Source of the DNA: Methanoculleus bourgensis MS2
Lineage (GTDB): Archaea > Halobacteriota > Methanomicrobia > Methanomicrobiales > Methanoculleaceae
Length of the DNA stretch: 64,000 nt
Assembly: GCF_000304355.2 (NCBI RefSeq)
Contig: NC_018227.2
Coordinates: 124,001 to 188,000 of the forward strand
Direction of reading: 5' to 3'
In this document: piece after piece, positions 1-64,000 of the stretch
How the letters are laid out: every line of letters starts with the position of its first letter
How positions within the stretch are numbered: position 1 is the stretch's first letter
Notes under the pieces: generated by a model
Seen by the model: the letters and a program-made list of their open reading frames with translations, nothing else
Database searches by the model: none
What the model was told of the DNA's origin: nothing
Program-made: the position numbers and the translations under genes

Positions 1-1023
1 GGCCTTGAAGGTGACATGGGCCTCTTCCCCTTCGGCGAGGCCCAGGCGGGCGACGCTCTGCCGGGTCAGGACGGCGACGAAGGGCAGGCCTGCGTTGACA
101 ACGACTCGTGAGAAGATGCCGTTCTGCTGGATCTCGGTCACCGATCCTGAGAAGGCGTTTACGGCGCTCGACTCAAACGCCTCACGGGAGACGATCATCT
201 CCTCGGGCCTGATGCCGACGCAGACGTCGCCCTCGACCGCGGTGACGGTCCGGAGGGTGATGGCGCCAAGGTCGATCGTCGCCTCCCCGTCCCTGACCCT
301 CGAGACCCCGTAGAAGACGTTCTCCATGCCGGTGAAGGCGGCGACGAACTCGGTGGCTGGCTTCCTGAAGACCTCGTCCGGCGTCCCTGTCTGGGCGATC
401 CTCCCGTCCTGCATCACCGCCACCCGGTCGGCGAGGGCGAAGATATCCTCAAAGTGGTGGGTGATGTGGACGACCGTCGTCCCGGTCGCCCGGTGGACGG
501 CTTTGAGTTCCCGCCTGAGCCGGTCCCGGGTGACGGCGTCGAGCGCCGAGAGCGGTTCGTCCAGGAGGAGGACGCGGGGCCGGAGGACAAGCGCTCTGGC
601 GATTGCGGCCCGCTGCTGCTCGCCGCCCGAGAGCGTCCCCGGGGTGCGGTCGAGGAGGTGGCCGATCCCGAGCAGGTCTGCAGTCTCAGAGACCAGCTCC
701 CTGATCCGGTCTGGTTCAGTCTTTCGCTGCAGGAGGCCAAACCCGATATTCTCTTCCACGGTGAGGTGGGGGAAGAGCATGTAGTCCTGGTAGACCATCC
801 CGATCCCCCGGTCCTTCGGGTCGGTGCGGGTGATATCACGGCCGTCGAGGCTGATCGTCCCCGAAGCGGGCGCATAGATCCCTGCGATCGTCTCAAGGAG
901 GATGGTCTTTCCCGCACCGGTCGGCCCGAGGATGATGAAGTACTCTCCGTCGTCGACGGTCAGGTCCACGCCGTCGAGGGAGAACTCCCCGAGGGAGAGG
1001 GAGAGCCCCCTGATATCGAGCAT
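1..1023 (-). CDS. modC: Molybdate/tungstate ABC transporter, ATP-binding protein (partial, runs off left edge)
   Basis: This is the cytoplasmic ATPase that powers oxyanion import. Reading the minus strand from the ATG at 1023 gives an open frame of 341 codons to the window edge. Walker A GPTGAGKT is at residues 33-40, the ABC signature LSGGEQQR at 131-138, Walker B VLLLDEP at about 151-157, and an H-loop THH follows. The visible C-terminal part resembles the TOBE oxyanion-binding domain of ModC/WtpC proteins, but the C-terminus lies outside the window. The start codon overlaps the permease stop (TGATG), so the two are translationally coupled. Sequence alone does not separate molybdate from tungstate; sulfate is less likely given the ModA-type binding protein in the operon. 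Confidence 0.88.
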   Translation of the reverse strand, partial: MLDIRGLSLSLGEFSLDGVDLTVDDGEYFIILGPTGAGKTILLETIAGIYAPASGTISLDGRDITRTDPKDRGIGMVYQDYMLFPHLTVEENIGFGLLQRKTEPDRIRELVSETADLLGIGHLLDRTPGTLSGGEQQRAAIARALVLRPRVLLLDEPLSALDAVTRDRLRRELKAVHRATGTTVVHITHHFEDIFALADRVAVMQDGRIAQTGTPDEVFRKPATEFVAAFTGMENVFYGVSRVRDGEATIDLGAITLRTVTAVEGDVCVGIRPEEMIVSREAFESSAVNAFSGSVTEIQQNGIFSRVVVNAGLPFVAVLTRQSVARLGLAEGEEAHVTFKA

Positions 1024-1835
1024 CAGAAGATCCCCCGGCTGTCGCTGTAGCGCTCAAAGACCGCAAGCGACGCCACCGATATGACGATCAGGATGACCGA
1101 TGCGGCGATGGCAAGGTCGAGGTCTCCGGTTGACATGTTCAGGAAGAGCGCGATAGGCAGGGTCTCGGTCTTCATCTGGGTGGCTCCCGCGAGCATGAGG
1201 ACCGCACCGAACTCGCCGATGGACTTAGACCAGGTGATGACGAGACCGGCGACGATGCCGCTCCTGGCCAGCGGGAGGGCGACCTGGCGAAACGCCCCCC
1301 ACTCGGTGCATCCGAGCGTCCGGGCGACGTGCTCGTAGCGGGGGTTGATCGTCTCGAAGGCGGACCGGGTGACCCTGACCATGTAGGGGAGGTTGACGAA
1401 GAACTGGGCGACGATGATCCCGAGCGGGGTGTAGATGACGTCGAGCCCCGTGGCCGAGAGCATCCGCCCGAACGTCGAGGGACCGTAGAAGATGAGCAGC
1501 GCCACGCCCGCAACGAGCGGCGGGAGGGCGAGCGGGATATTGAAGATGCTGTTGATGAGCCCCCTGCCCGGAAACGAGAACCGGGCGAGGGAGTAGGCGA
1601 CCGGGACGGCGGCGACTACACAGAGGGTGGTCGAGATCACCGATGTGATGAGCGAGAGTTTGATGGCAAAGAGGATCTCGGGGGAGGTGAGGCTCTCGAT
1701 GAGGGCCGGGAGCGGCGGGTAGACCACGAGGCCGACGATGACGACGACCATGTAGGCGACCAGACCGAACAAGACTGCGAGAAAGAGCGCCTTAAATGCG
1801 GAGGGGCGGGAGAGGGCATCCCGGTTCGGGGGCAC
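1023..1835 (-). CDS. modB: Molybdate/tungstate ABC transporter permease
   Basis: Integral membrane permease of the BPD_transp_1 family with about six hydrophobic segments. The cytoplasmic EAA loop lies in the stretch containing RTLGCTEWGAFRQVALPLA, the docking site for the ATPase. I chose the GTG at 1835, 11 nt after the upstream gene's stop, giving 270 residues. A longer frame starting at 1901 is open but would overlap trmO by more than 50 nt and adds a charged, non-conserved-looking N-terminus. The stop overlaps the modC start by one base. With modA and modC it forms a complete importer supplying molybdenum or tungsten for pterin cofactors. Confidence 0.87.
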   Translation of the reverse strand: MPPNRDALSRPSAFKALFLAVLFGLVAYMVVVIVGLVVYPPLPALIESLTSPEILFAIKLSLITSVISTTLCVVAAVPVAYSLARFSFPGRGLINSIFNIPLALPPLVAGVALLIFYGPSTFGRMLSATGLDVIYTPLGIIVAQFFVNLPYMVRVTRSAFETINPRYEHVARTLGCTEWGAFRQVALPLARSGIVAGLVITWSKSIGEFGAVLMLAGATQMKTETLPIALFLNMSTGDLDLAIAASVILIVISVASLAVFERYSDSRGIF

Positions 1836-1846
1836 GGCCGACCAAC

Positions 1847-2332
1847 CTAGAATGATGCGCTCTGCCGCCTGATCTGTTCGACGTGCCGGGGCGTCACCCA
1901 CCCCGATCTCGCGTCAGGGACGCTGTCAAACTCAGGGATGTAGGGCCTGATGTCGAGGACCGGCGTCCCGTCCAGGAGGTCGACGCCCTCGACGGCGATC
2001 CGTCCTTCGTCGATCCCAAGAACCCTGACGACCGACATCCCGAGCCGGTTCGGGCGGTTGAAGTGCCGGGTCGCAAAGATGCCGTGCGGCTCGGCGCCGT
2101 CGATGAGCGGCCGCTCGCTGAGTTCTTCTCCGGCGGCCCGGTGGAACCGGTAGATGAGGATGATGTGGGAGAACTCCGAGAGCGCCGCGAGCCCATCCCG
2201 GAACTCAGGGGAGACCTCCACCGTCCCGCGGGCGGTGGAGAAGATGCTCTGGATCGGGGTGGCGGTCGGGTCCGAAAAAGGGGTGCGGGCAATCCCGACA
2301 GCCCTGCAGGAGTAAGCTTCGCTCTCCTTCAT
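1847..2332 (-). CDS. TrmO/TsaA-like protein (COG1720) inside the mod operon
   Basis: A 161-residue protein of the TsaA/YaeB/VirR family. In bacteria TrmO uses S-adenosylmethionine to methylate t6A37 of tRNA-Thr. Family features visible are the N-terminal strand AVGIARTPF, the segment IFATRHFNRPNRLG and the C-terminal DGTPVLDIRPYIPEFD. It overlaps the modA stop by 4 nt (ATGA) and is followed 11 nt later by modB, so it sits inside the transporter operon. A second paralogue lies just upstream of modA at 3248-3730. Whether it modifies tRNA or has a molybdenum/tungsten-linked role cannot be decided here; the context favours the latter or a dual role, which is inference. Confidence 0.8.
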   Translation of the reverse strand: MKESEAYSCRAVGIARTPFSDPTATPIQSIFSTARGTVEVSPEFRDGLAALSEFSHIILIYRFHRAAGEELSERPLIDGAEPHGIFATRHFNRPNRLGMSVVRVLGIDEGRIAVEGVDLLDGTPVLDIRPYIPEFDSVPDARSGWVTPRHVEQIRRQSASF

Positions 2333-3156
2333 GGCTCGATCCCCGCGTACGCCGGGTCCGGGTAGGTCGGGAACCCGTGCTTTGCAAAGATTGCCTTCCC
2401 CTCATCGGATGTGACGAACGTAGCGAACTGCCGGGCGGTGTCCGGCTGCGTCGTGAAGGTGGTCTGCCCAATCGGGACGATGAGGGTGAGGCCGTCTTCC
2501 TGCGCCAGATCGATGGTATCCATCTTCTCGGGGTTGATCATGTCGAGCGTGAGGAGCGCGGCATCGGCGGTGCCCATGTTCATCGCGACCACCACTTCAT
2601 TGATCGTCGGTGCCCGGAGAACGACGTTCTTCTCAACGGCGTCGAGGATACCGTGCTTCTGGAAGAGTTTGTCGCCGGCCCTGCCGATCGCGGTGGATTC
2701 TGCGCCGCCGAGCGCGATCTTCAGCCCCGGCCGGGCGAAGTCGTCAACCGAGGTGATATTCTGCGGGTTCCCCTTCTGGACGGCGATGATCGGGACATGG
2801 TAGGCAACGTACCCGGGTTCTCCGACCAGCCCCTTATCCTGTGCTATCCGGTAGTCAGGCGTCCCGCCGGGGATGAAGGCGTCACCCTTCCGGGAGAGTT
2901 CCATCTGGCTGATGAGCGTGCCCGAACCGGCGAAGTTGTACTCGACGTTGATACCGGTCTTCTCGGTGAACGCCGCTCCGATCTCGTTCATCGGCTTCTT
3001 GAGGCCTGCGCCGGAGTAGACGAGTATCGATGTATCGGTCGCACCGGGGGTGGTGTTGTCGCCGGTGGCCGGCGCCTGCTGGGATGTGCATCCCGCCGTG
3101 CAGAGGAGGCCGGCGAGGATGACGATGGTAATCAGTGCTATGGCTTTTTTCATCAT
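2329..3156 (-). CDS. modA: Molybdate/tungstate-binding lipoprotein
   Basis: Extracytoplasmic solute-binding protein of 275 residues. The N-terminus is a signal peptide with a positively charged MMKK start, a hydrophobic core and a lipobox TAGC with Cys23, so the protein is probably lipid-anchored outside the membrane. A Thr/Pro-rich linker follows. The mature part begins ILVYSGAGLKKP and contains the AGSGTL segment typical of ModA/WtpA ligand loops. It is the second gene of the cluster after the upstream TrmO-like gene and is coupled to the internal trmO by ATGA. A 20-bp inverted repeat lies about 75 bp upstream. Two adjacent ATGs (3156 and 3153) could serve as start. Confidence 0.85.
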   Translation of the reverse strand: MMKKAIALITIVILAGLLCTAGCTSQQAPATGDNTTPGATDTSILVYSGAGLKKPMNEIGAAFTEKTGINVEYNFAGSGTLISQMELSRKGDAFIPGGTPDYRIAQDKGLVGEPGYVAYHVPIIAVQKGNPQNITSVDDFARPGLKIALGGAESTAIGRAGDKLFQKHGILDAVEKNVVLRAPTINEVVVAMNMGTADAALLTLDMINPEKMDTIDLAQEDGLTLIVPIGQTTFTTQPDTARQFATFVTSDEGKAIFAKHGFPTYPDPAYAGIEP

Positions 3157-3231
3157 GGATACCGTTCAGTATCCACTCCGGCGATATTAAAGTGCTATAG
3201 TTTACTTCTCTGTTATGTAAATATTGTTAAC

Positions 3232-3251
3232 TTAATATTCTCCCATATTAA
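3232..3251. promoter_or_regulatory. Inverted repeat upstream of modA, candidate operator
   Basis: TTAATAT (3232-3238) and ATATTAA (3245-3251) form a perfect 7-bp inverted repeat with a 6-nt spacer, in the AT-rich 90-bp gap before modA. It overlaps the stop codon of the upstream TrmO-like gene. A molybdate/tungstate-responsive repressor site is a guess from position only; AT-rich palindromes also arise by chance in such gaps. Confidence 0.35.
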
Positions 3252-3730
3252 CAGAACCGATCGTCAGACCGCATGGTGCGGGCGGCCCCTGATGTCGTGG
3301 TCAGCCATCCGGCGCGCTCGTCGGGATAGGCGTCGAACGCCGGGACGTAGGGCTTGATATCGAGGACCGGGGTGCCGTCCAGGATATCCACGTCCTCGAC
3401 GGTGAGCGTCGCTCCATCGACGGCGATCAGCCTGAGCATGGAGATCCCGATGGCGTTCGGGCGTCGGGGCGCCCGGGTCGCAAAGACGCCGCGTGGTGTT
3501 TTGTCGAGGAACGGGACCACTTCGAGCGAGTAGCCGTTGGAACGGTGGAAGTGGTAGAGGACGATGATCCGGGAGAACCCTGCGAGGTCTTGTAAGCCGG
3601 CGGCACAGGCCGGGTCGAGCTCGATCGTGCCCCGGACGCCCCGGGCGCCGACGGGCTGGATGGGCATATCCCTGGGGTCGCTGAAGGGGGAGTGGACGGT
3701 GCCGATCGGGGTGAATACGATCTCGGTCAT
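3248..3730 (-). CDS. TrmO/TsaA-like protein, second paralogue
   Basis: A 160-residue member of the same COG1720 family as the gene at 1847-2332, sharing the pattern FTPIGTVHSPFSDP, GVFATRAPRRPNAIG and DGTPVLDIKPYVPAFD. The ATG at 3730 is preceded by a GAGTGAT-like ribosome site; a GTG at 3739 is also in frame. The tail beyond the conserved domain is short and polar. It reads toward modA, with 91 bp between them holding AT-rich sequence and an inverted repeat, so it may be the operon's first gene or have its own promoter. Having two paralogues around modA is unusual. Confidence 0.78.
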   Translation of the reverse strand: MTEIVFTPIGTVHSPFSDPRDMPIQPVGARGVRGTIELDPACAAGLQDLAGFSRIIVLYHFHRSNGYSLEVVPFLDKTPRGVFATRAPRRPNAIGISMLRLIAVDGATLTVEDVDILDGTPVLDIKPYVPAFDAYPDERAGWLTTTSGAARTMRSDDRFC

Positions 3731-3869
3731 GGATATCACTCGAAAGGGTGTTGTCCGGCAAAAACGAAGAGGGTTTGTGTACAGGCAGACTTGTGGGAGA
3801 CGAGGCGCCGTTGGGTGCGAACTGATGAAGCCTCGCGCGAAGAAGGGTCATCCGGCTTCTCATACCCCT

Positions 3870-4140
3870 CGTTGAATCGGAGTGCCGGGGCAAGCTGACA
3901 AGATCTCACGCGAATGCCGCGAAGTTCGGTTGCTGGGCGGTATCGTCCCCTTCGCGCTCTTCGCGCCTTCGCGTGAGATTTCATCACGGTGGATAGAGCC
4001 TCGCGCGTTGCCCGCGAAGCCGCGAAATCCAGTTTCCGGGCGCTGAGAACTCACATTGAGGCGTCACGTGAGGCCGCATCATTGTCGGCTGTCAAAATTA
4101 GCGAAGTACTGGTGCCGAAGGCTCATGGCGCGCTTACCGC
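3870..4140. repeat. Dispersed CGCGAAG palindromic repeat, copy 1 (gap 3731-4161)
   Basis: No convincing gene in this 430-bp gap. A perfect 12-bp inverted repeat, ATCTCACGCGAA (3903-3914) and TTCGCGTGAGAT (3968-3979), encloses the core GTTCGGTTGCTGGGCGGTAT that recurs near 45.29, 61.14 and 61.35 kb. The left flank GGCAAGCTGACAAG is also shared with the copy at 23.85 kb. Further fragments (CGCGAAGCCGCGAAA) follow to about 4030. TTAGCGAAGTACTG at about 4097 recurs near 29.71 kb. Confidence 0.8.
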
Positions 4141-4161
4141 GGAAGGCGGGTTACATCGCTA

Positions 4162-4797
4162 TTAACGGGTTTTGGCCTTCTCAGCGGTGATCCGGGCCCG
4201 GAGGTCCCGTGCGGCACCTGTGATATCCTCCTGCCCGACGACCGCCGATATCACCGCTACCCCGTCGGCCCCTGCGGCGATGACGTCGCCGACGTTTTCC
4301 GGGTTGATGCCGCCGATCGCGACGAGGGGGAGGGAGACTGCGGAGCGGAGCGCGGAGAGCATGGATAACCCGTGGCCTGGGCCTGCATCGTCCTTGGACG
4401 TGGTCGGGAACGTGGGGCTGAGCGCCACGTAATCGGCTCCTGCCGCGGAGGCGCGGACCGCCGCGGCGACTGACCCCACCGAGGCCCCGATGACGAACCC
4501 GGGCGGAGCGATCCTTCGCGCGTGCTCGATGGGGAGGTCGCTCTCGCCGAGGTGGACCCCGTCGGCACCGGCCGCGAGGGCTACGTCGAGACGGTCGTTC
4601 ACGATGAAGAGCGCGCCGGCGTCATAGGTGATCTCGCGGATGGCAGAGGCCGCGGTGAGGAGGTCGCGGCCGGAGAGCCTCTTGTCGCGGAGCTGGATCA
4701 CGTCAGCACCGCCAGCGACGGCACGCTGCGCGATCCTGGCGTGGGAGAGGCCGTGCCCAACTCCCTCATCGGTGATCACGTAGAGGTCATACGCCAT
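4162..4797 (-). CDS. thiE: Thiamine-phosphate synthase
   Basis: Joins HMP-pyrophosphate and hydroxyethylthiazole phosphate to give thiamine phosphate. The 211-residue protein shows the TIM-barrel ThiE signatures: QLRDK near the N-terminus, FIVNDRLDVA, GVHLGESDLP, the loop SPTFPTTSK that binds the pyrophosphate, and AIGGI near the C-terminus. The ATG at 4797 overlaps the end of thiM by 11 nt and gives the expected MAYDLYVITDE start; an upstream frame extension lies inside thiM and is unlikely to be used. It is the second gene of a thiM-thiE pair, so control probably acts at the thiM leader. Confidence 0.93.
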   Translation of the reverse strand: MAYDLYVITDEGVGHGLSHARIAQRAVAGGADVIQLRDKRLSGRDLLTAASAIREITYDAGALFIVNDRLDVALAAGADGVHLGESDLPIEHARRIAPPGFVIGASVGSVAAAVRASAAGADYVALSPTFPTTSKDDAGPGHGLSMLSALRSAVSLPLVAIGGINPENVGDVIAAGADGVAVISAVVGQEDITGAARDLRARITAEKAKTR

Positions 4798-5635
4798 GGG
4801 GTCCCTCGAGCCGTGCATGCTCCGCAAGGTCGCCGGGGGTGAGCACGGAGAGTTCGTCAAAGAGTGCCGTCCGGAACGAGTATGGCCCGCGCGCCCCCGC
4901 CGCGGCCCGCTCCCCGGCCAGGCCGAAGGCCGCGAGCGCCGCCGCCGATGAGACCGCGTAGTCGTCTGCGATCGCGGCGAACGCCCCGGTGACCGATGCG
5001 GCCATGCATCCGGTCCCGGAGAGGCGGTCCATCATCGGGTTGCCGTTCCCGACCAGGAAGACCCTTCTATCCTCGGCGACGACATCGACCGGCCCGGTCA
5101 TCGCCACCACGGTCCCGGTCGCCCGGGCGCATTCCCGCACCGTCTCGACGGGATCACCCGCAATGCCGCCTGAGTCCACACCCCTGACGCTCCCGCCGGT
5201 TCCGGCGAGAACCCCGATCTCGCCTGCGTTCCCTTTCAGGACGGCGACGTCAAGGGAGTCGAGGAGCCGCCAGGCGGTCTCGGTCCGGAACCGGGTCGCC
5301 CCCGCACCCACGGGGTCGAGGATGACCGGGATACCGAGAACGTTCGCCCTGCGGCCGGCGATGAGCATCGCATCGACCTGCCCTTGCGAGAGCGTCCCGA
5401 TGTTGAGGACGAGGGCACCCGCGGCGGAGACCATCTCGGCGACCTCTTCGGGGGCCTCGGCCATCACCGGGGCTGCCCCGGCAGAGATCGTGATGTTCGC
5501 ACAGTCGTTGATCGTGACGCTGTTCGTGATATGGTGCACCAGGGGGCGGTGCGACCGCACGGCGGCAAGGAGGCCGGCGAGGATCGAGCCGTCCACGAAG
5601 CGTGCCGATGAACTGTTGTTCGTGCTGTCCGGCAT
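4787..5635 (-). CDS. thiM: Hydroxyethylthiazole kinase
   Basis: Phosphorylates 4-methyl-5-(2-hydroxyethyl)thiazole for thiamine salvage. The 282-residue ribokinase-fold protein shows the substrate segment HHITNSVTIND, ILDPVGAGATRFR, KGNAGEI and the catalytic/anion-hole motif SGTGCMAA, with the family's cysteine. It overlaps thiE by 11 nt. The start codon lies within a perfect palindrome (5634-5649) that also covers the Shine-Dalgarno-like AGGTAAG, suggesting repression or translational control at this exact site. No other thiamine synthesis gene is in the window, so this pair alone supports salvage. Confidence 0.93.
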   Translation of the reverse strand: MPDSTNNSSSARFVDGSILAGLLAAVRSHRPLVHHITNSVTINDCANITISAGAAPVMAEAPEEVAEMVSAAGALVLNIGTLSQGQVDAMLIAGRRANVLGIPVILDPVGAGATRFRTETAWRLLDSLDVAVLKGNAGEIGVLAGTGGSVRGVDSGGIAGDPVETVRECARATGTVVAMTGPVDVVAEDRRVFLVGNGNPMMDRLSGTGCMAASVTGAFAAIADDYAVSSAAALAAFGLAGERAAAGARGPYSFRTALFDELSVLTPGDLAEHARLEGPHGV

Positions 5636-5649
5636 AGGTACTTACCTAT
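5634..5649. promoter_or_regulatory. Palindrome covering thiM ribosome site and start
   Basis: ATAGGTA-CT-TACCTAT is a perfect 7-bp inverted repeat with a 2-bp centre. On the minus strand it contains the likely ribosome site (TAGGTAAG) and touches the ATG of thiM. Candidate operator for an archaeal thiamine regulator such as ThiR. I cannot confirm the motif match, and no TPP riboswitch core was recognised. Confidence 0.4.
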
Positions 5650-5764
5650 TTCTCGGGCAGTTGCATAAAGCCGGTCGTTGCCGGGTGCGCGTCGGACCGG
5701 ATTGCATGCCCGGAGGGGAACTGCTAAAGCGATCTGCACCCTACCGCTGAGATAGGTGAGGACG

Positions 5765-6709
5765 ATGCTCAGCGTAAACCGCACGGCGATGCCCGCCGTC
5801 AGAGAACTGATCGACCGCCGGGACGAACTCGGGGTGGCGGTCGCGGAGCAGGAGAACGGTGCGACGTGCATCGACTGCGGCGTGCACGTCGCCGGGAGTT
5901 ACCGGGCGGGGGCCCTCTTCGTGGAGATCTGCCTTGCGGGGCTTGCGACGACGGCGATAACCATGGGCCGGGTGGGCGGCGTGCCCGTCCCGTTCCTGCA
6001 CCTCACCGTGAGCCGCCCCGCTCTCGCGTGCCTCGGTTCGCAGAAGGCGGGATGGGTGCTCAAGGCCGGGGGCTACTCCGCGATGGCTTCCGGTCCGGCG
6101 CGGGCGCTCTCCTTAAAGCCGAAAAATACCTACAAAATGCTTGGCTACCGCGACACCTCTGAGATCGGCATCCTCGCGCTGGAGGCGGACACCCTCCCGG
6201 GCGAGGAAGTCACGGGCTTCATCGCGGAGAAGTGCGGCATCGAACCCGAAAACCTCTATGTCCTCGTCGCCCCGACCCGGAGCCTGGTCGGCTCGGTGCA
6301 GATCTCCGGCCGGGTCGTCACGGCGACCCTCCACAAACTCGAGGAGAAAGGATACGACGTCCTCCGCATCAGCCACGCGGCGGGCCGATCGCCGATCGCG
6401 CCCGTAAAGCGGACCGGCATCGAGGCGATGGGGACGACCAACGACTGCAACATCTACTACGGCTCGGTCTCCCTCGTCGCGGAGGGCTACGACCCGGTCT
6501 TTGCGACCCTCCCCTCACAGACCTCCCCCGACTACGGGAGGCCGTTTGCCCGGGTGCTCAAGGATGCCGGCTACGACTTCCTCAAGGTGGACTCGCTGCT
6601 TGCCTTCTCGCCGGCGGAGGTCACGGTGAACGATTCGGAGAGCGGCGAAGTCCATCACTTCGGCAGCCTGAATGCCGACGTGCTGCTTGAGTCGTTCGGG
6701 TTTCTGTAG
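5765..6709 (+). CDS. mch: Methenyltetrahydromethanopterin cyclohydrolase
   Basis: Interconverts N5-formyl-H4MPT and methenyl-H4MPT in the C1 pathway of methanogenesis from CO2, in the cytoplasm. The 314-residue length matches the family. Recognisable stretches are MLSVNRTAMPAV at the start, VPFLHLTVSRPALACLGSQ, SGPARAL, NTYKMLGYRDTS, GTTNDCNIYYGS and the C-terminal LESFGFL. The ATG at 5765 sits a few bases after GGTGAGG, a strong ribosome site, so it is preferred over a GTG at 5756. It stands alone, divergent from thiM, with 125 bp between the two start codons. It is a firm marker that the organism is a methanogen or relative. Confidence 0.96.
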   Translation: MLSVNRTAMPAVRELIDRRDELGVAVAEQENGATCIDCGVHVAGSYRAGALFVEICLAGLATTAITMGRVGGVPVPFLHLTVSRPALACLGSQKAGWVLKAGGYSAMASGPARALSLKPKNTYKMLGYRDTSEIGILALEADTLPGEEVTGFIAEKCGIEPENLYVLVAPTRSLVGSVQISGRVVTATLHKLEEKGYDVLRISHAAGRSPIAPVKRTGIEAMGTTNDCNIYYGSVSLVAEGYDPVFATLPSQTSPDYGRPFARVLKDAGYDFLKVDSLLAFSPAEVTVNDSESGEVHHFGSLNADVLLESFGFL

Positions 6710-6824
6710 AACCAGGTATGAGTCTGGATTCAAGGCCTTTGTTGAATCCCTCTACTTTCTTCAGGAGGTATTTCAGGGCAGCTCCGTTCTACTCACATAA
6801 CTCCATCAACCGATACTCCCGGGC

Positions 6825-7210
6825 ATCGCCATGCACTGCCCCCGCCCTGGGGGCGGGGTGCGACGGACAGGACGTCCGGAGCTTGAGAAGACCGAAGGTC
6901 TTCGAGTGGAGGTTACAGGCGTATAGTTATCTGTAGAAATTGATTCTGGACACTGAAGACATGAGGCAGAGACAGGGAAGGGGGCGAGCCCCCTCCCCGT
7001 CAGCCCCACCCCCGTGGCGATATCCCCACGGTTCACAGTATGGGGAGATTCCGAAAAAGAACAGAATCCCAACTCGCTCCCGGGACACGGCTTCCCACCG
7101 GCTATCGCCACGCACTGCCCCCGCCCCCAAGGGGGCGGGGGAGGAGGCCGGAGGCCGGGTGGGGTGGGGGTCACAGGTATAGCCTTATGGAGTAGAGACA
7201 GGGGAGGGGG
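6825..7210. repeat. GC-rich duplicated segment with hairpins (gap 6710-7730)
   Basis: The 1-kb gap holds no convincing gene. The block near 6825-6985 recurs in shortened form at 7104-7210: both have ATCGCC-Y-GCACTGCCCCCGCCC followed by a G-rich complement forming a strong hairpin, then AGACAGGG with a G run. A hairpin GAAGACC-GAA-GGTCTTC lies near 6888. The segment GGCGAGCCCCCTCCCC near 6980 resembles the interior of the long repeat near 55.0 kb (GGGCTCGCCCCCTCCCC). Confidence 0.6.
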
Positions 7211-7214
7211 GCTG

Positions 7215-7495
7215 CTCCCTCGAAGAACTTCGTTCTTCTCGTGTTCGCTTCGCTCCCCCCTCGAAACTCTTCGAGTTTCTCATGCTCACTCCGTTCGCAC
7301 CTCGACGCCTCACGGCTTCTCGTGCTCCGCTCCTCCGGAGCATCGCACTCGCACCTCCGGTGCTCAAGCTCGCTTCGCTCGCACTCCCTGTCAGCCCCAC
7401 AGCGAAGACCTTCGGTCTTCTCGTTTTCGCTTTCGCTCACACAGCGAACCCCTTCAGATTTCTCGAACTCCTGTCTCGCACCTTCGGTGCTCACG
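7215..7495. repeat. Array of short TTC/TCC-loop hairpins
   Basis: At least six perfect small inverted repeats with a 3-nt loop lie in 280 bp: GAAGAAC-TTC-GTTCTTC (7222-7238), GAAACTC-TTC-GAGTTTC (7263-7279), GCTCC-TCC-GGAGC (7329-7341), GCACC-TCC-GGTGC (7351-7363), GAAGACC-TTC-GGTCTTC (7404-7420), GCACC-TTC-GGTGC (7478-7490). Similar linkers (TCTCGTG/TCTCATG...TTCGC) separate several of them, so this looks like a degenerate tandem array. From about 7500 to 7705 I see no gene. Confidence 0.65.
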
Positions 7496-7707
7496 CTCCA
7501 GTTCTAGCGAACTGTCGCGTCCTGCGGACAGTCGTTCCCCCAATGGCGGTAAGCGACTGGCCGAAGGGCAGAAGCTCGAGCACCATCAGGTGCGCAGCCA
7601 CCACGGTCCAGCGTACTGGTAGGTGCTGTGGCCCAACACACTCTCATAGGTGTGTGTTTCAGGATGCCCTTGTTTCCATCGACAGCGAGACACCACTCAT
7701 GGAACGT

Positions 7708-7740
7708 AAAAAAGGAGCCTGATCCCGGAATTACTCCGGG
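7708..7740 (-). terminator. Terminator of the redox cassette
   Basis: On the minus strand a CCCGGA...TCCGGG stem (7724-7729 with 7735-7740), overlapping the ferredoxin stop codon, is followed by a run of six T (7708-7713). Confidence 0.55.
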
Positions 7741-8003
7741 CTCGTCTTCTCGCGGTAGCGCTTGAGCGCCTTCTCGACGTAGGACGTCATCTGCACGGCG
7801 CCCACGACGCAGGCATCGGCGCACTTCCCGCAGCCGATGCAGGTCTCCGGGTTCGTGATCCAGGCCTTGTCGATCTTCTTTCCGAGATCCACGAGCTCGA
7901 TCGAGCCGGTTGGACAGACCTCGACGCAGTCGCCGCACCCCTCGCACGAGAAGGGAATGATCCAGGGGAACTGTTTAGGAATCTTTTTTTCGTCGCTGCT
8001 CAT
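7731..8003 (-). CDS. 2x[4Fe-4S] ferredoxin
   Basis: A 90-residue electron carrier with two classical clusters, CEGCGDCVEVCP and CIGCGKCADACV, separated by about 30 residues. The charged C-terminal helix (VEKALKRYREKTSPE) extends beyond the usual short ferredoxin end. It is the last gene of a four-gene minus-strand cassette, starting 6 nt after the preceding flavin-fold gene, and a hairpin/T-run follows it. It most likely carries electrons to or from the HdrD-like protein encoded upstream; the partner is inferred from context. Confidence 0.88.
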   Translation of the reverse strand: MSSDEKKIPKQFPWIIPFSCEGCGDCVEVCPTGSIELVDLGKKIDKAWITNPETCIGCGKCADACVVGAVQMTSYVEKALKRYREKTSPE

Positions 8004-8009
8004 CAGAAA

Positions 8010-8489
8010 TCAGTCCCTCTTCCTCGGCACGTCCTTCCAGCGCTGCCGCTCCCACGCATCGAGTTCCTCCGGCGTCATGCCGTCGAGCCGCTGCCCGGCC
8101 TCGTACCCGGGCTTCGTGCAGTAGAGTTCGGTCAGGCGGACGAGGAGCACCGATTCCGCGTCAATCCCTTTCTCCTCTTTTGCCTGTGCCGCGACCGTGT
8201 CGAAGACCGATCCGGAACGGAGGAGTTCTCCGGTTCCCTTGAACTGGTACGCAGCACGGATGCCGCCCTGGCGCGAGACGCCGAACGCCACCCGGGAATT
8301 CTCCGACAGCACGGGCGCAATCACCTTCGCTTCGTCCTGTGCAAGCGCGAACGCCACCTCATCGCTGGCCGTCGCCTTCGCATACCGCCCCAGCACCACG
8401 AACGGCACGCCCTCCGGCGTCGCGACGCAGAGGTGGCAGCCCATCGCCTCGATCCAGGCCTTCATCCTGTCTGTAAGATTCACCGTCAT
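8010..8489 (-). CDS. Pyridoxamine-5'-phosphate-oxidase-fold (flavin/F420-binding) protein
   Basis: A 159-residue split-barrel protein. The pattern MGCHLCVATPEGVPFVVLG, then a KVIAPVLSENSRVAFGVS strand and a final partly charged tail (LDAWERQRWKDVPRKRD) fits the PNPOx-like superfamily, whose members bind FMN, FAD, F420 or haem. The ATG at 8489 follows a GGGGTGA ribosome site; a GTG at 8498 is the alternative and would overlap the upstream stop. It is adjacent to another member of the same fold (8495-8986), suggesting a heterodimer or two related electron-transfer proteins. No specific substrate can be assigned. Confidence 0.65.
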   Translation of the reverse strand: MTVNLTDRMKAWIEAMGCHLCVATPEGVPFVVLGRYAKATASDEVAFALAQDEAKVIAPVLSENSRVAFGVSRQGGIRAAYQFKGTGELLRSGSVFDTVAAQAKEEKGIDAESVLLVRLTELYCTKPGYEAGQRLDGMTPEELDAWERQRWKDVPRKRD

Positions 8490-8494
8490 CTCGA

Positions 8495-8986
8495 TCACCC
8501 CGTTAGAACCTTCTCTCCCACGTTCCCCGGCTCGATGGAGTAGGCCTCCTCGACATGCACGACCACGACCCCGCGCTGGACGGCTTTCGGGAAGACGATG
8601 TCCGGCGGCACCTCATCCGGCGGTTCGGCCTTGTTCCAGTTCCCCCACTCGTTCAGGATATCCGTTGCGTTTGCGCCGTACCAGTCGAAATCGCGCGGGA
8701 ACCCGTACTCCATGTCCACGGCCTTACCTTTGAAGACCCACCACCGCCCCTCGTCGAGCGGGTGGCAGATCGTGACCGCGACGTCGGGGTTCTCCTTGAT
8801 GTTCGCCTTCGTCTTCAAGAGGAACATATCGGCGATCAGGATCTTGTCGTCCATGTGGGTGGCGACGAACCGCATCGCGGCGATGTTCGGGTTGCCGTCC
8901 CTGCTCGACGTGCAGAGGTAGATCAGGCTCCCTCCCTTGCCGGGAACCCGCAGGGCTTCTTTCATCTCCTTCGTAAACTTCACCAT
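8495..8986 (-). CDS. Pyridoxamine-5'-phosphate-oxidase-fold protein
   Basis: A 163-residue split-barrel flavoprotein-like protein. The opening MVKFTKEMKEAL, LIYLCTSSRDGNPNIAAM, IADMFLLKTKANIKENPDVAVT and the basic stretch around WWVFKGKA are typical of PNPOx-like proteins that bind a flavin at a dimer interface. The ATG at 8986 has a GAGGTGAG ribosome site 7 nt upstream, preferred over a longer start at 8995. It lies 18 nt after the HdrD-like gene and only a few bases before the second PNPOx-fold gene. Together the four genes look like a redox unit (Fe-S oxidoreductase, two flavin proteins, ferredoxin); its substrate is unknown. Confidence 0.7.
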   Translation of the reverse strand: MVKFTKEMKEALRVPGKGGSLIYLCTSSRDGNPNIAAMRFVATHMDDKILIADMFLLKTKANIKENPDVAVTICHPLDEGRWWVFKGKAVDMEYGFPRDFDWYGANATDILNEWGNWNKAEPPDEVPPDIVFPKAVQRGVVVVHVEEAYSIEPGNVGEKVLTG

Positions 8987-9004
8987 TCTTCTCACCTCGT
9001 CTGG

Positions 9005-10093
9005 CTACTTCACCGGATACCCGAACGCGGCGGTTCCGGCAGGGCCGAGTTCCTCGCCCAGCGCCCGTTTCACGAGCTGGGTGATGTAGATCGGCTCGAT
9101 CTCCATCTTCCGGCAGGTCGCCCGCATCACGGAGATGCAGGCCGGGCAGATGAAGACGAGTTCTTCGGCGCCGGCTTCGGCGGCATCGCCGATGTTTTTA
9201 CGCTGGATATCGACCGCTCGCTCGTGCTGGGTGTGGAAGATCCCGCACCCGCAGCAGAGCCGGTCATCTCCCGTATACGTCCGCTTCTCCTCGACGGACT
9301 CTACACCGATCATCTCGAAGATATCGGCGAGCCAGTCCGACCAGATCTCGCGGTCCCCGCCTCTCGGGGCGTAGCGCGTCGTGCAGCCGCCCTGCACCGC
9401 GATGCTGATGCCGAGCGGGTTTTTGATCCGGTCGGGGTGGTCGCGCAGCCAGTTCCTGATGTGCTCGAGGAGATGAACCGGCCGGAACGGCACCTCTACC
9501 CCCTGCTGCATCGCGAGGGTCGTCGCCACGTTGTAGCAGGCGTCGTGGGTGAAGACGATCTCGTCGACCCCGAACTCTTCGGCCGCTTTCGCGAGATTCT
9601 CGATGAACTGCGGGAGGTTCTTCAGCGGCCGGGACGCCCGGCCGAGGTGGGTCTCGGTGAACCCGCACGCGTACGGCCCTCCCCCGATGATGGTTGCGTC
9701 CTCAAACACCTGTCCCGTGAGGAACTCCGCCTGGGGCACCACCTCGTAGATCCCGCCGGCCGAGATCAGCGCCCCGCCCGGCTTTCCTCTCCGGATGACT
9801 ACGGCCGGTTTCGTCAGCCAGTCGCTCGACGGCTTCGCGTCCGCCGGGATGCCGAGAGCATCCGTCTCTTCCTGCCGCCGTGCGATGAGGTCCCAGGGAT
9901 CGGCGCCCAGCGGGCAGAAATCGTTGCACGCTGCGCAGGTGATGCACTCTTTCAGGATCTGGTGGCGTTCTCCCTCTATCAGGGACTTCATTGCTCTCTT
10001 TGCGTCGTCCTCGTCGTATGATACGTACGGGCAGCGGGCGAGACATTCTCCCCTGCAGCGGGAGAAGTCGCATTTCGATAGATCAAATGCCAT
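9005..10093 (-). CDS. HdrD/GlpC-like (Fe-S)-binding protein with CCG domains
   Basis: A 362-residue cytoplasmic oxidoreductase subunit. The N-terminus has two cysteine clusters: the classical CITCAACNDFCP at about 50-61, and before it an atypical CDFSRCRGECLARCP with 4-3-3 spacing. The C-terminal half has two cysteine-rich regions of the heterodisulfide-reductase type: HDACYN, then QGGCTTRYAP, CCGCGIFHTQ and CPACIS. The second CCG-like motif is complete; the first is reduced to a single Cys. Heterodisulfide reductase itself (HdrB/HdrD) is one possibility, but the partner flavin-fold genes suggest a separate redox enzyme. ATG 10093 has GAGGGA 7 nt upstream; a GTG at 10096 is also possible. Confidence 0.75.
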   Translation of the reverse strand: MAFDLSKCDFSRCRGECLARCPYVSYDEDDAKRAMKSLIEGERHQILKECITCAACNDFCPLGADPWDLIARRQEETDALGIPADAKPSSDWLTKPAVVIRRGKPGGALISAGGIYEVVPQAEFLTGQVFEDATIIGGGPYACGFTETHLGRASRPLKNLPQFIENLAKAAEEFGVDEIVFTHDACYNVATTLAMQQGVEVPFRPVHLLEHIRNWLRDHPDRIKNPLGISIAVQGGCTTRYAPRGGDREIWSDWLADIFEMIGVESVEEKRTYTGDDRLCCGCGIFHTQHERAVDIQRKNIGDAAEAGAEELVFICPACISVMRATCRKMEIEPIYITQLVKRALGEELGPAGTAAFGYPVK

Positions 10094-10271
10094 CACATAT
10101 CCCTCGTTCTACCCTGTGTCAATACCCTCACTTTAACGTGGGGTTCCCGGCAAGACAGGTTTCGAACCGATCTCCGGCCCTTTCCCGGCGGAGAACCGTT
10201 CAGGGAGTAGATCCGGTGGGTGCCGTGGATCCCTGAGAGGGGCCGAACATGTAAGTATCAATACTACTTTC

Positions 10272-10288
10272 TGTTAACGTTGTTAACA
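10272..10288. promoter_or_regulatory. TGTTAAC inverted repeat upstream of the Mrp ATPase gene
   Basis: TGTTAAC-GTT-GTTAACA is a perfect 7-bp inverted repeat in the 317-bp gap between the divergent HdrD-like and Mrp genes, about 120 bp before the Mrp start. It may be an operator for either gene. Otherwise the gap holds only AT-rich promoter-like sequence and no gene. Confidence 0.4.
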
Positions 10289-10410
10289 TTATTGTGCGAG
10301 CCGTGTTGCATGACCCTGTTCGGGAAGAACACTCGTGCGGGCTCACAATCACTTCGTGACCGGTGGACGGACGATTCCGCCCACTGGAGATGAGGTGTTG
10401 AGGGTACGTT

Positions 10411-11265
10411 ATGGCAGAAACAGACAATACAACGAAGGATGCCGGACAGCAGCAGAAAAACCCGTTTGAAAAGGTTTCCGTGAGCGTCAAGCACGTCATC
10501 CTGGTGCTGAGCGGAAAGGGTGGCGTCGGGAAGAGCACGGTGGCCGCGAACCTTGCAATGGCGCTTGCGAACCACGGCTACCAGACGGGCCTTCTCGATC
10601 TCGATATCCACGGCCCCAACATCCCCAAGATGCTGGGCATCGAGGAGACCAAACTCACGTCGACGAACGGCACGAGGATCGAACCGGTATACGTGGTGCC
10701 GGCACTCGGCGTCGTCTCGATGGCGTTTCTCCTGCCGGATAAGAGCACTCCTGTCATCTGGCGCGGCCCCATGAAGATGCAGGTCATCAAACAGTTCCTC
10801 GCGGATGTCAACTGGGGAGACCTGGACTACCTCGTGGTGGATCTGCCCCCGGGCACGGGAGACGAGGCGTTATCGATCATCCAGCTCGCCCCGAACGTTG
10901 CCGGTGCCGTTATTGTTACGACGCCGCAGGAGGTTGCCATACTCGACTCGACCAAAGCCGTAAAGTTCGTCGAGAAAATGGATATTAAGGTTCTCGGGAT
11001 AGTCGAGAACATGAGCGGCATGGTTTGCCCGCACTGCGGCAAGGAGATCGACCTCTTCGGACAGGGCGGGGGGAAGAAGGCCGCAGAGGACCTTGGCGTG
11101 CCGTATCTTGGCAATATCCCTCTGGACCCCGACATGCGCAAAGCCGGTGACGAAGGACGCCCCTTCATCGTCCGGCGTCCGGGTATGAGCGCGGATAACC
11201 CCACGTGGGAGCATGTGGACGAGGTCATGCAGGCGGTTCTCCGCAGTATCGGAGAGACACAGTAG
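10411..11265 (+). CDS. Mrp/NBP35-type Fe-S cluster carrier ATPase
   Basis: A 284-residue P-loop ATPase of the Mrp/ApbC/NBP35 family, which binds and transfers [4Fe-4S] clusters to apo-proteins. Deviant Walker A is SGKGGVGKS at 34-42, the switch region is LDLDIHGPN at about 62-70, Walker B is VVDLPPGTGD at about 142-151, and the cluster-binding CPHC is at 206-209. The N-terminus is polar with a glutamine run and no extra N-terminal cysteine cluster, so it is the shorter Mrp type. It is likely to serve the many Fe-S enzymes of methanogenesis. The next gene starts 42 nt downstream. Confidence 0.9.
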   Translation: MAETDNTTKDAGQQQKNPFEKVSVSVKHVILVLSGKGGVGKSTVAANLAMALANHGYQTGLLDLDIHGPNIPKMLGIEETKLTSTNGTRIEPVYVVPALGVVSMAFLLPDKSTPVIWRGPMKMQVIKQFLADVNWGDLDYLVVDLPPGTGDEALSIIQLAPNVAGAVIVTTPQEVAILDSTKAVKFVEKMDIKVLGIVENMSGMVCPHCGKEIDLFGQGGGKKAAEDLGVPYLGNIPLDPDMRKAGDEGRPFIVRRPGMSADNPTWEHVDEVMQAVLRSIGETQ

Positions 11266-11307
11266 GATGCAAGCGGATGCTGCAGTGAGACGGAGGCAAG
11301 CAGAGGC

Positions 11308-11499
11308 ATGAAAAAGTTCCGTATAGAACTGACCGGGTTCATCGAGATGGACACCGACCAGGAGCGCGACGCGCGGATACTGGCCGAGCGGATTCTTGAG
11401 GAGATCCGTTCGGTCTTTTCCGGGCACGGCGCGATACAGGACTGCGACGTCGGGATAGACTCTGTCACGGAGAAACCGCTTACCCGGCGCTACAGGTAG
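11308..11499 (+). CDS. Small conserved-looking protein, unknown function
   Basis: A 63-residue charged protein (MKKFRIELTGFIEMDTDQERDARILAERILEEI...) with an alpha/beta look: a first strand KFRIELTGFIEMD, a central amphipathic helix and a basic end LTRRYR. It follows the Mrp gene by 42 nt on the same strand and is likely co-transcribed. The single cysteine is in GAIQDCDV. I do not recognise a family and assign no function. Confidence 0.6.
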   Translation: MKKFRIELTGFIEMDTDQERDARILAERILEEIRSVFSGHGAIQDCDVGIDSVTEKPLTRRYR

Positions 11500-11507
11500 G
11501 CCGGACG

Positions 11508-13400
11508 TCACTCCCGGTCGTGCCGCCGGAGGAACGCGCGAACTTCCCGCGACTCCACCCATCCCCGGTCCAGCTGCCTGATATACTCGTTGATCCGCTC
11601 GACCTGATCGTGGATAACCGCCGACGTCTTCGGATCGTCGGCCAGGTCGGCCATGCCGAGGATCACCTGCAGGGGCTGGCGTATGTGATCGCCGAGGACG
11701 GCGAACTGCTCGATGTTCCGTTCGATCTGCTCGAACGCCTGCTGGTTAAGCTGCTCGGTCTGTTTCCGTTCGGTGATGTCTCTTCCCACCGCCTGGACGC
11801 CGACCACCTTTCCGTTCTCCACGATCGGGGATTCGTTCAGCTCGACGAAGGCCGTCGTTCCGTCCTTTCGGCGGAACTCGACTTCGAGCCCTTCGATCGA
11901 TTCGCCTCTCGCCATTTTCTTTTGCCCCCCCTCCCATGCGGCGAGCGATACGGGGGTGACGTAGTCACGGCACTTGCAGCCGATGAGTTCGGCGGGGGTA
12001 AAGCCGAGGATGCGGGTCACGGCCGGGGACATGTAGGTGATCCCCCGGTCGTGGTAGCAGGTGTAGATCATGTCGAAACTCCGCTGCGCTATCTCGCGGA
12101 ACTTCTCCTCACTCTTGCTGAGCGCCTCTTCGGCCGCCTTTCGCTTGAATCCCAGTGCCAGAACGTTTGCGGCCGCCTGGACGAAGTTGATGTCGTCCCG
12201 GGTGAACCTGCGCAGGGTCCGGGTATGGGCGCCGAGCACCCCGTACGGTGCCTCGTCACCCTGGATAATGACGCTGATGCCGCTCAGGATCCCCTCGTCT
12301 CGCAGAAGGGCCGGGCCCCGGAACCGGGTCTCGGCGTCGAAGTCTTCGACGATCACCGGCTCATGAGAGAGAAGGGTGTACCCCGCCTGGGAATCGGTTC
12401 CTCCATCCACTTTCTCGGTACCGACCCGGACTCCGCCGAATCCCACCGCCGCCTCGAGGATGAAAAGATATTCATTGGGCAGGTACCGGAGCACTTTGGC
12501 GTACTCGACTCCCAGACACTCCGCCACCATCCGGACCACGGCGTTCATCAGTTCGGGAAGCTCCGCCCCTGCAAGAGCGAACTGGCCGAGCGCCGCGATG
12601 GCTGCCTGCTGCGCTGCCCTGACGGCGGTGAGGTCTTCGGCGTGTTTTCTCGCGGTGACATCAAGGTTGATCCCGGCCCAGAGAATGATCTGATCGTTCT
12701 CGTCCCGGACGGGAGCCCCCCGGGAGAGGATGGTGCGGTGGCCCCTGTCGGGGTCCGCGACGACCAGTTCGCGGTCCCACCGGCACCCGGTATTGAGGCA
12801 GCGTTTCCAGTCGTCGAGCACCCCGGCTGCATCCTTGAGCGGTATGCAGTCCATCAACCCGGTCCGCCGACATTCCTCGAGCGTCGTCCCGGCGAGGTTG
12901 AGGAACGAGGCAGAAATGTAGAGAGCAGTCCCGTCCGGCTCACAGATCCAGATCCCGTACGGGAGCATCTCCCCGATGCCGGCATAGATCGACTCGGGCC
13001 TGACCTGTGTCGCCGTATCTAAAACGCTCCGCGCCGCCTCGTCGCGTTCGGGAGTAACATCCCGGAACCGGATGAGCATCATCCCGGCGTACGGTTCACC
13101 GGTCATCACCCGGCACGAGAACGAGAACCAGCGCATCCCACCGTGCGAGGGCTGCATCCGGCAGGTGACATGCGATACCTCCCGCCGGCACCGGAGCGTT
13201 TCGATTATCCGACCGACAGAGTCCCCCTCTTCGAAGAGCGGTGCGAGGTGGCGGGCGATGAGGTTGCCTATCTCCATGCCTTGGGCAGCGTCATCGCCGA
13301 TCCCGAACGTCTCCTGAAACGATCCGTTCAGCCGCGCGACGTTGTTATCCCGGTCAAGGATAACGACAGCATCGTCCAGTTCTTCGAAGCAGTGGTACAC
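11508..13400 (-). CDS. PAS-PAS-GAF-PAS sensor protein without kinase ATPase domain
   Basis: A 630-residue soluble signal-transduction protein. In order: PAS about 1-115 (DDAVVILDRDNNV), PAS about 137-255 ending near LDVTARKHAE, GAF about 265-415 (LMNAVVRMVAECLGVEYAKVLRYLP), PAS about 425-555 ending AVGRDITERKQ, then about 75 residues with a dimerisation-helix-like stretch containing GDHIRQPLQ, the position of a histidine-kinase phospho-acceptor. No HATPase_c domain follows; the protein ends DRE. The GTG at 13400 has a strong AGGAGG site. No transmembrane segment is seen. It may act with a separate ATPase or be a cytoplasmic redox/ligand sensor. Confidence 0.85.
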   Translation of the reverse strand: MYHCFEELDDAVVILDRDNNVARLNGSFQETFGIGDDAAQGMEIGNLIARHLAPLFEEGDSVGRIIETLRCRREVSHVTCRMQPSHGGMRWFSFSCRVMTGEPYAGMMLIRFRDVTPERDEAARSVLDTATQVRPESIYAGIGEMLPYGIWICEPDGTALYISASFLNLAGTTLEECRRTGLMDCIPLKDAAGVLDDWKRCLNTGCRWDRELVVADPDRGHRTILSRGAPVRDENDQIILWAGINLDVTARKHAEDLTAVRAAQQAAIAALGQFALAGAELPELMNAVVRMVAECLGVEYAKVLRYLPNEYLFILEAAVGFGGVRVGTEKVDGGTDSQAGYTLLSHEPVIVEDFDAETRFRGPALLRDEGILSGISVIIQGDEAPYGVLGAHTRTLRRFTRDDINFVQAAANVLALGFKRKAAEEALSKSEEKFREIAQRSFDMIYTCYHDRGITYMSPAVTRILGFTPAELIGCKCRDYVTPVSLAAWEGGQKKMARGESIEGLEVEFRRKDGTTAFVELNESPIVENGKVVGVQAVGRDITERKQTEQLNQQAFEQIERNIEQFAVLGDHIRQPLQVILGMADLADDPKTSAVIHDQVERINEYIRQLDRGWVESREVRAFLRRHDRE

Positions 13401-13629
13401 TGGAGACCTCCTGGCCAGCAGGTGCTGTATACAACAGTATTATGCCGGTTCCTAAAATATCTCTTTCTGGTTTCCCTGCATCCGCAAGCGTTTCCCGGGG
13501 TCGCAGGGAACTGTCCCGGGCTTTTCCGGGATGGCGCTGCCTGGGGTGGAGAATCCCGAATTGTATCGGACCCACTACGGGATCCAAGGTGTTTGCGCTC
13601 CCGGGATACGCCGCGGGTTTGCGCCAAAA

Positions 13630-13714
13630 CGCCGAGGGGGAGATTTGAACTCCCGAGGTGCCGAGCACCAGTGGCTTTCGAGGCCACCGCCTTCCCGGAC
13701 TAGACTACCTCGGC
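13630..13714 (-). tRNA. tRNA-Ser(CGA)
   Basis: An 85-nt type II tRNA on the minus strand. The acceptor stem GCCGAGG pairs with CCTCGGC, the anticodon stem GTGGC/GCCAC encloses the loop CTCGAAA (anticodon CGA), the extra arm is long as in serine tRNAs, and the T-loop contains GTTCAAAT. The discriminator is G. No 3' CCA is encoded at the end, which is normal in archaea. A TATA-like TATAATATTTA lies at 13727-13737. Confidence 0.95.
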
Positions 13715-13726
13715 ACAGAACCGGCC

Positions 13727-13737
13727 TATAATATTTA
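13727..13737. promoter_or_regulatory. TATA-like element between tRNA-Ser and the small beta-grasp gene
   Basis: TATAATATTTA within a G+C-rich context, between the divergent tRNA-Ser and the 13766 gene. The 13766 start is about 35 bp away, a normal distance. It is only about 18 bp from the tRNA 5' end, slightly short for tRNA initiation. Confidence 0.45.
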
Positions 13738-13765
13738 GGCTCTGCGGCTATAATGGTATCGAGAT

Positions 13766-13969
13766 ATGCTCTGCAGACTCACCCTCATCCCTGACAACAC
13801 CGTGCTGATCTACCGTGGCGGGCCGGACGATACCTACGAGGCCGCCCTGCTCTCTTTTGGAATCAACCCCGATACGACGTTAATCTTTTACCAGAAAAAA
13901 AGCCTGCCGCAGGATAAAAAAATCGAGGAAGAGGAGGTCAGCATATTCCTGACCGCCTCGCGCGGGTGA
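13766..13969 (+). CDS. Small ThiS/MoaD/SAMP-like beta-grasp protein
   Basis: A 67-residue protein whose layout fits the ubiquitin-like beta-grasp fold of sulfur carriers: strand LCRLTLIPDNTVLIY, helix region DDTYEAALLSFGINPD, strand TLIFYQKKSLPQDKKI and a final strand VSIFLTASRG. The last residues are Arg-Gly, not the di-glycine that ThiS, MoaD and SAMPs use for adenylation and thiocarboxylation. Assignment is from the overall pattern, not a search. It is alone between tRNA-Ser and the convergent thermosome gene, ending 1 nt before the latter's stop. Confidence 0.55.
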   Translation: MLCRLTLIPDNTVLIYRGGPDDTYEAALLSFGINPDTTLIFYQKKSLPQDKKIEEEEVSIFLTASRG

Positions 13970-13970
13970 C

Positions 13971-15566
13971 TTATTCGGCGCCCATCGGGCCCTTTCCGGG
14001 CTGGGTGACCATCATGTCGTCGACCCGGACGAGGAGCATGGCCGTCTCGGTCCCGCTCTTGATCGCCTGCGTCTTCACGCGCTGCGGCTCGATGACGCCT
14101 GCTTCCTGCATGTCCACGACCTCGCCGGTGTAGACGTTGAGCCCGGCGTACTTCTTGCCGTCGGCGTGGACCTTCTTCAGGGCGACGACCTTGTCGATCG
14201 GGTCAAACCCGGAGTTCTCCGCGAGCGTCCTTGGGATGACCTCGAAGGCGTTTGAGAACGCCTCGATGGCAAGCTGGACCCTTCCGCCGAAGGTTGCGGC
14301 GTAATCGCGGATACGCATCTGGAGCTCGGTCTCCACCGACCCTCCGCCGACAACGAACTTACCGTCCTCGATAGCGTCCTGGACGACACGGGCCGCGTCG
14401 TAGACCGCCCGTTCGAGTTCGTCCACCAGCAGCTGGGAGGTGCCCCGCAGGAGGATCGTGACAGCCTTCGGGTTGTCGCAGCCGGAGATGACCGTCAGGT
14501 CGGTGTCCGGGAGTTCCCCGGCCTCTTCAGCGTGACCGAGCGTCGTCGCGTTGAGCTCTTCGGGCTTGTTGACGATCGTGCCGCAGAGCGCCTTGGCGGC
14601 GAACTTCATATCGTCCTCCTTCACGTCTTCGATGGCATAGACACCGTGCTTGGCCAGGTAATACTGCACCGCGTCGGCGATCCCCTTCTGGCAGAGGACG
14701 ACGTTCGCCCCAGCGGCGACGATCGCTTCAGCAAGCTTCCTGAGGGACTCGCGCTCCTGCTCGGAGAACGCCTTCATCTGGTCGGAGGTGGTGATCTTGA
14801 TCTTTGATTTCACCTGGGTCTTCGTGACCTCGAGCGGCTGGGCGATCAGGGCTACTTTCGCGTCCGTGACCTTTGCGGGCATCTGCTCAAAGACGCGCTT
14901 CTTGTCGATGACGACGCCCCTGACCAGTTCGGCGTCGTGCATCGTCTCGCCAATCTGCTTCTTGATCTTGACGTCGTCCTCGTCCACGATGTAGGTGCCC
15001 GAGTTTGTCCTGGTGGCGACCTGCCGCACAGCATCTACCACGATGCTGGAGGCCTTCTCCTTGATCGCTTCGATGGACTTGCCGGTCATGGCAGTGTCGG
15101 CGATCTTTGTGAGGGTCTCACGGTCATCGAAATCGACCGTGATGGCCAGTTCGTTGAGAACCTCGAGGGCTTTCTCCATACCGAGCTGGTAGCCGTGCGC
15201 GATGACCGTGGGGTGGATATCCTGGGCGAGCAGCCTCTCAGCCTCGTCCATCAGCGACCCGAGGAGCACGATCGCGGTTGTGGTGCCGTCCCCGACCTCG
15301 CCGTCCTGGGTCTCGGCAACCTCGACGACCAGCTTGCCGCCGGGGTGCTGCACCGACATCTCGTGCAGGATGGTCGCCCCGTCGTTCGTGATCACCACGT
15401 CACCGCTGGAGCTGACCAGCATCTTGTCCATTCCCCGGGGACCGAGCGTTGTCCGAACGGCGGCTGCAATTGCCCTTGCAGCCATGATATTCGAGCGCTG
15501 CGCCTCGAATCCGCGCGTGCGCTCAACATTCTCCCGTAAAATAATGATGGGCTGTCCAGCAAGCAT
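13971..15566 (-). CDS. Thermosome subunit (group II chaperonin)
   Basis: A 531-residue subunit of the archaeal CCT/TRiC-like double-ring chaperonin that folds proteins with ATP in the cytoplasm. The start [19 protein letters not shown], the equatorial stretch [13 protein letters not shown], the nucleotide motif [12 protein letters not shown] at about 94-105 and VVGGGSVE near residue 410 are classical. The C-terminus ends GPMGAE rather than a long GGM tail. The ATG at 15566 is preceded by AGGAGG and a TATA box at 15608-15615. Only one subunit gene is visible here. Confidence 0.97.
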
Positions 15567-15607
15567 AGTATAATCCTCCTTTGTCCGTTAGGTTTGTTCA
15601 GAGGTTC

Positions 15608-15615
15608 TATATATA
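15608..15615 (-). promoter_or_regulatory. Thermosome TATA box
   Basis: TATATATA, about 45 bp upstream of the thermosome ATG, followed at about 15571-15577 by the AGGAGG ribosome site, a spacing consistent with a short leader. Confidence 0.65.
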
Positions 15616-15750
15616 GTAATCGATAGGCCCGGGCTTCCCGGACCGATCGGCGGGGGCTTTTTGGCCGCCGGTCGGCGCTACGCGCCTAAGATTCCCGGCT
15701 GGTTCATGGGCCGCGACGGTCTGCCCGGAGAATGGCTGCAGGCGGCCTCC

Positions 15751-16365
15751 TCACCCCAGCCTCGATATCGCAAAGAGCGAGTGGACCGGGACGCCGTCGA
15801 CCTCCCGGACACCGCGCTTGTCGAAGAGCGACCAGACCGCCACCGGCGTAGCCCCGTGCCGCCTGAGGAACTGCAGCGTCTCCGAGAGCGTCGTCCCGGT
15901 CGTGACGACGTCGTCGATGACGATGCAGCGTTGTCCTGTGATCGTGGAGAAGGTGCCGGCGAGCGACCCGGTGGGGGTCTCGCTCCGGCTGTGCTTCGCC
16001 GGGAGGTAGACCGCGAGTTTCAGCCCCTCCTCTGCGGCGATGAGGGTGGCGAGCGGGACACCTGACGGCACGATCCCGACGACCGTATCCAGCAGGTCAC
16101 CGGCGCTCCGCACCCCTCCCCCCTCTGCCAGGTAGAGGAAGCGCTTGAGCATCATCATCGCCATGTCGTCCAGCAGCGTTCCGTGGCTCCCAACCGCCGT
16201 CCAGTCGATGTGGACGTCTTTTGGGGCCTCCATACCCTTCGGCTGGGTGAGCAGCCAGGTGACCGTCTCCATCGAGAGGCCCAGTTCGTCGGAGATCTGG
16301 CCCGGCGTGTGCCCTTCCGCCTGGAGCGCCTTTGCCTTCGTGATCAACTCTTCGAGCGCGGACAT
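15751..16365 (-). CDS. gfcR: Orotate-phosphoribosyltransferase-like regulator (GfcR-type)
   Basis: A 204-residue protein with an N-terminal helix-turn-helix (ALEELITKAKALQAEGHTPG, then QISDELGLSMETVTWLL) and a C-terminal phosphoribosyltransferase fold with the PRPP loop CIVIDDVVTTGTTL at about 146-159. This architecture is that of the archaeal PyrE-like proteins, known in haloarchaea as GfcR, a regulator of sugar metabolism. In a methanogen its targets are unknown; purine or pyrimidine control is equally conceivable. It is transcribed alone; the next gene (nob1) ends 21 nt upstream and shares its direction, so co-transcription with prs-rtcA-nob1 is possible. Confidence 0.85.
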   Translation of the reverse strand: MSALEELITKAKALQAEGHTPGQISDELGLSMETVTWLLTQPKGMEAPKDVHIDWTAVGSHGTLLDDMAMMMLKRFLYLAEGGGVRSAGDLLDTVVGIVPSGVPLATLIAAEEGLKLAVYLPAKHSRSETPTGSLAGTFSTITGQRCIVIDDVVTTGTTLSETLQFLRRHGATPVAVWSLFDKRGVREVDGVPVHSLFAISRLG

Positions 16366-16386
16366 GGAAGAGAGGTTTCCGGCGAT

Positions 16387-16842
16387 CTATTTAAGTTTTC
16401 GTTTAATTGGTGCACCGCAGACCGGACAATCGCCCGGCTCCCGCCAGTAGCGGCCGCACCCGCTGCACCGGTAGCGCCACTTGATCGCACGGGCAGGCCG
16501 CTGCCTGATGCTCCGGGTGGTGATGCCGAGGCGGTGCGCAACGTTCTGGATTGCGAAGTCGTCGGTGACAAGGACGGCCTCAAGTTCCAGCGCCAGCGCA
16601 AGGATGTCCTGGTCGGTCGCGGAGAGCACCCCGGCATCCCCGGTCAGGAGCGCGGCCTCGCGAACCCGGGCCAGGTCCTCTCCGCGCGGTTCCCGGACCC
16701 GGAGCCCTGTGGCAGCGAGCGCCTCAAACCGGCACTTCGCGTGGAGATCGCCGAGTTCCCCCACCACCGACGGGGTGGTCCAGGCCGCCCCTTCGACCGG
16801 GATCTCCGTAAAAAAGAACGAAGCGTCAAGAACCAGCGTCAT
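16387..16842 (-). CDS. nob1: rRNA maturation endonuclease Nob1
   Basis: Cleaves the 3' end of pre-16S rRNA during small-subunit maturation. The 151-residue protein has a PIN domain beginning MTLVLDASFFF with the catalytic Asp, then SATDQDILALAL and VTDDFAIQNVA carrying further acidic residues, and a C-terminal zinc ribbon YRCSGCGRYWREPGDCPVCG. The ATG at 16842 overlaps the rtcA stop by 4 nt (ATGA), which decides the start; the frame is open further upstream but overlaps rtcA fully. Confidence 0.9.
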   Translation of the reverse strand: MTLVLDASFFFTEIPVEGAAWTTPSVVGELGDLHAKCRFEALAATGLRVREPRGEDLARVREAALLTGDAGVLSATDQDILALALELEAVLVTDDFAIQNVAHRLGITTRSIRQRPARAIKWRYRCSGCGRYWREPGDCPVCGAPIKRKLK

Positions 16843-17822
16843 GCCGCAAACTCCACGAGATCGTTTGCCCGGCACCCGACCGGATACCCGAACTCCGAGA
16901 GGAGCCAGCAGGCGGTCTTCGCGTGCATCGAGAGCGTGTGGGTGCTGTACTCCCCGCCGTAGCAGGCGAGGTAGATGAGGAGCTGGTCGGCGAGGTGGAC
17001 GTCGACCGTGCCGGGGCTCCGGCACTCTTCGACCAGGGCCCGGGCTGCCGTCCGGCCTACCTCTTCGGCGGGGAGCCCCCGTTTTCCGAGAGCGACGGCG
17101 CCCTTCGCCCCGCTCCATACCGTGACAGAACTCCCGACCCCCGGCCCCCCCTCCCGGTGGTCGAGGGTGGCGGTGCAGGGGAAACCGAGGTCTTTCTCAA
17201 GGAGGTCCCGGGCGGCGGCAGCCTGGCGTTTCACAACATGGTCCGGGAGGCCTGAGGAGCAGGAGACGATCCCGCACCCCGGCTCCTCCTCCGGGATCAC
17301 GATCGGGCCCGGACGGCCCGGCTCCACCCGGGCGCGCACCCGCCCGCCTCCCCGCGGGTAGTAGCCCCGCTCGAGCACCTCGATATCGATCGAGGCCCCG
17401 GCACGGCGGAGCACCGGCGCGAGGACGTGGTCCAGGTAGTCGATCGTCGGGCTCCATGAAACCTCAGTCCCGCCCGTGACCGTGATGCTCCCGCCGGTGC
17501 GGAGGGCGACCGGGAGCCAGGCCTGGAGGATGAGGGGTATGCTCCCGGCGGTACCGGGATCTATCGCGAGATCGGCCCGCCGGAGCCGGCCGGGGGAGAA
17601 CGTGATCTCGCTGCTCCGGATCGCAAGCCCCCGGCATTCGGCATCACAGGCCCCGGCGACCGCGCGGACCGCAGCGATATGCTGGGGAGCGAGTCCCGGG
17701 TTCGGCCGGTTCTGCCGGATCCGGGTGACGGTGACCGGAGTCCCGGAGATCGCCGATAACGCGACCGCCAGGCGGAGGACCTGCCCCCCTCCTTCCAGGT
17801 AGGATCCGTCAATGGTGAACAT
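16839..17822 (-). CDS. rtcA: RNA 3'-terminal phosphate cyclase
   Basis: Converts RNA 3'-phosphate ends to 2',3'-cyclic phosphates using ATP. The 327-residue protein starts MFTIDGSYLEGGGQVLRLAVAL, a signature of the RtcA fold, and has QNRPNPGLAPQH, TVTGGTEVSWSP, GYYPRGGGRV and the C-terminal segment EYSTHTLSMHAKTA with the His of the active-site region. The ATG at 17822 overlaps the prs end by 14 nt. It forms a prs-rtcA-nob1 unit, pairing RNA end processing with rRNA maturation. Confidence 0.93.
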   Translation of the reverse strand: MFTIDGSYLEGGGQVLRLAVALSAISGTPVTVTRIRQNRPNPGLAPQHIAAVRAVAGACDAECRGLAIRSSEITFSPGRLRRADLAIDPGTAGSIPLILQAWLPVALRTGGSITVTGGTEVSWSPTIDYLDHVLAPVLRRAGASIDIEVLERGYYPRGGGRVRARVEPGRPGPIVIPEEEPGCGIVSCSSGLPDHVVKRQAAAARDLLEKDLGFPCTATLDHREGGPGVGSSVTVWSGAKGAVALGKRGLPAEEVGRTAARALVEECRSPGTVDVHLADQLLIYLACYGGEYSTHTLSMHAKTACWLLSEFGYPVGCRANDLVEFAA

Positions 17823-18666
17823 CTTCCGTGATCGCTGTCGCGATTGCGTTCGCGGCCGATATGAAGCTTGAGGCGTTCTCGTAGGTGTCACTGGAGACGA
17901 CCGAGGAGACCCCCGCCGCCCGCAGGCGCGTATAGGCACCGCTCGCGAGCACCCCGTGGACGCAGGCCGCGTGGATCGACGCCGCTCCCTGTTCCCTGAG
18001 CATGCAGGCGGCGGTCGCGAGGGTCCCGCCGGTGGATATGATATCGTCCACGATCACGACCTCGCGCCCGGCGACATCAACGGTCTTTGGGGCGATCCTG
18101 ACCTCTTCGCCCGAGAGCCTGGTCTTCTGCAGGAAGTCGCAGTCCCACCCGCCGACCGCCGCAACATCGGCAGCGAACTCGATCGCGCCCTCATCGGGGG
18201 CGAGGACCAGGGGGTTCTTCAGGTTGAGGTCGCCGACATATCCCCCGATCGCCGGGGCGATGGTGATATCCTTTGCCGGGACACCGAAGTAGTCCAGCAC
18301 GCCGGGGTCATGGACATCGACCACAAACGCCCGCTCGATGCCGCTTGAGAGGGCTCTTGCGACCGCCCGGGCGCTGATCGGCTCTCCCGGGACAAACCGC
18401 CTGTCCTGGCGGGCGTAGCCGAGGTACGGCATCACTAGCGTGTTCCTTGACCGGTCGGCGGCATCGATCGCAAGAAGAGTCTGTACAAGCATATCATTAT
18501 TCACGATGCTGCTGACGATCAGGGTCTCATCATCCAGGTCCCCGCACCGGAGATACATCTCTCCATCGGGAAACCTGGTGAATTTTGTCTCCGCAAGAGG
18601 AACCCCCAACTTTTCTGAGATGCGGGCTGCCAGGACCTGGGATCGTTCCGTGCTGATTATTCTCAT
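17809..18666 (-). CDS. prs: Ribose-phosphate pyrophosphokinase
   Basis: Makes PRPP from ribose 5-phosphate and ATP for purines, pyrimidines, histidine and methanopterin-type cofactors. The 285-residue protein is the short archaeal class, with FTRFPDGEMYLR, YLGYARQDRRFVPGE (ATP loop), DVHDPGVLDYFGVP and the PRPP loop VVIVDDIISTGGT. It starts MRIISTERSQ at 18666; the divergent lonB begins about 80 bp away. It ends inside the beginning of rtcA. Confidence 0.95.
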   Translation of the reverse strand: MRIISTERSQVLAARISEKLGVPLAETKFTRFPDGEMYLRCGDLDDETLIVSSIVNNDMLVQTLLAIDAADRSRNTLVMPYLGYARQDRRFVPGEPISARAVARALSSGIERAFVVDVHDPGVLDYFGVPAKDITIAPAIGGYVGDLNLKNPLVLAPDEGAIEFAADVAAVGGWDCDFLQKTRLSGEEVRIAPKTVDVAGREVVIVDDIISTGGTLATAACMLREQGAASIHAACVHGVLASGAYTRLRAAGVSSVVSSDTYENASSFISAANAIATAITEDVHH

Positions 18667-18708
18667 AGAACACCTTTGCTAGAAAGTATTTGAACGAGCA
18701 TGAATAAA

Positions 18709-18717
18709 TTATATAAG
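18709..18717 (+). promoter_or_regulatory. TATA-like element of lonB
   Basis: TTATATAAG about 35 bp before the preferred lonB ATG. The ribosome site AGAGGTAA (18733-18739) is so near that the transcription start may lie close to it; the element may also serve the divergent prs gene. Confidence 0.5.
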
Positions 18718-18747
18718 TACCAGTGCAGCAAAGAGGTAAACCCGACG

Positions 18748-20688
18748 ATGGATTCAACGACTTCTAAAGAAATTCCGAATATTGAGCTCACGAACGATGA
18801 ACTGGCGGAAATTGATGACTTCGCCGGTCTTGAGCTGAGCGCATCGTCAGATATCGACGTACCTCCGAATCTCATCGATCAGGTTATCGGCCAGGAGCAT
18901 GCCGTTGAAGTGATCAGGAAGGCCGCGGTCCAGCGCAGGCACGTGATGATGATCGGCAGCCCCGGAACCGGTAAGTCGATGTTGGCGAAGGCAATGGCAG
19001 AACTCCTCCCAAAGGAGGAATTACAGGACATCCTGGTCTACCCAAACTCCGAGGATAACAATAATCCCATCATCAGGACCGTGCCTGCCGGTCGTGGCAA
19101 GCAGATCGTGAGCGCCCACAAGATGGAGGCGAGGAAGAAGATCCAGATGCGGAGCACTCTCATCATGCTCCTCATCGTCGGTATCGTCGTCTATGCGATC
19201 CTCGCGTCCCAGTGGCTCATGGGTATCATCGCCGCCGCGTTCGTCTTCATGGCGCTGAAGTACTCGACGCCCCGCGAGGAGACGATGGTCCCAAAGCTCC
19301 TGGTCTCCCACGACCCGAACACCCCCGCGCCGTTTGTCGACGCAACCGGCTCGCATGCGGGCGCCCTGCTCGGCGACGTCAGGCACGACCCCTTCCAGAG
19401 CGGCGGCCTCGAGACGCCTTCCCATGACCGCGTCGAGAGCGGCGCCATCCACCGGGCACACGGGGGCGTGCTCTTCATCGATGAGATTAACACCCTCACC
19501 CCGCACTCCCAGCAGAACCTGCTGACCGCGCTCCAGGAAGGCAACTTCCCGATCACCGGCCAGAGCGAGCGCTCGAGCGGCGCGATGGTCAGGACCGAGC
19601 CGGTCCCCTGCCGGTTCGTCATGATCGCGGCAGGCAACCTCGACGCCATCCAGGGTATGCACCCGGCGCTCCGGTCACGTATCCGGGGCTACGGCTACGA
19701 GGTCTACATGCGGGAGACGATGGAGGACACCCAGGAGAACCGCAGGAAGTTCATCAGGTTCATCGCCCAGGAGGTCAAGAACGACGGGAAGATCCCGCAC
19801 TTCGACCGGGACGCCATGCTCGAGATCCTCCGCGAGGCCAGGCGCCGCTCGAACCGGAAAGGCCACCTGACCTTAAAACTCCGTGACATGGGCGGGCTCA
19901 TCAGGGTGGCCGGGGACCTCGCCCGGCAGGAGGGCGCGGACTTCACCACGGCAAAGCACGTCATCGCCGCGAAGAAGACCGCCCGTTCGATCGAGGACCA
20001 GATCTCAGACGAATACATCAGGCGGAGCCGCGACTACGACATCACCGTCGTCGAGGGCACCCGCGTCGGACGGGTGAACGGGCTTGCCGTGATGGGGAAC
20101 GATTCAGGCTCGGTGCTCCCGGTGATGGCAGAGGTGACCCCGAGCCAGGGGGCGAACGGCACGGTGATCGCGACCGGCATGCTGAAGGATATCGCCAAGG
20201 AGTCGATCACGAACGTCAGCGCCCTGATCAAGAAGTTCACGGGTAAGGATATCAGGAACATCGACATTCATATCCAGTTCATCGGGACCTACGGCGGCGT
20301 TGAGGGTGACTCGGCCTCCGTGACCGTCGCGACGGCGGTGATCAGCGCCATCGAGGATATCCCGGTGCGCCAGGATGTCGCGATGACCGGGTCGCTCTCG
20401 GTCAGGGGCGACGTCCTCCCGATCGGCGGGGTCACCTACAAGATCGAGGCTGCCGCGAAGGCCGGGATCAAAAAGGTGATCATACCGCGGTCGAATCTGG
20501 ACGACGTCCTCATCGAGGACCGCTACCGCGCGATGGTCGAGGTGGTCCCGGTCGACCACATCGAGGAGGTCCTCCAGAACGCGCTCGTGCCCGAGAACCG
20601 CGAGGGGTTCTTTGCGAAACTCAGGAAGATGGCGGTCAACCCGACGACCGGCATGTTCGACTCAACCGTCGGGCGTTCTGTGATCTGA
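18748..20688 (+). CDS. lonB: Archaeal membrane Lon protease (LonB)
   Basis: ATP-dependent membrane-anchored protease for damaged and regulatory proteins. The 646-residue protein has Walker A GSPGTGKS, two transmembrane helices inserted in the AAA domain ([16 protein letters not shown] and [15 protein letters not shown]), Walker B VLFIDEIN, and a C-terminal protease domain with the serine in GDSASVTVA and the lysine in KAGIKKV. ATG 18748 follows AGAGGTAA; the upstream ATG at 18700 precedes the TATA-like element and is rejected. The N-terminus is acidic with a long leader before QVIGQEHAV. No neighbour is co-transcribed. Confidence 0.96.
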
Positions 20689-20837
20689 TCTCCTACAGGA
20701 TCACCCCCCCTTTAAAGATGATGAGGAGATCGCCGCCGCACGCAGAAGTACGCGGTGCAGGAGATAGCAATCTCACGGGCATCGTGCACGTCTGCGTGAG
20801 GCAACGTTACATACACAATCGGATGTAGTGATACACT

Positions 20838-22166
20838 ATGGCTGAGGCAAGATACTATGATATCAGGTGCGTACAGGGCGAGATCACCCTGATCGATATC
20901 GATAACGGCGTGATCGAGTCGGCAGGCACCTCATACTTTGATCGGGCCGTGGTCAGGGTGCTCGGGCCGAAAGGCTGGGGTATCCTCACCCGCGACCATG
21001 TTGAGATCGACTCGAAGCGCGAGATCGACGCCCTTGTCGAGGCGGCGGCGCGCCTGGCTGCGGTCACCGGGGACCAGATAGACCTTGCCGATGCGCCGCG
21101 CGCCCTCCTGCCGGTTCCGCCGCTTGGAGAGGATCCTCGGGACATCGACCTTGAGGAGAAGACCCGGTTGCTTGCCGGGATCGAGAGCGCGGCCCGGGTC
21201 CCGGAGGTGGCTAACACCCGGGCCCGCTACACCGAGGGGATCGACTCGGTCCGGTTCCTGGACTCGAGCGGGAACGAGTTCTCGTACGAGGCGGTCAGGT
21301 CCGGGTTCTCGGTCATCGCTATCGCCTCCAGGAACGGGATGATGCAGATGGGGAGCGAACGCGACCACATCACCACCGGGTTCAACCTCCGGGATAAGCA
21401 GGACCTCGGACGGAAGGCGGGGGAGGTCGCGGTCTCGCTTTTGGACGCAAAACTCGCGAAAGGCGGAACAAAGCGGGCCGTGCTCGACCAGGAATTGGCG
21501 GGTGTCTTCACCCACGAGGCTGTCGGCCACGCAAGCGAAGGCGACCTCGTCCGCGAGGGCGCATCGGTCCTCGCGGGGAGGATCGGTGAGCGGATCGGGT
21601 GCGAGGGGCTTGTGATCGTGGACGACCCCTCTCTCCACGAGTTCGGGTTCATCCCCGTAGACGCGGAAGGGGTGGCGGTGCGGCGAACCGAGGTCATCTG
21701 CGACGGTATCCTCACCTCCTACCTCCACAACCGGGAGACCCTCGCGGCGGTTGGGAACGGAGTGCCCGGCCACGCCCGCGCCGAGCACGGGGCGCCGCCG
21801 ATCGTCCGGATGAGCAACACCTTCATCGAGAATGGGGATGCGACATACGACGAGATCCTTTCCGAGTGTAAGGACGGTATCCTGCTGATCGGGTCCCGGG
21901 GTGGCCAGGTCGACCCCGGGCGGGGGGTGTTCCAGTTCAACGCCGAGTACGGCTACCTGATCGAGGGCGGCGAGACGACCGATATGGTCAGGGACGTCTC
22001 GCTCTCGGGCGAGATCCTCACGACGCTTCATGACATCACCCTGCTTGGGAATGACCGGAAGATGAGCCCGGGATACTGCGGCAAAGGAGGACAGACCGTG
22101 CCGGTGAGCGACGGCGCGCCGCACATCCTGCTTGAGAACGCGATGGTAGGAGGACGTGGAATATGA
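20838..22166 (+). CDS. tldD: TldD-type metalloprotease
   Basis: The 442-residue zinc metallopeptidase partner of the TldD/TldE pair, which in bacteria matures peptide antibiotics. The active-site HEAVGH is at 226-231 and a further zinc-ligand region includes the SNTFIENGD and GGQVDPGRGVFQFN segments. The start MAEARYYDIR follows a GTGAT sequence. It overlaps tldE by 4 nt (ATGA), as is typical for this pair in archaea. Its substrate in methanogens is unknown. There is a 149-bp gap upstream after lonB. Confidence 0.94.
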   Translation: MAEARYYDIRCVQGEITLIDIDNGVIESAGTSYFDRAVVRVLGPKGWGILTRDHVEIDSKREIDALVEAAARLAAVTGDQIDLADAPRALLPVPPLGEDPRDIDLEEKTRLLAGIESAARVPEVANTRARYTEGIDSVRFLDSSGNEFSYEAVRSGFSVIAIASRNGMMQMGSERDHITTGFNLRDKQDLGRKAGEVAVSLLDAKLAKGGTKRAVLDQELAGVFTHEAVGHASEGDLVREGASVLAGRIGERIGCEGLVIVDDPSLHEFGFIPVDAEGVAVRRTEVICDGILTSYLHNRETLAAVGNGVPGHARAEHGAPPIVRMSNTFIENGDATYDEILSECKDGILLIGSRGGQVDPGRGVFQFNAEYGYLIEGGETTDMVRDVSLSGEILTTLHDITLLGNDRKMSPGYCGKGGQTVPVSDGAPHILLENAMVGGRGI

Positions 22167-23455
22167 ACGGAGATGACCTTATCGAGAAGGTCCTCCGGGA
22201 GGGTGAGAGGCAGGCCGACGAGGTCGAGGTCTTCTACGCCCGGGGGCAGAGTATCAGTGCCGGGATCAAGAAGGGGATCCTCGGCACCGCCGAAGAGTCG
22301 GAGACCTGGAGCATGACCATCCGGACCGTCAGGGATGGGCGGATAGGGTTTTCGAGCACCAGCGACCCCGACCGGTGGAAGGAGTGTCTCAACGCGGCGC
22401 TTGCAAGCGGGAGGATCGCCACCCCGCAGGAGTGGGGCGGGCTCCCAAAACCGGCCGGCATGACGGGCACCGCGTCCTCGGCCGACCCGGACCTGGTTGT
22501 CGGGATAGAGAATGCGGCGAGCATGGTCGAAGACCTCCTTTCAGGTGCGGCGGAGCACCCGGTGGAGGTCATCGGCGGGGGCGCCGACCTCGGCCGGTCG
22601 CACCTGGAGATAGCGAACACAAACGGCGTCCTCTACCGTACGGAGAGAACGGTGGCGGCGGTCTCCCTCGAAGCGATCAGGGAGCAGTCCACGGGGTATG
22701 AGTTCGACGCCTCCCCGTTCCTTGCCGATATCAGCGCCCGGGCGGTCGGGGAGGCGGCGGCCTCTCTTGCCGCTCGCTCTCTCGGGGGCCGTGAAGTCGC
22801 GACCGGGCGCTACGATATCGTTCTCTCGCCCATTGCGGCCGCAAGCATCCTCGGGTATGTCCTCATCCCGGCGCTCTCCGGGCGGAACGTGAAGGCCGGA
22901 AGGTCGTTTTTTGCCGACAAAATCGGGGAGCAGGTCTTTGATGAGCGCCTTTCGGTCTACGACGACCCCTTTGCTCCCGGCCTCGGGAGCACCACCTGGG
23001 ATGCAGACGGCGTCCCCACACGGCGCCTGGTCTTCGTGCAGCAGGGGGTGCTTGAGCGGTTTGCCTACGACCTCAAGACCGGCTACCGCTACGGCGAGGA
23101 GAGCACGGGGAGCGCCGTGCGGTCAGGGAGCGGGGAGCCCGGCATCGGCGTTCACAACCTCTTCATCGACGGCCCCCGGATAAGCGACCCGGGCGATGAA
23201 CGGGGGGTCTGGATCCACGATGTCGTGGGCGCCCATACCGCAAACCCCTTCTCCGGCGACTTCTCGGTGGAGATCTCAAACCCCTTCTGGATGGAGGGCG
23301 GGGAACTGGTCGAACCCATCCGGACCGCGATGTTTGCAGGAAACGTCTTTGAGATGCTCCGGGATATTGGAGGGCTTGGAAAAGACGATCGGAGGGTCGG
23401 ACGGCTGACTCTTCCATCAATACGCTTAAATAACCAGCAGATCATTGGTAAATAA
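22163..23455 (+). CDS. tldE: TldE/PmbA-family protein
   Basis: The 430-residue non-catalytic partner of TldD. The pattern DEVEVFYARGQSISAGIKKGIL, DISARAVGEAAASLAARSLG, LSPIAAASILGYVL and VGAHTANPFSGDFSVEISN is typical, and it lacks the HExxxH motif of its partner. It forms a heterodimer with TldD in known cases. The start ATG overlaps the tldD stop (ATGA). The BofA-like gene starts directly after its stop codon. Confidence 0.93.
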   Translation: MNGDDLIEKVLREGERQADEVEVFYARGQSISAGIKKGILGTAEESETWSMTIRTVRDGRIGFSSTSDPDRWKECLNAALASGRIATPQEWGGLPKPAGMTGTASSADPDLVVGIENAASMVEDLLSGAAEHPVEVIGGGADLGRSHLEIANTNGVLYRTERTVAAVSLEAIREQSTGYEFDASPFLADISARAVGEAAASLAARSLGGREVATGRYDIVLSPIAAASILGYVLIPALSGRNVKAGRSFFADKIGEQVFDERLSVYDDPFAPGLGSTTWDADGVPTRRLVFVQQGVLERFAYDLKTGYRYGEESTGSAVRSGSGEPGIGVHNLFIDGPRISDPGDERGVWIHDVVGAHTANPFSGDFSVEISNPFWMEGGELVEPIRTAMFAGNVFEMLRDIGGLGKDDRRVGRLTLPSIRLNNQQIIGK

Positions 23456-23719
23456 ATGATGGAAGAGATCCTCGCAATCCTCCTGGCAGTGGCGATAGCG
23501 GCGGCGATCTACTATCTCATGAAGAAATCCCTGACTCTCGTCATCAACGCCATCGCCGGGCTCATCACGCTCTGGCTCCTGAACGCCTTTGATGTCCTGG
23601 CGTGGTTCGGCGCCCCCGACGTCCAGATCAACCTGGTGACGGTCCTCGTCTGCGCCCTCGGGGGGCTCCCGGGCGCCATGATCGTGGTCCTGCTCCACCT
23701 CTTCGGGATTACGCTCTGA
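23456..23719 (+). CDS. BofA-like small membrane protein
   Basis: An 87-residue membrane protein with three hydrophobic segments (EEILAILLAVAIAAAIYYLM, SLTLVINAIAGLITLWLL, VTVLVCALGGLPGAMIVVLL). The arrangement, including NAIAGL and a GxPGA-containing last helix, matches the pro-sigma-K processing inhibitor BofA family, named after Bacillus. There is no sigma factor here, so the role in archaea is unknown. It begins immediately after the tldE stop; ATG 23456 and 23459 are both possible. Co-transcription with tldD/tldE is likely. Confidence 0.75.
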   Translation: MMEEILAILLAVAIAAAIYYLMKKSLTLVINAIAGLITLWLLNAFDVLAWFGAPDVQINLVTVLVCALGGLPGAMIVVLLHLFGITL

Positions 23720-23837
23720 GGAGCGGTCTTCGGGGGGCTGTTCTTCTACGCTTCCCCCTCCCCCCCCGGGTTGTTATACACCCAACTTTCCGCAGTAAGA
23801 GTTCTGGCCCGGCATTTTTCTCACATTCCCCTCGCTA

Positions 23838-24110
23838 AATCAGAGTACCCCGGCAAGCTGACAAGGTCTCACGCGAAGAACGCGAAGGACTGTCTTTCAT
23901 CCCCCGTCCCCCTTCGCGCGCTTCGCGTCTTCGCGTGCGGCTGGCGATCACGCCCACGCACCTGTGACAGACGGTGAACCGGGCCACTCGTTCATTATTC
24001 CAGGACGGGATCGTCTTACTGCGGAAGGTGGGATACACTGTTCACGCGAAGGAGAGCGTAGCAATTCCACGTCTTTCGCGGCTTCGCGGCCTTCGCGTGA
24101 GTGAACCCGT
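23838..24110. repeat. Dispersed CGCGAAG palindromic repeat, copies 2-3 (gap 23720-24155)
   Basis: This 430-bp gap between convergent genes holds no gene. It has the shared flank GGCAAGCTGACAAGGTCTCACGCGAAG (in pieces: GGCAAGCTGACAAG, then CTCACGCGAAG at 23868-23878), a right arm CTTCGCGTGCGGCTGGCGATC near 23930, and a second palindrome from CACGCGAAGG near 24038 to CCTTCGCGTGAG near 24100. TGGCGATCACGCCCACGCACC near 23941 is the same trailer seen at 43.87, 54.6 and 55.1 kb. Confidence 0.8.
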
Positions 24111-24155
24111 AGCGTGTGGGATTATTCGTTGCTCTGGCCCACTACCGCCTCCCCT

Positions 24156-24836
24156 CTAAAACAGGCTCGCCTCAGAGTAGACCATGATCTGGTCTTCCAG
24201 GATCTCAAACGGTTTGATCTCCCGGGAGTGGGGCGAGCGGCGCATCTTCACGACCTCAAGGGCGAGGTGCACCTCGGTGAGCCCCGCCGACCGGACGTAG
24301 CGGAGGAGGATCACCGTATCAGCCAGGTACTCGACGAGGCCGTACCTGCTCCCCTCCGGGTTTGCCGTATTGGTCTCGCTCGTCAGCACGAGGGTGCAGG
24401 CTTCGTCCCGCATCACCTCGATGAACCTGAACATCTCCTGCCGCCGGGCCGCCTCGTCCAGGAAGAGCCCCTCAAAGAGCGATATCGGGTCGATGATCAC
24501 CCTCGATGCCTTAACACTCCTGATGAGAGCGGGAAGTTCGCTCTTGATACTGCTTATCGCGAGATTGAAGTCGGTCGGATCCAGTCTCAAGAGGTAGAAC
24601 CGGTCGCCGAACCTCTCAGGATCCCATCCCTTCTGCGCCATGGTGGCGCGGAGGAGTTCCTCCCGCTCCTCGAGACTGATGTAGATGACACTCTCGCCTC
24701 GCGAGAGCCCTTCGTACGCGAACTGGAGAGCAAACGTCGTCTTCCCGGTCCCGTAGGTGCCGATGACCGCACAGATGCTCTCCCGGGGAAGACCGCCCGA
24801 GAGCATCGCATCCAGCCCCTCGACACCGAACTTCAC
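24156..24836 (-). CDS. KaiC-like RecA-superfamily ATPase
   Basis: A 226-residue P-loop ATPase of the KaiC/FlaH (ArlH) kind. Walker A GTYGTGKT is at 26-33, IYISLEERE carries the family's glutamates, Walker B VIIDPISLFEG is near 112, and LTSETNT near 150 is the usual KaiC arginine/serine-finger region. It is downstream of and 12 nt from a second, degenerate KaiC-like gene on the same strand. The pair is divergent from a secretion/pilus ATPase and platform gene (25951-29531). In archaella ArlH is a KaiC-like ATPase that works with ArlI and ArlJ, so a comparable role is an attractive inference, not shown. Confidence 0.8.
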   Translation of the reverse strand: MKFGVEGLDAMLSGGLPRESICAVIGTYGTGKTTFALQFAYEGLSRGESVIYISLEEREELLRATMAQKGWDPERFGDRFYLLRLDPTDFNLAISSIKSELPALIRSVKASRVIIDPISLFEGLFLDEAARRQEMFRFIEVMRDEACTLVLTSETNTANPEGSRYGLVEYLADTVILLRYVRSAGLTEVHLALEVVKMRRSPHSREIKPFEILEDQIMVYSEASLF

Positions 24837-24848
24837 CCGATCAGCCGT

Positions 24849-25685
24849 TTATACCACCACCCTGATGTTGCGCACCTCAAACCCCTCTGCTGCGGAGATC
24901 TTCACTGCGAACTTCACGAGATCCTTATCCTCGAGACGGGGCATCACGCCCCGGAACCTCTCAAAGTGCATAACCCGCTGCCGGCGCTGTGCGCCGGTCT
25001 CCTCCCAGTGGAAGAGGAGTGTGGCGTCGACACAGTCGGCGATCTCAAGTTCCCGCGACCGGTCCAGGATACCGGAGGTGAGCGGAAGATAGATCGTGAT
25101 GTTCCGGCGTTTTGCCACCTGCTGCAGGCCGCGCAGGAAGGCGATGAACGCATGCCACCGCGGACTCCCCGTGAGCGACGGCGCGATCCCGGTCAGCGAG
25201 TCCATGACGATCAGGCTGTTGTCCGGGCATCCGCCGAGCACCCGGGCGAGTTCCGCGAGGATGTCACCGCTCTCCCGGCGCTGCTTCTTCTGCAGGCGTT
25301 CGATGGTGCTTCCCTCCCCGTACCAGTCCGGGGGGACGATGCTCGCATCGAAGTAGAGTTCCGAGAGATCATAAAAGACGATCTCTTCCTTGAGTTGAAT
25401 GTAGAGATCCGGGTTAAACGAGAGGGCCATCTCCCTGAGGATATCTTCCCGCATCCGGGTGAGTGTCACGTACACGATCCTGTCCGGGAGGAGGAGGTGC
25501 TCGCTCGCGTTCCCGCTCCGCTTTAGGATGGCGAGGTGCATGATCGAGGTCTGCACAAACTCGACGTTGCCGGCACCGTGCTCCCCGAGGAGCAGCACCG
25601 CCGACCCCGGTGGGACGCCCCCGTCCAGCAGGGGGTCAAGCGAGGTGATGCCCGTCGGCATCCGTAATCGGAGGCGGTCGCGCAT
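24849..25685 (-). CDS. KaiC-like protein with degenerate Walker A
   Basis: A 278-residue RecA-superfamily protein. It keeps the KaiC opening (MPTGITSLDPLLDGGVPPGS) and a Walker B strand (SLIVMDSLTG), but the P-loop at 34-41 is GEHGAGNV instead of GxxGxGKT: the lysine and the Thr/Ser are replaced, so ATP hydrolysis is unlikely. It precedes the intact KaiC-like gene by 12 nt, suggesting a regulatory/structural pair. A TATA-like GTATATAAG lies at 25698-25706, only about 15 bp from the ATG at 25685; a leaderless start at residue 9 (MPTGITSL) is therefore possible. Confidence 0.75.
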   Translation of the reverse strand: MRDRLRLRMPTGITSLDPLLDGGVPPGSAVLLLGEHGAGNVEFVQTSIMHLAILKRSGNASEHLLLPDRIVYVTLTRMREDILREMALSFNPDLYIQLKEEIVFYDLSELYFDASIVPPDWYGEGSTIERLQKKQRRESGDILAELARVLGGCPDNSLIVMDSLTGIAPSLTGSPRWHAFIAFLRGLQQVAKRRNITIYLPLTSGILDRSRELEIADCVDATLLFHWEETGAQRRQRVMHFERFRGVMPRLEDKDLVKFAVKISAAEGFEVRNIRVVV

Positions 25686-25778
25686 GGATAACTCCCGTAT
25701 ATAAGGCGAACGATTTATTTGTTCTGATCCTCTGTGGTATCAGCGGAAGTTGCGGCCGAAGACGGCGGGAAAAGCAGA

Positions 25779-25785
25779 TTTATAT
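25779..25785 (+). promoter_or_regulatory. TATA box before the secretion ATPase gene
   Basis: TTTATAT in a purine-rich context, upstream of the ATPase gene's probable start at 25951. It argues against the ATG at 25750, which precedes it. Confidence 0.45.
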
Positions 25786-25950
25786 GGATGCCGCTCCACA
25801 TCACCTATAGTTTACGCGGTACCCGGGGAGGTGCCGATCCACCCCCCGGGCCGGGTTTGGAACGACACAGGTCACGGAGATTATGCAGCAAACAGCGTTC
25901 TGTCCTCAGACAAAGACACGTACGGGCGCACCGCCGGTGCAGATGCCGCG

Positions 25951-27594
25951 ATGATGCCGGGCACCCCCCGCCCGGCGGCGGAAGAGCCCACCTCCCGGGA
26001 GAGGTCCGGTCTCTCCCGCCTCCTGGACCGGACTTGCTTCTTCCGGAAGGGCGTCGAGATCGCGGGCGAGTACGACCCCGCAGTGCACCCCCCTCTCGTG
26101 GAAGCGGCACCTCCCCCGGGCTACGAGGAGCTCGATCGCTACTGGATCACCGCAGGCCTCTCGCTCGCCGTGATCGCCAGGAACACGCAGACGAACCAGG
26201 CCGAATACCTCCTCTTCGAGCCGGTGCTCTCGGAGTTCGAGTACGAGCTCCTCGAACGGCTCTTTGACGACCTCCGCGACGTCCTGATCCTCGATGACCA
26301 CGACATCGCCGCCGATCGCCGGGTGGTCCTCTCCAGGAAGACACAAGGCCTCTTAATGGAGTACGGCCTCGTCCTTGACGACAGGTCGGCCTTCAAGATC
26401 CGCTACTACCTCGAGCGCAACTTCCTCGGCTGGTCGCGCATCGACGCGTTGATGAAAGACCCGCGGATCGAGGATATCTCCTGCGACGGCACCCGGATCC
26501 CGCTCTTCCTCTACCACCGCAGGCACCAGAACATCAAGACGAACATCCTCTTTGACGAACCTGCCTTAAACTCACTTGCGATCACCCTTGCCCAGCGTTC
26601 GGGAAAACATGTCTCCATAGGCAGCCCGCTTGTGGACGCGACCCTCCCCGACGGTTCACGGCTGCAGCTCACCTTTGGCAGCGAGGTCACCACTCGGGGC
26701 ACCTCGTTCACGATCCGGAAGTTCCGCGAAGCGCCGTTCACGCCCGTCGAACTGATGGAGTCCCACACCTTCGACGTCGACCAGCTCGTCTACTTCTGGA
26801 TGGCGATCGAGAACAACAAAAGCCTGCTCTTCGTCGGCGGCACCGCGTCGGGAAAGACCACGTCGCTCAACGCGGTCGCCCTCTTCATCCCGCCGCTTGC
26901 AAAGGTGGTCTCCATCGAGGACACCCGTGAGATCACGCTCTACCATGAGAACTGGGTCGCGACCGTCACGCGCGAGACGGTCTCGGAGGGGCTCGGCGCC
27001 ACCATCGGGATGTTCGACCTCCTCAAGGCCGCGATGCGGCAGCGCCCTGAGTACATTCTGGTCGGTGAGGTCCGGGGAAGCGAAGCCCAGACTCTCTTTC
27101 AGGCGATGAGCACCGGGCACACGACGTTCTCCACCATGCACGCCGGAGGCGTCGACGCGGCGATCCACCGCCTGGAGAACGAACCGCTCAACGTTCCAAG
27201 AAACATGCTCCAGGCGCTCGACGTCATATCCGTCCAGGCGCTCACCCACCGGGGATACGACCGCGTGAGGAGGTGCCGGGAGATCGTCGAGCTCGCCGGG
27301 ATCGACCCCATCACCGGCAGCCTCCAGGTGAACACGGTCTACGAGTACAACCCCGTACCCGACACCTTCACCTACTCGGGACGGTCGCGGATCCTCGGTG
27401 AGATCATGGAATACCGCGGCTGGAGCCGGGCCCGGCTCGACGAAGAGCTCCAGCTCAGGCGTTCCGTCCTTCTTGCGATGCAGAAACAGGGTATCAGGGA
27501 CTACAGGGCGGTCGCCCGGATCGTCCAGGCCTATGCGATCGAGCCTGACCGGGTGCTCGCCTCTCTCGACGACCTCGGCAGGTTGATCGGGTGA
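25951..27594 (+). CDS. Type II/IV secretion-system ATPase (archaeal GspE/TadA/ArlI family)
   Basis: A cytoplasmic hexameric motor ATPase for assembling type IV pilus-like filaments. Family motifs are KDPRIEDISCDG, the Walker A GGTASGKTTS near residue 297, the Asp box YILVGEVRGSEA, the His box TGHTTFSTMHA and a C-terminal region ending RLIG. The N-terminus before GLSRLLDRTCFF is proline-rich and poorly conserved-looking. The start is uncertain: ATG 25951 (547 residues) follows the TATA box at 25779 by about 165 bp; a GTG at 25831 also fits; the ATG at 25750 is before the TATA. It overlaps the platform gene by 4 nt (GTGA). No pilin gene is next to it. Confidence 0.88.
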   Translation: MMPGTPRPAAEEPTSRERSGLSRLLDRTCFFRKGVEIAGEYDPAVHPPLVEAAPPPGYEELDRYWITAGLSLAVIARNTQTNQAEYLLFEPVLSEFEYELLERLFDDLRDVLILDDHDIAADRRVVLSRKTQGLLMEYGLVLDDRSAFKIRYYLERNFLGWSRIDALMKDPRIEDISCDGTRIPLFLYHRRHQNIKTNILFDEPALNSLAITLAQRSGKHVSIGSPLVDATLPDGSRLQLTFGSEVTTRGTSFTIRKFREAPFTPVELMESHTFDVDQLVYFWMAIENNKSLLFVGGTASGKTTSLNAVALFIPPLAKVVSIEDTREITLYHENWVATVTRETVSEGLGATIGMFDLLKAAMRQRPEYILVGEVRGSEAQTLFQAMSTGHTTFSTMHAGGVDAAIHRLENEPLNVPRNMLQALDVISVQALTHRGYDRVRRCREIVELAGIDPITGSLQVNTVYEYNPVPDTFTYSGRSRILGEIMEYRGWSRARLDEELQLRRSVLLAMQKQGIRDYRAVARIVQAYAIEPDRVLASLDDLGRLIG

Positions 27595-29531
27595 TCCTAC
27601 CCGCCTGCACACGGATCCGCCGCCTCATCCGCCGGCTGGTGGAGCGCGACCCCATACGCTACCGGAGCCTCCGCGAAGACCTTGTTGCGGCGAACATGGG
27701 GGTCACCCTCGAGCGCTACCTCCTGCGAACGTTCCTTGTCTCCGGGCTCTTCGGCCTCTTCTGGGCCGTTCTCGCCCTCCTCACGCTGCGGTTTGCAGTC
27801 CTCCCGCAGGTGAGCATCCGGATCTACAACGTATTCGCCATCCGGCTCCCGGCGTTCATGCTGGTGGATCCCATGGTCGGCGTCCTGCAGGTCGTCGCGA
27901 GCGCGGTTGTCTTCATCATTACCGCCTATGCGGGGTCCGTCTTCTTCCTGCGGTATCCGTCCCTCGTAAAGAAGAACCGGGAGACCCGGATCAACCTGCT
28001 GCTCCACCACGCCGTCGCCTACATGTATGCCATGCGCCAGGGCGGAGCGGAGATGATGGCGGTCTTCCGGGCGATCAGCGGGAACTCAGGCGTCTACGGC
28101 GAAGCGGCCCACGAGTTCCGGCGCGTCGTCCGCGACACCGACTACTTCGGCTACGACCAGATCACGGCGCTCCGGCACCTGCAGGAGACGACCCCGTCGG
28201 AGAAACTGCGTGAGTTCACCCAGGACCTCGTCTCCGTGGTCGAGAGCGGGGGAGACATGCTCGCCTTTCTTGATGCCCGGGTCCGCACCTACCAGGAGGA
28301 GGCCCGGTTCGAGCAGAAGGCCTTCCTCTCCACGCTCCAGCTCGTAGCCGAAGCCTACGTGACGCTCTTCGTCGCCGGCCCGCTCTTCATCATCATCGTC
28401 ATGGTGGTCATGGGGTTTATGGGCAGCACGCCTATCCTGCAGCTCTCGGTCATCATCTACCTCCTGGTCCCGGTCGGGTCGCTCTTCTTCATCCTCTTTC
28501 TTGATGCGATCTCGATCAAGACCGAGGGGATCGAGCGGTATACCGAGGCGCGTTGGCTCAACGAGTTCGATGACGTCCCGGTCGAAGAGCGGACCGGCGA
28601 CGAACCGCTGGTCCGGCAGTTGCAGTACTACGACCGCGTCCGCAACCTCCGCGCCTTCCTGCGCCACCCCCTCCGGGCGTTCCTCGTCGAACCGAACCGG
28701 ACGTTCTACGTGACGGTGCCGATCGCGCTCGCGTACGTCCTCCTCGCCTTCCTCGCGACCCCGGCCTACACCGACGTCGAGGTCCTGATAGACGTCCTCG
28801 ACGACCACTTGGTCGTTGCGCTGCTTGTCATCCTCGTCCCGTTCGGCATCTTCCACGGATCCTGGCAGAAGACGGTGATGGAGCTTGAGGCGGCCATCCC
28901 CGAGTTCCTCAACCGCCTCTCCGGGATAAACCAGGTGGGCCTGACCCTCGCGCAGGCGATCACGATCGTGGTAAGGGCGGATCTCGGGGTGCTGACCTAC
29001 GAGATCCGGAAGATCAAGCGCGACATCGAGTGGGGCGCGAGCGTCCAGGACGCGCTTGTCCGGTTCGAGGAGCGGATACGCACCCCCACCATCGCCCGGG
29101 CGGTCACCCTGATCACGACGGCGAGCCGGATGACCGGGGGTATCGGCGACGTCCTGAACATCGCTGCCCGCGACGCCGCGATGTCGGAGACCCTCAAGCG
29201 CGAGAGGCGGGCGGAGATGTTCATCTACGTCACCATCGTCTACCTGGTCTTCATCGTCTTCCTCTTCGTCGTGGCTGTCATCGACGCCCAGTTCCTCTCT
29301 GTGCTCGCGGGGGTCGACGCCCTTGCTCCCGGCAGCATGCCCGGCGGGCTGTCGTTCGGGAACACCCCCATCGCGACGTTCGAGCGCCTCCTCTACCACG
29401 CATGTCTCATCCAGGCGTTCTTCTCGGGCCTGATCGCCGGCGCGATGGGAGAGGCCTCGCTCCGGGCCGGCGTCAAACACGCTGCCGTGATGATCATCAT
29501 CGCGTTTGTGGTGTTCAACGTCTTCCTGTAG
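27591..29531 (+). CDS. Type II secretion F/TadC/ArlJ-like membrane platform
   Basis: A 646-residue polytopic membrane protein, the platform partner of the ATPase. It has two T2SSF-type blocks, each with a soluble helical core (LLLHHAVAYMYAMRQGGAEMM in the first; AAIPEFLNRLSGINQVGLTL in the second) and hydrophobic segments, plus about eight transmembrane helices. The double domain arrangement is common in archaea. GTG 27591 overlaps the ATPase stop, deciding the start. The C-terminal helix (HAAVMIIIAFVVFNVFL) ends the protein. The pilin and prepilin peptidase that would complete the system are not in the window. Confidence 0.87.
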   Translation: MILPACTRIRRLIRRLVERDPIRYRSLREDLVAANMGVTLERYLLRTFLVSGLFGLFWAVLALLTLRFAVLPQVSIRIYNVFAIRLPAFMLVDPMVGVLQVVASAVVFIITAYAGSVFFLRYPSLVKKNRETRINLLLHHAVAYMYAMRQGGAEMMAVFRAISGNSGVYGEAAHEFRRVVRDTDYFGYDQITALRHLQETTPSEKLREFTQDLVSVVESGGDMLAFLDARVRTYQEEARFEQKAFLSTLQLVAEAYVTLFVAGPLFIIIVMVVMGFMGSTPILQLSVIIYLLVPVGSLFFILFLDAISIKTEGIERYTEARWLNEFDDVPVEERTGDEPLVRQLQYYDRVRNLRAFLRHPLRAFLVEPNRTFYVTVPIALAYVLLAFLATPAYTDVEVLIDVLDDHLVVALLVILVPFGIFHGSWQKTVMELEAAIPEFLNRLSGINQVGLTLAQAITIVVRADLGVLTYEIRKIKRDIEWGASVQDALVRFEERIRTPTIARAVTLITTASRMTGGIGDVLNIAARDAAMSETLKRERRAEMFIYVTIVYLVFIVFLFVVAVIDAQFLSVLAGVDALAPGSMPGGLSFGNTPIATFERLLYHACLIQAFFSGLIAGAMGEASLRAGVKHAAVMIIIAFVVFNVFL

Positions 29532-29579
29532 GGCCGGGCTACCGCCGGTTGCACGCGCCCTTGCAGGGCTCTACTGGAT

Positions 29580-29730
29580 CGTTGCATCTCATATTTCCAC
29601 ACAATTGTTGCGTGAGTTTTCGGTGTGGGATAATGATAGGGTCTCACGCGAAGGACGCGAAACCTTGACGGGAAGTCGATGGTTTGACTTTCGGCTGGCT
29701 CCCTCAAAGATGTTAGCGAAGTACTGAGCC
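29580..29730. repeat. Dispersed repeat fragment, copy 4 (gap 29532-29941)
   Basis: GCATCTCATATTTCCACACAATTGTTGCGTGAG near 29583-29615 (as GCATCTCATATTTCC, then GTTGCGTGAG) is the 5' end of the dispersed unit, seen also at 54.67 and, reversed, at 61.42 kb. A half palindrome TCTCACGCGAAGGACGCG is at about 29641. TTAGCGAAGTACTG near 29712 repeats the motif at about 4097. The rest (29730-29895) has no gene and no recognised RNA. Confidence 0.6.
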
Positions 29731-29898
29731 CGGAACCTCTCGTCGCACCCCGAAGGCCCGGGATTGCAACTAACGCGTTGTCCCTCTCAGGGAGGTGCGT
29801 AGCCGAACCATGGTCCTGCGTATCCGACGATCCCGGGAAACGCTCACAGAGCCAGGAATCGTGCCCCACCGGTCTCTTCCCGGGCCGCCACGATAGAG

Positions 29899-29905
29899 TT
29901 TTATA
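29899..29905 (+). promoter_or_regulatory. TATA box of the zinc-ribbon/30078 gene pair
   Basis: TTTTATA about 40 bp before the zinc-ribbon ATG, with GGTGAT (29932-29937) as its ribosome site. Confidence 0.6.
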
Positions 29906-29941
29906 CCCTCCCCTCCAGATATCTCACCTGGTGATAAGCCC

Positions 29942-30094
29942 ATGTGTACAGTCGGTGGACCTGTCGATATCGAGTTTAATGAGCGGGTGAAGGGCAAGAA
30001 TTACCGCTGCAAAGAGTGCGGCGAACGGTTTAAGGGCATCGGAAAGCGGCCCATGTGTCCAAGCTGCCAGTCGGAAGATGTCGAAGAAGCCTGA
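29942..30094 (+). CDS. Small zinc-ribbon protein (50 residues)
   Basis: Starts MCTVGGPVDIEFNERVKGK and has two CxxC pairs (YRCKECGERF and RPMCPSCQS), which make a four-cysteine zinc ribbon. It is preceded by a TATA box and GGTGAT ribosome site. The stop overlaps the next gene by 17 nt, and the frames differ. The short C-terminus is acidic (EDVEEA). It may be a DNA- or RNA-binding regulator of the downstream gene; no specific family was recognised. Confidence 0.75.
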   Translation: MCTVGGPVDIEFNERVKGKNYRCKECGERFKGIGKRPMCPSCQSEDVEEA

Positions 30095-30614
30095 GGGTGG
30101 CGGTTCCCCGGATTCCCCCTCCGGGACGGGCGGGACAACCGTCCCCCTCGGGGAAGAACTCCTGCTCATCAGGGGAAAAGACTCTTTTCTGCTCGTGGGG
30201 AAGGCCGGTTCACGGTTTGTGCTCTGCATCGAGACCCCAGACGACGAGTACTGCCAGGCAGTCGACCCCGACGACCTAGTCGTTGTCTCCATGCCGGAAG
30301 GCGGCCCGGTCGGGCAGGCACGCATGATGCTTGAGCTGGTCAGACAATACCACATCCCGCTCGTCGTCCTCCCAAAAGATCATCCAGGGTCAAGGCGGCT
30401 CTCGATGGTTGTCTCGGTCGCGCCGGAGATCCTGCTCGCCTGCGACATCCGGCGTGGAACCCACCCTGAGCAGCACCTCCTCTGCTCGTCGGCGGAGCTC
30501 TCCGGACTCTCACTTGCCGGGGTTCCCGGCGGCGTTACGATGAAACGCCTGCCTCCCGGGGTGGCGATAGAGCACGTAATTCCTGAAAATTACTCAGCGG
30601 ACAAACAACAATAA
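30078..30614 (+). CDS. Conserved-looking hypothetical protein
   Basis: A 178-residue soluble protein, beginning inside the zinc-ribbon gene with no strong ribosome site of its own, so translation is probably coupled. It has a Gly/Ser/Pro-rich N-terminus, then an alpha/beta region (GKDSFLLVGKAGSRFVLCIET, LVVVSMPEGG, MLELVRQYHIPLVVLPKDHP, LLACDIRRGTHPEQHLLCSS). The stretch GTHPEQHLLCS is the most distinctive feature. I do not recognise it. It ends about 50 bp before ahaH, and a TATA box for the ATPase operon lies in between. Confidence 0.7.
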   Translation: MSKKPEGGGSPDSPSGTGGTTVPLGEELLLIRGKDSFLLVGKAGSRFVLCIETPDDEYCQAVDPDDLVVVSMPEGGPVGQARMMLELVRQYHIPLVVLPKDHPGSRRLSMVVSVAPEILLACDIRRGTHPEQHLLCSSAELSGLSLAGVPGGVTMKRLPPGVAIEHVIPENYSADKQQ

Positions 30615-30620
30615 ATATAT
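30613..30620 (+). promoter_or_regulatory. TATA box of the A-ATPase operon
   Basis: AAATATAT, about 50 bp upstream of the ahaH ATG (30666), with a strong AAGGAGG ribosome site at 30654-30660. The alternative ATG at 30642 would be almost at the transcription start. Confidence 0.6.
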
Positions 30621-30665
30621 GCTTATTTTCATCAAATATTCATGAGCCGTGAGAAGGAGGGTTTG

Positions 30666-30995
30666 ATGAAGACCGATGTCCTGAAAAGCATCAGGGAGAC
30701 TGAAGAAGAGTATCAGGTAATGATCCGTGATGCGCAGGCTGAGAGGAAGAAGAGCCTCTCCGATGCCGAACTGGAGGCTGAAAACCTGGTCCGGAAGGCA
30801 CAGAAAGATGCCGAGGATTACAGGAATCAGCGTCTTACAGAGGCACGAGCCGAGGCGCAGAACAGGTACGCAGAGATTGTCAGGGAGGGTGAAGCGCGCG
30901 CAGAAGCGCTGAAAGCACAGGGAAGCAGAAACCAGGCAAAAGCTGTAGACTTTATTGTTTCTCGATTTAAGGAGCAGCTGCATGTTAAGGCCTGA
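30666..30995 (+). CDS. ahaH: A-type ATP synthase subunit H
   Basis: A 109-residue, highly charged coiled-coil protein (MKTDVLKSIRETEEEYQVMI, then ERKKSLSDAELEAENLVRKAQKDA) that forms the peripheral stalk with subunit E. ATG 30666 has AAGGAGG 5 nt upstream, so it is preferred over the ATG at 30642. It is the first gene of the ATP synthase operon and overlaps ahaI by 14 nt. The whole sequence is predicted to be helical with a heptad-like spacing. Confidence 0.88.
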   Translation: MKTDVLKSIRETEEEYQVMIRDAQAERKKSLSDAELEAENLVRKAQKDAEDYRNQRLTEARAEAQNRYAEIVREGEARAEALKAQGSRNQAKAVDFIVSRFKEQLHVKA

Positions 30996-32946
30996 ACAGA
31001 TGCGCCGGTTGCTCATCGCGGCCCCGAAGGGTGAGATCGACACCATCATCAGGGAACTCTACCGGCACAACGTCTATCATATCGAAGACTTTGTGCCGGA
31101 GAGCGAGTCTCCTGAGGAGTTATCGATCGGCCACCCGCTCCCGGGAGCAAGCGATGCAGCTTCGGCGCTCATCGATGTCAGGGCCATTGAGAAGGCGTGC
31201 GGGATAGAGCCCGATAACGTCGAAGTCAGAGAAAAGATTCCCGCATCGAAGGTCAGGGCGATGATCCAGACGGATCTTCCCGCCATCCAGAAGACGGTGA
31301 AAGACCTCGTCGCAAAACGTTCGGATCTTGAAGCGTGTCAGAAAAAGTATGAGCAGCGGTTGAAGGAACTTGAACCCTTCGTCGCTTTCCCGCTGGACCT
31401 GGAATCCTACCGCGGGTATTCGTGGTTTACCGTCTTTACCGGGCATATCACGCACGACGTATCCATCGACGTCCCCCACGAGAAATACTTTTCCGACCAG
31501 GTGGACGGCAACATGATCGTCGTCGTGGTGCAGAACGAGCACCGCGAGGAGGTCGAGCGGACGCTTCTCGATGCCGGGTTCCAGGCGGTCCCGGTTCCGG
31601 AAGAGAGCGGGACTCCGGCAGACAACCTGAAGGCTCATGCCGAAAAGGTCCGGAAGGCCAGCGAAGGGATCGCTCAGATCAACAAGGATATTGAAAAGAT
31701 CCGGGACAGGCACACCGACTTTCTGGTAGCATGCGATGAACTACTCACGGCTGACGTAGAGCGGGCGGAAGCCCCGTTGCGGTTTGCTACCACGGAAGAG
31801 ACCTTCATCACCGAAGGATGGGTGCCTGACGACCAGGCGGCGAGTATCCAGGAAGCGTTGAAGAAGGCAACCGGCGATCGGATCTACATTCAGGAACTGG
31901 AGATCGAAGACGATGCCAGGGTCCCGGTGGAGTACGAGAACCCAACGTTCGCGACACCGACCCAGGTGCTCATGGATATCTACGCGCGGCCCCGTTACTC
32001 AGAGGTCGACCCGACACTGATGGTGGCCGTCGTGTTTCCCATCTTCTTCGGCCTGATCCTCGGTGATGTGGGTTACGGAGCAATCCTGCTTGCTCTGAGT
32101 CTGGGCCTGCGGAAGATCGTGAAAGGGGACACCGGGAGGATGCTTCTCAAGGTGCTCAGCTACGCAAGCATATCAAGCATCATATTCGGGATCCTCTACA
32201 GCGAGATCTTCGGAGCAGCTCTCCCGTGGCCGGCGCTGATCTTCTCCCGGCACCTCAACATCGGAGGAGCTGCGGGCGGTCATGGGCCACAGGTCACCGA
32301 ACTCATGGTCCTCGCTATCTGGATCGGTATTCTGCACATCACGCTCGGGCGCATTCTCGGTATGGCCAACGCACGGAAACTCTACCGCGGAAAGCACGCG
32401 ACAAAGGCGGCGATAGCCAATGCCGGGTGGCTCGGGACGATGTGGGGAATTCTCCTCATGATCTGGGGATTCTATGCCATCCCGATGATGCCCGACCTGA
32501 CGGGTCTTCCCGTCGTCGCTATGGGGTTAAATGTTGCCGCAATGCTGGGGGTTGTCCTCCTGGTGGCAGGCATCCTTGCGATCGCTCAGGAGAACCCGCT
32601 TGAACTCGTCGAGATCCCGACGATCATCAGTCACGTATTATCATACGCCCGTCTTGTGGCGGTGGGCCTGTCTTCGGTCGCTATCGCGATGGTGGTCAAC
32701 TACATCGCGATCGGCATGATAATTGAGCCCCAGCTTGAAGCGATCACACCGGTTGGCGTGATCATCATCATTATGGGCATTCTCGTCCTCCTGATGGGGC
32801 ACGCGCTGAACACGGCACTTGGTCTCCTTGGGGGCGGTCTGCACTCGATTCGTCTTCACTATGTTGAGTTCTTCACCAAGTTCTACAAAGGTGGAGGCAA
32901 GAAGTACAACCCGTTTGGAATGAAACCTAAGTTTACGGAGGAATAA
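30982..32946 (+). CDS. ahaI: A-type ATP synthase membrane subunit I
   Basis: A 654-residue subunit: a soluble N-terminal half (MLRPEQMRRLLIAAPKGEID) with coiled-coil segments, and a C-terminal membrane half with about seven to eight helices (VAVVFPIFFGLILGDVGYGAILL; RLVAVGLSSVAIAMVVNYI). It forms the stator ion channel with the K ring. The helix region HVLSYARLVAVGLS carries the conserved arginine needed for ion passage. ATG 30982 is preceded by AAGGAGC. It ends 4 nt before ahaK. Confidence 0.93.
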   Translation: MLRPEQMRRLLIAAPKGEIDTIIRELYRHNVYHIEDFVPESESPEELSIGHPLPGASDAASALIDVRAIEKACGIEPDNVEVREKIPASKVRAMIQTDLPAIQKTVKDLVAKRSDLEACQKKYEQRLKELEPFVAFPLDLESYRGYSWFTVFTGHITHDVSIDVPHEKYFSDQVDGNMIVVVVQNEHREEVERTLLDAGFQAVPVPEESGTPADNLKAHAEKVRKASEGIAQINKDIEKIRDRHTDFLVACDELLTADVERAEAPLRFATTEETFITEGWVPDDQAASIQEALKKATGDRIYIQELEIEDDARVPVEYENPTFATPTQVLMDIYARPRYSEVDPTLMVAVVFPIFFGLILGDVGYGAILLALSLGLRKIVKGDTGRMLLKVLSYASISSIIFGILYSEIFGAALPWPALIFSRHLNIGGAAGGHGPQVTELMVLAIWIGILHITLGRILGMANARKLYRGKHATKAAIANAGWLGTMWGILLMIWGFYAIPMMPDLTGLPVVAMGLNVAAMLGVVLLVAGILAIAQENPLELVEIPTIISHVLSYARLVAVGLSSVAIAMVVNYIAIGMIIEPQLEAITPVGVIIIIMGILVLLMGHALNTALGLLGGGLHSIRLHYVEFFTKFYKGGGKKYNPFGMKPKFTEE

Positions 32947-32950
32947 AGAA

Positions 32951-33199
32951 ATGGTAGATGTTGGTATGACTCTTGAAATGGTAGAAGCATCGCAGATGGG
33001 AATGAAAGCGCTCGGCGCAGGCCTCGCTGTCGGCCTTACCGGCATCGGATCCGGTCTTGCAGAGATGACGATCGGCTCCGCTGCAGTCGGGGCGACGGCT
33101 GAGAACCGCGATATGTTCGGTCTGGCACTGCTCCTGACTGTTATTCCCGAAACCATCGTCATCTTCGGTCTTGTGGTCGCTCTGCTGCTTCTGTTCTGA
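32951..33199 (+). CDS. ahaK: A-type ATP synthase proteolipid subunit K
   Basis: An 82-residue subunit of the rotor ring, with one hairpin of two hydrophobic helices (LGAGLAVGLTGIGSGLAEMTIG and MFGLALLLTVIPETIVIFGLVVALLLLF). The ion-carrying glutamate is Glu67 in IPETIV. A single hairpin, rather than the multiple hairpins seen in some other methanogens, is the simplest form. Whether it carries protons or sodium cannot be settled here. It sits between I and E. Confidence 0.93.
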   Translation: MVDVGMTLEMVEASQMGMKALGAGLAVGLTGIGSGLAEMTIGSAAVGATAENRDMFGLALLLTVIPETIVIFGLVVALLLLF

Positions 33200-33210
33200 T
33201 GGAGCGAACC

Positions 33211-33789
33211 ATGGGACTCGAAGCAGTCATCAGAGAGATCCAGGAGAAAGGGCGAAAGGAGGCCGAAGAGGTCCGGAAAGAGACCAGGGCCGATGTTGAA
33301 GAGATCCTCCGGGATGCACAGACCAAGGCTGCCGGGATCAAGATGGCAGCCGAAGAGGAAGCAGACCGGACGGCCACTCACATCATCAATCAGGAGGTCT
33401 CAGCAGCGAACCTCGTCGTCAAACGGCAGGTCTTAAACGCCCAGAAGACACTCCTGGATCAGGTCTATTCGGCCTCGCTCGCTGCTGTCGGTGATCTGCC
33501 TGCCGAGTTCCACAAGAAGGCGCTCACGGAACTGCTGAAGAAGGTGGCAGGGGAGATCAAAGAGGGTATCGTGCACGCGAATGAGCGGGATACTCCGGTT
33601 GTCAAAGAGATTATCTCCGGGCAAAAGACCCTCTCGGGCTACACCGTGGGTGCGCCGGTTGAGATACCCGGGGGTATCATCGTCGAGAGCACCGACGGCG
33701 AGTTGAAGATCGATTACAGTTACCGCACGTTCCTGGATGAAATCTGGGAATCCGGCCTGAAGGATGCGTCAGATATCCTGTTTACATGA
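33211..33789 (+). CDS. atpE: A-type ATP synthase subunit E
   Basis: A 192-residue peripheral-stalk subunit with a charged N-terminal helix (MGLEAVIREIQEKGRKEAEEV) and a globular C-terminus containing the stretch GGIIVESTDGELKIDYSYRT, which is typical of AtpE. I chose ATG 33211, after GGAGCGAACC; the longer frame start 33199 lies at the end of ahaK. It follows ahaK closely, 12 nt from its stop. Confidence 0.92.
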   Translation: MGLEAVIREIQEKGRKEAEEVRKETRADVEEILRDAQTKAAGIKMAAEEEADRTATHIINQEVSAANLVVKRQVLNAQKTLLDQVYSASLAAVGDLPAEFHKKALTELLKKVAGEIKEGIVHANERDTPVVKEIISGQKTLSGYTVGAPVEIPGGIIVESTDGELKIDYSYRTFLDEIWESGLKDASDILFT

Positions 33790-33801
33790 GGAGGTTCATA
33801 C

Positions 33802-34860
33802 ATGGCAGGGATTAGTGGCGGATTAGCGACCAACTACATCTACGCCTGCACCCGCATGCGCGTACGGAGGTCACGGCTGATACCGCGCGAGGACTATCTC
33901 CGGATGCTGAATATGAGCCTGCCTGAGATTACTCGGTTCATCGGCGATACCTATTACCGGTCTGAGATCGATGAACTCGGTACCTCCTTCTCCGGTATCA
34001 ACCTCGTCGAGGTGGCCCTGAGCTGGAACCTCGCCAAGGAGTACCAGAATATCCTGGAGCTTGTGCCCGGGGAACTGAAGCATTTTACCGCCAGTTACCT
34101 GCGCCGCTGGGATATCCAGAACGTCGTCACCATCCTGCGCGGTAAGATGCAGGAGGTGCAGCCTGGTAAGATCAAGGAGGTTCTGGTCCCGGCCGGGAGG
34201 CTGGATAAGGTCGCTCTCGACCGTCTCCTCACCGAAGAGTCGCCGGAACGGGTTGTCGAGGCGCTTAAGGGTGAGCAGATCTACCCGGTCCTTGAACAGG
34301 AACTCCCCGGCGCGATAGAGACGGGATCGTTTGCCCACCTGGAGAACGAGCTCTACAAGGGCTACTACGCGCGGCTCATCGCCGATGCCCGGGAAGGCAT
34401 CAAGGGAGGGAAGGTGTTCCTGAAGTACATCGAGCTCGAGATCGATATCAGGAACATCCAGAACCTCTTCCGGCTCAGGGCCGGGCATGTCCATGAGGAT
34501 GTGCGGGAACTGATGATCCCCGGCGGCTCGTTCCCGGTTGAGGAACTGCAGCGACTCTCGGGGCTTGAAGACCGGGATGAGTTCATCGACGCCTTAAAGA
34601 GGCGGGTGAAGGCGCTCCCGCTCTTAAACGCGCTCGAGGCCATCCGGGGCAAGACCGCCCTCCACGAGATCGAGGTTGCGCTGACCCGGGTCCAGCTGGA
34701 CCAGATGGAGAGGATGTCGAAACGGTATCCGTTCTCGGTCCTCCCGGTCCTCGTTTACCTGGAAGAGAAGAAGTACGAGGTTGCGAACCTTCGTGCCCTC
34801 GCCCGGGGCAGGGAAGCCAACCTCCCCGGTGAGCGGTTACAGGGATACCTGGTGATATAG
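33802..34860 (+). CDS. atpC: A-type ATP synthase subunit C
   Basis: A 352-residue central-stalk/rotor adapter protein linking the K ring to D and F. The family pattern is seen in [16 protein letters not shown] at the start, [37 protein letters not shown] and the end [18 protein letters not shown]. The ATG at 33802 has GAGG upstream. It precedes atpF by 1 nt. The protein is soluble with three repeated helical units. Confidence 0.93.
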
Positions 34861-34861
34861 A

Positions 34862-35164
34862 ATGGAGATCGCAGTTGTCGGTACCGATGAATTCATCCTC
34901 GGTTTCCGGCTCGCAGGGGTCAGGAAGACCTATGCGGCCGAGACCGACGAGCGGCTGGTCGAGCAGATCAACCAGGTGCTTGAGGACACGGACGTCGGCA
35001 TTCTCGTGCTGAAGGGCAGCGACATGGAGCGGATCCCCTTGCGGCTTCGCACCACCCTCGAGAACTCTGTCAAGCCGACGGTGATCGCCATCGGCGGAGA
35101 GGAGGGCGGCCTGTCGATGAGAGAGAGAATCAAGAGATCGGTGGGTGTTGATCTGTGGAAGTAA
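34862..35164 (+). CDS. atpF: A-type ATP synthase subunit F
   Basis: A 100-residue central-stalk protein ([20 protein letters not shown], then [16 protein letters not shown]) with the Rossmann-like fold of subunit F, coupling rotation to the A3B3 head. The last codons overlap atpA by one base (TAATG). Confidence 0.92.
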
Positions 35165-36918
35165 TGAAGAAAGGAACAGAAAACAGGACTCAGGGAGTCC
35201 TGAAACGGATTTCAGGGCCGGTCGTCACTGCTGTCGGTCTCGACGCACATATGTACGACGTGGTGAAGGTCGGCAATGAGGAACTGATGGGGGAGGTCAT
35301 CAAGATCCAGGGTGAGAACATCATCATCCAGGTCTACGAAGATACCGCCGGCATCAGGCCCGGTGAACCGGTGGAGAATACCGGTTTGTCGCTCGCTGTC
35401 GAGCTCGGGCCCGGGCTGCTGACCAGTATCTATGACGGGATCCAGCGGCCGCTCGAGGTGCTCGTGGACAAGATGGGCAACTTTATCGAGCGCGGCGTCT
35501 CGGCCCCCGGCCTCTCCCACGAGAAGAAGTGGGAATTTGTACCCACGGTGAAGGCGGGTGACGTCGTCAAGGCCGGCGATATCCTCGGCACGGTCCAGGA
35601 GACGAACATCGTCCATAAGGTGATGGTCCCGCCGAACGCGAAGGGCGGCAAGATTAAGAAGATCTCGGGCGGCAGTTTCACGGTGGACGAGATCGTCTGC
35701 GTCCTTGAGGACGGCACCGAGATCGCGATGCTCCAGCGCTGGCCGGTCCGTGTGCCTCGCCCGGTGAAGGAGAAACTGAACCCGGATATCCCGCTGATCA
35801 CCGGTCAGCGGATCCTGGATGGTCTCTTCCCGATCGCTAAGGGCGGAACGGCGGCCATCCCAGGACCGTTCGGGAGCGGCAAGACAGTTACCCAGCAGCA
35901 GCTCGCGAAGTGGTCTGACTCTGAGATCGTCGTCTACATCGGCTGCGGCGAACGCGGCAACGAGATGACCGAGGTGCTGACCGAGTTCCCGGAGCTTGAG
36001 GACCCGAAGACCGGCCGGCCGCTGATGGAGCGGACGGTTTTGATCGCAAACACCTCAAACATGCCGGTGGCGGCCCGTGAGGCGTCCGTGTATACGGGCA
36101 TCACGATCGCCGAGTACTTCCGGGATATGGGCTACGACGTCTCCCTGATGGCAGACTCCACCTCGCGGTGGGCTGAGGCGATGCGTGAGATCTCAAGCCG
36201 TCTTGAGGAGATGCCCGGTGAAGAGGGTTACCCCGCATACCTCGCGGCACGCCTCTCCGAGTTCTATGAGCGGGCAGGCCGCGTCATCAACTTAAACGAG
36301 ACGGACGGTTCAGTCTCGGTCATCGGCGCGGTCTCTCCGCCCGGTGGTGACTTCTCAGAGCCGGTCACCCAGAACACCCTGCGTATCGTCAAGGTCTTCT
36401 GGGCGCTGGACGCGAAGCTCTCGCAGCGGCGTCACTTCCCGGCCATCAACTGGCTGAACTCCTACTCGCTCTACCTGGACGCGCTCAACGAGTGGTATGA
36501 CCGCGAGGTCTCGCCCGAGTGGAACCCCCTCCGGGCCTGGGCGATGGGCGTCCTCCAGAAGGAAGCCGAACTCCAGGAGATTGTCCAGCTGGTTGGTTCC
36601 GACGCCCTGCCTGACGAGGAGCAGATCACCATCGAGGTGGCGCGGATGATCCGTGAGATCTTCCTGCAGCAGAACGCCTACGATCCGGTGGACACCTACT
36701 GCTCCATGTCCAAGCAGTACGACATGTTGAAGGCGATCAGGTTCTACGCCGACCTCGCACGTTCTGCCCAGGCGAGCGGAGTGACCCCGCAGCAGATCGT
36801 CGGCGTGAAGAGCAAGAACGAGCTTGTGCAGATCAAGTTCGTTGCTGACTATGAGCCGATGCTTGCGAAGATCGAGAAAGACATGGAAGCTGAATTTGAT
36901 GCACTGAGGGCGGCGTGA
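35164..36918 (+). CDS. atpA: A-type ATP synthase catalytic subunit A
   Basis: The 584-residue catalytic subunit of the A3B3 head. Walker A GPFGSGKT is at about 234-241, followed by [10 protein letters not shown], the non-homologous N-terminal bulge (residues about 110-200) and [15 protein letters not shown]-type Walker B region (here [15 protein letters not shown]). I use ATG 35164, coupled to atpF; a GTG at 35155 is also in frame. No intein is present. It overlaps the first possible start (GTG 36915) of atpB but the ATG at 36921 is preferred. Confidence 0.97.
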
Positions 36919-36920
36919 CC

Positions 36921-38306
36921 ATGAAGGAGTATAGAACGATAACACAGATCGCTGGTCCCCTGGTCTTTGTCGAGAAGACGGAGCCGGTGGGATACAGCGA
37001 GCTCGTTAACATCGTAACCGCCGACGGCACGGTCAAACGTGGGCAGGTGCTGGATACGAGCGACGAGATCGTGGTCGTCCAGGTCTTCGAGACTACGGCT
37101 GGTATCGGCAGGGATTCGGGGATCCGCTTCACCGGCGAGACGATCAAGATGCCGGTCGGGAAGGATATGCTCGGCCGTATCCTCTCCGGCGGCGGCAAGC
37201 CGATCGACGGCGGCCCGGAGATTGTGCCCGAGAAGAGGCTCGAGATCACCGGCGCGGCCATCAACCCCTACGCCCGTGCGTCCCCTGCAGACTTCATCCA
37301 GACGGGGATCTCGACCATCGACGGGACGAACACCCTTGTCCGTGGTCAGAAACTCCCGATCTTCTCGGGTTCGGGTCTGCCCCACAACGATGTGGCGCTC
37401 CAGATTGCCCGGCAGGCAAAGGTGCCCGGTTCGACGGAAGAGTTCGCTGTGGTCTTTGCGGCGATGGGCATCACCCGGGAAGAGGCCAACTACTTCATGG
37501 CCGACTTCGAGAAGACGGGAGCCCTCGAGCGGGCGGTCGTCTTCTTAAACCTTGCAGACGACCCGGCAGTCGAGCGTATCATCACGCCGCGTCTCGCGCT
37601 CACCACCGCCGAGTACCTGGCGTTTGAACTTGGATACCACGTGCTCGTCATCCTGACCGATATGACCAACTACTGCGAGGCGCTCCGTCAGATCGGCGCG
37701 GCCCGTGAGGAGGTGCCAGGGCGGCGCGGGTATCCGGGGTACATGTACACGGACCTTGCAAGCATCTACGAGCGTGCCGGTATCATCAAGGGTGTCAAGG
37801 GCTCGGTGACGCAGATCCCGATCCTGACGATGCCGGGCGACGATATCACGCACCCGATCCCGGACCTGACCGGCTACATCACCGAAGGCCAGATCGTGGT
37901 CAACCGTGAGCTGCACCGGAAGGGTATCTACGCACCGATCAACGTGCTGCCTTCGCTCTCCCGGTTGATGAATCTCGGTATCGGTGAGGGGCACACCCGC
38001 GAAGACCACAAGAAGGTCTCGGACCAGCTCTATGCGGCATACGCCGAGGGTAACGATCTCCGGGGTCTTGTGGCAATCGTCGGGAAGGACGCTCTCTCTG
38101 AGCGTGACCGGATGTTCCTTGAGTTCGCCGACCTCTTCGAGGATCGGTTTGTCAGGCAGGGCCTGTATGAGGACCGGTCGATCGAGGAGACGCTCGATCT
38201 CGGCTGGGAACTCCTCTCGACGCTGCCGGAGGAGCAACTCGTACGTATCGACCGCGAACTGATCCAGAAGTACCACCCGAAGTACCGGAAGAAGGCACAG
38301 GGGTAA
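36921..38306 (+). CDS. atpB: A-type ATP synthase regulatory subunit B
   Basis: The 461-residue non-catalytic nucleotide-binding subunit. It starts [19 protein letters not shown] and contains [32 protein letters not shown] in place of a canonical P-loop, and [19 protein letters not shown]. It ends [11 protein letters not shown]. With atpA it makes the hexameric head of the synthase. It is separated from atpD by a few bases. Confidence 0.97.
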
Positions 38307-38313
38307 GAGTCCG

Positions 38314-38940
38314 ATGGCGCTGCGAGATATCAAGCCGACTCGTTCCGAGTTGATCGCCCTCAAACGAAGGATCAAACTCTCGGAGCGCGGCTACAACATC
38401 TTAAAGATGAAGCGCGATGGGCTGATCCTGGAGTTCTTCAAGGTGCTGCAGCAGGCGAAAGAGAGCCGCGGCGCACTGATGGAGCGCTATACGCATGCGA
38501 TGGAGATGATCGCCCTCGCGGAGACTGTCGAGGGCGCGATCGGGGTGAAAGCCGCCGCTTTCTCGACGGCGGACATCCCCGCGATCTCCGTCAAAAGCAA
38601 GAACATCATGGGCGTTGTCGTCCCTGAGATCGAGGCCTCTTCGGTACGGAAGGGCGTGCTCGACCGCGGCTACGGGATGCTCGGCACATCTGCCGTCATC
38701 GACGAGGCCGCGGAGGCGTTTGAGGACCTGGTCGAGGCTATCATCGAGGCGGCCGAGATCGAGACGACCATGAAGCGGCTGCTTGATGAGATCGAGAGCA
38801 CCAAGCGGCGCGTGAACGCGCTCGAGTTCAAGGTGATCCCGGAACTCACCGAGGCCAGAGACTTTATCAAGATGCGGCTCGACGAGATGGAACGTGAAGA
38901 ACTCTTCCGCCTGAAAAAGATTAAGGCACGGAGTGCCTGA
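38314..38940 (+). CDS. atpD: A-type ATP synthase subunit D
   Basis: A 208-residue coiled-coil rotor shaft protein: N-terminal IKPTRSELIALKRRIKLSERG and the long C-terminal helix (STKRRVNALEFKVIPELTEA, then RDFIKMRLDEMEREELFRLK) are typical. It sits last in the operon and spins inside the A3B3 head. The pgk gene begins 22 bp later, so both may be co-transcribed. Confidence 0.95.
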   Translation: MALRDIKPTRSELIALKRRIKLSERGYNILKMKRDGLILEFFKVLQQAKESRGALMERYTHAMEMIALAETVEGAIGVKAAAFSTADIPAISVKSKNIMGVVVPEIEASSVRKGVLDRGYGMLGTSAVIDEAAEAFEDLVEAIIEAAEIETTMKRLLDEIESTKRRVNALEFKVIPELTEARDFIKMRLDEMEREELFRLKKIKARSA

Positions 38941-38962
38941 TCAAGGATACAGGTGATACCTG

Positions 38963-40177
38963 GTGGAGATCGGTACGCTTGCTGATGTGGGCAAATTGAC
39001 GGGAACGGTGATGCTGCGGGTGGACTTCAACTCGCCCATCGATCCCTCGTCAAACCAGATACTGGATGACAAGCGGTTCCGCGAGCACCTGCCGACGGTG
39101 CAGGCACTCGAGGATACCCGGCTTGTCGTCCTGACGCACCAGAGCAGGCCCGGCAAGAAGGACTATACGACGCTTGAGGCGCACGCGGCGAAACTGGAGC
39201 GGCTGCTCGGCCGCCCGGTGACCTACGTGGACGATATCTTCGGGCGGTGCGCCCGGGAGGCTGTCCGGAACGCAAAGCGCGGGGATGTCCTGATGCTCGA
39301 GAACCTCCGGTTTGCCGCCGAGGAGAACCTGACCCTCAAGCCTGAGGAGGCGAAGAAGACCATCCTTGTCCGGAGACTGGCGTCGATGGCGGACTTCTAC
39401 GTCAACGACGCCTTCGGTACGGCGCATCGGTCTCAGCCCTCGATTGTGGGGCTGCCGCTTGCGCTTCCATCGGTGGCCGGTCTCCTGATGGAGAAGGAGG
39501 TCGCGAACCTCTCCCGGGTCTTTACCGGCGCCCCGCGCCCTGTCACCTTCGTGCTCGGCGGGACGAAGGTGGATGACTCGATCGCGGTCGCGAAGAATGT
39601 CCTCGAACGGGGGACTGCCGACCGGGTGATCATGGTCGGCGTGGTGGGGAACGTCTTTCTGCTTGCGGCCGGCTACGATATCGGGCAGCCTTCGGCCCAG
39701 CTCGTCGAGCACCTGGGCTATCAGGGCGAGGTCGGTCGGGCGAACGATCTCCTCGAGACCTACCGGGACCGGATCTCCCTGCCGCACTCGGTCGCCGTCC
39801 GTGAGGACGGGGAGCGGGTGGAGTACCGGGTTGACGCCGTCCCGGAGGACGCTCAGGTGCTGGATCTCGGGAACGAGTCGATCAGGATCTTCTCGCGGGA
39901 GATCGGTGAGTCCGGGACGGTCGTGGTGAACGGTCCGGCCGGGCTCTTTGAGGAGGAGCTGTTCGCCGTCGGCACCTACGAGCTCTTAAAGGCGGCCTCG
40001 ACCGTTGAGTTCTCGGTGGTGGGCGGCGGGCACTCCGGCGTGGCCATCGAGCGGCTCGGTCTTGAGGATAGGTTCACACACATCTCCACCGGCGGCGGGG
40101 CGGCGATCGAGTTCCTGACCGGGAAGAAGATGCCAGCAATCGAGGCGCTGGAGATGTCCCGGAAGATCTTCGGGTGA
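38963..40177 (+). CDS. pgk: Phosphoglycerate kinase
   Basis: A 404-residue enzyme of gluconeogenesis/glycolysis: 3-phosphoglycerate + ATP to 1,3-bisphosphoglycerate. The start GTG at 38963 (VEIGTLADVGKLTGTVMLRV) follows GGTGAT. It shows RVDFNSPID, the LTHQSRPG motif, VNDAFGTAHRSQPS and FVLGGTKVDDSI for substrate binding, and the C-terminal GGGHSGVAIER/STGGGAAIEFLTG segments. It closes the ATP synthase transcript region and is followed by a hairpin/T-run terminator. Confidence 0.96.
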   Translation: MEIGTLADVGKLTGTVMLRVDFNSPIDPSSNQILDDKRFREHLPTVQALEDTRLVVLTHQSRPGKKDYTTLEAHAAKLERLLGRPVTYVDDIFGRCAREAVRNAKRGDVLMLENLRFAAEENLTLKPEEAKKTILVRRLASMADFYVNDAFGTAHRSQPSIVGLPLALPSVAGLLMEKEVANLSRVFTGAPRPVTFVLGGTKVDDSIAVAKNVLERGTADRVIMVGVVGNVFLLAAGYDIGQPSAQLVEHLGYQGEVGRANDLLETYRDRISLPHSVAVREDGERVEYRVDAVPEDAQVLDLGNESIRIFSREIGESGTVVVNGPAGLFEEELFAVGTYELLKAASTVEFSVVGGGHSGVAIERLGLEDRFTHISTGGGAAIEFLTGKKMPAIEALEMSRKIFG

Positions 40178-40183
40178 GCGGCG

Positions 40184-40232
40184 CCGCGCCCTCACCTCTT
40201 CTCCGGCGCGGTCAGTTATTTCTATTGTTTTT
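40184..40232 (+). terminator. Hairpin/T-run after pgk
   Basis: CCGCGCC (40184-40190) pairs with GGCGCGG (40205-40211), then a T-rich tract ending in five T at 40228-40232. A good intrinsic-type terminator for the ATP synthase-pgk transcript. Confidence 0.6.
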
Positions 40233-40309
40233 CTCTGCTCTTCTCTCGCCGTGCGATGCATCAATGTGCCCAGGACGGGGTTTGCGCAAGAGTGGGGGCG
40301 AGCTGGGGG

Positions 40310-40740
40310 AAAGGCTGCTTTGTGCGGCCTTCACGCAGAAGTGCGCGAAGGGCGCAGAGTCCGGGGAACATTAACCGCCTCCCCTTCGCGTGCTTCGCGA
40401 CCTTCTGCGAGCGACTGGCGATCCGGCCCACACCTGCAAAAGAAGACGGCTCGATGCACTACTGCCAAGTCAACGACAAATTGTCGCAATAGTGCATCGT
40501 GTCACGTTATTTTGATGCGTGAGATGCAACGCCGATGACCTCATGCGGAAGCACGCGAAGTTCGGTATAATCCCCTGCAACGCCTCATCAAGTCTTCGCG
40601 CGAGAGCGCGAGCGGCTCGATCCCCCCTGTGCTGAAAACTCACGCGAAGTCGCGAAGGCCGCGAAGATTGGTCTTGGGTACCTGCAACGCCCCTTCGCGG
40701 CCTTCGCGACTTCGCGTCTTCGCGTGAGGCAGTGCGGTAA
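40310..40740. repeat. Dispersed CGCGAAG palindromic repeat, copies 5-7 (gap 40178-41322)
   Basis: Three palindromes: from about 40330 (CTTCACGCAGAAG to CTTCTGCGAGCGACTGGCGATCC, split by CCTCCCCTTCGCG), a partial one near 40555, and from CTCACGCGAAG near 40643 to CTTCGCGTGAG near 40729 with the second core (GGGTACCTGCAACGCCCC). A nested inverted repeat CGATGCACTACTG/CAATAGTGCATCG with inner CGACAA-A-TTGTCG lies at 40452-40499. The rest of the 1.1-kb gap, including an AT-rich part at 41090-41240, has no gene I can support. Confidence 0.75.
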
Positions 40741-41322
40741 CAGAGAGCACCAACGTCTCATGCGGGAGGTCGCCCCTGCCCGACGTTTGATTGTTGACCC
40801 GGCACTAATGTGTTTTCACCGATGCAGCCTCTCGCGAGGCCTCAGGCGGATCTTGTGGTGGAAAAGAATGAGGGAGGGTCTGGTTTCACGGAATGAGGTG
40901 GGGCGCCACACCCGGGAATATCATGGCCCGGTTGTAATCCGCTGATCGCTGAACACTGGTAGGGAGCGCCGCGTGCCGCGGACCGCCCCCGACCGAACCC
41001 TTGTATGATGACTGGTGGGCGTAGTTGTTTGGTGGTAGGTTGTGATGATTGCTGACTGGGATTGAATGATTGATGATCGCTGGGTGTGGTCTTACCCCGA
41101 TCCAGTTTCTATAATGTCGATTATATATTAGTTTCCAATAAATTTCAGGGCGTATATGTCGACCATAATATTAAAAGGGGCTTTATTATAATCCCTTTAA
41201 CCGCCATCTCCCTTCAAATCAGGGTGAATTTTAACCGCAAAAACTATATGCGGACCCCCATCCGGCGGGGTGCGGCGGAGAACCTCCCGGGCTCCGCGCT
41301 CCCCGCCGGGGGTCTTGGGGGA

Positions 41323-42180
41323 TTACTCGTGGAGAAGGGCAACCCGGGAACCGACTGGGATCCCGATATCCGCCCCGATCGGGGCGCATTTGACCGACAT
41401 CATGTAGGCAGTGGGCGGGAGGTCACGGTAATCGGAGAGCGACTCGTAGTTGGCCATACCCTTGGCGATGATGAGCGTCGCGCGGTCCAGGGCGTTGGCA
41501 AGGGCCGCCGGGACGATATCCAGGTTGAGGCCGAGTTCGGCAACGCCGTCTGTCGTGGTGGTGAGCAGGTCCACCCGGCGGTCGAGCCCGAGCGCCAGCG
41601 CATCCTCAAGGGTCGCGTCGTTTAAGATCGGCGCGCCCCTGACGACAAAGGTGACGTGTGACCCGTTCTTTTTGAGGTAGTCTGCAAGGAGGGCGTCAAA
41701 GACAATCTCCCCGCAGTTATCGGCGAGGTAGACCACGCGGGAGGTGAGAGGCTCCATGGCCCCGGTATCGTCAACAGTCAGCCCCGCCGCAAACTCCCGG
41801 CGGAAGAACTCGACGAAGTTATCGGTGACGGTGTGGGCCTTCGACCCGTAATCCAGCGTGTTTCCGATGACCGATGCGAGCGCGAGATCGCGGAACGTTG
41901 AGAGGTCACCGCGCACCGCCAGAGAGACCGCCATCGCATCCTCGTTGTTGGCCTGCTTTAAGGAGCGGTAGGGGTCGGTATCGCCGACCATCTGGTAGGC
42001 AAGGCGATGCACCCGGCTCGCTATGACGGGTGCAGGCACCGGGTCTGCGGAGATGCGCTGGAGTTGGTCCCGGCACGCCCTGACAGTCTTCTGGATAAGC
42101 GCCTCATCGTCGGTGCAGAGCCGGCTTTCATATTCGACACGGGATATCAGACAATCCGTGCAGCCCTGTTGAAATCTCAT
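41323..42180 (-). CDS. ARMT1/DUF89-family damage-control phosphatase
   Basis: A 285-residue metal-dependent phosphatase of the DUF89 family, which removes phosphate from damaged or unwanted metabolites such as sugar phosphates. Key stretches are the N-terminal CTDCLISRV, the nucleophile/metal region LADNCGEIVFDALL, VRGAPILNDAT and the C-terminal TLIIAKGMANYESLSD. The N-terminal CxxC (GCTDC) of the archaeal type is present. It begins at ATG 42180, 42 bp after the tRNA-Pro gene. Its physiological substrate cannot be predicted. Confidence 0.88.
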   Translation of the reverse strand: MRFQQGCTDCLISRVEYESRLCTDDEALIQKTVRACRDQLQRISADPVPAPVIASRVHRLAYQMVGDTDPYRSLKQANNEDAMAVSLAVRGDLSTFRDLALASVIGNTLDYGSKAHTVTDNFVEFFRREFAAGLTVDDTGAMEPLTSRVVYLADNCGEIVFDALLADYLKKNGSHVTFVVRGAPILNDATLEDALALGLDRRVDLLTTTTDGVAELGLNLDIVPAALANALDRATLIIAKGMANYESLSDYRDLPPTAYMMSVKCAPIGADIGIPVGSRVALLHE

Positions 42181-42221
42181 GCTGCAGTTAACTGGAACCG
42201 GGAAAGAGAAAAATGGTACGA

Positions 42222-42294
42222 TGGGGCCACCGCGATTTGAACGCAGGTCAGAAGACCCCCAGTCTCCTAGGATGCCAGGCTACCCTATGGCCCC
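42222..42294 (-). tRNA. tRNA-Pro(GGG)
   Basis: A 73-nt tRNA on the minus strand. The acceptor stem GGGGCCA pairs with TGGCCCC, the anticodon stem GGAGA/TCTTC encloses the loop CTGGGGG (anticodon GGG), and the T-loop contains GTTCAAAT. The discriminator is A. A hairpin CCCTCA-TACTATG-TGAGGG lies just upstream at 42296-42314, and ATATAT at 42323 is the likely TATA. Confidence 0.95.
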
Positions 42295-42321
42295 TCCCTC
42301 ATACTATGTGAGGGAATCACA

Positions 42322-42328
42322 CATATAT
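42322..42328 (-). promoter_or_regulatory. TATA box of tRNA-Pro
   Basis: CATATAT (minus strand ATATATG) about 30 bp upstream of the tRNA 5' end, normal spacing for an archaeal tRNA promoter. Confidence 0.6.
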
Positions 42329-42357
42329 CTTCGCTTTGGGAGGGGAGGTTGGAGAGG

Positions 42358-42558
42358 CTATACACGCATTCTCTTGTACTCTTCGACGCTCCGTGTCAGC
42401 TGTTCCAGTTCGCTGCCGGTGATCTCCATTCTGCCTGTCAGCGCATTGACCTCTGTGAGGAGCTGCTGAATACGCACGTACATCACGTACATGATAAACA
42501 GCAGGCAGATGATGATCACAGAGAGTAAGATTATCATGATCGCATTGATATCTATCAT
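42358..42558 (-). CDS. Small membrane protein with coiled-coil tail
   Basis: A 66-residue protein: one hydrophobic helix (AIMIILLSVIIICLLFIMYV) followed by a coiled-coil-like segment (QQLLTEVNALTGRMEITGSE). The ATG overlaps the stop of the minD-like gene by one base (TAATG), so the pair is translationally coupled. It may anchor or tether the MinD-like ATPase to the membrane, as small MinD partners can do; this is inference from position. Confidence 0.7.
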   Translation of the reverse strand: MIDINAIMIILLSVIIICLLFIMYVMYVRIQQLLTEVNALTGRMEITGSELEQLTRSVEEYKRMRV

Positions 42559-43343
42559 TATCGTTCTCTCCTGAATAACGCGCGGGCGAGTCGCTCAATA
42601 AACCCTTCCTGTACTACTTCGGGCTCCTCTTCAACAGGGAAGCCTGCCATAGCGGCCGCAATCCTCCGGAATGCTTTTGACGATTCGGACCCCGGGAACC
42701 TCGCGACGACCGGCGCCCTTGCCGCCGCTGCTCTTCGCACGTACGCGTCCTCGGGGACCGTATCGATGACTGGCACACCGAGAGTCTCCTCGATCTTTCT
42801 CCGGTTTGTATCGGTGCTCTCCAGTGTCGCCCGGTTGAGAATTACTCCCCCGACGGTGCCGCCGATCATCTCTGTCAGGATCTTGATCTTCAGCGCATCC
42901 ACGAGCGAGGAGATCTCGGGATTCACAACCAGTATTACTTCGTCCGCTACGGTGAGCGGCAGGACTGCATCACTGCCGATGCCGGCAGGCACATCAAGGA
43001 ATAGAAACTCACAACGGTTGGTGAGATCCTGCATCACGTCCTTGAGTCGCTCCGGGTCTGCATCCTGAAACCCCTGGAGCGACAGGCCGCTTGGCACGAT
43101 CTTCAGGCCGTACGGCCCCTCATAGATCGCGTCCTGGACCTGTGCTTTTCCTGCCAGAACCTCGTGGAGTGTTATCGGCGTCTCTGCGAGCCCCATGACC
43201 AGTCCAAGATTGGCCATGCCCATATCCGTATCAACGATACAGGTCTCCCTGCCGTACTGGGCCAGTGCTGTTCCGAGATTTGCGGTGACGGTCGTCTTCC
43301 CTGTTCCACCTTTTCCGGAGGCGATGGTGTAGGCCCTGATCAT
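42558..43343 (-). CDS. minD: MinD/ParA-family ATPase
   Basis: A 261-residue deviant-Walker ATPase. It begins MIRAYTIASGKGGTGKTTVT, then DTDMGMANLGLVMGL, FLFLDVPAGIGSDAVL and DEVILVVNPEISSLVDALK, all typical of MinD/SIMIBI positioning ATPases. The C-terminus is charged (ERLARALFRRER) and could act as a membrane-targeting helix. ATG 43343 is used rather than a TTG at 43358. The upstream gap is AT-rich (TTAAATTTATTTG, ATATAATTTT), fitting a promoter. It is coupled to the small membrane protein downstream. Confidence 0.85.
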   Translation of the reverse strand: MIRAYTIASGKGGTGKTTVTANLGTALAQYGRETCIVDTDMGMANLGLVMGLAETPITLHEVLAGKAQVQDAIYEGPYGLKIVPSGLSLQGFQDADPERLKDVMQDLTNRCEFLFLDVPAGIGSDAVLPLTVADEVILVVNPEISSLVDALKIKILTEMIGGTVGGVILNRATLESTDTNRRKIEETLGVPVIDTVPEDAYVRRAAAARAPVVARFPGSESSKAFRRIAAAMAGFPVEEEPEVVQEGFIERLARALFRRER

Positions 43344-43499
43344 CTGAAACCGTCTCAAGGATAGATCGTAGTTTTTTTATTTAAATTTATTTGTTTGATT
43401 GTCAACTAAAAAAGGGTGAAATATAATTTTGAACATTCTTAGCCCCGCTATCGTCTTCCAGGGCCCGTATATCGATGAGAAATCCATGGCTGGCTGAAA

Positions 43500-43930
43500 T
43501 ACTCTGGATGCCTCTACTAAGCCATTTCATCTTATTTTGCGGGTTTTGGTGCGGATCGCCAGTCGCTCGCGTGAGGCAATGTTACACATGAACACGACCT
43601 ATTCCCCGGGTGAGCCTGGGCAGTGGGACCGTGGCGGGTCTCCCCCCGCACAAGCCGGACCGGGGGCACAAACAGAGCCATGATCCCCCACTCGCCAAAT
43701 CAGGGCGGTTTTCATGGGAAATATTAGATGAAATGGTCCACTACTGTATCATTTCATCTAATATCGTCCATGCAATACCATCTCACGCGAAGGGCGCGAA
43801 GCCGCGAAGTTCGGTCGCTGGGCGGCAGAGTCCCCTTCGCGTTCTCATGCGTGGCTTTCCGCGCAAGACTGGCGATCACTCCCACGTTCAGATGAAACGC
43901 TCCACTACTTCATCGAGGCATCTAATTTTG
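43500..43930. repeat. Long dispersed repeat, copies 8-9 (gap 43344-44137)
   Basis: On the minus strand 43735-43520 reads CATTTCATCTAATATTTCCC...CGCAAAATAAGATGAAATG and aligns with 54892-55147. A perfect 15-bp inverted repeat, ATATTAGATGAAATG (43721-43735) and CATTTCATCTAATAT (43750-43764), marks the junction with a second unit on the plus strand, which holds a CGCGAAG palindrome (43781-43860) with the first core, then GACTGGCGATCACTCCCACG and AGATGAAACGCTCCACTACT. 43930-44137 has no other feature than a probable promoter. Confidence 0.8.
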
Positions 43931-44137
43931 TGGGCGTGAGGCAACCCGAGGGGTGGCGGTATGAGGTGCCCTGGAGAACTACCTCGGGAGGGAGTAGCCT
44001 CCTCTGCCCCCGGAGACTACACATATCTTCCAATCACAGTCAAAAATGGGATACACGTGAGCCTGAAGCGGCAACCGATTCGATATTCATATATCATGTG
44101 ATGCATATATGTCCATGGTAGAAACCGGGGTTGAGAA

Positions 44138-44515
44138 ATGAGTCACCATCCCTCCGCGGAAGAGGAAACTCAGGAATACATCGACGAGATCCGGTCCGTC
44201 GCCGGTGTCGTTGCGTGTGCCCTCGTATCATGCGAGGGCCTGGTTACGGGTAAGTACTTCCGGGAGAGCGGCCTGTCATCGTCTCTTTTCGCAGCAATGA
44301 GCGCAACGGTCCTTGCGTCGGCGGAGGCGGCTTGCGGCAGCGTGCACATACAGCGGCCGTCCATGGTCACCATTACCGCAACCGACGCTACTATCCTCAT
44401 TGTGAGTGCGGGAGAGGCCGCCCTGATCACAGCGGTAATAGATAAGTCTGCAGATCTCCCAACAGTACAGAGGCAGCTATCTGACATAGCAGCCAGGATC
44501 GGAGAGGTGGCGTGA
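44138..44515 (+). CDS. Roadblock/LC7-domain protein
   Basis: A 125-residue Roadblock/LC7 protein: helix EEETQEYIDEIRSVAGVVAC, strand ALVSCEGLVTG, and the long helix SSLFAAMSATVLASAEAACG with a C-terminal strand (MVTITATDATILIVSA). Such proteins are regulators of small GTPases and signal complexes in bacteria and archaea. It overlaps the downstream response regulator by one base (TGATG), so the two are translationally coupled and probably function together. The start ATG 44138 follows a GGTTGAG-type site. Confidence 0.82.
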   Translation: MSHHPSAEEETQEYIDEIRSVAGVVACALVSCEGLVTGKYFRESGLSSSLFAAMSATVLASAEAACGSVHIQRPSMVTITATDATILIVSAGEAALITAVIDKSADLPTVQRQLSDIAARIGEVA

Positions 44516-45150
44516 TGTATACGATACTTATCGTCGATGATAGCCCCATGATCGTCGATGTCTTTGTTACGATGCTTGAGCGTGGAGGATACAGACCTAT
44601 CACTGCCTTTAGCGGTGGGGAGTGCCTGGAAACGTTGAAGTCGACCACCCCTGATCTGGTCCTCCTGGATATCATGATGGAGCCGATGGACGGGTGGGAG
44701 ACGCTTGAGAAGATCAAGACAAACCCTGAAACGCGCAACATCCCGGTCCTCATGCTGACCGCAAAACCCCTCACGCCTGAAGAGGCCAACCAATACGGGG
44801 TCTATATCGAGGATTATATCCTCAAGCCCACCACACATCACCAGCTCTACGAAGCCATTGAACATGTGCTGGCACGCCGGCACTCCATCGCTGCAGACAT
44901 CGAGCGGGCGCGCGAAGCCGGCGTGGACCATCGGATCATCGACGAGTATGAGCGCCTCTCAAAGAGCGTCGACATCAATAAGCGCCTCCTGAAGATCCTG
45001 GAGACCACCTACAGCATCAAGGATACCCGGGCGGGAATGGGCGAGAACATCATGCGGGCCATAAAGAGCATGGCGACAAGCATCAAACTCCAGGAAGAGC
45101 GCCTGAATCAGATAAGAAGCCAGTTTTCAGATGTCTTTGAGGCGCGGTGA
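44515..45150 (+). CDS. Response regulator with C-terminal helical output
   Basis: A 211-residue protein. The receiver domain (MYTILIVDDSPMIVDV) has the acidic pair Asp, phospho-acceptor Asp in LVLLDIMMEPMDGWE near residue 52, and the conserved Thr/Lys switch residues in LMLTAKPL and ILKPTTHH. The remaining 90 residues are helical and highly charged (SIAADIERAREAGVDHRIID, NIMRAIKSMATSIKLQEERL), without a DNA-binding motif. The output is thus likely protein-protein interaction. It is coupled to the Roadblock gene; no kinase is adjacent. Confidence 0.85.
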   Translation: MYTILIVDDSPMIVDVFVTMLERGGYRPITAFSGGECLETLKSTTPDLVLLDIMMEPMDGWETLEKIKTNPETRNIPVLMLTAKPLTPEEANQYGVYIEDYILKPTTHHQLYEAIEHVLARRHSIAADIERAREAGVDHRIIDEYERLSKSVDINKRLLKILETTYSIKDTRAGMGENIMRAIKSMATSIKLQEERLNQIRSQFSDVFEAR

Positions 45151-45244
45151 GTTACCCCCTCTCCTGCCCCCTCCCCCAGTGCGATAGCCACCACGGCCTC
45201 CTGTTCAGGGAATAGGTCGCTTTCCTGCGTACAGCCTATCGCTC

Positions 45245-45345
45245 CGCCCCATGAATTCTCTCGCGTTGAGCGCGAAGGACACGAAGTTCGGTTGCTGGGC
45301 GGTATCGTCCCCTTCGCGTTCTTCGCGCCTTCGCGTGCGGCTGCC
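45245..45345. repeat. Dispersed CGCGAAG palindromic repeat, copy 10 (gap 45151-45501)
   Basis: CTCGCGTTGAGCGCGAAGG, core GTTCGGTTGCTGGGCGGTAT and right arm CGCCTTCGCGTGCGG, nearly identical to the copy near 3.9 kb. To its left, GATAGCCACCACGG near 45186 resembles the interior of the repeat at 55.03 kb. To its right, AATGGTCCACTCATCTGAATTT (45383) is a junction fragment. No gene is seen in the gap. Confidence 0.75.
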
Positions 45346-45501
45346 GACACTCCCGTGCCCCCTCATCAAGCTAAGGCCAAATGGTCCACTCATCTGAATT
45401 TCGCGGGTTTGCCCTCCCGCCGCGCCTCATGCGGTGGGCGACAAAATCAGCTCTGGATGGCTGGAGATGAAGTATGGGGCCTATTCCCGGCCGCACACTG
45501 C

Positions 45502-45933
45502 CTAATAGTAATCAGCGCGTTCCTGGCGGCCGATATAGATGGTCGCGACAGTCAGAACGAGGATTGCAGCGAGCGTCATGCCGATATCGATGGGATCGAG
45601 GTGCTCGACCCCGAAGGTCAGCACCCGCCGCACCATCGCGGTGATGCCCGCGATCAGGATCGGCGTCACCTGCACCCTGCTGGTCCTGAAGTATGCCGTC
45701 ACCGTCTCCAGGATCTCCACAATGATGATGGTGAGCAGGAGCGCGTGCAGCACCTGGAGCACGCCCTGCGTCATGTCCCCGGCATGGACAAGGGCCGCCA
45801 TCTGCAGGGCAACGTCGTAGAAGGATATAATCGCGAGCAGGGAGAGCGAGACGGCGATGAGCAGGTAAATGCTCATGGTTACGCCGGAAAGGGTGGATAT
45901 AACCGTATCTACACGATTTTTAAAGGGGACCAT
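45502..45933 (-). CDS. PsiE-family membrane protein
   Basis: A 143-residue membrane protein with four hydrophobic helices (VTMSIYLLIAVSLSLLAIIS; VLQVLHALLLTIIIVEILET; the middle region TPILIAGITAMVRRV; and IGMTLAAILVLTVATIYIG). The arrangement and the EILETVTAYFR motif match the phosphate-starvation-inducible PsiE family. The function is unknown in archaea. A GGTG site precedes the ATG at 45933, and an AT-rich promoter region (ATATTTAAT near 45985) lies upstream. It is convergent with the response regulator. Confidence 0.78.
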   Translation of the reverse strand: MVPFKNRVDTVISTLSGVTMSIYLLIAVSLSLLAIISFYDVALQMAALVHAGDMTQGVLQVLHALLLTIIIVEILETVTAYFRTSRVQVTPILIAGITAMVRRVLTFGVEHLDPIDIGMTLAAILVLTVATIYIGRQERADYY

Positions 45934-46076
45934 GTTACACCAGGAGAGGGGGAATACCCGTACGAAATGATCCCCCGCGGGGCATTAAATATTCCGATAC
46001 GTCTCACAGATCGCATATAATTGAAAAGTTTATATCCTTTGAGTGCGAATTATATGATGCGCCCTGAAGTAAGGTA

Positions 46077-46082
46077 TTTATA
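46077..46082 (+). promoter_or_regulatory. TATA box of tRNA-Lys
   Basis: TTTATA within GGTATTTATACTATT, about 45 bp upstream of the mature tRNA 5' end; a second AT-rich motif (TTTATAT) lies at about 46029 and may serve the divergent psiE gene. Confidence 0.6.
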
Positions 46083-46123
46083 CTATTCTTGCATTGTAAT
46101 AATGCTAGATGGCAGTACGCGCG

Positions 46124-46197
46124 GGGCCTATAGCTCAGTTAGGTAGAGCGCCTGGCTTTTAACCAGGTGGTCGGGGGTTCAAATCCCCTTGGGCCCG
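46124..46197 (+). tRNA. tRNA-Lys(TTT)
   Basis: A 74-nt tRNA. The acceptor stem GGGCCTA pairs with TGGGCCC, TAGCTCAGTTAGGTAGAGC is a canonical D-arm, the anticodon stem CCTGG/CCAGG encloses CTTTTAA (anticodon TTT), and the T-arm has GTTCAAAT. The discriminator is G; no CCA is encoded. It lies about 80 bp upstream of the RNA polymerase operon. Confidence 0.97.
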
Positions 46198-46275
46198 TTG
46201 CCATGGGCGATGTCTATGGTTTTTGAAAAGGTGATGCATCTGATACACAACTCTTTCATCGGTGAGGTGTGAGCG

Positions 46276-46527
46276 ATGGGCACCTCACTTGATGTACTAA
46301 AACACGAGATGGTTCCGGACCATCAGATTATGAGCGAAGAAGAGGTCGCGGAGCTTCTTGTGACGTACCATATCTCTTTGGAGCAATTGCCAAAAATTTA
46401 TCACGACGATCCAGCAGTACGGGCTATCGGGGGCGATGTCGGGAATGTTATCCGGATTATTCGCGACAGCCGCACAGCGGGCAGAGCCGAAGCGTATCGC
46501 CTCATCATGAAGAGACCAAAGAAATAA
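46276..46527 (+). CDS. rpoH: RNA polymerase subunit H (Rpb5-like)
   Basis: An 83-residue subunit, homologous to the C-terminal domain of eukaryotic Rpb5: [20 protein letters not shown] is the family signature, followed by the downstream-DNA jaw segment [16 protein letters not shown]. The ATG at 46276 follows GGTGAGGTG. It begins the classical rpoH-rpoB''-rpoB'-rpoA'-rpoA'' order. Confidence 0.97.
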
Positions 46528-46569
46528 TTTCAGGGCCGGGAGCTGATCCATCTGTTAGACAGAAGCGTT

Positions 46570-48111
46570 TTGTCGAGAGCATATTTTTCGTGGCAGCATG
46601 TAGCGCGCCACCAGTTAGATTCCTATAATTATTTCCTCGAGCACAACCTCCAGAAAGTCGTCGACGAACAGCGCATTATTGAGACTGATATTGAGAGCCG
46701 TGGAAAAGGTAAAGAGGCCGTATGGGTTGAATTGGGTAAGATCGAGGTGAAGAAGCCCCTCGTCCGTGAGGCGGACGGGTCGCAGTCCGAGCTCTTCCCG
46801 AGCGAGGCGCGCCTCCGCAACCTCACGTATGCAGCACCTATTCAACTTGACATGACGCTCGTTCAGGGCGAAGAGGCGCAGGATCCGGTCGTCACCGTCA
46901 TCGGGCAGTTGCCGGTGATGGTGGGTTCGGCCGCCTGCAACCTCTACAACATGAGCGACGCGGAGCGGACCGGGCACGGTGAAGACCCCCTTGACCCCGG
47001 CGGCTACTTCATCGTCAACGGCACGGAGCGGGTGCTGATGACGCTTGAAGACCTTGCCTCGAATAAGATCATGACCGAGTTCACCGAGCGCTACAACGAG
47101 CGGATCTACGTTGCCAAGGTCTTCTCGCAGTACCGGGGCTACCGGGCGCTCGTTATCGTCGAGCGGAACCGCAAGAACCTGCTCGAGGTCTCGTTCCCCT
47201 CGGTCGCCGGACACCTCCGTTTCGTCGACCTGATGCGGGCGCTGGGACTCCAGGGTGACCACGACATCGTGGAGGCGGTCTCCACCGACGAAGAGATCCT
47301 CACCTTCATGATGCAGAATCTGGAGGAGAGCGAGTGCGACACCGTCGACGAAGGCGTCATGTATGTCGGGAAGAAACTTGCCCCCAACCAGACCCGCGAC
47401 TACCAGCGCAAAAGGGCTGAGTTCGTCCTTGATAACTACCTCCTTCCGCACTTAAACTACCTGATGCCAGTTGGCCTCAAGGAGGAGGACTTCGAATACC
47501 GGGCGGCAATCGAGGGCGTCCGCCTCGCAAAGGCTCACTTCCTCGGCCGTATGGCCGAGGCCTGTTTCGACCTGGTGCTTGAGAGGCGCCGGATCGACGA
47601 CAAGGACCACTATGCGAACAAGCGGCTGAAACTTGCCGGCGACCTGATGGAAGACCTCTTCCGGATCTCGTTAAACCGCCTGACCAGGGACGTGAAGTAC
47701 CAGCTCGAGCGGGCCAGCATGCGCCACCGCGACCTCTCGATCGGCACCGCCGTGCGTGCGGATGTCCTGACCGAGCGGCTGCTGCACCCGCTTGCCACCG
47801 GCAACTGGGTTGGCGGGCGCACCGGTGTCTCGCAGCTCCTGGACCGGGTAGACCACATGGCGGTACTCTCACACCTCCGGCGCGTGATCTCCCCGCTCTC
47901 CCGGTCGCAGCCTCACTTCGAGGCCCGTGACCTGCACCCCACCCAGTGGGGTCGGATCTGTCCGAGCGAGACCCCTGAAGGCCCCAACTGTGGACTGGTG
48001 AAGAACTTCGCCCAGATGGTTGAGATCAGCAAGGGCGTTATCGACGAAGAGGAAGTGAAGAATACCCTGTATGAAATGGGCGTCATCGCCCTCCGGAGGG
48101 AGACAGCATGA
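46570..48111 (+). CDS. rpoB2: RNA polymerase subunit B''
   Basis: The N-terminal half (513 residues from the TTG at 46570) of the second largest polymerase subunit, split into B'' and B' as in many methanogens. It contains [22 protein letters not shown]-like and [20 protein letters not shown] near the C-terminus, marking the fork region. No ATG is near the start: in-frame upstream codons LLDRSV(L) starting at CTG 46549 match the usual N-terminus of this subunit, so translation may begin there or further up; TTG 46570 is a conservative choice. It overlaps rpoB' by 4 nt (ATGA). Confidence 0.93.
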
Positions 48112-49922
48112 GGCAGTCACGTGTCTTCGTTGACGGGGCTCTTATCGGGCTCGTGGATGACCCCCGGGACCTGGTCAGCCGGATGCGAGAGATACGCCGG
48201 AATGGCGGGCTCTCCACCGAGGTCAACGTCTCCTACAAGGATTTCAACAACGACGTCATCATCCACACCGACCGCGGAAGAGCACGCAGACCGCTGATCG
48301 TGGTCCATGACGGCAAACCGGAGGTGACCGCGGAGGATATCGAACGCATCCGCAACAATGAGATGACCTTCGAGGATCTGGTGCAGAAGGGTGCCGTTGA
48401 GTTCGTTGATGCCGAGGAGGAAGAAGACCTCTTCATCGCCATCAACGAATCGGACCTCACTCCCGAGCACACGCACCTGGAGATCGATCCTTCGCTTATC
48501 CTGGGTATCGGTGCGGCGCATGTTCCCTTCCCTGAGCACAACGCGAGCCCCCGTGTCACCATGGGCGCAGGGATGGTCAAGCAGGCGCTTGGGTTCGGGG
48601 CGGCAAACATGAAACTCCGTCCCGACACGCGGGGGCACATGCTCCACTACGTCCAGAAGCCGCTCACCTACACCCAGACCTCCGATGCGATCGGGTCCGA
48701 CGAGCGCCCGGCTGGTCAGAACTTCGTCGTTGCGATCCTCTCCTACGAGGGGTTCAACATTGAAGATGCGCTGATCATCAACAAGGCCTCCATCGACCGG
48801 GGTCTTGGGCGGTCGCACTTCTTCCGCACCTACGACGGCGAGGAGCGGCGCTACCCCGGCGGCCAGGTCGACCGGATCGAGATCCCTGACGAAGAGGTCT
48901 CCGGCGCGCACGGTGCCGAGTACTACGCGAACTTGGACGATGATGGCATCATCAACCCAGAGACAGTTGTCCACGAAAAAGACGTACTGATAGGCAAGAC
49001 CTCGCCGCCGAGGTTCCTTGAGGAGCCTACGAGCGAGCTCATCGCCGTCGAGAAACGGCGCGACACCTCGGTCACGATGCGGAGCAACGAGCGCGGGATC
49101 GTGGATACCGTCATTATCACCGAGGGCGAGAACTCCTCGCGTCTCGTGAAGGTCCGGACCCGTGACCTCCGGGTTCCGGAGGTGGGCGACAAGTTCGCGT
49201 CCCGGCACGGTCAGAAGGGCGTTATCGGGCTCATCCAGCCGTCGGCGGATATGCCGTTCACGGAGTCGGGCATGACGCCCGACCTGATCATCAACCCCCA
49301 CGCGGTCCCGAGCCGTATGACCATCGGGCATATGCTCGAGATGCTGGGCGGCAAGGTCGGCTCCCTTGAGGGTCGCCGGATCAACGCGACCGCATTCCGC
49401 GGCGAGCGTGAGGCAGACCTCCGGAGATCGCTCAAGGAACTTGGGTTCTCTCACGATGGGCGTGAAGTGATGTACGATGGTATCACCGGCCGCCGGTTTG
49501 CGGCCGACATCTACATCGGCGTCATCTACTACCAGAAGCTCTACCACATGGTCTCAAGCAAGATGCACGCGCGGTCTCGCGGCCCCGTGCAGGTGCTCAC
49601 CCGCCAACCGACTGAAGGACGTGCCCGTGAGGGTGGTCTTCGGTTCGGTGAGATGGAGCGCGACGTGATGATTGGTCATGGTGCGGCTATGGCCTTAAAA
49701 GAGCGGCTGCTTGACGAGTCAGACAAGGTGACCCAGTGGGTCTGCGCAAAGTGCGGTATGGTGGCGATGCTTGACCGGAAGAGAAAGATCACGCGGTGTC
49801 TTGCCTGCGGCAGCGAGACCGATATCTACCCTGTCGAGATGAGTTACGCCTTCAAGCTTCTCCTCGATGAGATGAAGAGCATGGGTATTGCTCCCCGCCT
49901 GAGACTCGACGATATGGTATGA
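48108..49922 (+). CDS. rpoB1: RNA polymerase subunit B'
   Basis: The C-terminal part (604 residues) of the second largest subunit. It starts [14 protein letters not shown]; the catalytic core carries DEAL-type motifs such as [29 protein letters not shown] and a zinc-binding motif near residue 546 ([14 protein letters not shown] and CLACGS). Its start overlaps the rpoB'' stop (ATGA). It ends 19 nt before rpoA'. Confidence 0.97.
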
Positions 49923-49941
49923 GAGGGGGCGTAATCAAACT

Positions 49942-53759
<3,818 letters not shown>

Positions 53760-53770
53760 GAGAATTATAT

Positions 53771-54058
53771 ATGGACTTTAATGCTTCACTACGCAAAGCC
53801 GTGAAGACTGGTACCGTGTTTCTGGGCCGGAACAAGACCCAGGAATGCATCGAGGAAGGCAAGGCGAGACTTGTCGTGGTGGCTAAAAACAGCCCCGAAT
53901 CTGTCAAAAACCTCGTGAAAGAAACCGACATCCCTGTCTACATCTACGAGGGTTCGAGTGTCCAGCTCGGGAAAGCCTGCGGTATGCCGTACGTTGTCAG
54001 TGCGCTTGCCGTGATCGAGCCTGGTGAATCCGATATCCTGAATGTTGCGAGAGTGTAG
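53771..54058 (+). CDS. rpl30e: Ribosomal protein L30e
   Basis: A 95-residue ribosomal protein of the L7Ae/L30e fold (MDFNASLRKAVKTGTVFLG, LVVVAKNSPE, the YEGSSVQLGKACG loop). ATG 53771 is preceded by AGGAG at 53757-53761, which overlaps the rpoA'' end; a longer frame starting at 53525 is inside rpoA''. It sits in the standard position between rpoA'' and nusA. Confidence 0.95.
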   Translation: MDFNASLRKAVKTGTVFLGRNKTQECIEEGKARLVVVAKNSPESVKNLVKETDIPVYIYEGSSVQLGKACGMPYVVSALAVIEPGESDILNVARV

Positions 54059-54061
54059 ACG

Positions 54062-54511
54062 ATGCCACAGGTCGTGCTGACTGAGGAGTGCATGCGCCTC
54101 ATCTCCCAATTTGAGAGTCTTACCGGCGCAGGTAGCCGCGATTGCGTCGTTGACAACCGTAACGAGCGCATCATCTTCGTGATCAATCCCGGCGACATGG
54201 GTCTTGCCATCGGCAGGGGCGGATCGAGTATCAAGAAGGCTTCCGACGTGATGGGGAAGCGGATCGAGGTTGTAGAGTATTCGCCGGACCCGGGCCAGTT
54301 CATCCGGAACTGTTTCCTCCCTGCGCATGTCACTGATATCGACTTTGCCACCGATGCGGAGGATCAGCCGATCGCCCGCGTGGAGGTGCGCGATGAGGAT
54401 CGGGGGCTTGCTATCGGGAAAGCAGGGAAAAATATCTTCAAGGCAAAGGTTCTTGCGCAGCGGCAGCACGACATCGCCGATGTCCAGCTGGTGCAGAACG
54501 AAGTTGCCTGA
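54062..54511 (+). CDS. nusA: NusA-like KH-domain transcription factor
   Basis: A 149-residue archaeal NusA: only two KH domains are present, without the S1 domain of bacteria. The KH GxxG loops are GLAIGRGGSSIK and GLAIGKAGKNIF. It acts as an RNA-binding elongation/termination factor. It follows rpl30e by 3 nt. In many archaea the genes for S12, S7, EF-2 and EF-1A come next, but here a T-run terminator and a repeat array follow. Confidence 0.95.
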   Translation: MPQVVLTEECMRLISQFESLTGAGSRDCVVDNRNERIIFVINPGDMGLAIGRGGSSIKKASDVMGKRIEVVEYSPDPGQFIRNCFLPAHVTDIDFATDAEDQPIARVEVRDEDRGLAIGKAGKNIFKAKVLAQRQHDIADVQLVQNEVA

Positions 54512-54525
54512 ACTCCCATCTCTTC

Positions 54526-54532
54526 TTTTTTT
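54526..54532 (+). terminator. T-run after the RNA polymerase operon
   Basis: Seven T after TCTTC, 15 nt after the nusA stop; archaeal terminators commonly consist of such T-runs. Confidence 0.55.
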
Positions 54533-54547
54533 GCGCGGTCAGTTGCG

Positions 54548-55160
54548 GTACTGGCCCATTGCAGCTAAAATTTCACACCACTTCGCGAACTTCCGCGGCT
54601 TCGCGTGAGGTGGTGATCACTTCCACGCACCAGCCTCCTCAAAAATAAGATGAAATAATCACTACTGGTCCATTGCATCTAATATTTCCACGCGATTGTC
54701 GCCACACCCTTCGCGGCTTCGCGCGAGAGACTGCAGCGCCTCTGTATACCGCAACCTCACGCGAAGGACGCGAAGCCGCGAAGGGGACTATATCGTCCAA
54801 CAACTCCACTTCGCGTCCTTCGCGCTCAACGCGGGAGGTGGCGATCTGCACCCAGGACCGCAAGATAAGATGAAATGGCCTACTACTAGAGCATTTCATC
54901 TAAAATTTCCCATGAAAACCGCCCCGATATGGTGAGTGGGAGACCCCCTGCTCTGGTGCATCGTGCCCGGGGTCCGGCTTGTGGGGGGAGGGGGCTCGCC
55001 CCCTCCCCTGCCCCCACCCCCCGGGTGATAGCCACCACGGTCCACTGCTCGGGCTCGCCCGGGGAATGGGTCGTGTTCATGGGTACCATCGCCTCACGCG
55101 AGGGGCTGGCGATCCGCATCAGGACCCGCAAAATAAGGTGAAATGCTCCACTACAGGGTG
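54548..55160. repeat. Tandem array of three dispersed-repeat units (gap 54512-55263)
   Basis: Unit 1 (about 54548-54655) ends in AAAAATAAGATGAAAT, then the junction TCACTACTGGTCC. Unit 2 (about 54670-54877) starts GCATCTAATATTTCCACGCG, contains palindromic arms around CGAAGCCGCGAAGG and ends TGGCGATCTGCACCC...AGATAAGATGAAATG. The junction GCCTACTACTAGAG (54878-54891) lies between a perfect 10-bp inverted repeat (AGATGAAATG 54868-54877, CATTTCATCT 54892-54901). Unit 3 runs 54892-55147 and aligns with the minus strand at 43520-43735, with about 40 extra GC-rich bases. No gene is supported. Confidence 0.85.
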
Positions 55161-55250
55161 TATGCACAATCCCGGGGTCCCCTCTCCCGGGTGTTGTTAA
55201 AGAATCTTAACGCGAAAGCCGCGGAATGCCGGCAACTGACTGTTGAGAGA

Positions 55251-55257
55251 GAAAAAG
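55251..55257 (-). terminator. T-run after rpl12
   Basis: On the minus strand TCTCTTTTTCTCTC follows the rpl12 stop by about 7 nt, the usual archaeal T-run end. Confidence 0.5.
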
Positions 55258-55263
55258 AGAGAT

Positions 55264-55581
55264 TTAGCCGAAGAGGGCTCCGAGACCGGCCATGCCGCTC
55301 TCTTCTTCCTCTTCCTTCTTCTCCTCTTCCTTCTCTTCTTCAGCGGCTGCGGGTGCGGCGGCTGCAGGGGCAGCGGCTGCGGGTGCAGCGGCGGCGACCG
55401 GTGCGACGGCGGCCTTGCTGATGGCCTCCTCGATGTTCACGTCCTCGAGTGCGGCGACGAGCGCCTTGACACGGGCGTCCTCGACGGCGACGCCGGCGGC
55501 CTTCAGGACAGCAGTCACATTCTCATCAGTTACGTCTTTGCCTGCGTTGTGCAGGAGCAGTGCAGCGTAGATATACTCCAT
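55264..55581 (-). CDS. rpl12: Ribosomal protein L12 (P1/P2-like)
   Basis: A 105-residue acidic stalk protein: [20 protein letters not shown] helices, an Ala/Pro-rich hinge and an extended acidic tail ending [11 protein letters not shown]. The tail recruits elongation factors. The tail ([19 protein letters not shown]... to ALFG) is identical to the one in P0 upstream. It is the last gene in the L11-L1-P0-L12 operon; 29 bp separate it from P0. Confidence 0.97.
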
Positions 55582-55610
55582 AATGTATTCACCTCAAGTC
55601 TTGTAGTGTA

Positions 55611-56636
55611 TTAGCCGAAGAGTGCTCCAAGACCGGCCATGCCGCTCTCTTCCTCTTCTTCCTTCTTCTCCTCTTCCTTCTCCTCTTCCGCGGGTTTTGC
55701 CTCTTCTGCGGGCTCCGCTGCAGCGGGTGCAGCAGCGGTTGCAGCGGAAGCGGCCTTCAGGGTCGCCTCATCGAGTTCGAAGCCATGGTCTGCCGCTACG
55801 AGCGCGACGGCCAGCATCTGCTGCTGTGCCCGTCCGATGATGAGGTCAATGACCCCCTTCTCGTAGATGCTCGCCTCGACGCCCACGTTCCGGGCCTCCC
55901 GCACCGCCTTGCCGATGATGGCGCTGATGGTAAGCCTGGTCGGTATGACGGCGTTGACCGAGAGGTTGAACGCCTGCTGTGCCGCAAGCACGATGTTGCT
56001 CGCGTAGGCCTCTTCGTCGATGGCCAGGAGATCAGGCGTGAAGATAGTGTCGCGGTAGTATGCAGCCTGCAGGACGAGACCGACGTCCATCGGCTTGATA
56101 CCGAGTTTCACGAGCGCATCAGCAACCTTCTTGCTGATGGTCTCGCCTTCCTTCACGACCGTCTTGGCCTCGCGGATCTTGACCTTTCCGCCCTCAATGG
56201 CTGCGGGAATTCCCACCTGCTGAAGCTCGCCCACAATGGGTCCGGGCTTGAAGGAGGTCGGTCCCTTCGGGACGACGATATCCTCAGGCGCAGTCTCGCC
56301 GGGCTTCGCCGCCATCTTGGTCTTCGTCTTCTCAAGCAACTTGAAGAGCTTGAAGGGGTTTTCGTTTGTGAAGATCAGGGCGCTCTGGCCCGTGGCGTGC
56401 TCGTTTAAGGCCGCAACGCTGCCGCCGAGGTCGCTTAACGCATGCTCGATCAGCGTGTTGCGGGCCATCTTCACCCTCGCGGTGCCGCGGAGGCTCCGCC
56501 GGATCTGCTGGACCTGTGAGGCGGGAATGCCATACATGTCCACGACGCCGACGAGCGTGTGCTCCTCGATGCTGCGCTTGATCTCGGCTACTTCTTCCTT
56601 CTTCCACCGGGGCAGATTCTGCGTATAGAGCGTCAT
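55611..56636 (-). CDS. rplP0: Ribosomal protein L10 (P0)
   Basis: A 341-residue stalk base protein: N-terminal L10 domain (TLYTQNLPRWKKEEVAEIKR, TRVKMARNTL-type rRNA contacts), the middle insertion typical of archaea/eukaryotes (about residues 110-180, KPGETAPEDIVVPKGPTSF) and a C-terminal helix and acidic tail for L12 dimers. The ATG overlaps the rpl1 stop by one base (TGATG). Confidence 0.97.
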   Translation of the reverse strand: MTLYTQNLPRWKKEEVAEIKRSIEEHTLVGVVDMYGIPASQVQQIRRSLRGTARVKMARNTLIEHALSDLGGSVAALNEHATGQSALIFTNENPFKLFKLLEKTKTKMAAKPGETAPEDIVVPKGPTSFKPGPIVGELQQVGIPAAIEGGKVKIREAKTVVKEGETISKKVADALVKLGIKPMDVGLVLQAAYYRDTIFTPDLLAIDEEAYASNIVLAAQQAFNLSVNAVIPTRLTISAIIGKAVREARNVGVEASIYEKGVIDLIIGRAQQQMLAVALVAADHGFELDEATLKAASAATAAAPAAAEPAEEAKPAEEEKEEEKKEEEEESGMAGLGALFG

Positions 56637-57277
56637 CAGATCATCCTCACAGCCGGTCCCATGGTTGTCTTCACGTAGACCGAGTGAATATTCAGTGCCC
56701 CGCTCTCCAGGACGGACTCAATCCTCCGGAGGATCACATCGATGTTCTCAGCGATCTCCTCAGGTTCCATCGTGGCGGATCCAACCTTTGCGTGGAAAAC
56801 CTTCTTGTCCTTCGTCCGGATCTTTACGGAACTGCGCAGACGCTGGACAATCGGCCGGATGTCCGTTCCCGTCGGGATTGGCATCGGCATCCGCCCGCGT
56901 GGGCCGAGCCTGACACCAAGATAACGACCGACGAGAGGCATCATTGCTGTCTCTGCGAGGAAGAACTGGTATTCTGCCGCCACTTTTCGCGCTTCGCGGG
57001 GTTCTCCCCCGAGCCGCTCGATCTCCTCAGGTCCGATGATAAGGTCCACATCAACATCCTTTGCCTGGGTGGTGATGTCGCCCTTCCCGAGAACCGCGAT
57101 CTTGACGTTGTCAAAACCGTTCGGGAGGAGAATCGTCTCATCGATACGATTCTTGGGCTGGGACATATCGATATTCCTGAGGTTGACGGTGATATCCACG
57201 CTCTCCTTGAACTTCCGTTCCGGAGCTTTCTCCAGTGCCGTCGTTACGGCATCCAGTATACTGGTTTTATCAACCAT
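56636..57277 (-). CDS. rpl1: Ribosomal protein L1
   Basis: A 213-residue protein binding the 23S L1 stalk, and in methanogens also its own mRNA for autoregulation. The start (MVDKTSILDAVTTALEKAPE) has GGAGG 5 nt upstream. It contains IDETILLPNG, PRGRMPMPIPTGTDIRPIV and the C-terminal KTTMGPAVRMI. It follows rpl11 by 51 bp. The L1 autoregulatory hairpin often found in the leader of the operon was looked for and not recognised. Confidence 0.97.
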   Translation of the reverse strand: MVDKTSILDAVTTALEKAPERKFKESVDITVNLRNIDMSQPKNRIDETILLPNGFDNVKIAVLGKGDITTQAKDVDVDLIIGPEEIERLGGEPREARKVAAEYQFFLAETAMMPLVGRYLGVRLGPRGRMPMPIPTGTDIRPIVQRLRSSVKIRTKDKKVFHAKVGSATMEPEEIAENIDVILRRIESVLESGALNIHSVYVKTTMGPAVRMI

Positions 57278-57328
57278 CCTTTGCCTCCATAGTACGCGAC
57301 CTCACGATCTTCTATGGTTGTCTGACAT

Positions 57329-57805
57329 CTATGCGACGAGTACGCTGTCATATGTTCCGTCGTTGATGGCCTGGATCATCGCATTGGGTTTTTGTCCCTC
57401 AACGGTGACGCCGACGCTCACGCACGTTCCGACGACCTCTTTGACCGCCGATTTCAGGTCGTACGAGAGCATGTCATCAATCTTCATACGGGCGATACGG
57501 ACAGCGGCCTCCAGCGGCAGGTCTCCTGCCACCTGGGTACCGGGCTCTGAGGCGCCCTTCCCGATGCCGGCCTCTTTCATGATGAGAGCCGTCGTGGGCG
57601 GAATACCCACATCAATCGTGAAGTTCCGCTTCTCGTCGACAGTGACCGTCACCGGCACCTGCATGCCGTTGAAATCGGCCGTCTTCTTGTTGATCTCGTC
57701 GACGACAGCCTTCACGTTGATACCGAGAGGTCCGAGCGCAGGCCCGAGAGGCGGACCTGCCGTAGCCTTACCGCCGGGTACCAATACCTCGACCGTTTCT
57801 GTCAT
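57329..57805 (-). CDS. rpl11: Ribosomal protein L11
   Basis: A 158-residue protein binding the GTPase centre of 23S rRNA. It starts MTETVEVLVPGGKATAGPPL and contains PLGPALGPLGINVKAVVDEIN, a classical L11 signature. It leads the ribosomal stalk operon, with its own probable promoter (TTTAAA at 57875-57880) downstream of the spt5 gene. Confidence 0.97.
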   Translation of the reverse strand: MTETVEVLVPGGKATAGPPLGPALGPLGINVKAVVDEINKKTADFNGMQVPVTVTVDEKRNFTIDVGIPPTTALIMKEAGIGKGASEPGTQVAGDLPLEAAVRIARMKIDDMLSYDLKSAVKEVVGTCVSVGVTVEGQKPNAMIQAINDGTYDSVLVA

Positions 57806-57874
57806 ACAAATTCACCAGCCTAATCCCTTTCAGGGGAATAGATGCCTGGGTTATCTAAGGTCACCGTGAGGGGA

Positions 57875-57880
57875 TTTAAA
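57875..57880 (-). promoter_or_regulatory. TATA-like element of the rpl11 operon
   Basis: TTTAAA about 70 bp upstream of the rpl11 ATG, in the 128-bp gap after spt5. On the minus strand a T5 run (57918-57922) just after the spt5 stop may end the upstream transcript. Confidence 0.45.
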
Positions 57881-57933
57881 GGTATAGGGAGGCAGGAGTA
57901 CCACACCTGCACGCGGGAAAAAGAGAGATATGC

Positions 57934-58416
57934 TCAGTGAGATTCTTCAGTCCGCTCCACGACGCGGACCGAATCGCCCCGCACCGTGATTGGGATGGGA
58001 ACCATGCTCTCATAGAGCTCAACGGTGATCTCTTCCTTCGCGGAATCGATCCTTTTTACGACCGCTTTCTCGCCCTTGAACGGGCCGGCGATGATCTCGA
58101 CGATTGTGCCCTCGGTGATGCCGCTGACCACCGGTTTTGGCACCAGGAAGTGCTCAACCTCAGAGAGGTCGGTCGAGCCCTCCACCACCGCGCGCGCGTG
58201 GGGGATCAGCTCCACCAACTGCTCAATCCGTGCGATGGTGTCAGGGCTCTCCACAAGGACGTAGCCCCTCAGCTCCTCAGGCACCATGACGGCCGTCACA
58301 TGGATGTCTTTCTGGTCCCGGGTCACTTTCTCGATGTTGTCGGCTACCGTCCGTTCCTGTTTTGCGGTCGTCTTTATTGCGTATATCCTGTTTGCGCTTG
58401 CAGCCATATCCATCAT
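57934..58416 (-). CDS. spt5: Transcription elongation factor Spt5/NusG
   Basis: A 160-residue archaeal Spt5: NGN domain (IYAIKTTAKQERTVADNIEK) that clamps the RNA polymerase, followed by one KOW domain (EGTIVEIIAGPFKGEKAVVK). It pairs with Spt4. Several ATGs cluster at the start (58416, 58413, 58407); 58416 overlaps the secE stop by 4 nt (ATGA). It sits in the conserved secE-spt5-rpl11 order. Confidence 0.95.
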   Translation of the reverse strand: MMDMAASANRIYAIKTTAKQERTVADNIEKVTRDQKDIHVTAVMVPEELRGYVLVESPDTIARIEQLVELIPHARAVVEGSTDLSEVEHFLVPKPVVSGITEGTIVEIIAGPFKGEKAVVKRIDSAKEEITVELYESMVPIPITVRGDSVRVVERTEESH

Positions 58417-58622
58417 TTGGGCAGTACCAGCATGATCTCGTATATAATAAAGCCGACAAGGCCGATAAGCAGGATGCCGGTCGCTGCAACGATCGCGATC
58501 TTCGAGAATTCGTCACGAGTCGGCGTCCTCGCCAGTTTCAGCACACGCCAGTACTTCTTGAAGAATTCCTCTTCGACCTTGAAGGACTTTGCTTCCTTAA
58601 ACTTCTCTTTATAATCCATCAT
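58413..58622 (-). CDS. secE: Protein translocase subunit SecE (Sec61 gamma)
   Basis: A 69-residue tail-anchored subunit of the Sec translocon. It has a cytoplasmic amphipathic helix (EEEFFKKYWRVLKLARTPTR) and a single C-terminal transmembrane helix (IVAATGILLIGLVGFIIYEI), as in Sec61 gamma. It overlaps spt5 by 4 nt and follows ftsZ by 6 nt. Confidence 0.95.
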   Translation of the reverse strand: MMDYKEKFKEAKSFKVEEEFFKKYWRVLKLARTPTRDEFSKIAIVAATGILLIGLVGFIIYEIMLVLPK

Positions 58623-58628
58623 ACCGGC

Positions 58629-59726
58629 TCACTTCAGGAAGTCGATCTCAAACTGCTTCATCATCCGTGGCATACTCTTTTCGTTTCTCCCATATATTTG
58701 TGGTGACCGGACACCGGTGACAACGAGCAGCGTCCGCATCTTGCCCTGCATATCGGGATCGACCTGTGCACCCCAGATGATACGGGCATCGGGGTCGATT
58801 CTCTGGTAAACCTCCTGTATGACGCCTTCAGCCTCGGACATGGTCATGTCCGGCCCGCCGACCACGTTGACGAGCGCCGCGGTCGCCCCGGAGATATCCA
58901 CGTCGAGCAGCGGGGAGCGCAGCGCCTTCTTGACCGAGTCGGCGGCCTTGTCCTCGCTGTCACTCTCACCCATACCGATCATCGCGACGCCTCCCCGCTC
59001 CATGACGGTCCTGACGTCGGCGAAGTCGAGGTTCACGAGCCCCGGTGTCGTGATCAGCTCGGTGATGCCCTTGACCGCCCGCATCAGCACTTCATCTGAG
59101 ACCTTGAAGGCGGCGTGGAGCGGGAGGCGGGGCACAACCTCAAGCAGGCGATCGTTCGGGACGACGATGACGGTATCGGCCACTTCACGGAGCCGTTCGA
59201 GACCGGCCTCGGCGTTCTGCGCCCGGATGGCACCCTCGGCCGTGAACGGGAGGGTGACCACGGCGATGGTCAGGGCCCCCTCTTCCCGGGCCGACTTCGC
59301 GACCACCGGTGCGGAGCCGGTGCCGGTACCGCCCCCGAGGCCGGTGGTGATGAAGACCATGTCGCATCCTTCGACGGCCCGCTTGATCTCGTCCTCGTTC
59401 TCGAGGGCCGCCTCTTCGCCGACCTGCGGGATCGAGCCTGCACCAAGACCGCGGGTCCTCTGCTTCCCGATCAGGATGCGTGTCTCCGCCTCAGTCCTGA
59501 TGAGGTGCTGGGCGTCGGTGTTGAGGGCAATTAACCGCGCCCCGTTGATACCTTCCTCCGACATCCGTGTGACCGTGTTCGAACCGCCGCCCCCGCACCC
59601 GACGACTGCGATCTCAGTCCGGAGTTCGATGAGGATATCCTCAAGCTCCTTGTCGATCTCGGTGGGCTCAGAAAAGCGCTGCTCCTCCCGCGCCCGTGAA
59701 AGTGCCTCTTCTACGATAGATTTCAT
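58629..59726 (-). CDS. ftsZ: Cell division protein FtsZ
   Basis: A 365-residue tubulin-like GTPase for the division ring. [10 protein letters not shown] near 45-54 and the tubulin signature [10 protein letters not shown] at 131-140 bind GTP; the T7-loop region with catalytic acids is in [11 protein letters not shown]. The N-terminus is a charged extension of about 35 residues, and the C-terminus ends [12 protein letters not shown]. It overlaps dtdA by 4 nt (ATGA). Confidence 0.97.
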
Positions 59727-61036
59727 GTATATCTCTCCAATCCCGGGATATGTATCCGTTTCGCGCTGGTTGTCTGCACCATATCGGGTGTGATCTTCCG
59801 CCCGTCGATCTCGACCGCTCTCCCGCCAGCTAGCATGGCAAAGAGCGGTCCTTTCGGAACTCCGTGTCTGCGCGCCTTCGCTGGGTCGAACCGAACCTTC
59901 CGAAGGACAAGATGATCACCCGCGATAACAGTGTTTTCACAGATAAGTAAGAGTTTTACGCACAAGGTAGTTATATCACTTGCGAGTCGGGAGGTCTCGT
60001 GCTCAAAGCCGATAAAGGAGGGTAGAACTTCTGTTGAGCCTTTCGAGAGGTGAGCCACCGGCAATTTCCCGAGAGCTTCGATAAACTTCTCCTTATTGAT
60101 TTTTGCAGTTTCTTCTACCAGATCCGGGTTAATCTGCACCGGAGCCGGGGTTCCGTCTCCGGTAAGGCCGTGGATATGGACGCGTGAGCCGGGAGCGATC
60201 TCCTCCGCGAGAGCCCTGACCCTGAGGTAGGTGGTCCACTCGAGGTCTCCAATATCAAGGATCTCTGACTCTGAGAGGAGGAGAAGTCCGGCGTCGTCGA
60301 GCATCCGCTCGATCCTTCGAACCTCGTCGGCGGGAAGCGATTTTCTGTCGATGTAGGCTGCCACGGCACAGCTTGCTTCCCGCATCTGCTGGATGAGGCC
60401 GGGGTCAAGGAACCCAATCTGTCGTGCCGGTGCGATGTGGCCGAAGGCACCCCGGGAGGAGAGCGCGATCTCGGTCTGCCGCATGGCGTAGTGGGTCCCG
60501 CCGAACCCGATGAAGTTGATCGTCTCCTCCGGTACCGCGGAGAGCATGCTCTCCGCCACAGCTCGTCCGGCAACCGGGTCGGCCCACTCGGTGGCGGTGG
60601 ACCCGATCTCGACGAAGAGCGACGGCGTCGAGAGGGCCGTCGGGCCGTGGTGGGTCACCTCGTAGGAGACACGGTAGCCCTCCGGGGCCCGAGCGGCGAG
60701 GTTTCGAAGAATGGCGTGCATCCACGCGGGAGCCGCCGGTGCAAGCGCTCCCGGCTCCCCTCCGAGATCGGCGGTATCGTAGTTGCCGGTCACGTGCACG
60801 GTCAGGGCCGGCGTCGGCTGTGCACTCGCGTGCCGGGAGATGAAGATGATCAGGTCGGCTTTGACCTCCTCATCGATCCGGTCCTGGTAGATCAGGCGCC
60901 CGTCGACCTCATGGAACGTCAGCGTGTGGTCATCCGCCAGCGGCCATCTCCCGCCGGCCGCAAGGAGTTCTTCGAGGCGATGGCGGATGTTTACCCCCGC
61001 AACGTCCTGTTTTGAATTAATCAGCGCGATCCGCAT
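59723..61036 (-). CDS. dtdA: D-aminoacyl-tRNA deacylase (archaeal type, DTD2)
   Basis: Hydrolyses D-aminoacyl-tRNAs to keep D-residues out of protein. The 437-residue protein has the N-terminal DtdA domain ([74 protein letters not shown]) and a C-terminal extension of about 150-170 residues after residue 270 ([12 protein letters not shown] onward, ending [10 protein letters not shown]) that is absent from shorter archaeal DtdA. The extension's role is unknown. It is the first gene of dtdA-ftsZ-secE-spt5. Confidence 0.92.
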
Positions 61037-61064
61037 CGGGTATATATGTGGGTCGTCGAGACGC

Positions 61065-61440
61065 TAAATGGTAGTGGAGTATTTCACCTTATCTTGTGGG
61101 TCCCGGTGCAGATCGCCACCTCGCGCGAAGGACGCGGAGTTCGGTTGCCGGGCGGTATTGTCCCTTCGCGTCTTCGCGCCCTTTGCGTGAGGCTCTATTG
61201 TTATTCCCATCCACTAACTCACGCGAAGCCGCGAAGAGCGCGAAGATCTGTCCGGGTACCTGCAACACCCCTTCGCGTCTTCGTGTCCTTCGCGTGAGGC
61301 TCTATTGCCCCCAGCGCTGAAAACCCACGTGCTCTCGTGCGAAGGACGCGGAGTTCGGTTGCTGGACGGTATCGTCCCCTTCGCGCTCTCCCACGTGCGT
61401 TTGCGTGACGCAACAATCGCATGGAAATAGTAGATGCGAT
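61065..61440. repeat. Dispersed repeat unit, minus orientation, three palindromes (gap 61037-61511)
   Basis: Read on the minus strand, the unit begins GCATCTACTATTTCCATGCGATTGTTGCGTC (in pieces, near 61430) and ends TGGCGATCTGCACCGGGACCC...AGATAAGGTGAAAT with the junction CTCCACTACC near 61070. Three CGCGAAG palindromes lie inside: 61118-61190 (core 1), 61212-61300 (core 2, GGGTACCTGCAACACCCC) and 61330-61412 (core 1). No gene is seen. Confidence 0.8.
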
Positions 61441-61511
61441 AGGTCCAGTCGTGCTCCTCTGACCGCCCGATAGTAAATCCTATCTCTCTATAGGCAGACC
61501 ATGTGTGTACT

Positions 61512-61694
61512 ATGAACGACGAGAAGATTCGGAAGGCATTCGAGGCATATGGTATAGAGAACGAGATCACCTGCCCACAGGCGTTTGAGATATCGGAGAA
61601 ATACAGCATCCCGAAGATGGATATCGCCCGGTACTGCAACCAGCACGAACCAAGGATAAAGATCAGGAGCTGTCAGCTGGGCTGCTTCAGATGA
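61512..61694 (+). CDS. Small Cys-containing protein next to moeA
   Basis: A 60-residue protein from the ATG at 61512 (MNDEKIRKAFEAYGIENEIT). The distinctive part is IPKMDIARYCNQHEPRIKIR followed by SCQLGCF: four cysteines, three in the C-terminal half (YCN, SCQLGC), suggest metal binding. The stop overlaps the start of moeA by 4 nt (ATGA), so it is likely co-translated. No function is assigned; a link to molybdopterin cofactor metabolism is inferred from position. The gap upstream is a repeat array. Confidence 0.75.
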   Translation: MNDEKIRKAFEAYGIENEITCPQAFEISEKYSIPKMDIARYCNQHEPRIKIRSCQLGCFR

Positions 61695-62893
61695 GCCTCT
61701 TCCTCGAGGTCGTCCCGGTCAGTGAGGCCGTGGAGGTTGTGCGGCGGATCGCGCCCCCGCCCGGGTGCGAGGATGCCGCGCTTGAGGATGCCCTCTACCG
61801 GGTCCTCGCGAGGGACGTCTCTGCTGATATCGATATCCCCGGGTTTGACCGGTCGACGGTCGACGGCTACGCGGTCGCCGCGGCCGATACCACGGGGGCC
61901 TCCGAGGCTATCCCGGCGATGCTCCAGTGTCTGGGCCGGATAGGGATGGGGAGCGCGGATGCCGGCAGCATCTCCCCGGGCTCGTGCAGGTACGTCCCCA
62001 CCGGCGGGGCCCTGCCTCGCGGTGCGAATGCGGTCGTGATGATCGAGCACGCCGAACTGATCGGGGACGATGTGCTCGTGCACCGGCCGGTGGCGCCCGG
62101 CGAGAACGTGGTCTTCAGGGGCGAGGACTTCCGGGCAGGAGCGGTGGTGCTCGAGCGGGGCCGTGTGCTCTCTCCCCGGGATATCGGGGTCGCCGCGGCG
62201 GTCGGTGCCGACCGGGTCTCTGTGGTGACGCCGCCGGTGATCGGGATCATATCCACAGGTAACGAGCTCGTCCCGGCAACCGGGGTCCCGGGGCCGGGGG
62301 AGGTGCGGGACGCAAACTCTTACCTTGCCGGCGCCTTCGTGGCGGAGCGGGGCTGCCGTCCGGTCTACTTCGGGATCGTCAGGGACGAGCGGGAGGCGCT
62401 GAAAAACGCCGTCTCTTCGGCGCTCGACAGGTGCGACGCGGTCCTGGTATCGGGCGGTTCATCAAAGGACGAACGGGACAACACCGCGGCGGTCATCGCC
62501 GACCTCGGTGAGGTGCTGGTGCACGGGATTGCCATTGCGCCGGGGAAGCCCACCATCATCGGGACGGCGCGGGGAAAACCCGTCATCGGGCTTCCCGGTC
62601 ATCCGGCCTCAGCGTTTGTCGTGCTCGTCGCTATCGTCGACCACCTGCTCGCGGCGATGCGCACGACCGCGGTCTCCCGGCGGACCCTCCGCGCACGGCT
62701 GACACAGAACGTCCCCTCCACCCGCGGGCGGGAGGACTATATCCGGGTCAGGGTCAGGGACGGCGAGGCCGTGCCGGTCTTCGGGAAGTCGGGACTCCTC
62801 AACACCCTGGTGCAGAGTGAGGGGCTGGTGCGGATCCCGGCGACGAGTGAGGGGCTTGAGGTCGGTGAGGAGGTTGAGGTGATACTGTGGTGA
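61691..62893 (+). CDS. moeA: Molybdopterin molybdenumtransferase MoeA
   Basis: Inserts molybdate/tungstate into adenylylated molybdopterin. A 400-residue protein with the MoeA domains: N-terminal DIPGFDRSTVDGYAV, substrate region YVPTGGALPRGANAVVMIEH, MoaB-like core (GIISTGNELVPATGVPGPGE, VSGGSSKDERDN, GKPVIGLPGHPASAFV) and a C-terminal beta-barrel. It overlaps the small Cys protein upstream and the second moeA downstream by 4 nt each. Confidence 0.94.
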   Translation: MSLFLEVVPVSEAVEVVRRIAPPPGCEDAALEDALYRVLARDVSADIDIPGFDRSTVDGYAVAAADTTGASEAIPAMLQCLGRIGMGSADAGSISPGSCRYVPTGGALPRGANAVVMIEHAELIGDDVLVHRPVAPGENVVFRGEDFRAGAVVLERGRVLSPRDIGVAAAVGADRVSVVTPPVIGIISTGNELVPATGVPGPGEVRDANSYLAGAFVAERGCRPVYFGIVRDEREALKNAVSSALDRCDAVLVSGGSSKDERDNTAAVIADLGEVLVHGIAIAPGKPTIIGTARGKPVIGLPGHPASAFVVLVAIVDHLLAAMRTTAVSRRTLRARLTQNVPSTRGREDYIRVRVRDGEAVPVFGKSGLLNTLVQSEGLVRIPATSEGLEVGEEVEVILW

Positions 62894-64000
62894 AGCGATA
62901 TCTCTCGGTCATAACACTTGCCGAAGCGCTGGCGCTCGTGGAGAACTCGTTCCAGGCGGTCCCGGGGGTCGTGCGGATCCCGGTGACCACCGGGGCGGTC
63001 GGCCGGATCACCGCGGAGCCCATATTCGCCAGGTTCTCGGTCCCCGCCATCCATATCTCGGCAATGGACGGGATAGCGGTCAGGAGCGCCGATACCGTCG
63101 GGGCAAGCGAGCAGAACCCGGTGACTCTCCCGGATGCGGCGAGGGTCAATACAGGAAACATCGTCCCGCCCGAGTACGATGCGGTGGTCATGATCGAGGA
63201 TGTCTGGGTCGACGACGAGACCTATACTGTCAGAAAACCGGTCAGCGCCTGGCAGCATATCCGCCCGGTCGGCGAGGATATCGGGGAGTCGGAGATGATC
63301 CTCCCGTCGCATCACCAGATCCGGCCGCAGGATGTGGGGGCGCTTGCAACCTACGGGGTCACCGACCTTGCGGTCCTCAATGTCCGTGTGGGTCTGGTCC
63401 CCACAGGGAGCGAGCTGGTGCCGGCGGGTGTGGTGCCGCCGCCCGGGAAGGTGGTGGAGAGCAACACCCTGATGGCCGCGGCGGTCCTCGAGGGGGCGGG
63501 TGCAGAGGCGCACCGCTACCCAATCGTCCCTGACGACTACGACCTGATCCGTGATGCCGCCCGCCGCGGCGTCGCCGAGAACGATATCCTGCTCGTCTCG
63601 GCAGGGTCGTCTGCCGGAACCCGGGACTACACCGCTGATATCATCCGGGACCTCGGCGAGGTGCTGGCGCACGGGGTCGCCATCAAGCCCGGAAAACCGG
63701 TGATCATCGGTCGGATCGACGAAAAACCAGTGATAGGCCTCCCGGGCTACCCGCTCGCGGCCGCGACCGTACTCCGCGAGATCGTGCTCCCGCTCGTCGC
63801 CCGCTACGGCCTTCCCACCTGCGAGCCCGAGCGCGTCGCCGCCAGACTAACCACGAGCCTCCAGTCAGATATCGGGACCGATGAGTTTGTCCTCCTCTCG
63901 ACAGGAAGGATCGGTGACCGGTGGGTTGCGGCGCCGCAGTCACGGGGTGCGGGTGTCCAGATGAGCGCGGTGCGGGCAAACGGGTATATGCAGATCCCGG
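62890..64000 (+). CDS. moeA: MoeA paralogue (partial, runs off right edge)
   Basis: A second MoeA, starting at GTG 62890 (VKRYLSVITLAEALALVENS) which overlaps the first moeA's stop (GTGA). The visible 370 residues include SAMDGIAVRSADT, NTGNIVPPEYDAVVMIED, LVPTGSELVPAG, VSAGSSAGTRDYT and KPVIGLPGYPLAAA. The N-terminal domain differs from that of the first copy. Tandem MoeA paralogues are known in methanogens and may separate molybdenum from tungsten cofactors. It may also carry a C-terminal PBP-like domain as in some archaeal MoeA fusions; the window ends before that can be seen. Confidence 0.9.
   Translation, partial: MKRYLSVITLAEALALVENSFQAVPGVVRIPVTTGAVGRITAEPIFARFSVPAIHISAMDGIAVRSADTVGASEQNPVTLPDAARVNTGNIVPPEYDAVVMIEDVWVDDETYTVRKPVSAWQHIRPVGEDIGESEMILPSHHQIRPQDVGALATYGVTDLAVLNVRVGLVPTGSELVPAGVVPPPGKVVESNTLMAAAVLEGAGAEAHRYPIVPDDYDLIRDAARRGVAENDILLVSAGSSAGTRDYTADIIRDLGEVLAHGVAIKPGKPVIIGRIDEKPVIGLPGYPLAAATVLREIVLPLVARYGLPTCEPERVAARLTTSLQSDIGTDEFVLLSTGRIGDRWVAAPQSRGAGVQMSAVRANGYMQIP

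Follow-up and report, generated by a model that had tools for sequence, protein, structure and literature searches.

The window analyzed here comprises 64,000 nucleotides (G000:C1:124001-188000) of the single, 2,789,774-base contig of the source genome, and comparisons within the genus cover 35 Methanoculleus genomes. In a gap between two genes, at positions 54548-55154, lie three head-to-tail repeat units that we assign to one family, family A. All three have the 5' end, the TGGCGATC trailer and the ATAAGATGAAATG 3' end of the shared architecture described in the original prediction, and each is bounded, as had also been noted, by imperfect terminal inverted repeats (TIRs); CGCGAAG palindromes are found in units 1 and 2. 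Unit 1 (54552..54661, plus strand, 110 bp) has a short CGCGAAG palindrome between TIRs TGGCCCATTGCAGCTAA and AAATAAGATGAAATAATCA, and unit 2 (54666..54882, plus strand, 217 bp) contains CGCGAAG palindrome modules, including the one at 54756..54837, within a TIR pair with CTAC on both sides. Unit 3 (54887..55150, plus strand, 264 bp) belongs to a "270-bp" subfamily, is 96-97% identical to other genomic copies, and has a different, G/C-rich interior that replaces the long CGCGAAG palindrome. A second G/C-rich palindromic module of this subfamily, GGGGAGGGGGCTCGCCCCCTCCCC..CCACGGTCCACTG, is located at 54982-55053 and has matches in many congeners (query 980-1054). The units are separated by CTAC, read as a target duplication common to units 1 and 2 (54662..54665) and to units 2 and 3 (54883..54886). 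The outer right duplication is also CTAC (55151..55154), and the outer left tetramer GTAC (54548..54551) is, in its sequence, an imperfect partner of the CTAC at the remaining boundaries.

The original prediction had placed the same repeat family in eight gaps of the window, but these gaps do not all hold one family. At 43.5-43.9 kb, a minus-strand family A unit flanked by CTAC (43518..43740) is joined through CTAC to a plus-strand unit of the 177-bp subfamily (43745..43904), and at 61.07-61.45 kb, a minus-strand unit with palindrome modules (61075..61447) has the flanks GTAG and GTCG, the left end TAGTGGAGTATTTCACCTTAT, and a right end that is the reverse complement of TGGACCTATCGCATCTACTATTTCC. 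With the units at 54.5-55.15 kb and a plus-strand half unit at 29.57 kb (29575..29683), which has half a palindrome and only a left end (TACTGGATCGTTGCATCTCAT at 29572, without partner end), these are the family A loci of the window. The repeats at 40.46-40.81 kb (40459..40807) are ends of the sibling, IS630-type families D and B (TACTGCCAAGTCAACGACAAA at 40460, TAGTGCATCGTGTCACGTTATTTT at 40490, and a D end spanning 40787-40807), and the gaps at 3.9, 23.9, and 45.3 kb contain a palindrome module and no intact MITE. The first of these modules (3903..3977) is without family A ends, and the others (23868..23938 and 45269..45337) are without intact ones, with a possible degenerate right end near 23985. 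In the 3.9 and 23.9 kb gaps, the palindrome follows a further repeat of 67 nt (3858-3924 and 23821-23887; 82% identical), which lies outside family A.

Family A in the Source Genome and Beyond

The genome search that had been proposed found many further copies. The 3'-end motif ATAAGATGAAATG, with one mismatch allowed, has 140 genome sites, 71 and 69 by strand, and the 20-nt terminal pattern TAGTGGASCATTTCAYCTWA has 176; the reversed controls gave 0 in both searches, which excludes chance as the source of the repeat family. The TIRs, TGGASCATTTCAYCTWAT..ATAAGRTGAAATGSTCCA, are about 18-20 bp long and enclose 110-300 bp of non-coding DNA without a transposase gene, as expected of a short, TIR-bounded MITE. 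Pairing of inverted ends gave 108 elements (100 loci extracted from the genome), most of them 120-310 bp long and a few of the longest pairings being nested or composite. The modal size class of 176-177 bp accounts for 25 of the 108, and there are several size classes with exchangeable interiors. Using the 177-bp consensus, we found 42 genome matches at E ≤ 1e-6, of which six cover its full length at 100% identity, and this points to a recent spread. Together with the 176 terminal motifs, the six perfect copies give the high number of near-identical copies typical of MITEs.

The same ends number 0-4 in each of the 34 congeners; the amplification of family A is recent and species specific. Outside the genus, one complete element was found (G227, L176:1501-1675), beside nucleotide-sugar and methyltransferase-like genes, and its presence in another genus suggests horizontal transfer; the other Methanomicrobiales genomes searched contained no family A ends. 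A scan of 84,980 species genomes for the exact TIR pattern identified five loci only, and two of these, from Paracholeplasma and a Lachnospiraceae MAG, appear to be single ends matched by chance. The exact pattern was absent from IMG/VR, and the 177-bp consensus gave no match in PLSDB and INPHARED.

Target Duplication, Empty Site, and Tandem Arrays

The outermost bases of family A read NTAN|TGG...CCA|NTAN. Checking for target duplications, as had been proposed, we found the tetramers on the two sides to be identical in 59 of 93 elements, compared with 26.8 expected by re-pairing and with none of 5,000 shuffles reaching 59. In 29 elements free of neighbors, the element-side base of one end tracks the target-side base of the other end (Fisher P = 7e-4 at the fourth base and P = 5e-6 at the first), and this covariation in isolated elements indicates that the duplication is 4 bp and not TA alone. 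The targets are NTAN with the strongest preference for CTAG, followed by CTAC. The TA placed preferably within CTAG is as in an IS630-derived MITE; such an element would be expected to duplicate only the 2-bp TA, and family A duplicates 4 bp.

An empty site in relatives, also among the proposed checks, was identified at one site. A family A copy (L077:507-679, at about 1095306-1095478 of the source contig) interrupts a gene whose flanks, once joined, read in frame through ..WLDPRARYYTSVPVNPLYD.. (..ARYYTSVP..). The gene is unbroken in eight congeners, where the junction is CGCTACTACACGAGC or a close variant. Because of this copy, the claim that the repeats occur in no gene is valid within the window and fails genome-wide. 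At the window site itself, the same two genes are 752 bp apart here and 153 bp apart in a congener (G020), whose spacer is too diverged for the gap to serve as an exact empty site. In another genome (G006:C1), the gene to the left of the window site has two equal-score matches, 281531-282047 and 297251-297767, 15.7 kb apart. ORFs are disrupted at 18 of 74 junctions compared with 87 of 148 control positions, a measure that is noisy in GC-rich DNA and reveals no more than a preference for intergenic sites. Two insertions are at the CTAG in the center of a hairpin: one (L078:430-650) that splits a terminator-like GAATCCTGACCGA-CTAG-AAGTCGGTCATAATCC, and an IS630 copy (L205:1368-2609) with ATACGA-CTAG before and CTAG-TCGTAT after it.

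The joining of units in tandem through a conserved 14-nt junction had been held to be unlike simple insertions. We found that 83 of the 186 element ends border directly on another element's end, with a single tetramer common to both (52 of 92 for CTAG), and the 14-nt junction is the end of one element, the shared duplication, and the end of the next. CTAG is seen 11 times in the window, where trinucleotides predict 47 occurrences and base composition predicts 226, and one IS630 copy (L198) is positioned exactly at a CTAG between two family A ends. Each insertion duplicates its target at the edge of the element, and new copies would re-insert into the duplication flanking an older copy, producing modular tandem blocks. 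As CTAG is rare in the genome and each target is doubled upon insertion, later copies would often land beside older ones. Insertion into a duplicated CTAG or CTAC at the edge of an older copy yields a junction of the kind observed, and with this the objection from tandem joining falls.

The CGCGAAG Palindrome

The palindrome, originally seen as part of the family, turned out to be a separate repeat. The pattern CTCACGCGAAGN{1,3}CGCGAAG, which can match both arms and thus counts arms rather than modules, is found 292 times in the source genome and 163, 88, 87, 82, and 71 times in G001, G011, G025, G007, and G004, respectively, and none of these five congeners has more than one family A end. In most of the palindrome loci examined in congeners, none of the four families (A, B, C, and D) has an end within 260 bp. 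Being abundant in several Methanoculleus species without the MITE, the palindrome is a passenger, and since an entire subfamily does without its long form, it is not in the transposition signal. The module is abundant in some species of the genus and nearly absent in others.

The original prediction had left room for a structured-RNA family, and a structured RNA or a transcribed regulatory hairpin spread within 3' or 5' regions would be in line with the mostly intergenic location of the copies and with the strong hairpin, the 171-nt core giving -44 kcal/mol when folded as DNA (z = -5.2). Folding of this strength is, however, as for any long palindrome. Across 16 copies from the genus, each arm has three CGCGAAG 7-mers that hardly vary, while the loop is not conserved; the copies were partly picked by their conserved outer arms, which builds in some of the invariance there but not that of the inner 7-mers. 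Compensatory change was seen in 0 of 25 pairs in these palindromes, with a covariation term of +0.16. No Rfam family reaches its cut-off at the 54548-55154 repeats, and the interior is a different one in unit 3 and its subfamily. An RNA gene, moreover, would not predict target duplications or an empty site, and we consider an RNA origin very improbable.

A high-copy intergenic palindrome present in several species is also what REP/BIME-type repeats, spread by a Y1 (RAYT/IS200-like) transposase, would look like. The cognate enzyme (PF01797) is absent from the source genome and from the palindrome-rich G001, G002, G003, G004, G007, G011, G012, and G025, and most of its occurrences are in species that have few palindromes or none. 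As TIRs and a 4-bp duplication do not fit REP elements either, we give this origin hardly any credence. For the module itself, we tentatively suggest that the passenger rather than the MITE is the novelty: a genus-specific inverted array of three CGCGAAG 7-mers per arm, of invariant sequence, independent of its loop and without TIRs of its own, could be a DNA-protein binding array, would be maintained and spread in as many as hundreds of copies by a process not involving Y1, and would have been captured and further dispersed by IS630-type MITEs; this reading is doubtful.

Sibling Families and the Putative Mobilizing Transposase

Family A adjoins repeats of at least three sibling families, all starting with CTAGTG, and each of these, B, C, and D, matches the ends of real IS630-family transposons. 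Family B corresponds to the ends CTAGTGCTCGTTGTCACCTAAT of an IS630 transposon of the source genome (L199; 178 + 209 aa, at 1857422 of the contig), family D to the ends CTAGTGCACCGTCAACC and CTAGTGTTATGTCAACAA of two further loci (L197 and L198; 166 + 229 aa, at 570471 and 620646), and family C to the ends CTAGTGCATCGATTCCCAAT of an IS630 transposon in a congener (L205, in G033). The proteins of L198 and L199 are identified by Pfam and NCBIfam as DDE_3 and IS630 (PF13358/NF033545). In L197-L199, the transposase is divided between two overlapping ORFs. Counted by eye, about 21 of 25 positions agree between the B left end and family A.

The siblings share TIRs with autonomous IS630 elements, and no such element was found for family A. 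None of the three IS630 copies of the genome, and none of the IS630 loci examined in the 35 Methanoculleus genomes, has family A ends, so family A works like an IS630-derived MITE and is not a proven member of that group. A DUF1670 gene pair (L131:155-1836, G013:C509) is located directly beside a family A end, its first gene being a clear DUF1670 member; as a candidate mobilizer it was set aside, with a TIR on one side only.

IS5/IS427 and IS701 elements also use YTAR/CTAG-type targets. As the duplication is 4 bp long, a partner of this type, generating a 4-bp CTAG/YTAR duplication, remains a rival, and the likeness to IS630 ends would then reflect convergence on the same target. The 4-bp duplication suits IS5/IS427 or IS701 better than the TA of IS630 does, and the source genome contains six PF01609 (DDE_Tnp_1) matches and one PF13546 (IS701-type) match. 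An IS5-associated MITE, MITEPsy1, with a CTAG or YTAA duplication is known (PMC3189936). On the other hand, none of the PF01609 or PF13546 loci that we examined is bounded by family A ends, and three sibling families starting with CTAGTG match real IS630 ends. We regard a mobilizer from these other families as unlikely, and the siblings make mobilization in trans by an IS630-type transposase the likeliest source of family A.

Discussion

We explain the repeats as non-autonomous, IS630-type (Tc1/mariner-like) MITEs, a reading to which we assign a probability of about 0.82. Its two parts differ in strength: the status of family A as a MITE is well supported, and its IS630 type is probable. The mobile element without a transposase that was originally put forward is borne out by the TIRs, the 4-bp duplication, the empty site, the burst of near-identical copies, and the siblings with matching autonomous IS630 elements. 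An IS630-family transposase acting in trans would excise the unit at its TIRs and join it to CTAG-like sites. The enzyme may have come from an element bearing these same TIRs that was lost or escaped sampling, or resident IS630 copies may cross-recognize the TIRs; the CGCGAAG palindrome is an older, genus-wide repeat carried inside many units.

Family A adds a new family to a known kind of element, with more than 100 copies in one methanogen archaeon, and its growth is a recent MITE burst confined to that species. With the autonomous IS630 elements of the siblings at hand, it can be tested whether IS630 transposases cross-mobilize such elements in archaea. The arrays point to a simple rule by which a rare, preferred target is multiplied by the element itself, and the modular tandem blocks thus have an ordinary explanation. 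Our literature search found no paper on MITEs or REP palindromes of Methanoculleus; subscription papers may exist.

Among known systems, the CGCGAAG module resembles REP/BIME sequences as a high-copy intergenic palindrome but differs in its length of about 80 nt, its three invariant 7-mers per arm, and the lack of a Y1 transposase in rich carriers. BOX repeats have a modular interior inside a repeated shell. The same is true of BrickBuilt, a MITE with an internal minisatellite (PMC4596501). Unlike in these two, the interior module of family A also exists on its own, as a palindrome repeat found across the genus. For archaea, a review of prokaryotic MITEs (PMC10969869) lists elements from Sulfolobus, Halobacterium, and Haloquadratum, and the passages considered name no methanogen MITE and note an absence in one Methanobacterium; the listed elements are, like family A, non-autonomous and bounded by TIRs, and family A sits in Methanomicrobiales. 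IS630 is described as preferring TA within CTAG (Tenzen and Ohtsubo 1991, as cited in PMC2170065), and classic IS630 elements duplicate TA only (PMC2170065). Family A shares the preference, and the resident IS630 elements have CTAGTG ends and sit at CTAG; it differs from the IS630 family in having no transposase and in duplicating 4 bp rather than TA.

The closest known case is RUP of Streptococcus pneumoniae, for which mobilization by IS630-Spn1 has been proposed (PMC2229807). Family A differs from RUP in its archaeal host, its 4-bp NTAN target with a CTAG preference, its arrays with shared duplications, its several size classes, and in that its exact autonomous partner was not found. Like family A, RUP is a non-coding element, of roughly 100 bp and in about 100 highly similar copies, with TIRs matching those of an IS630 element, a target containing TA, and mobilization in trans as the inferred mode of spread (PMC2229807).
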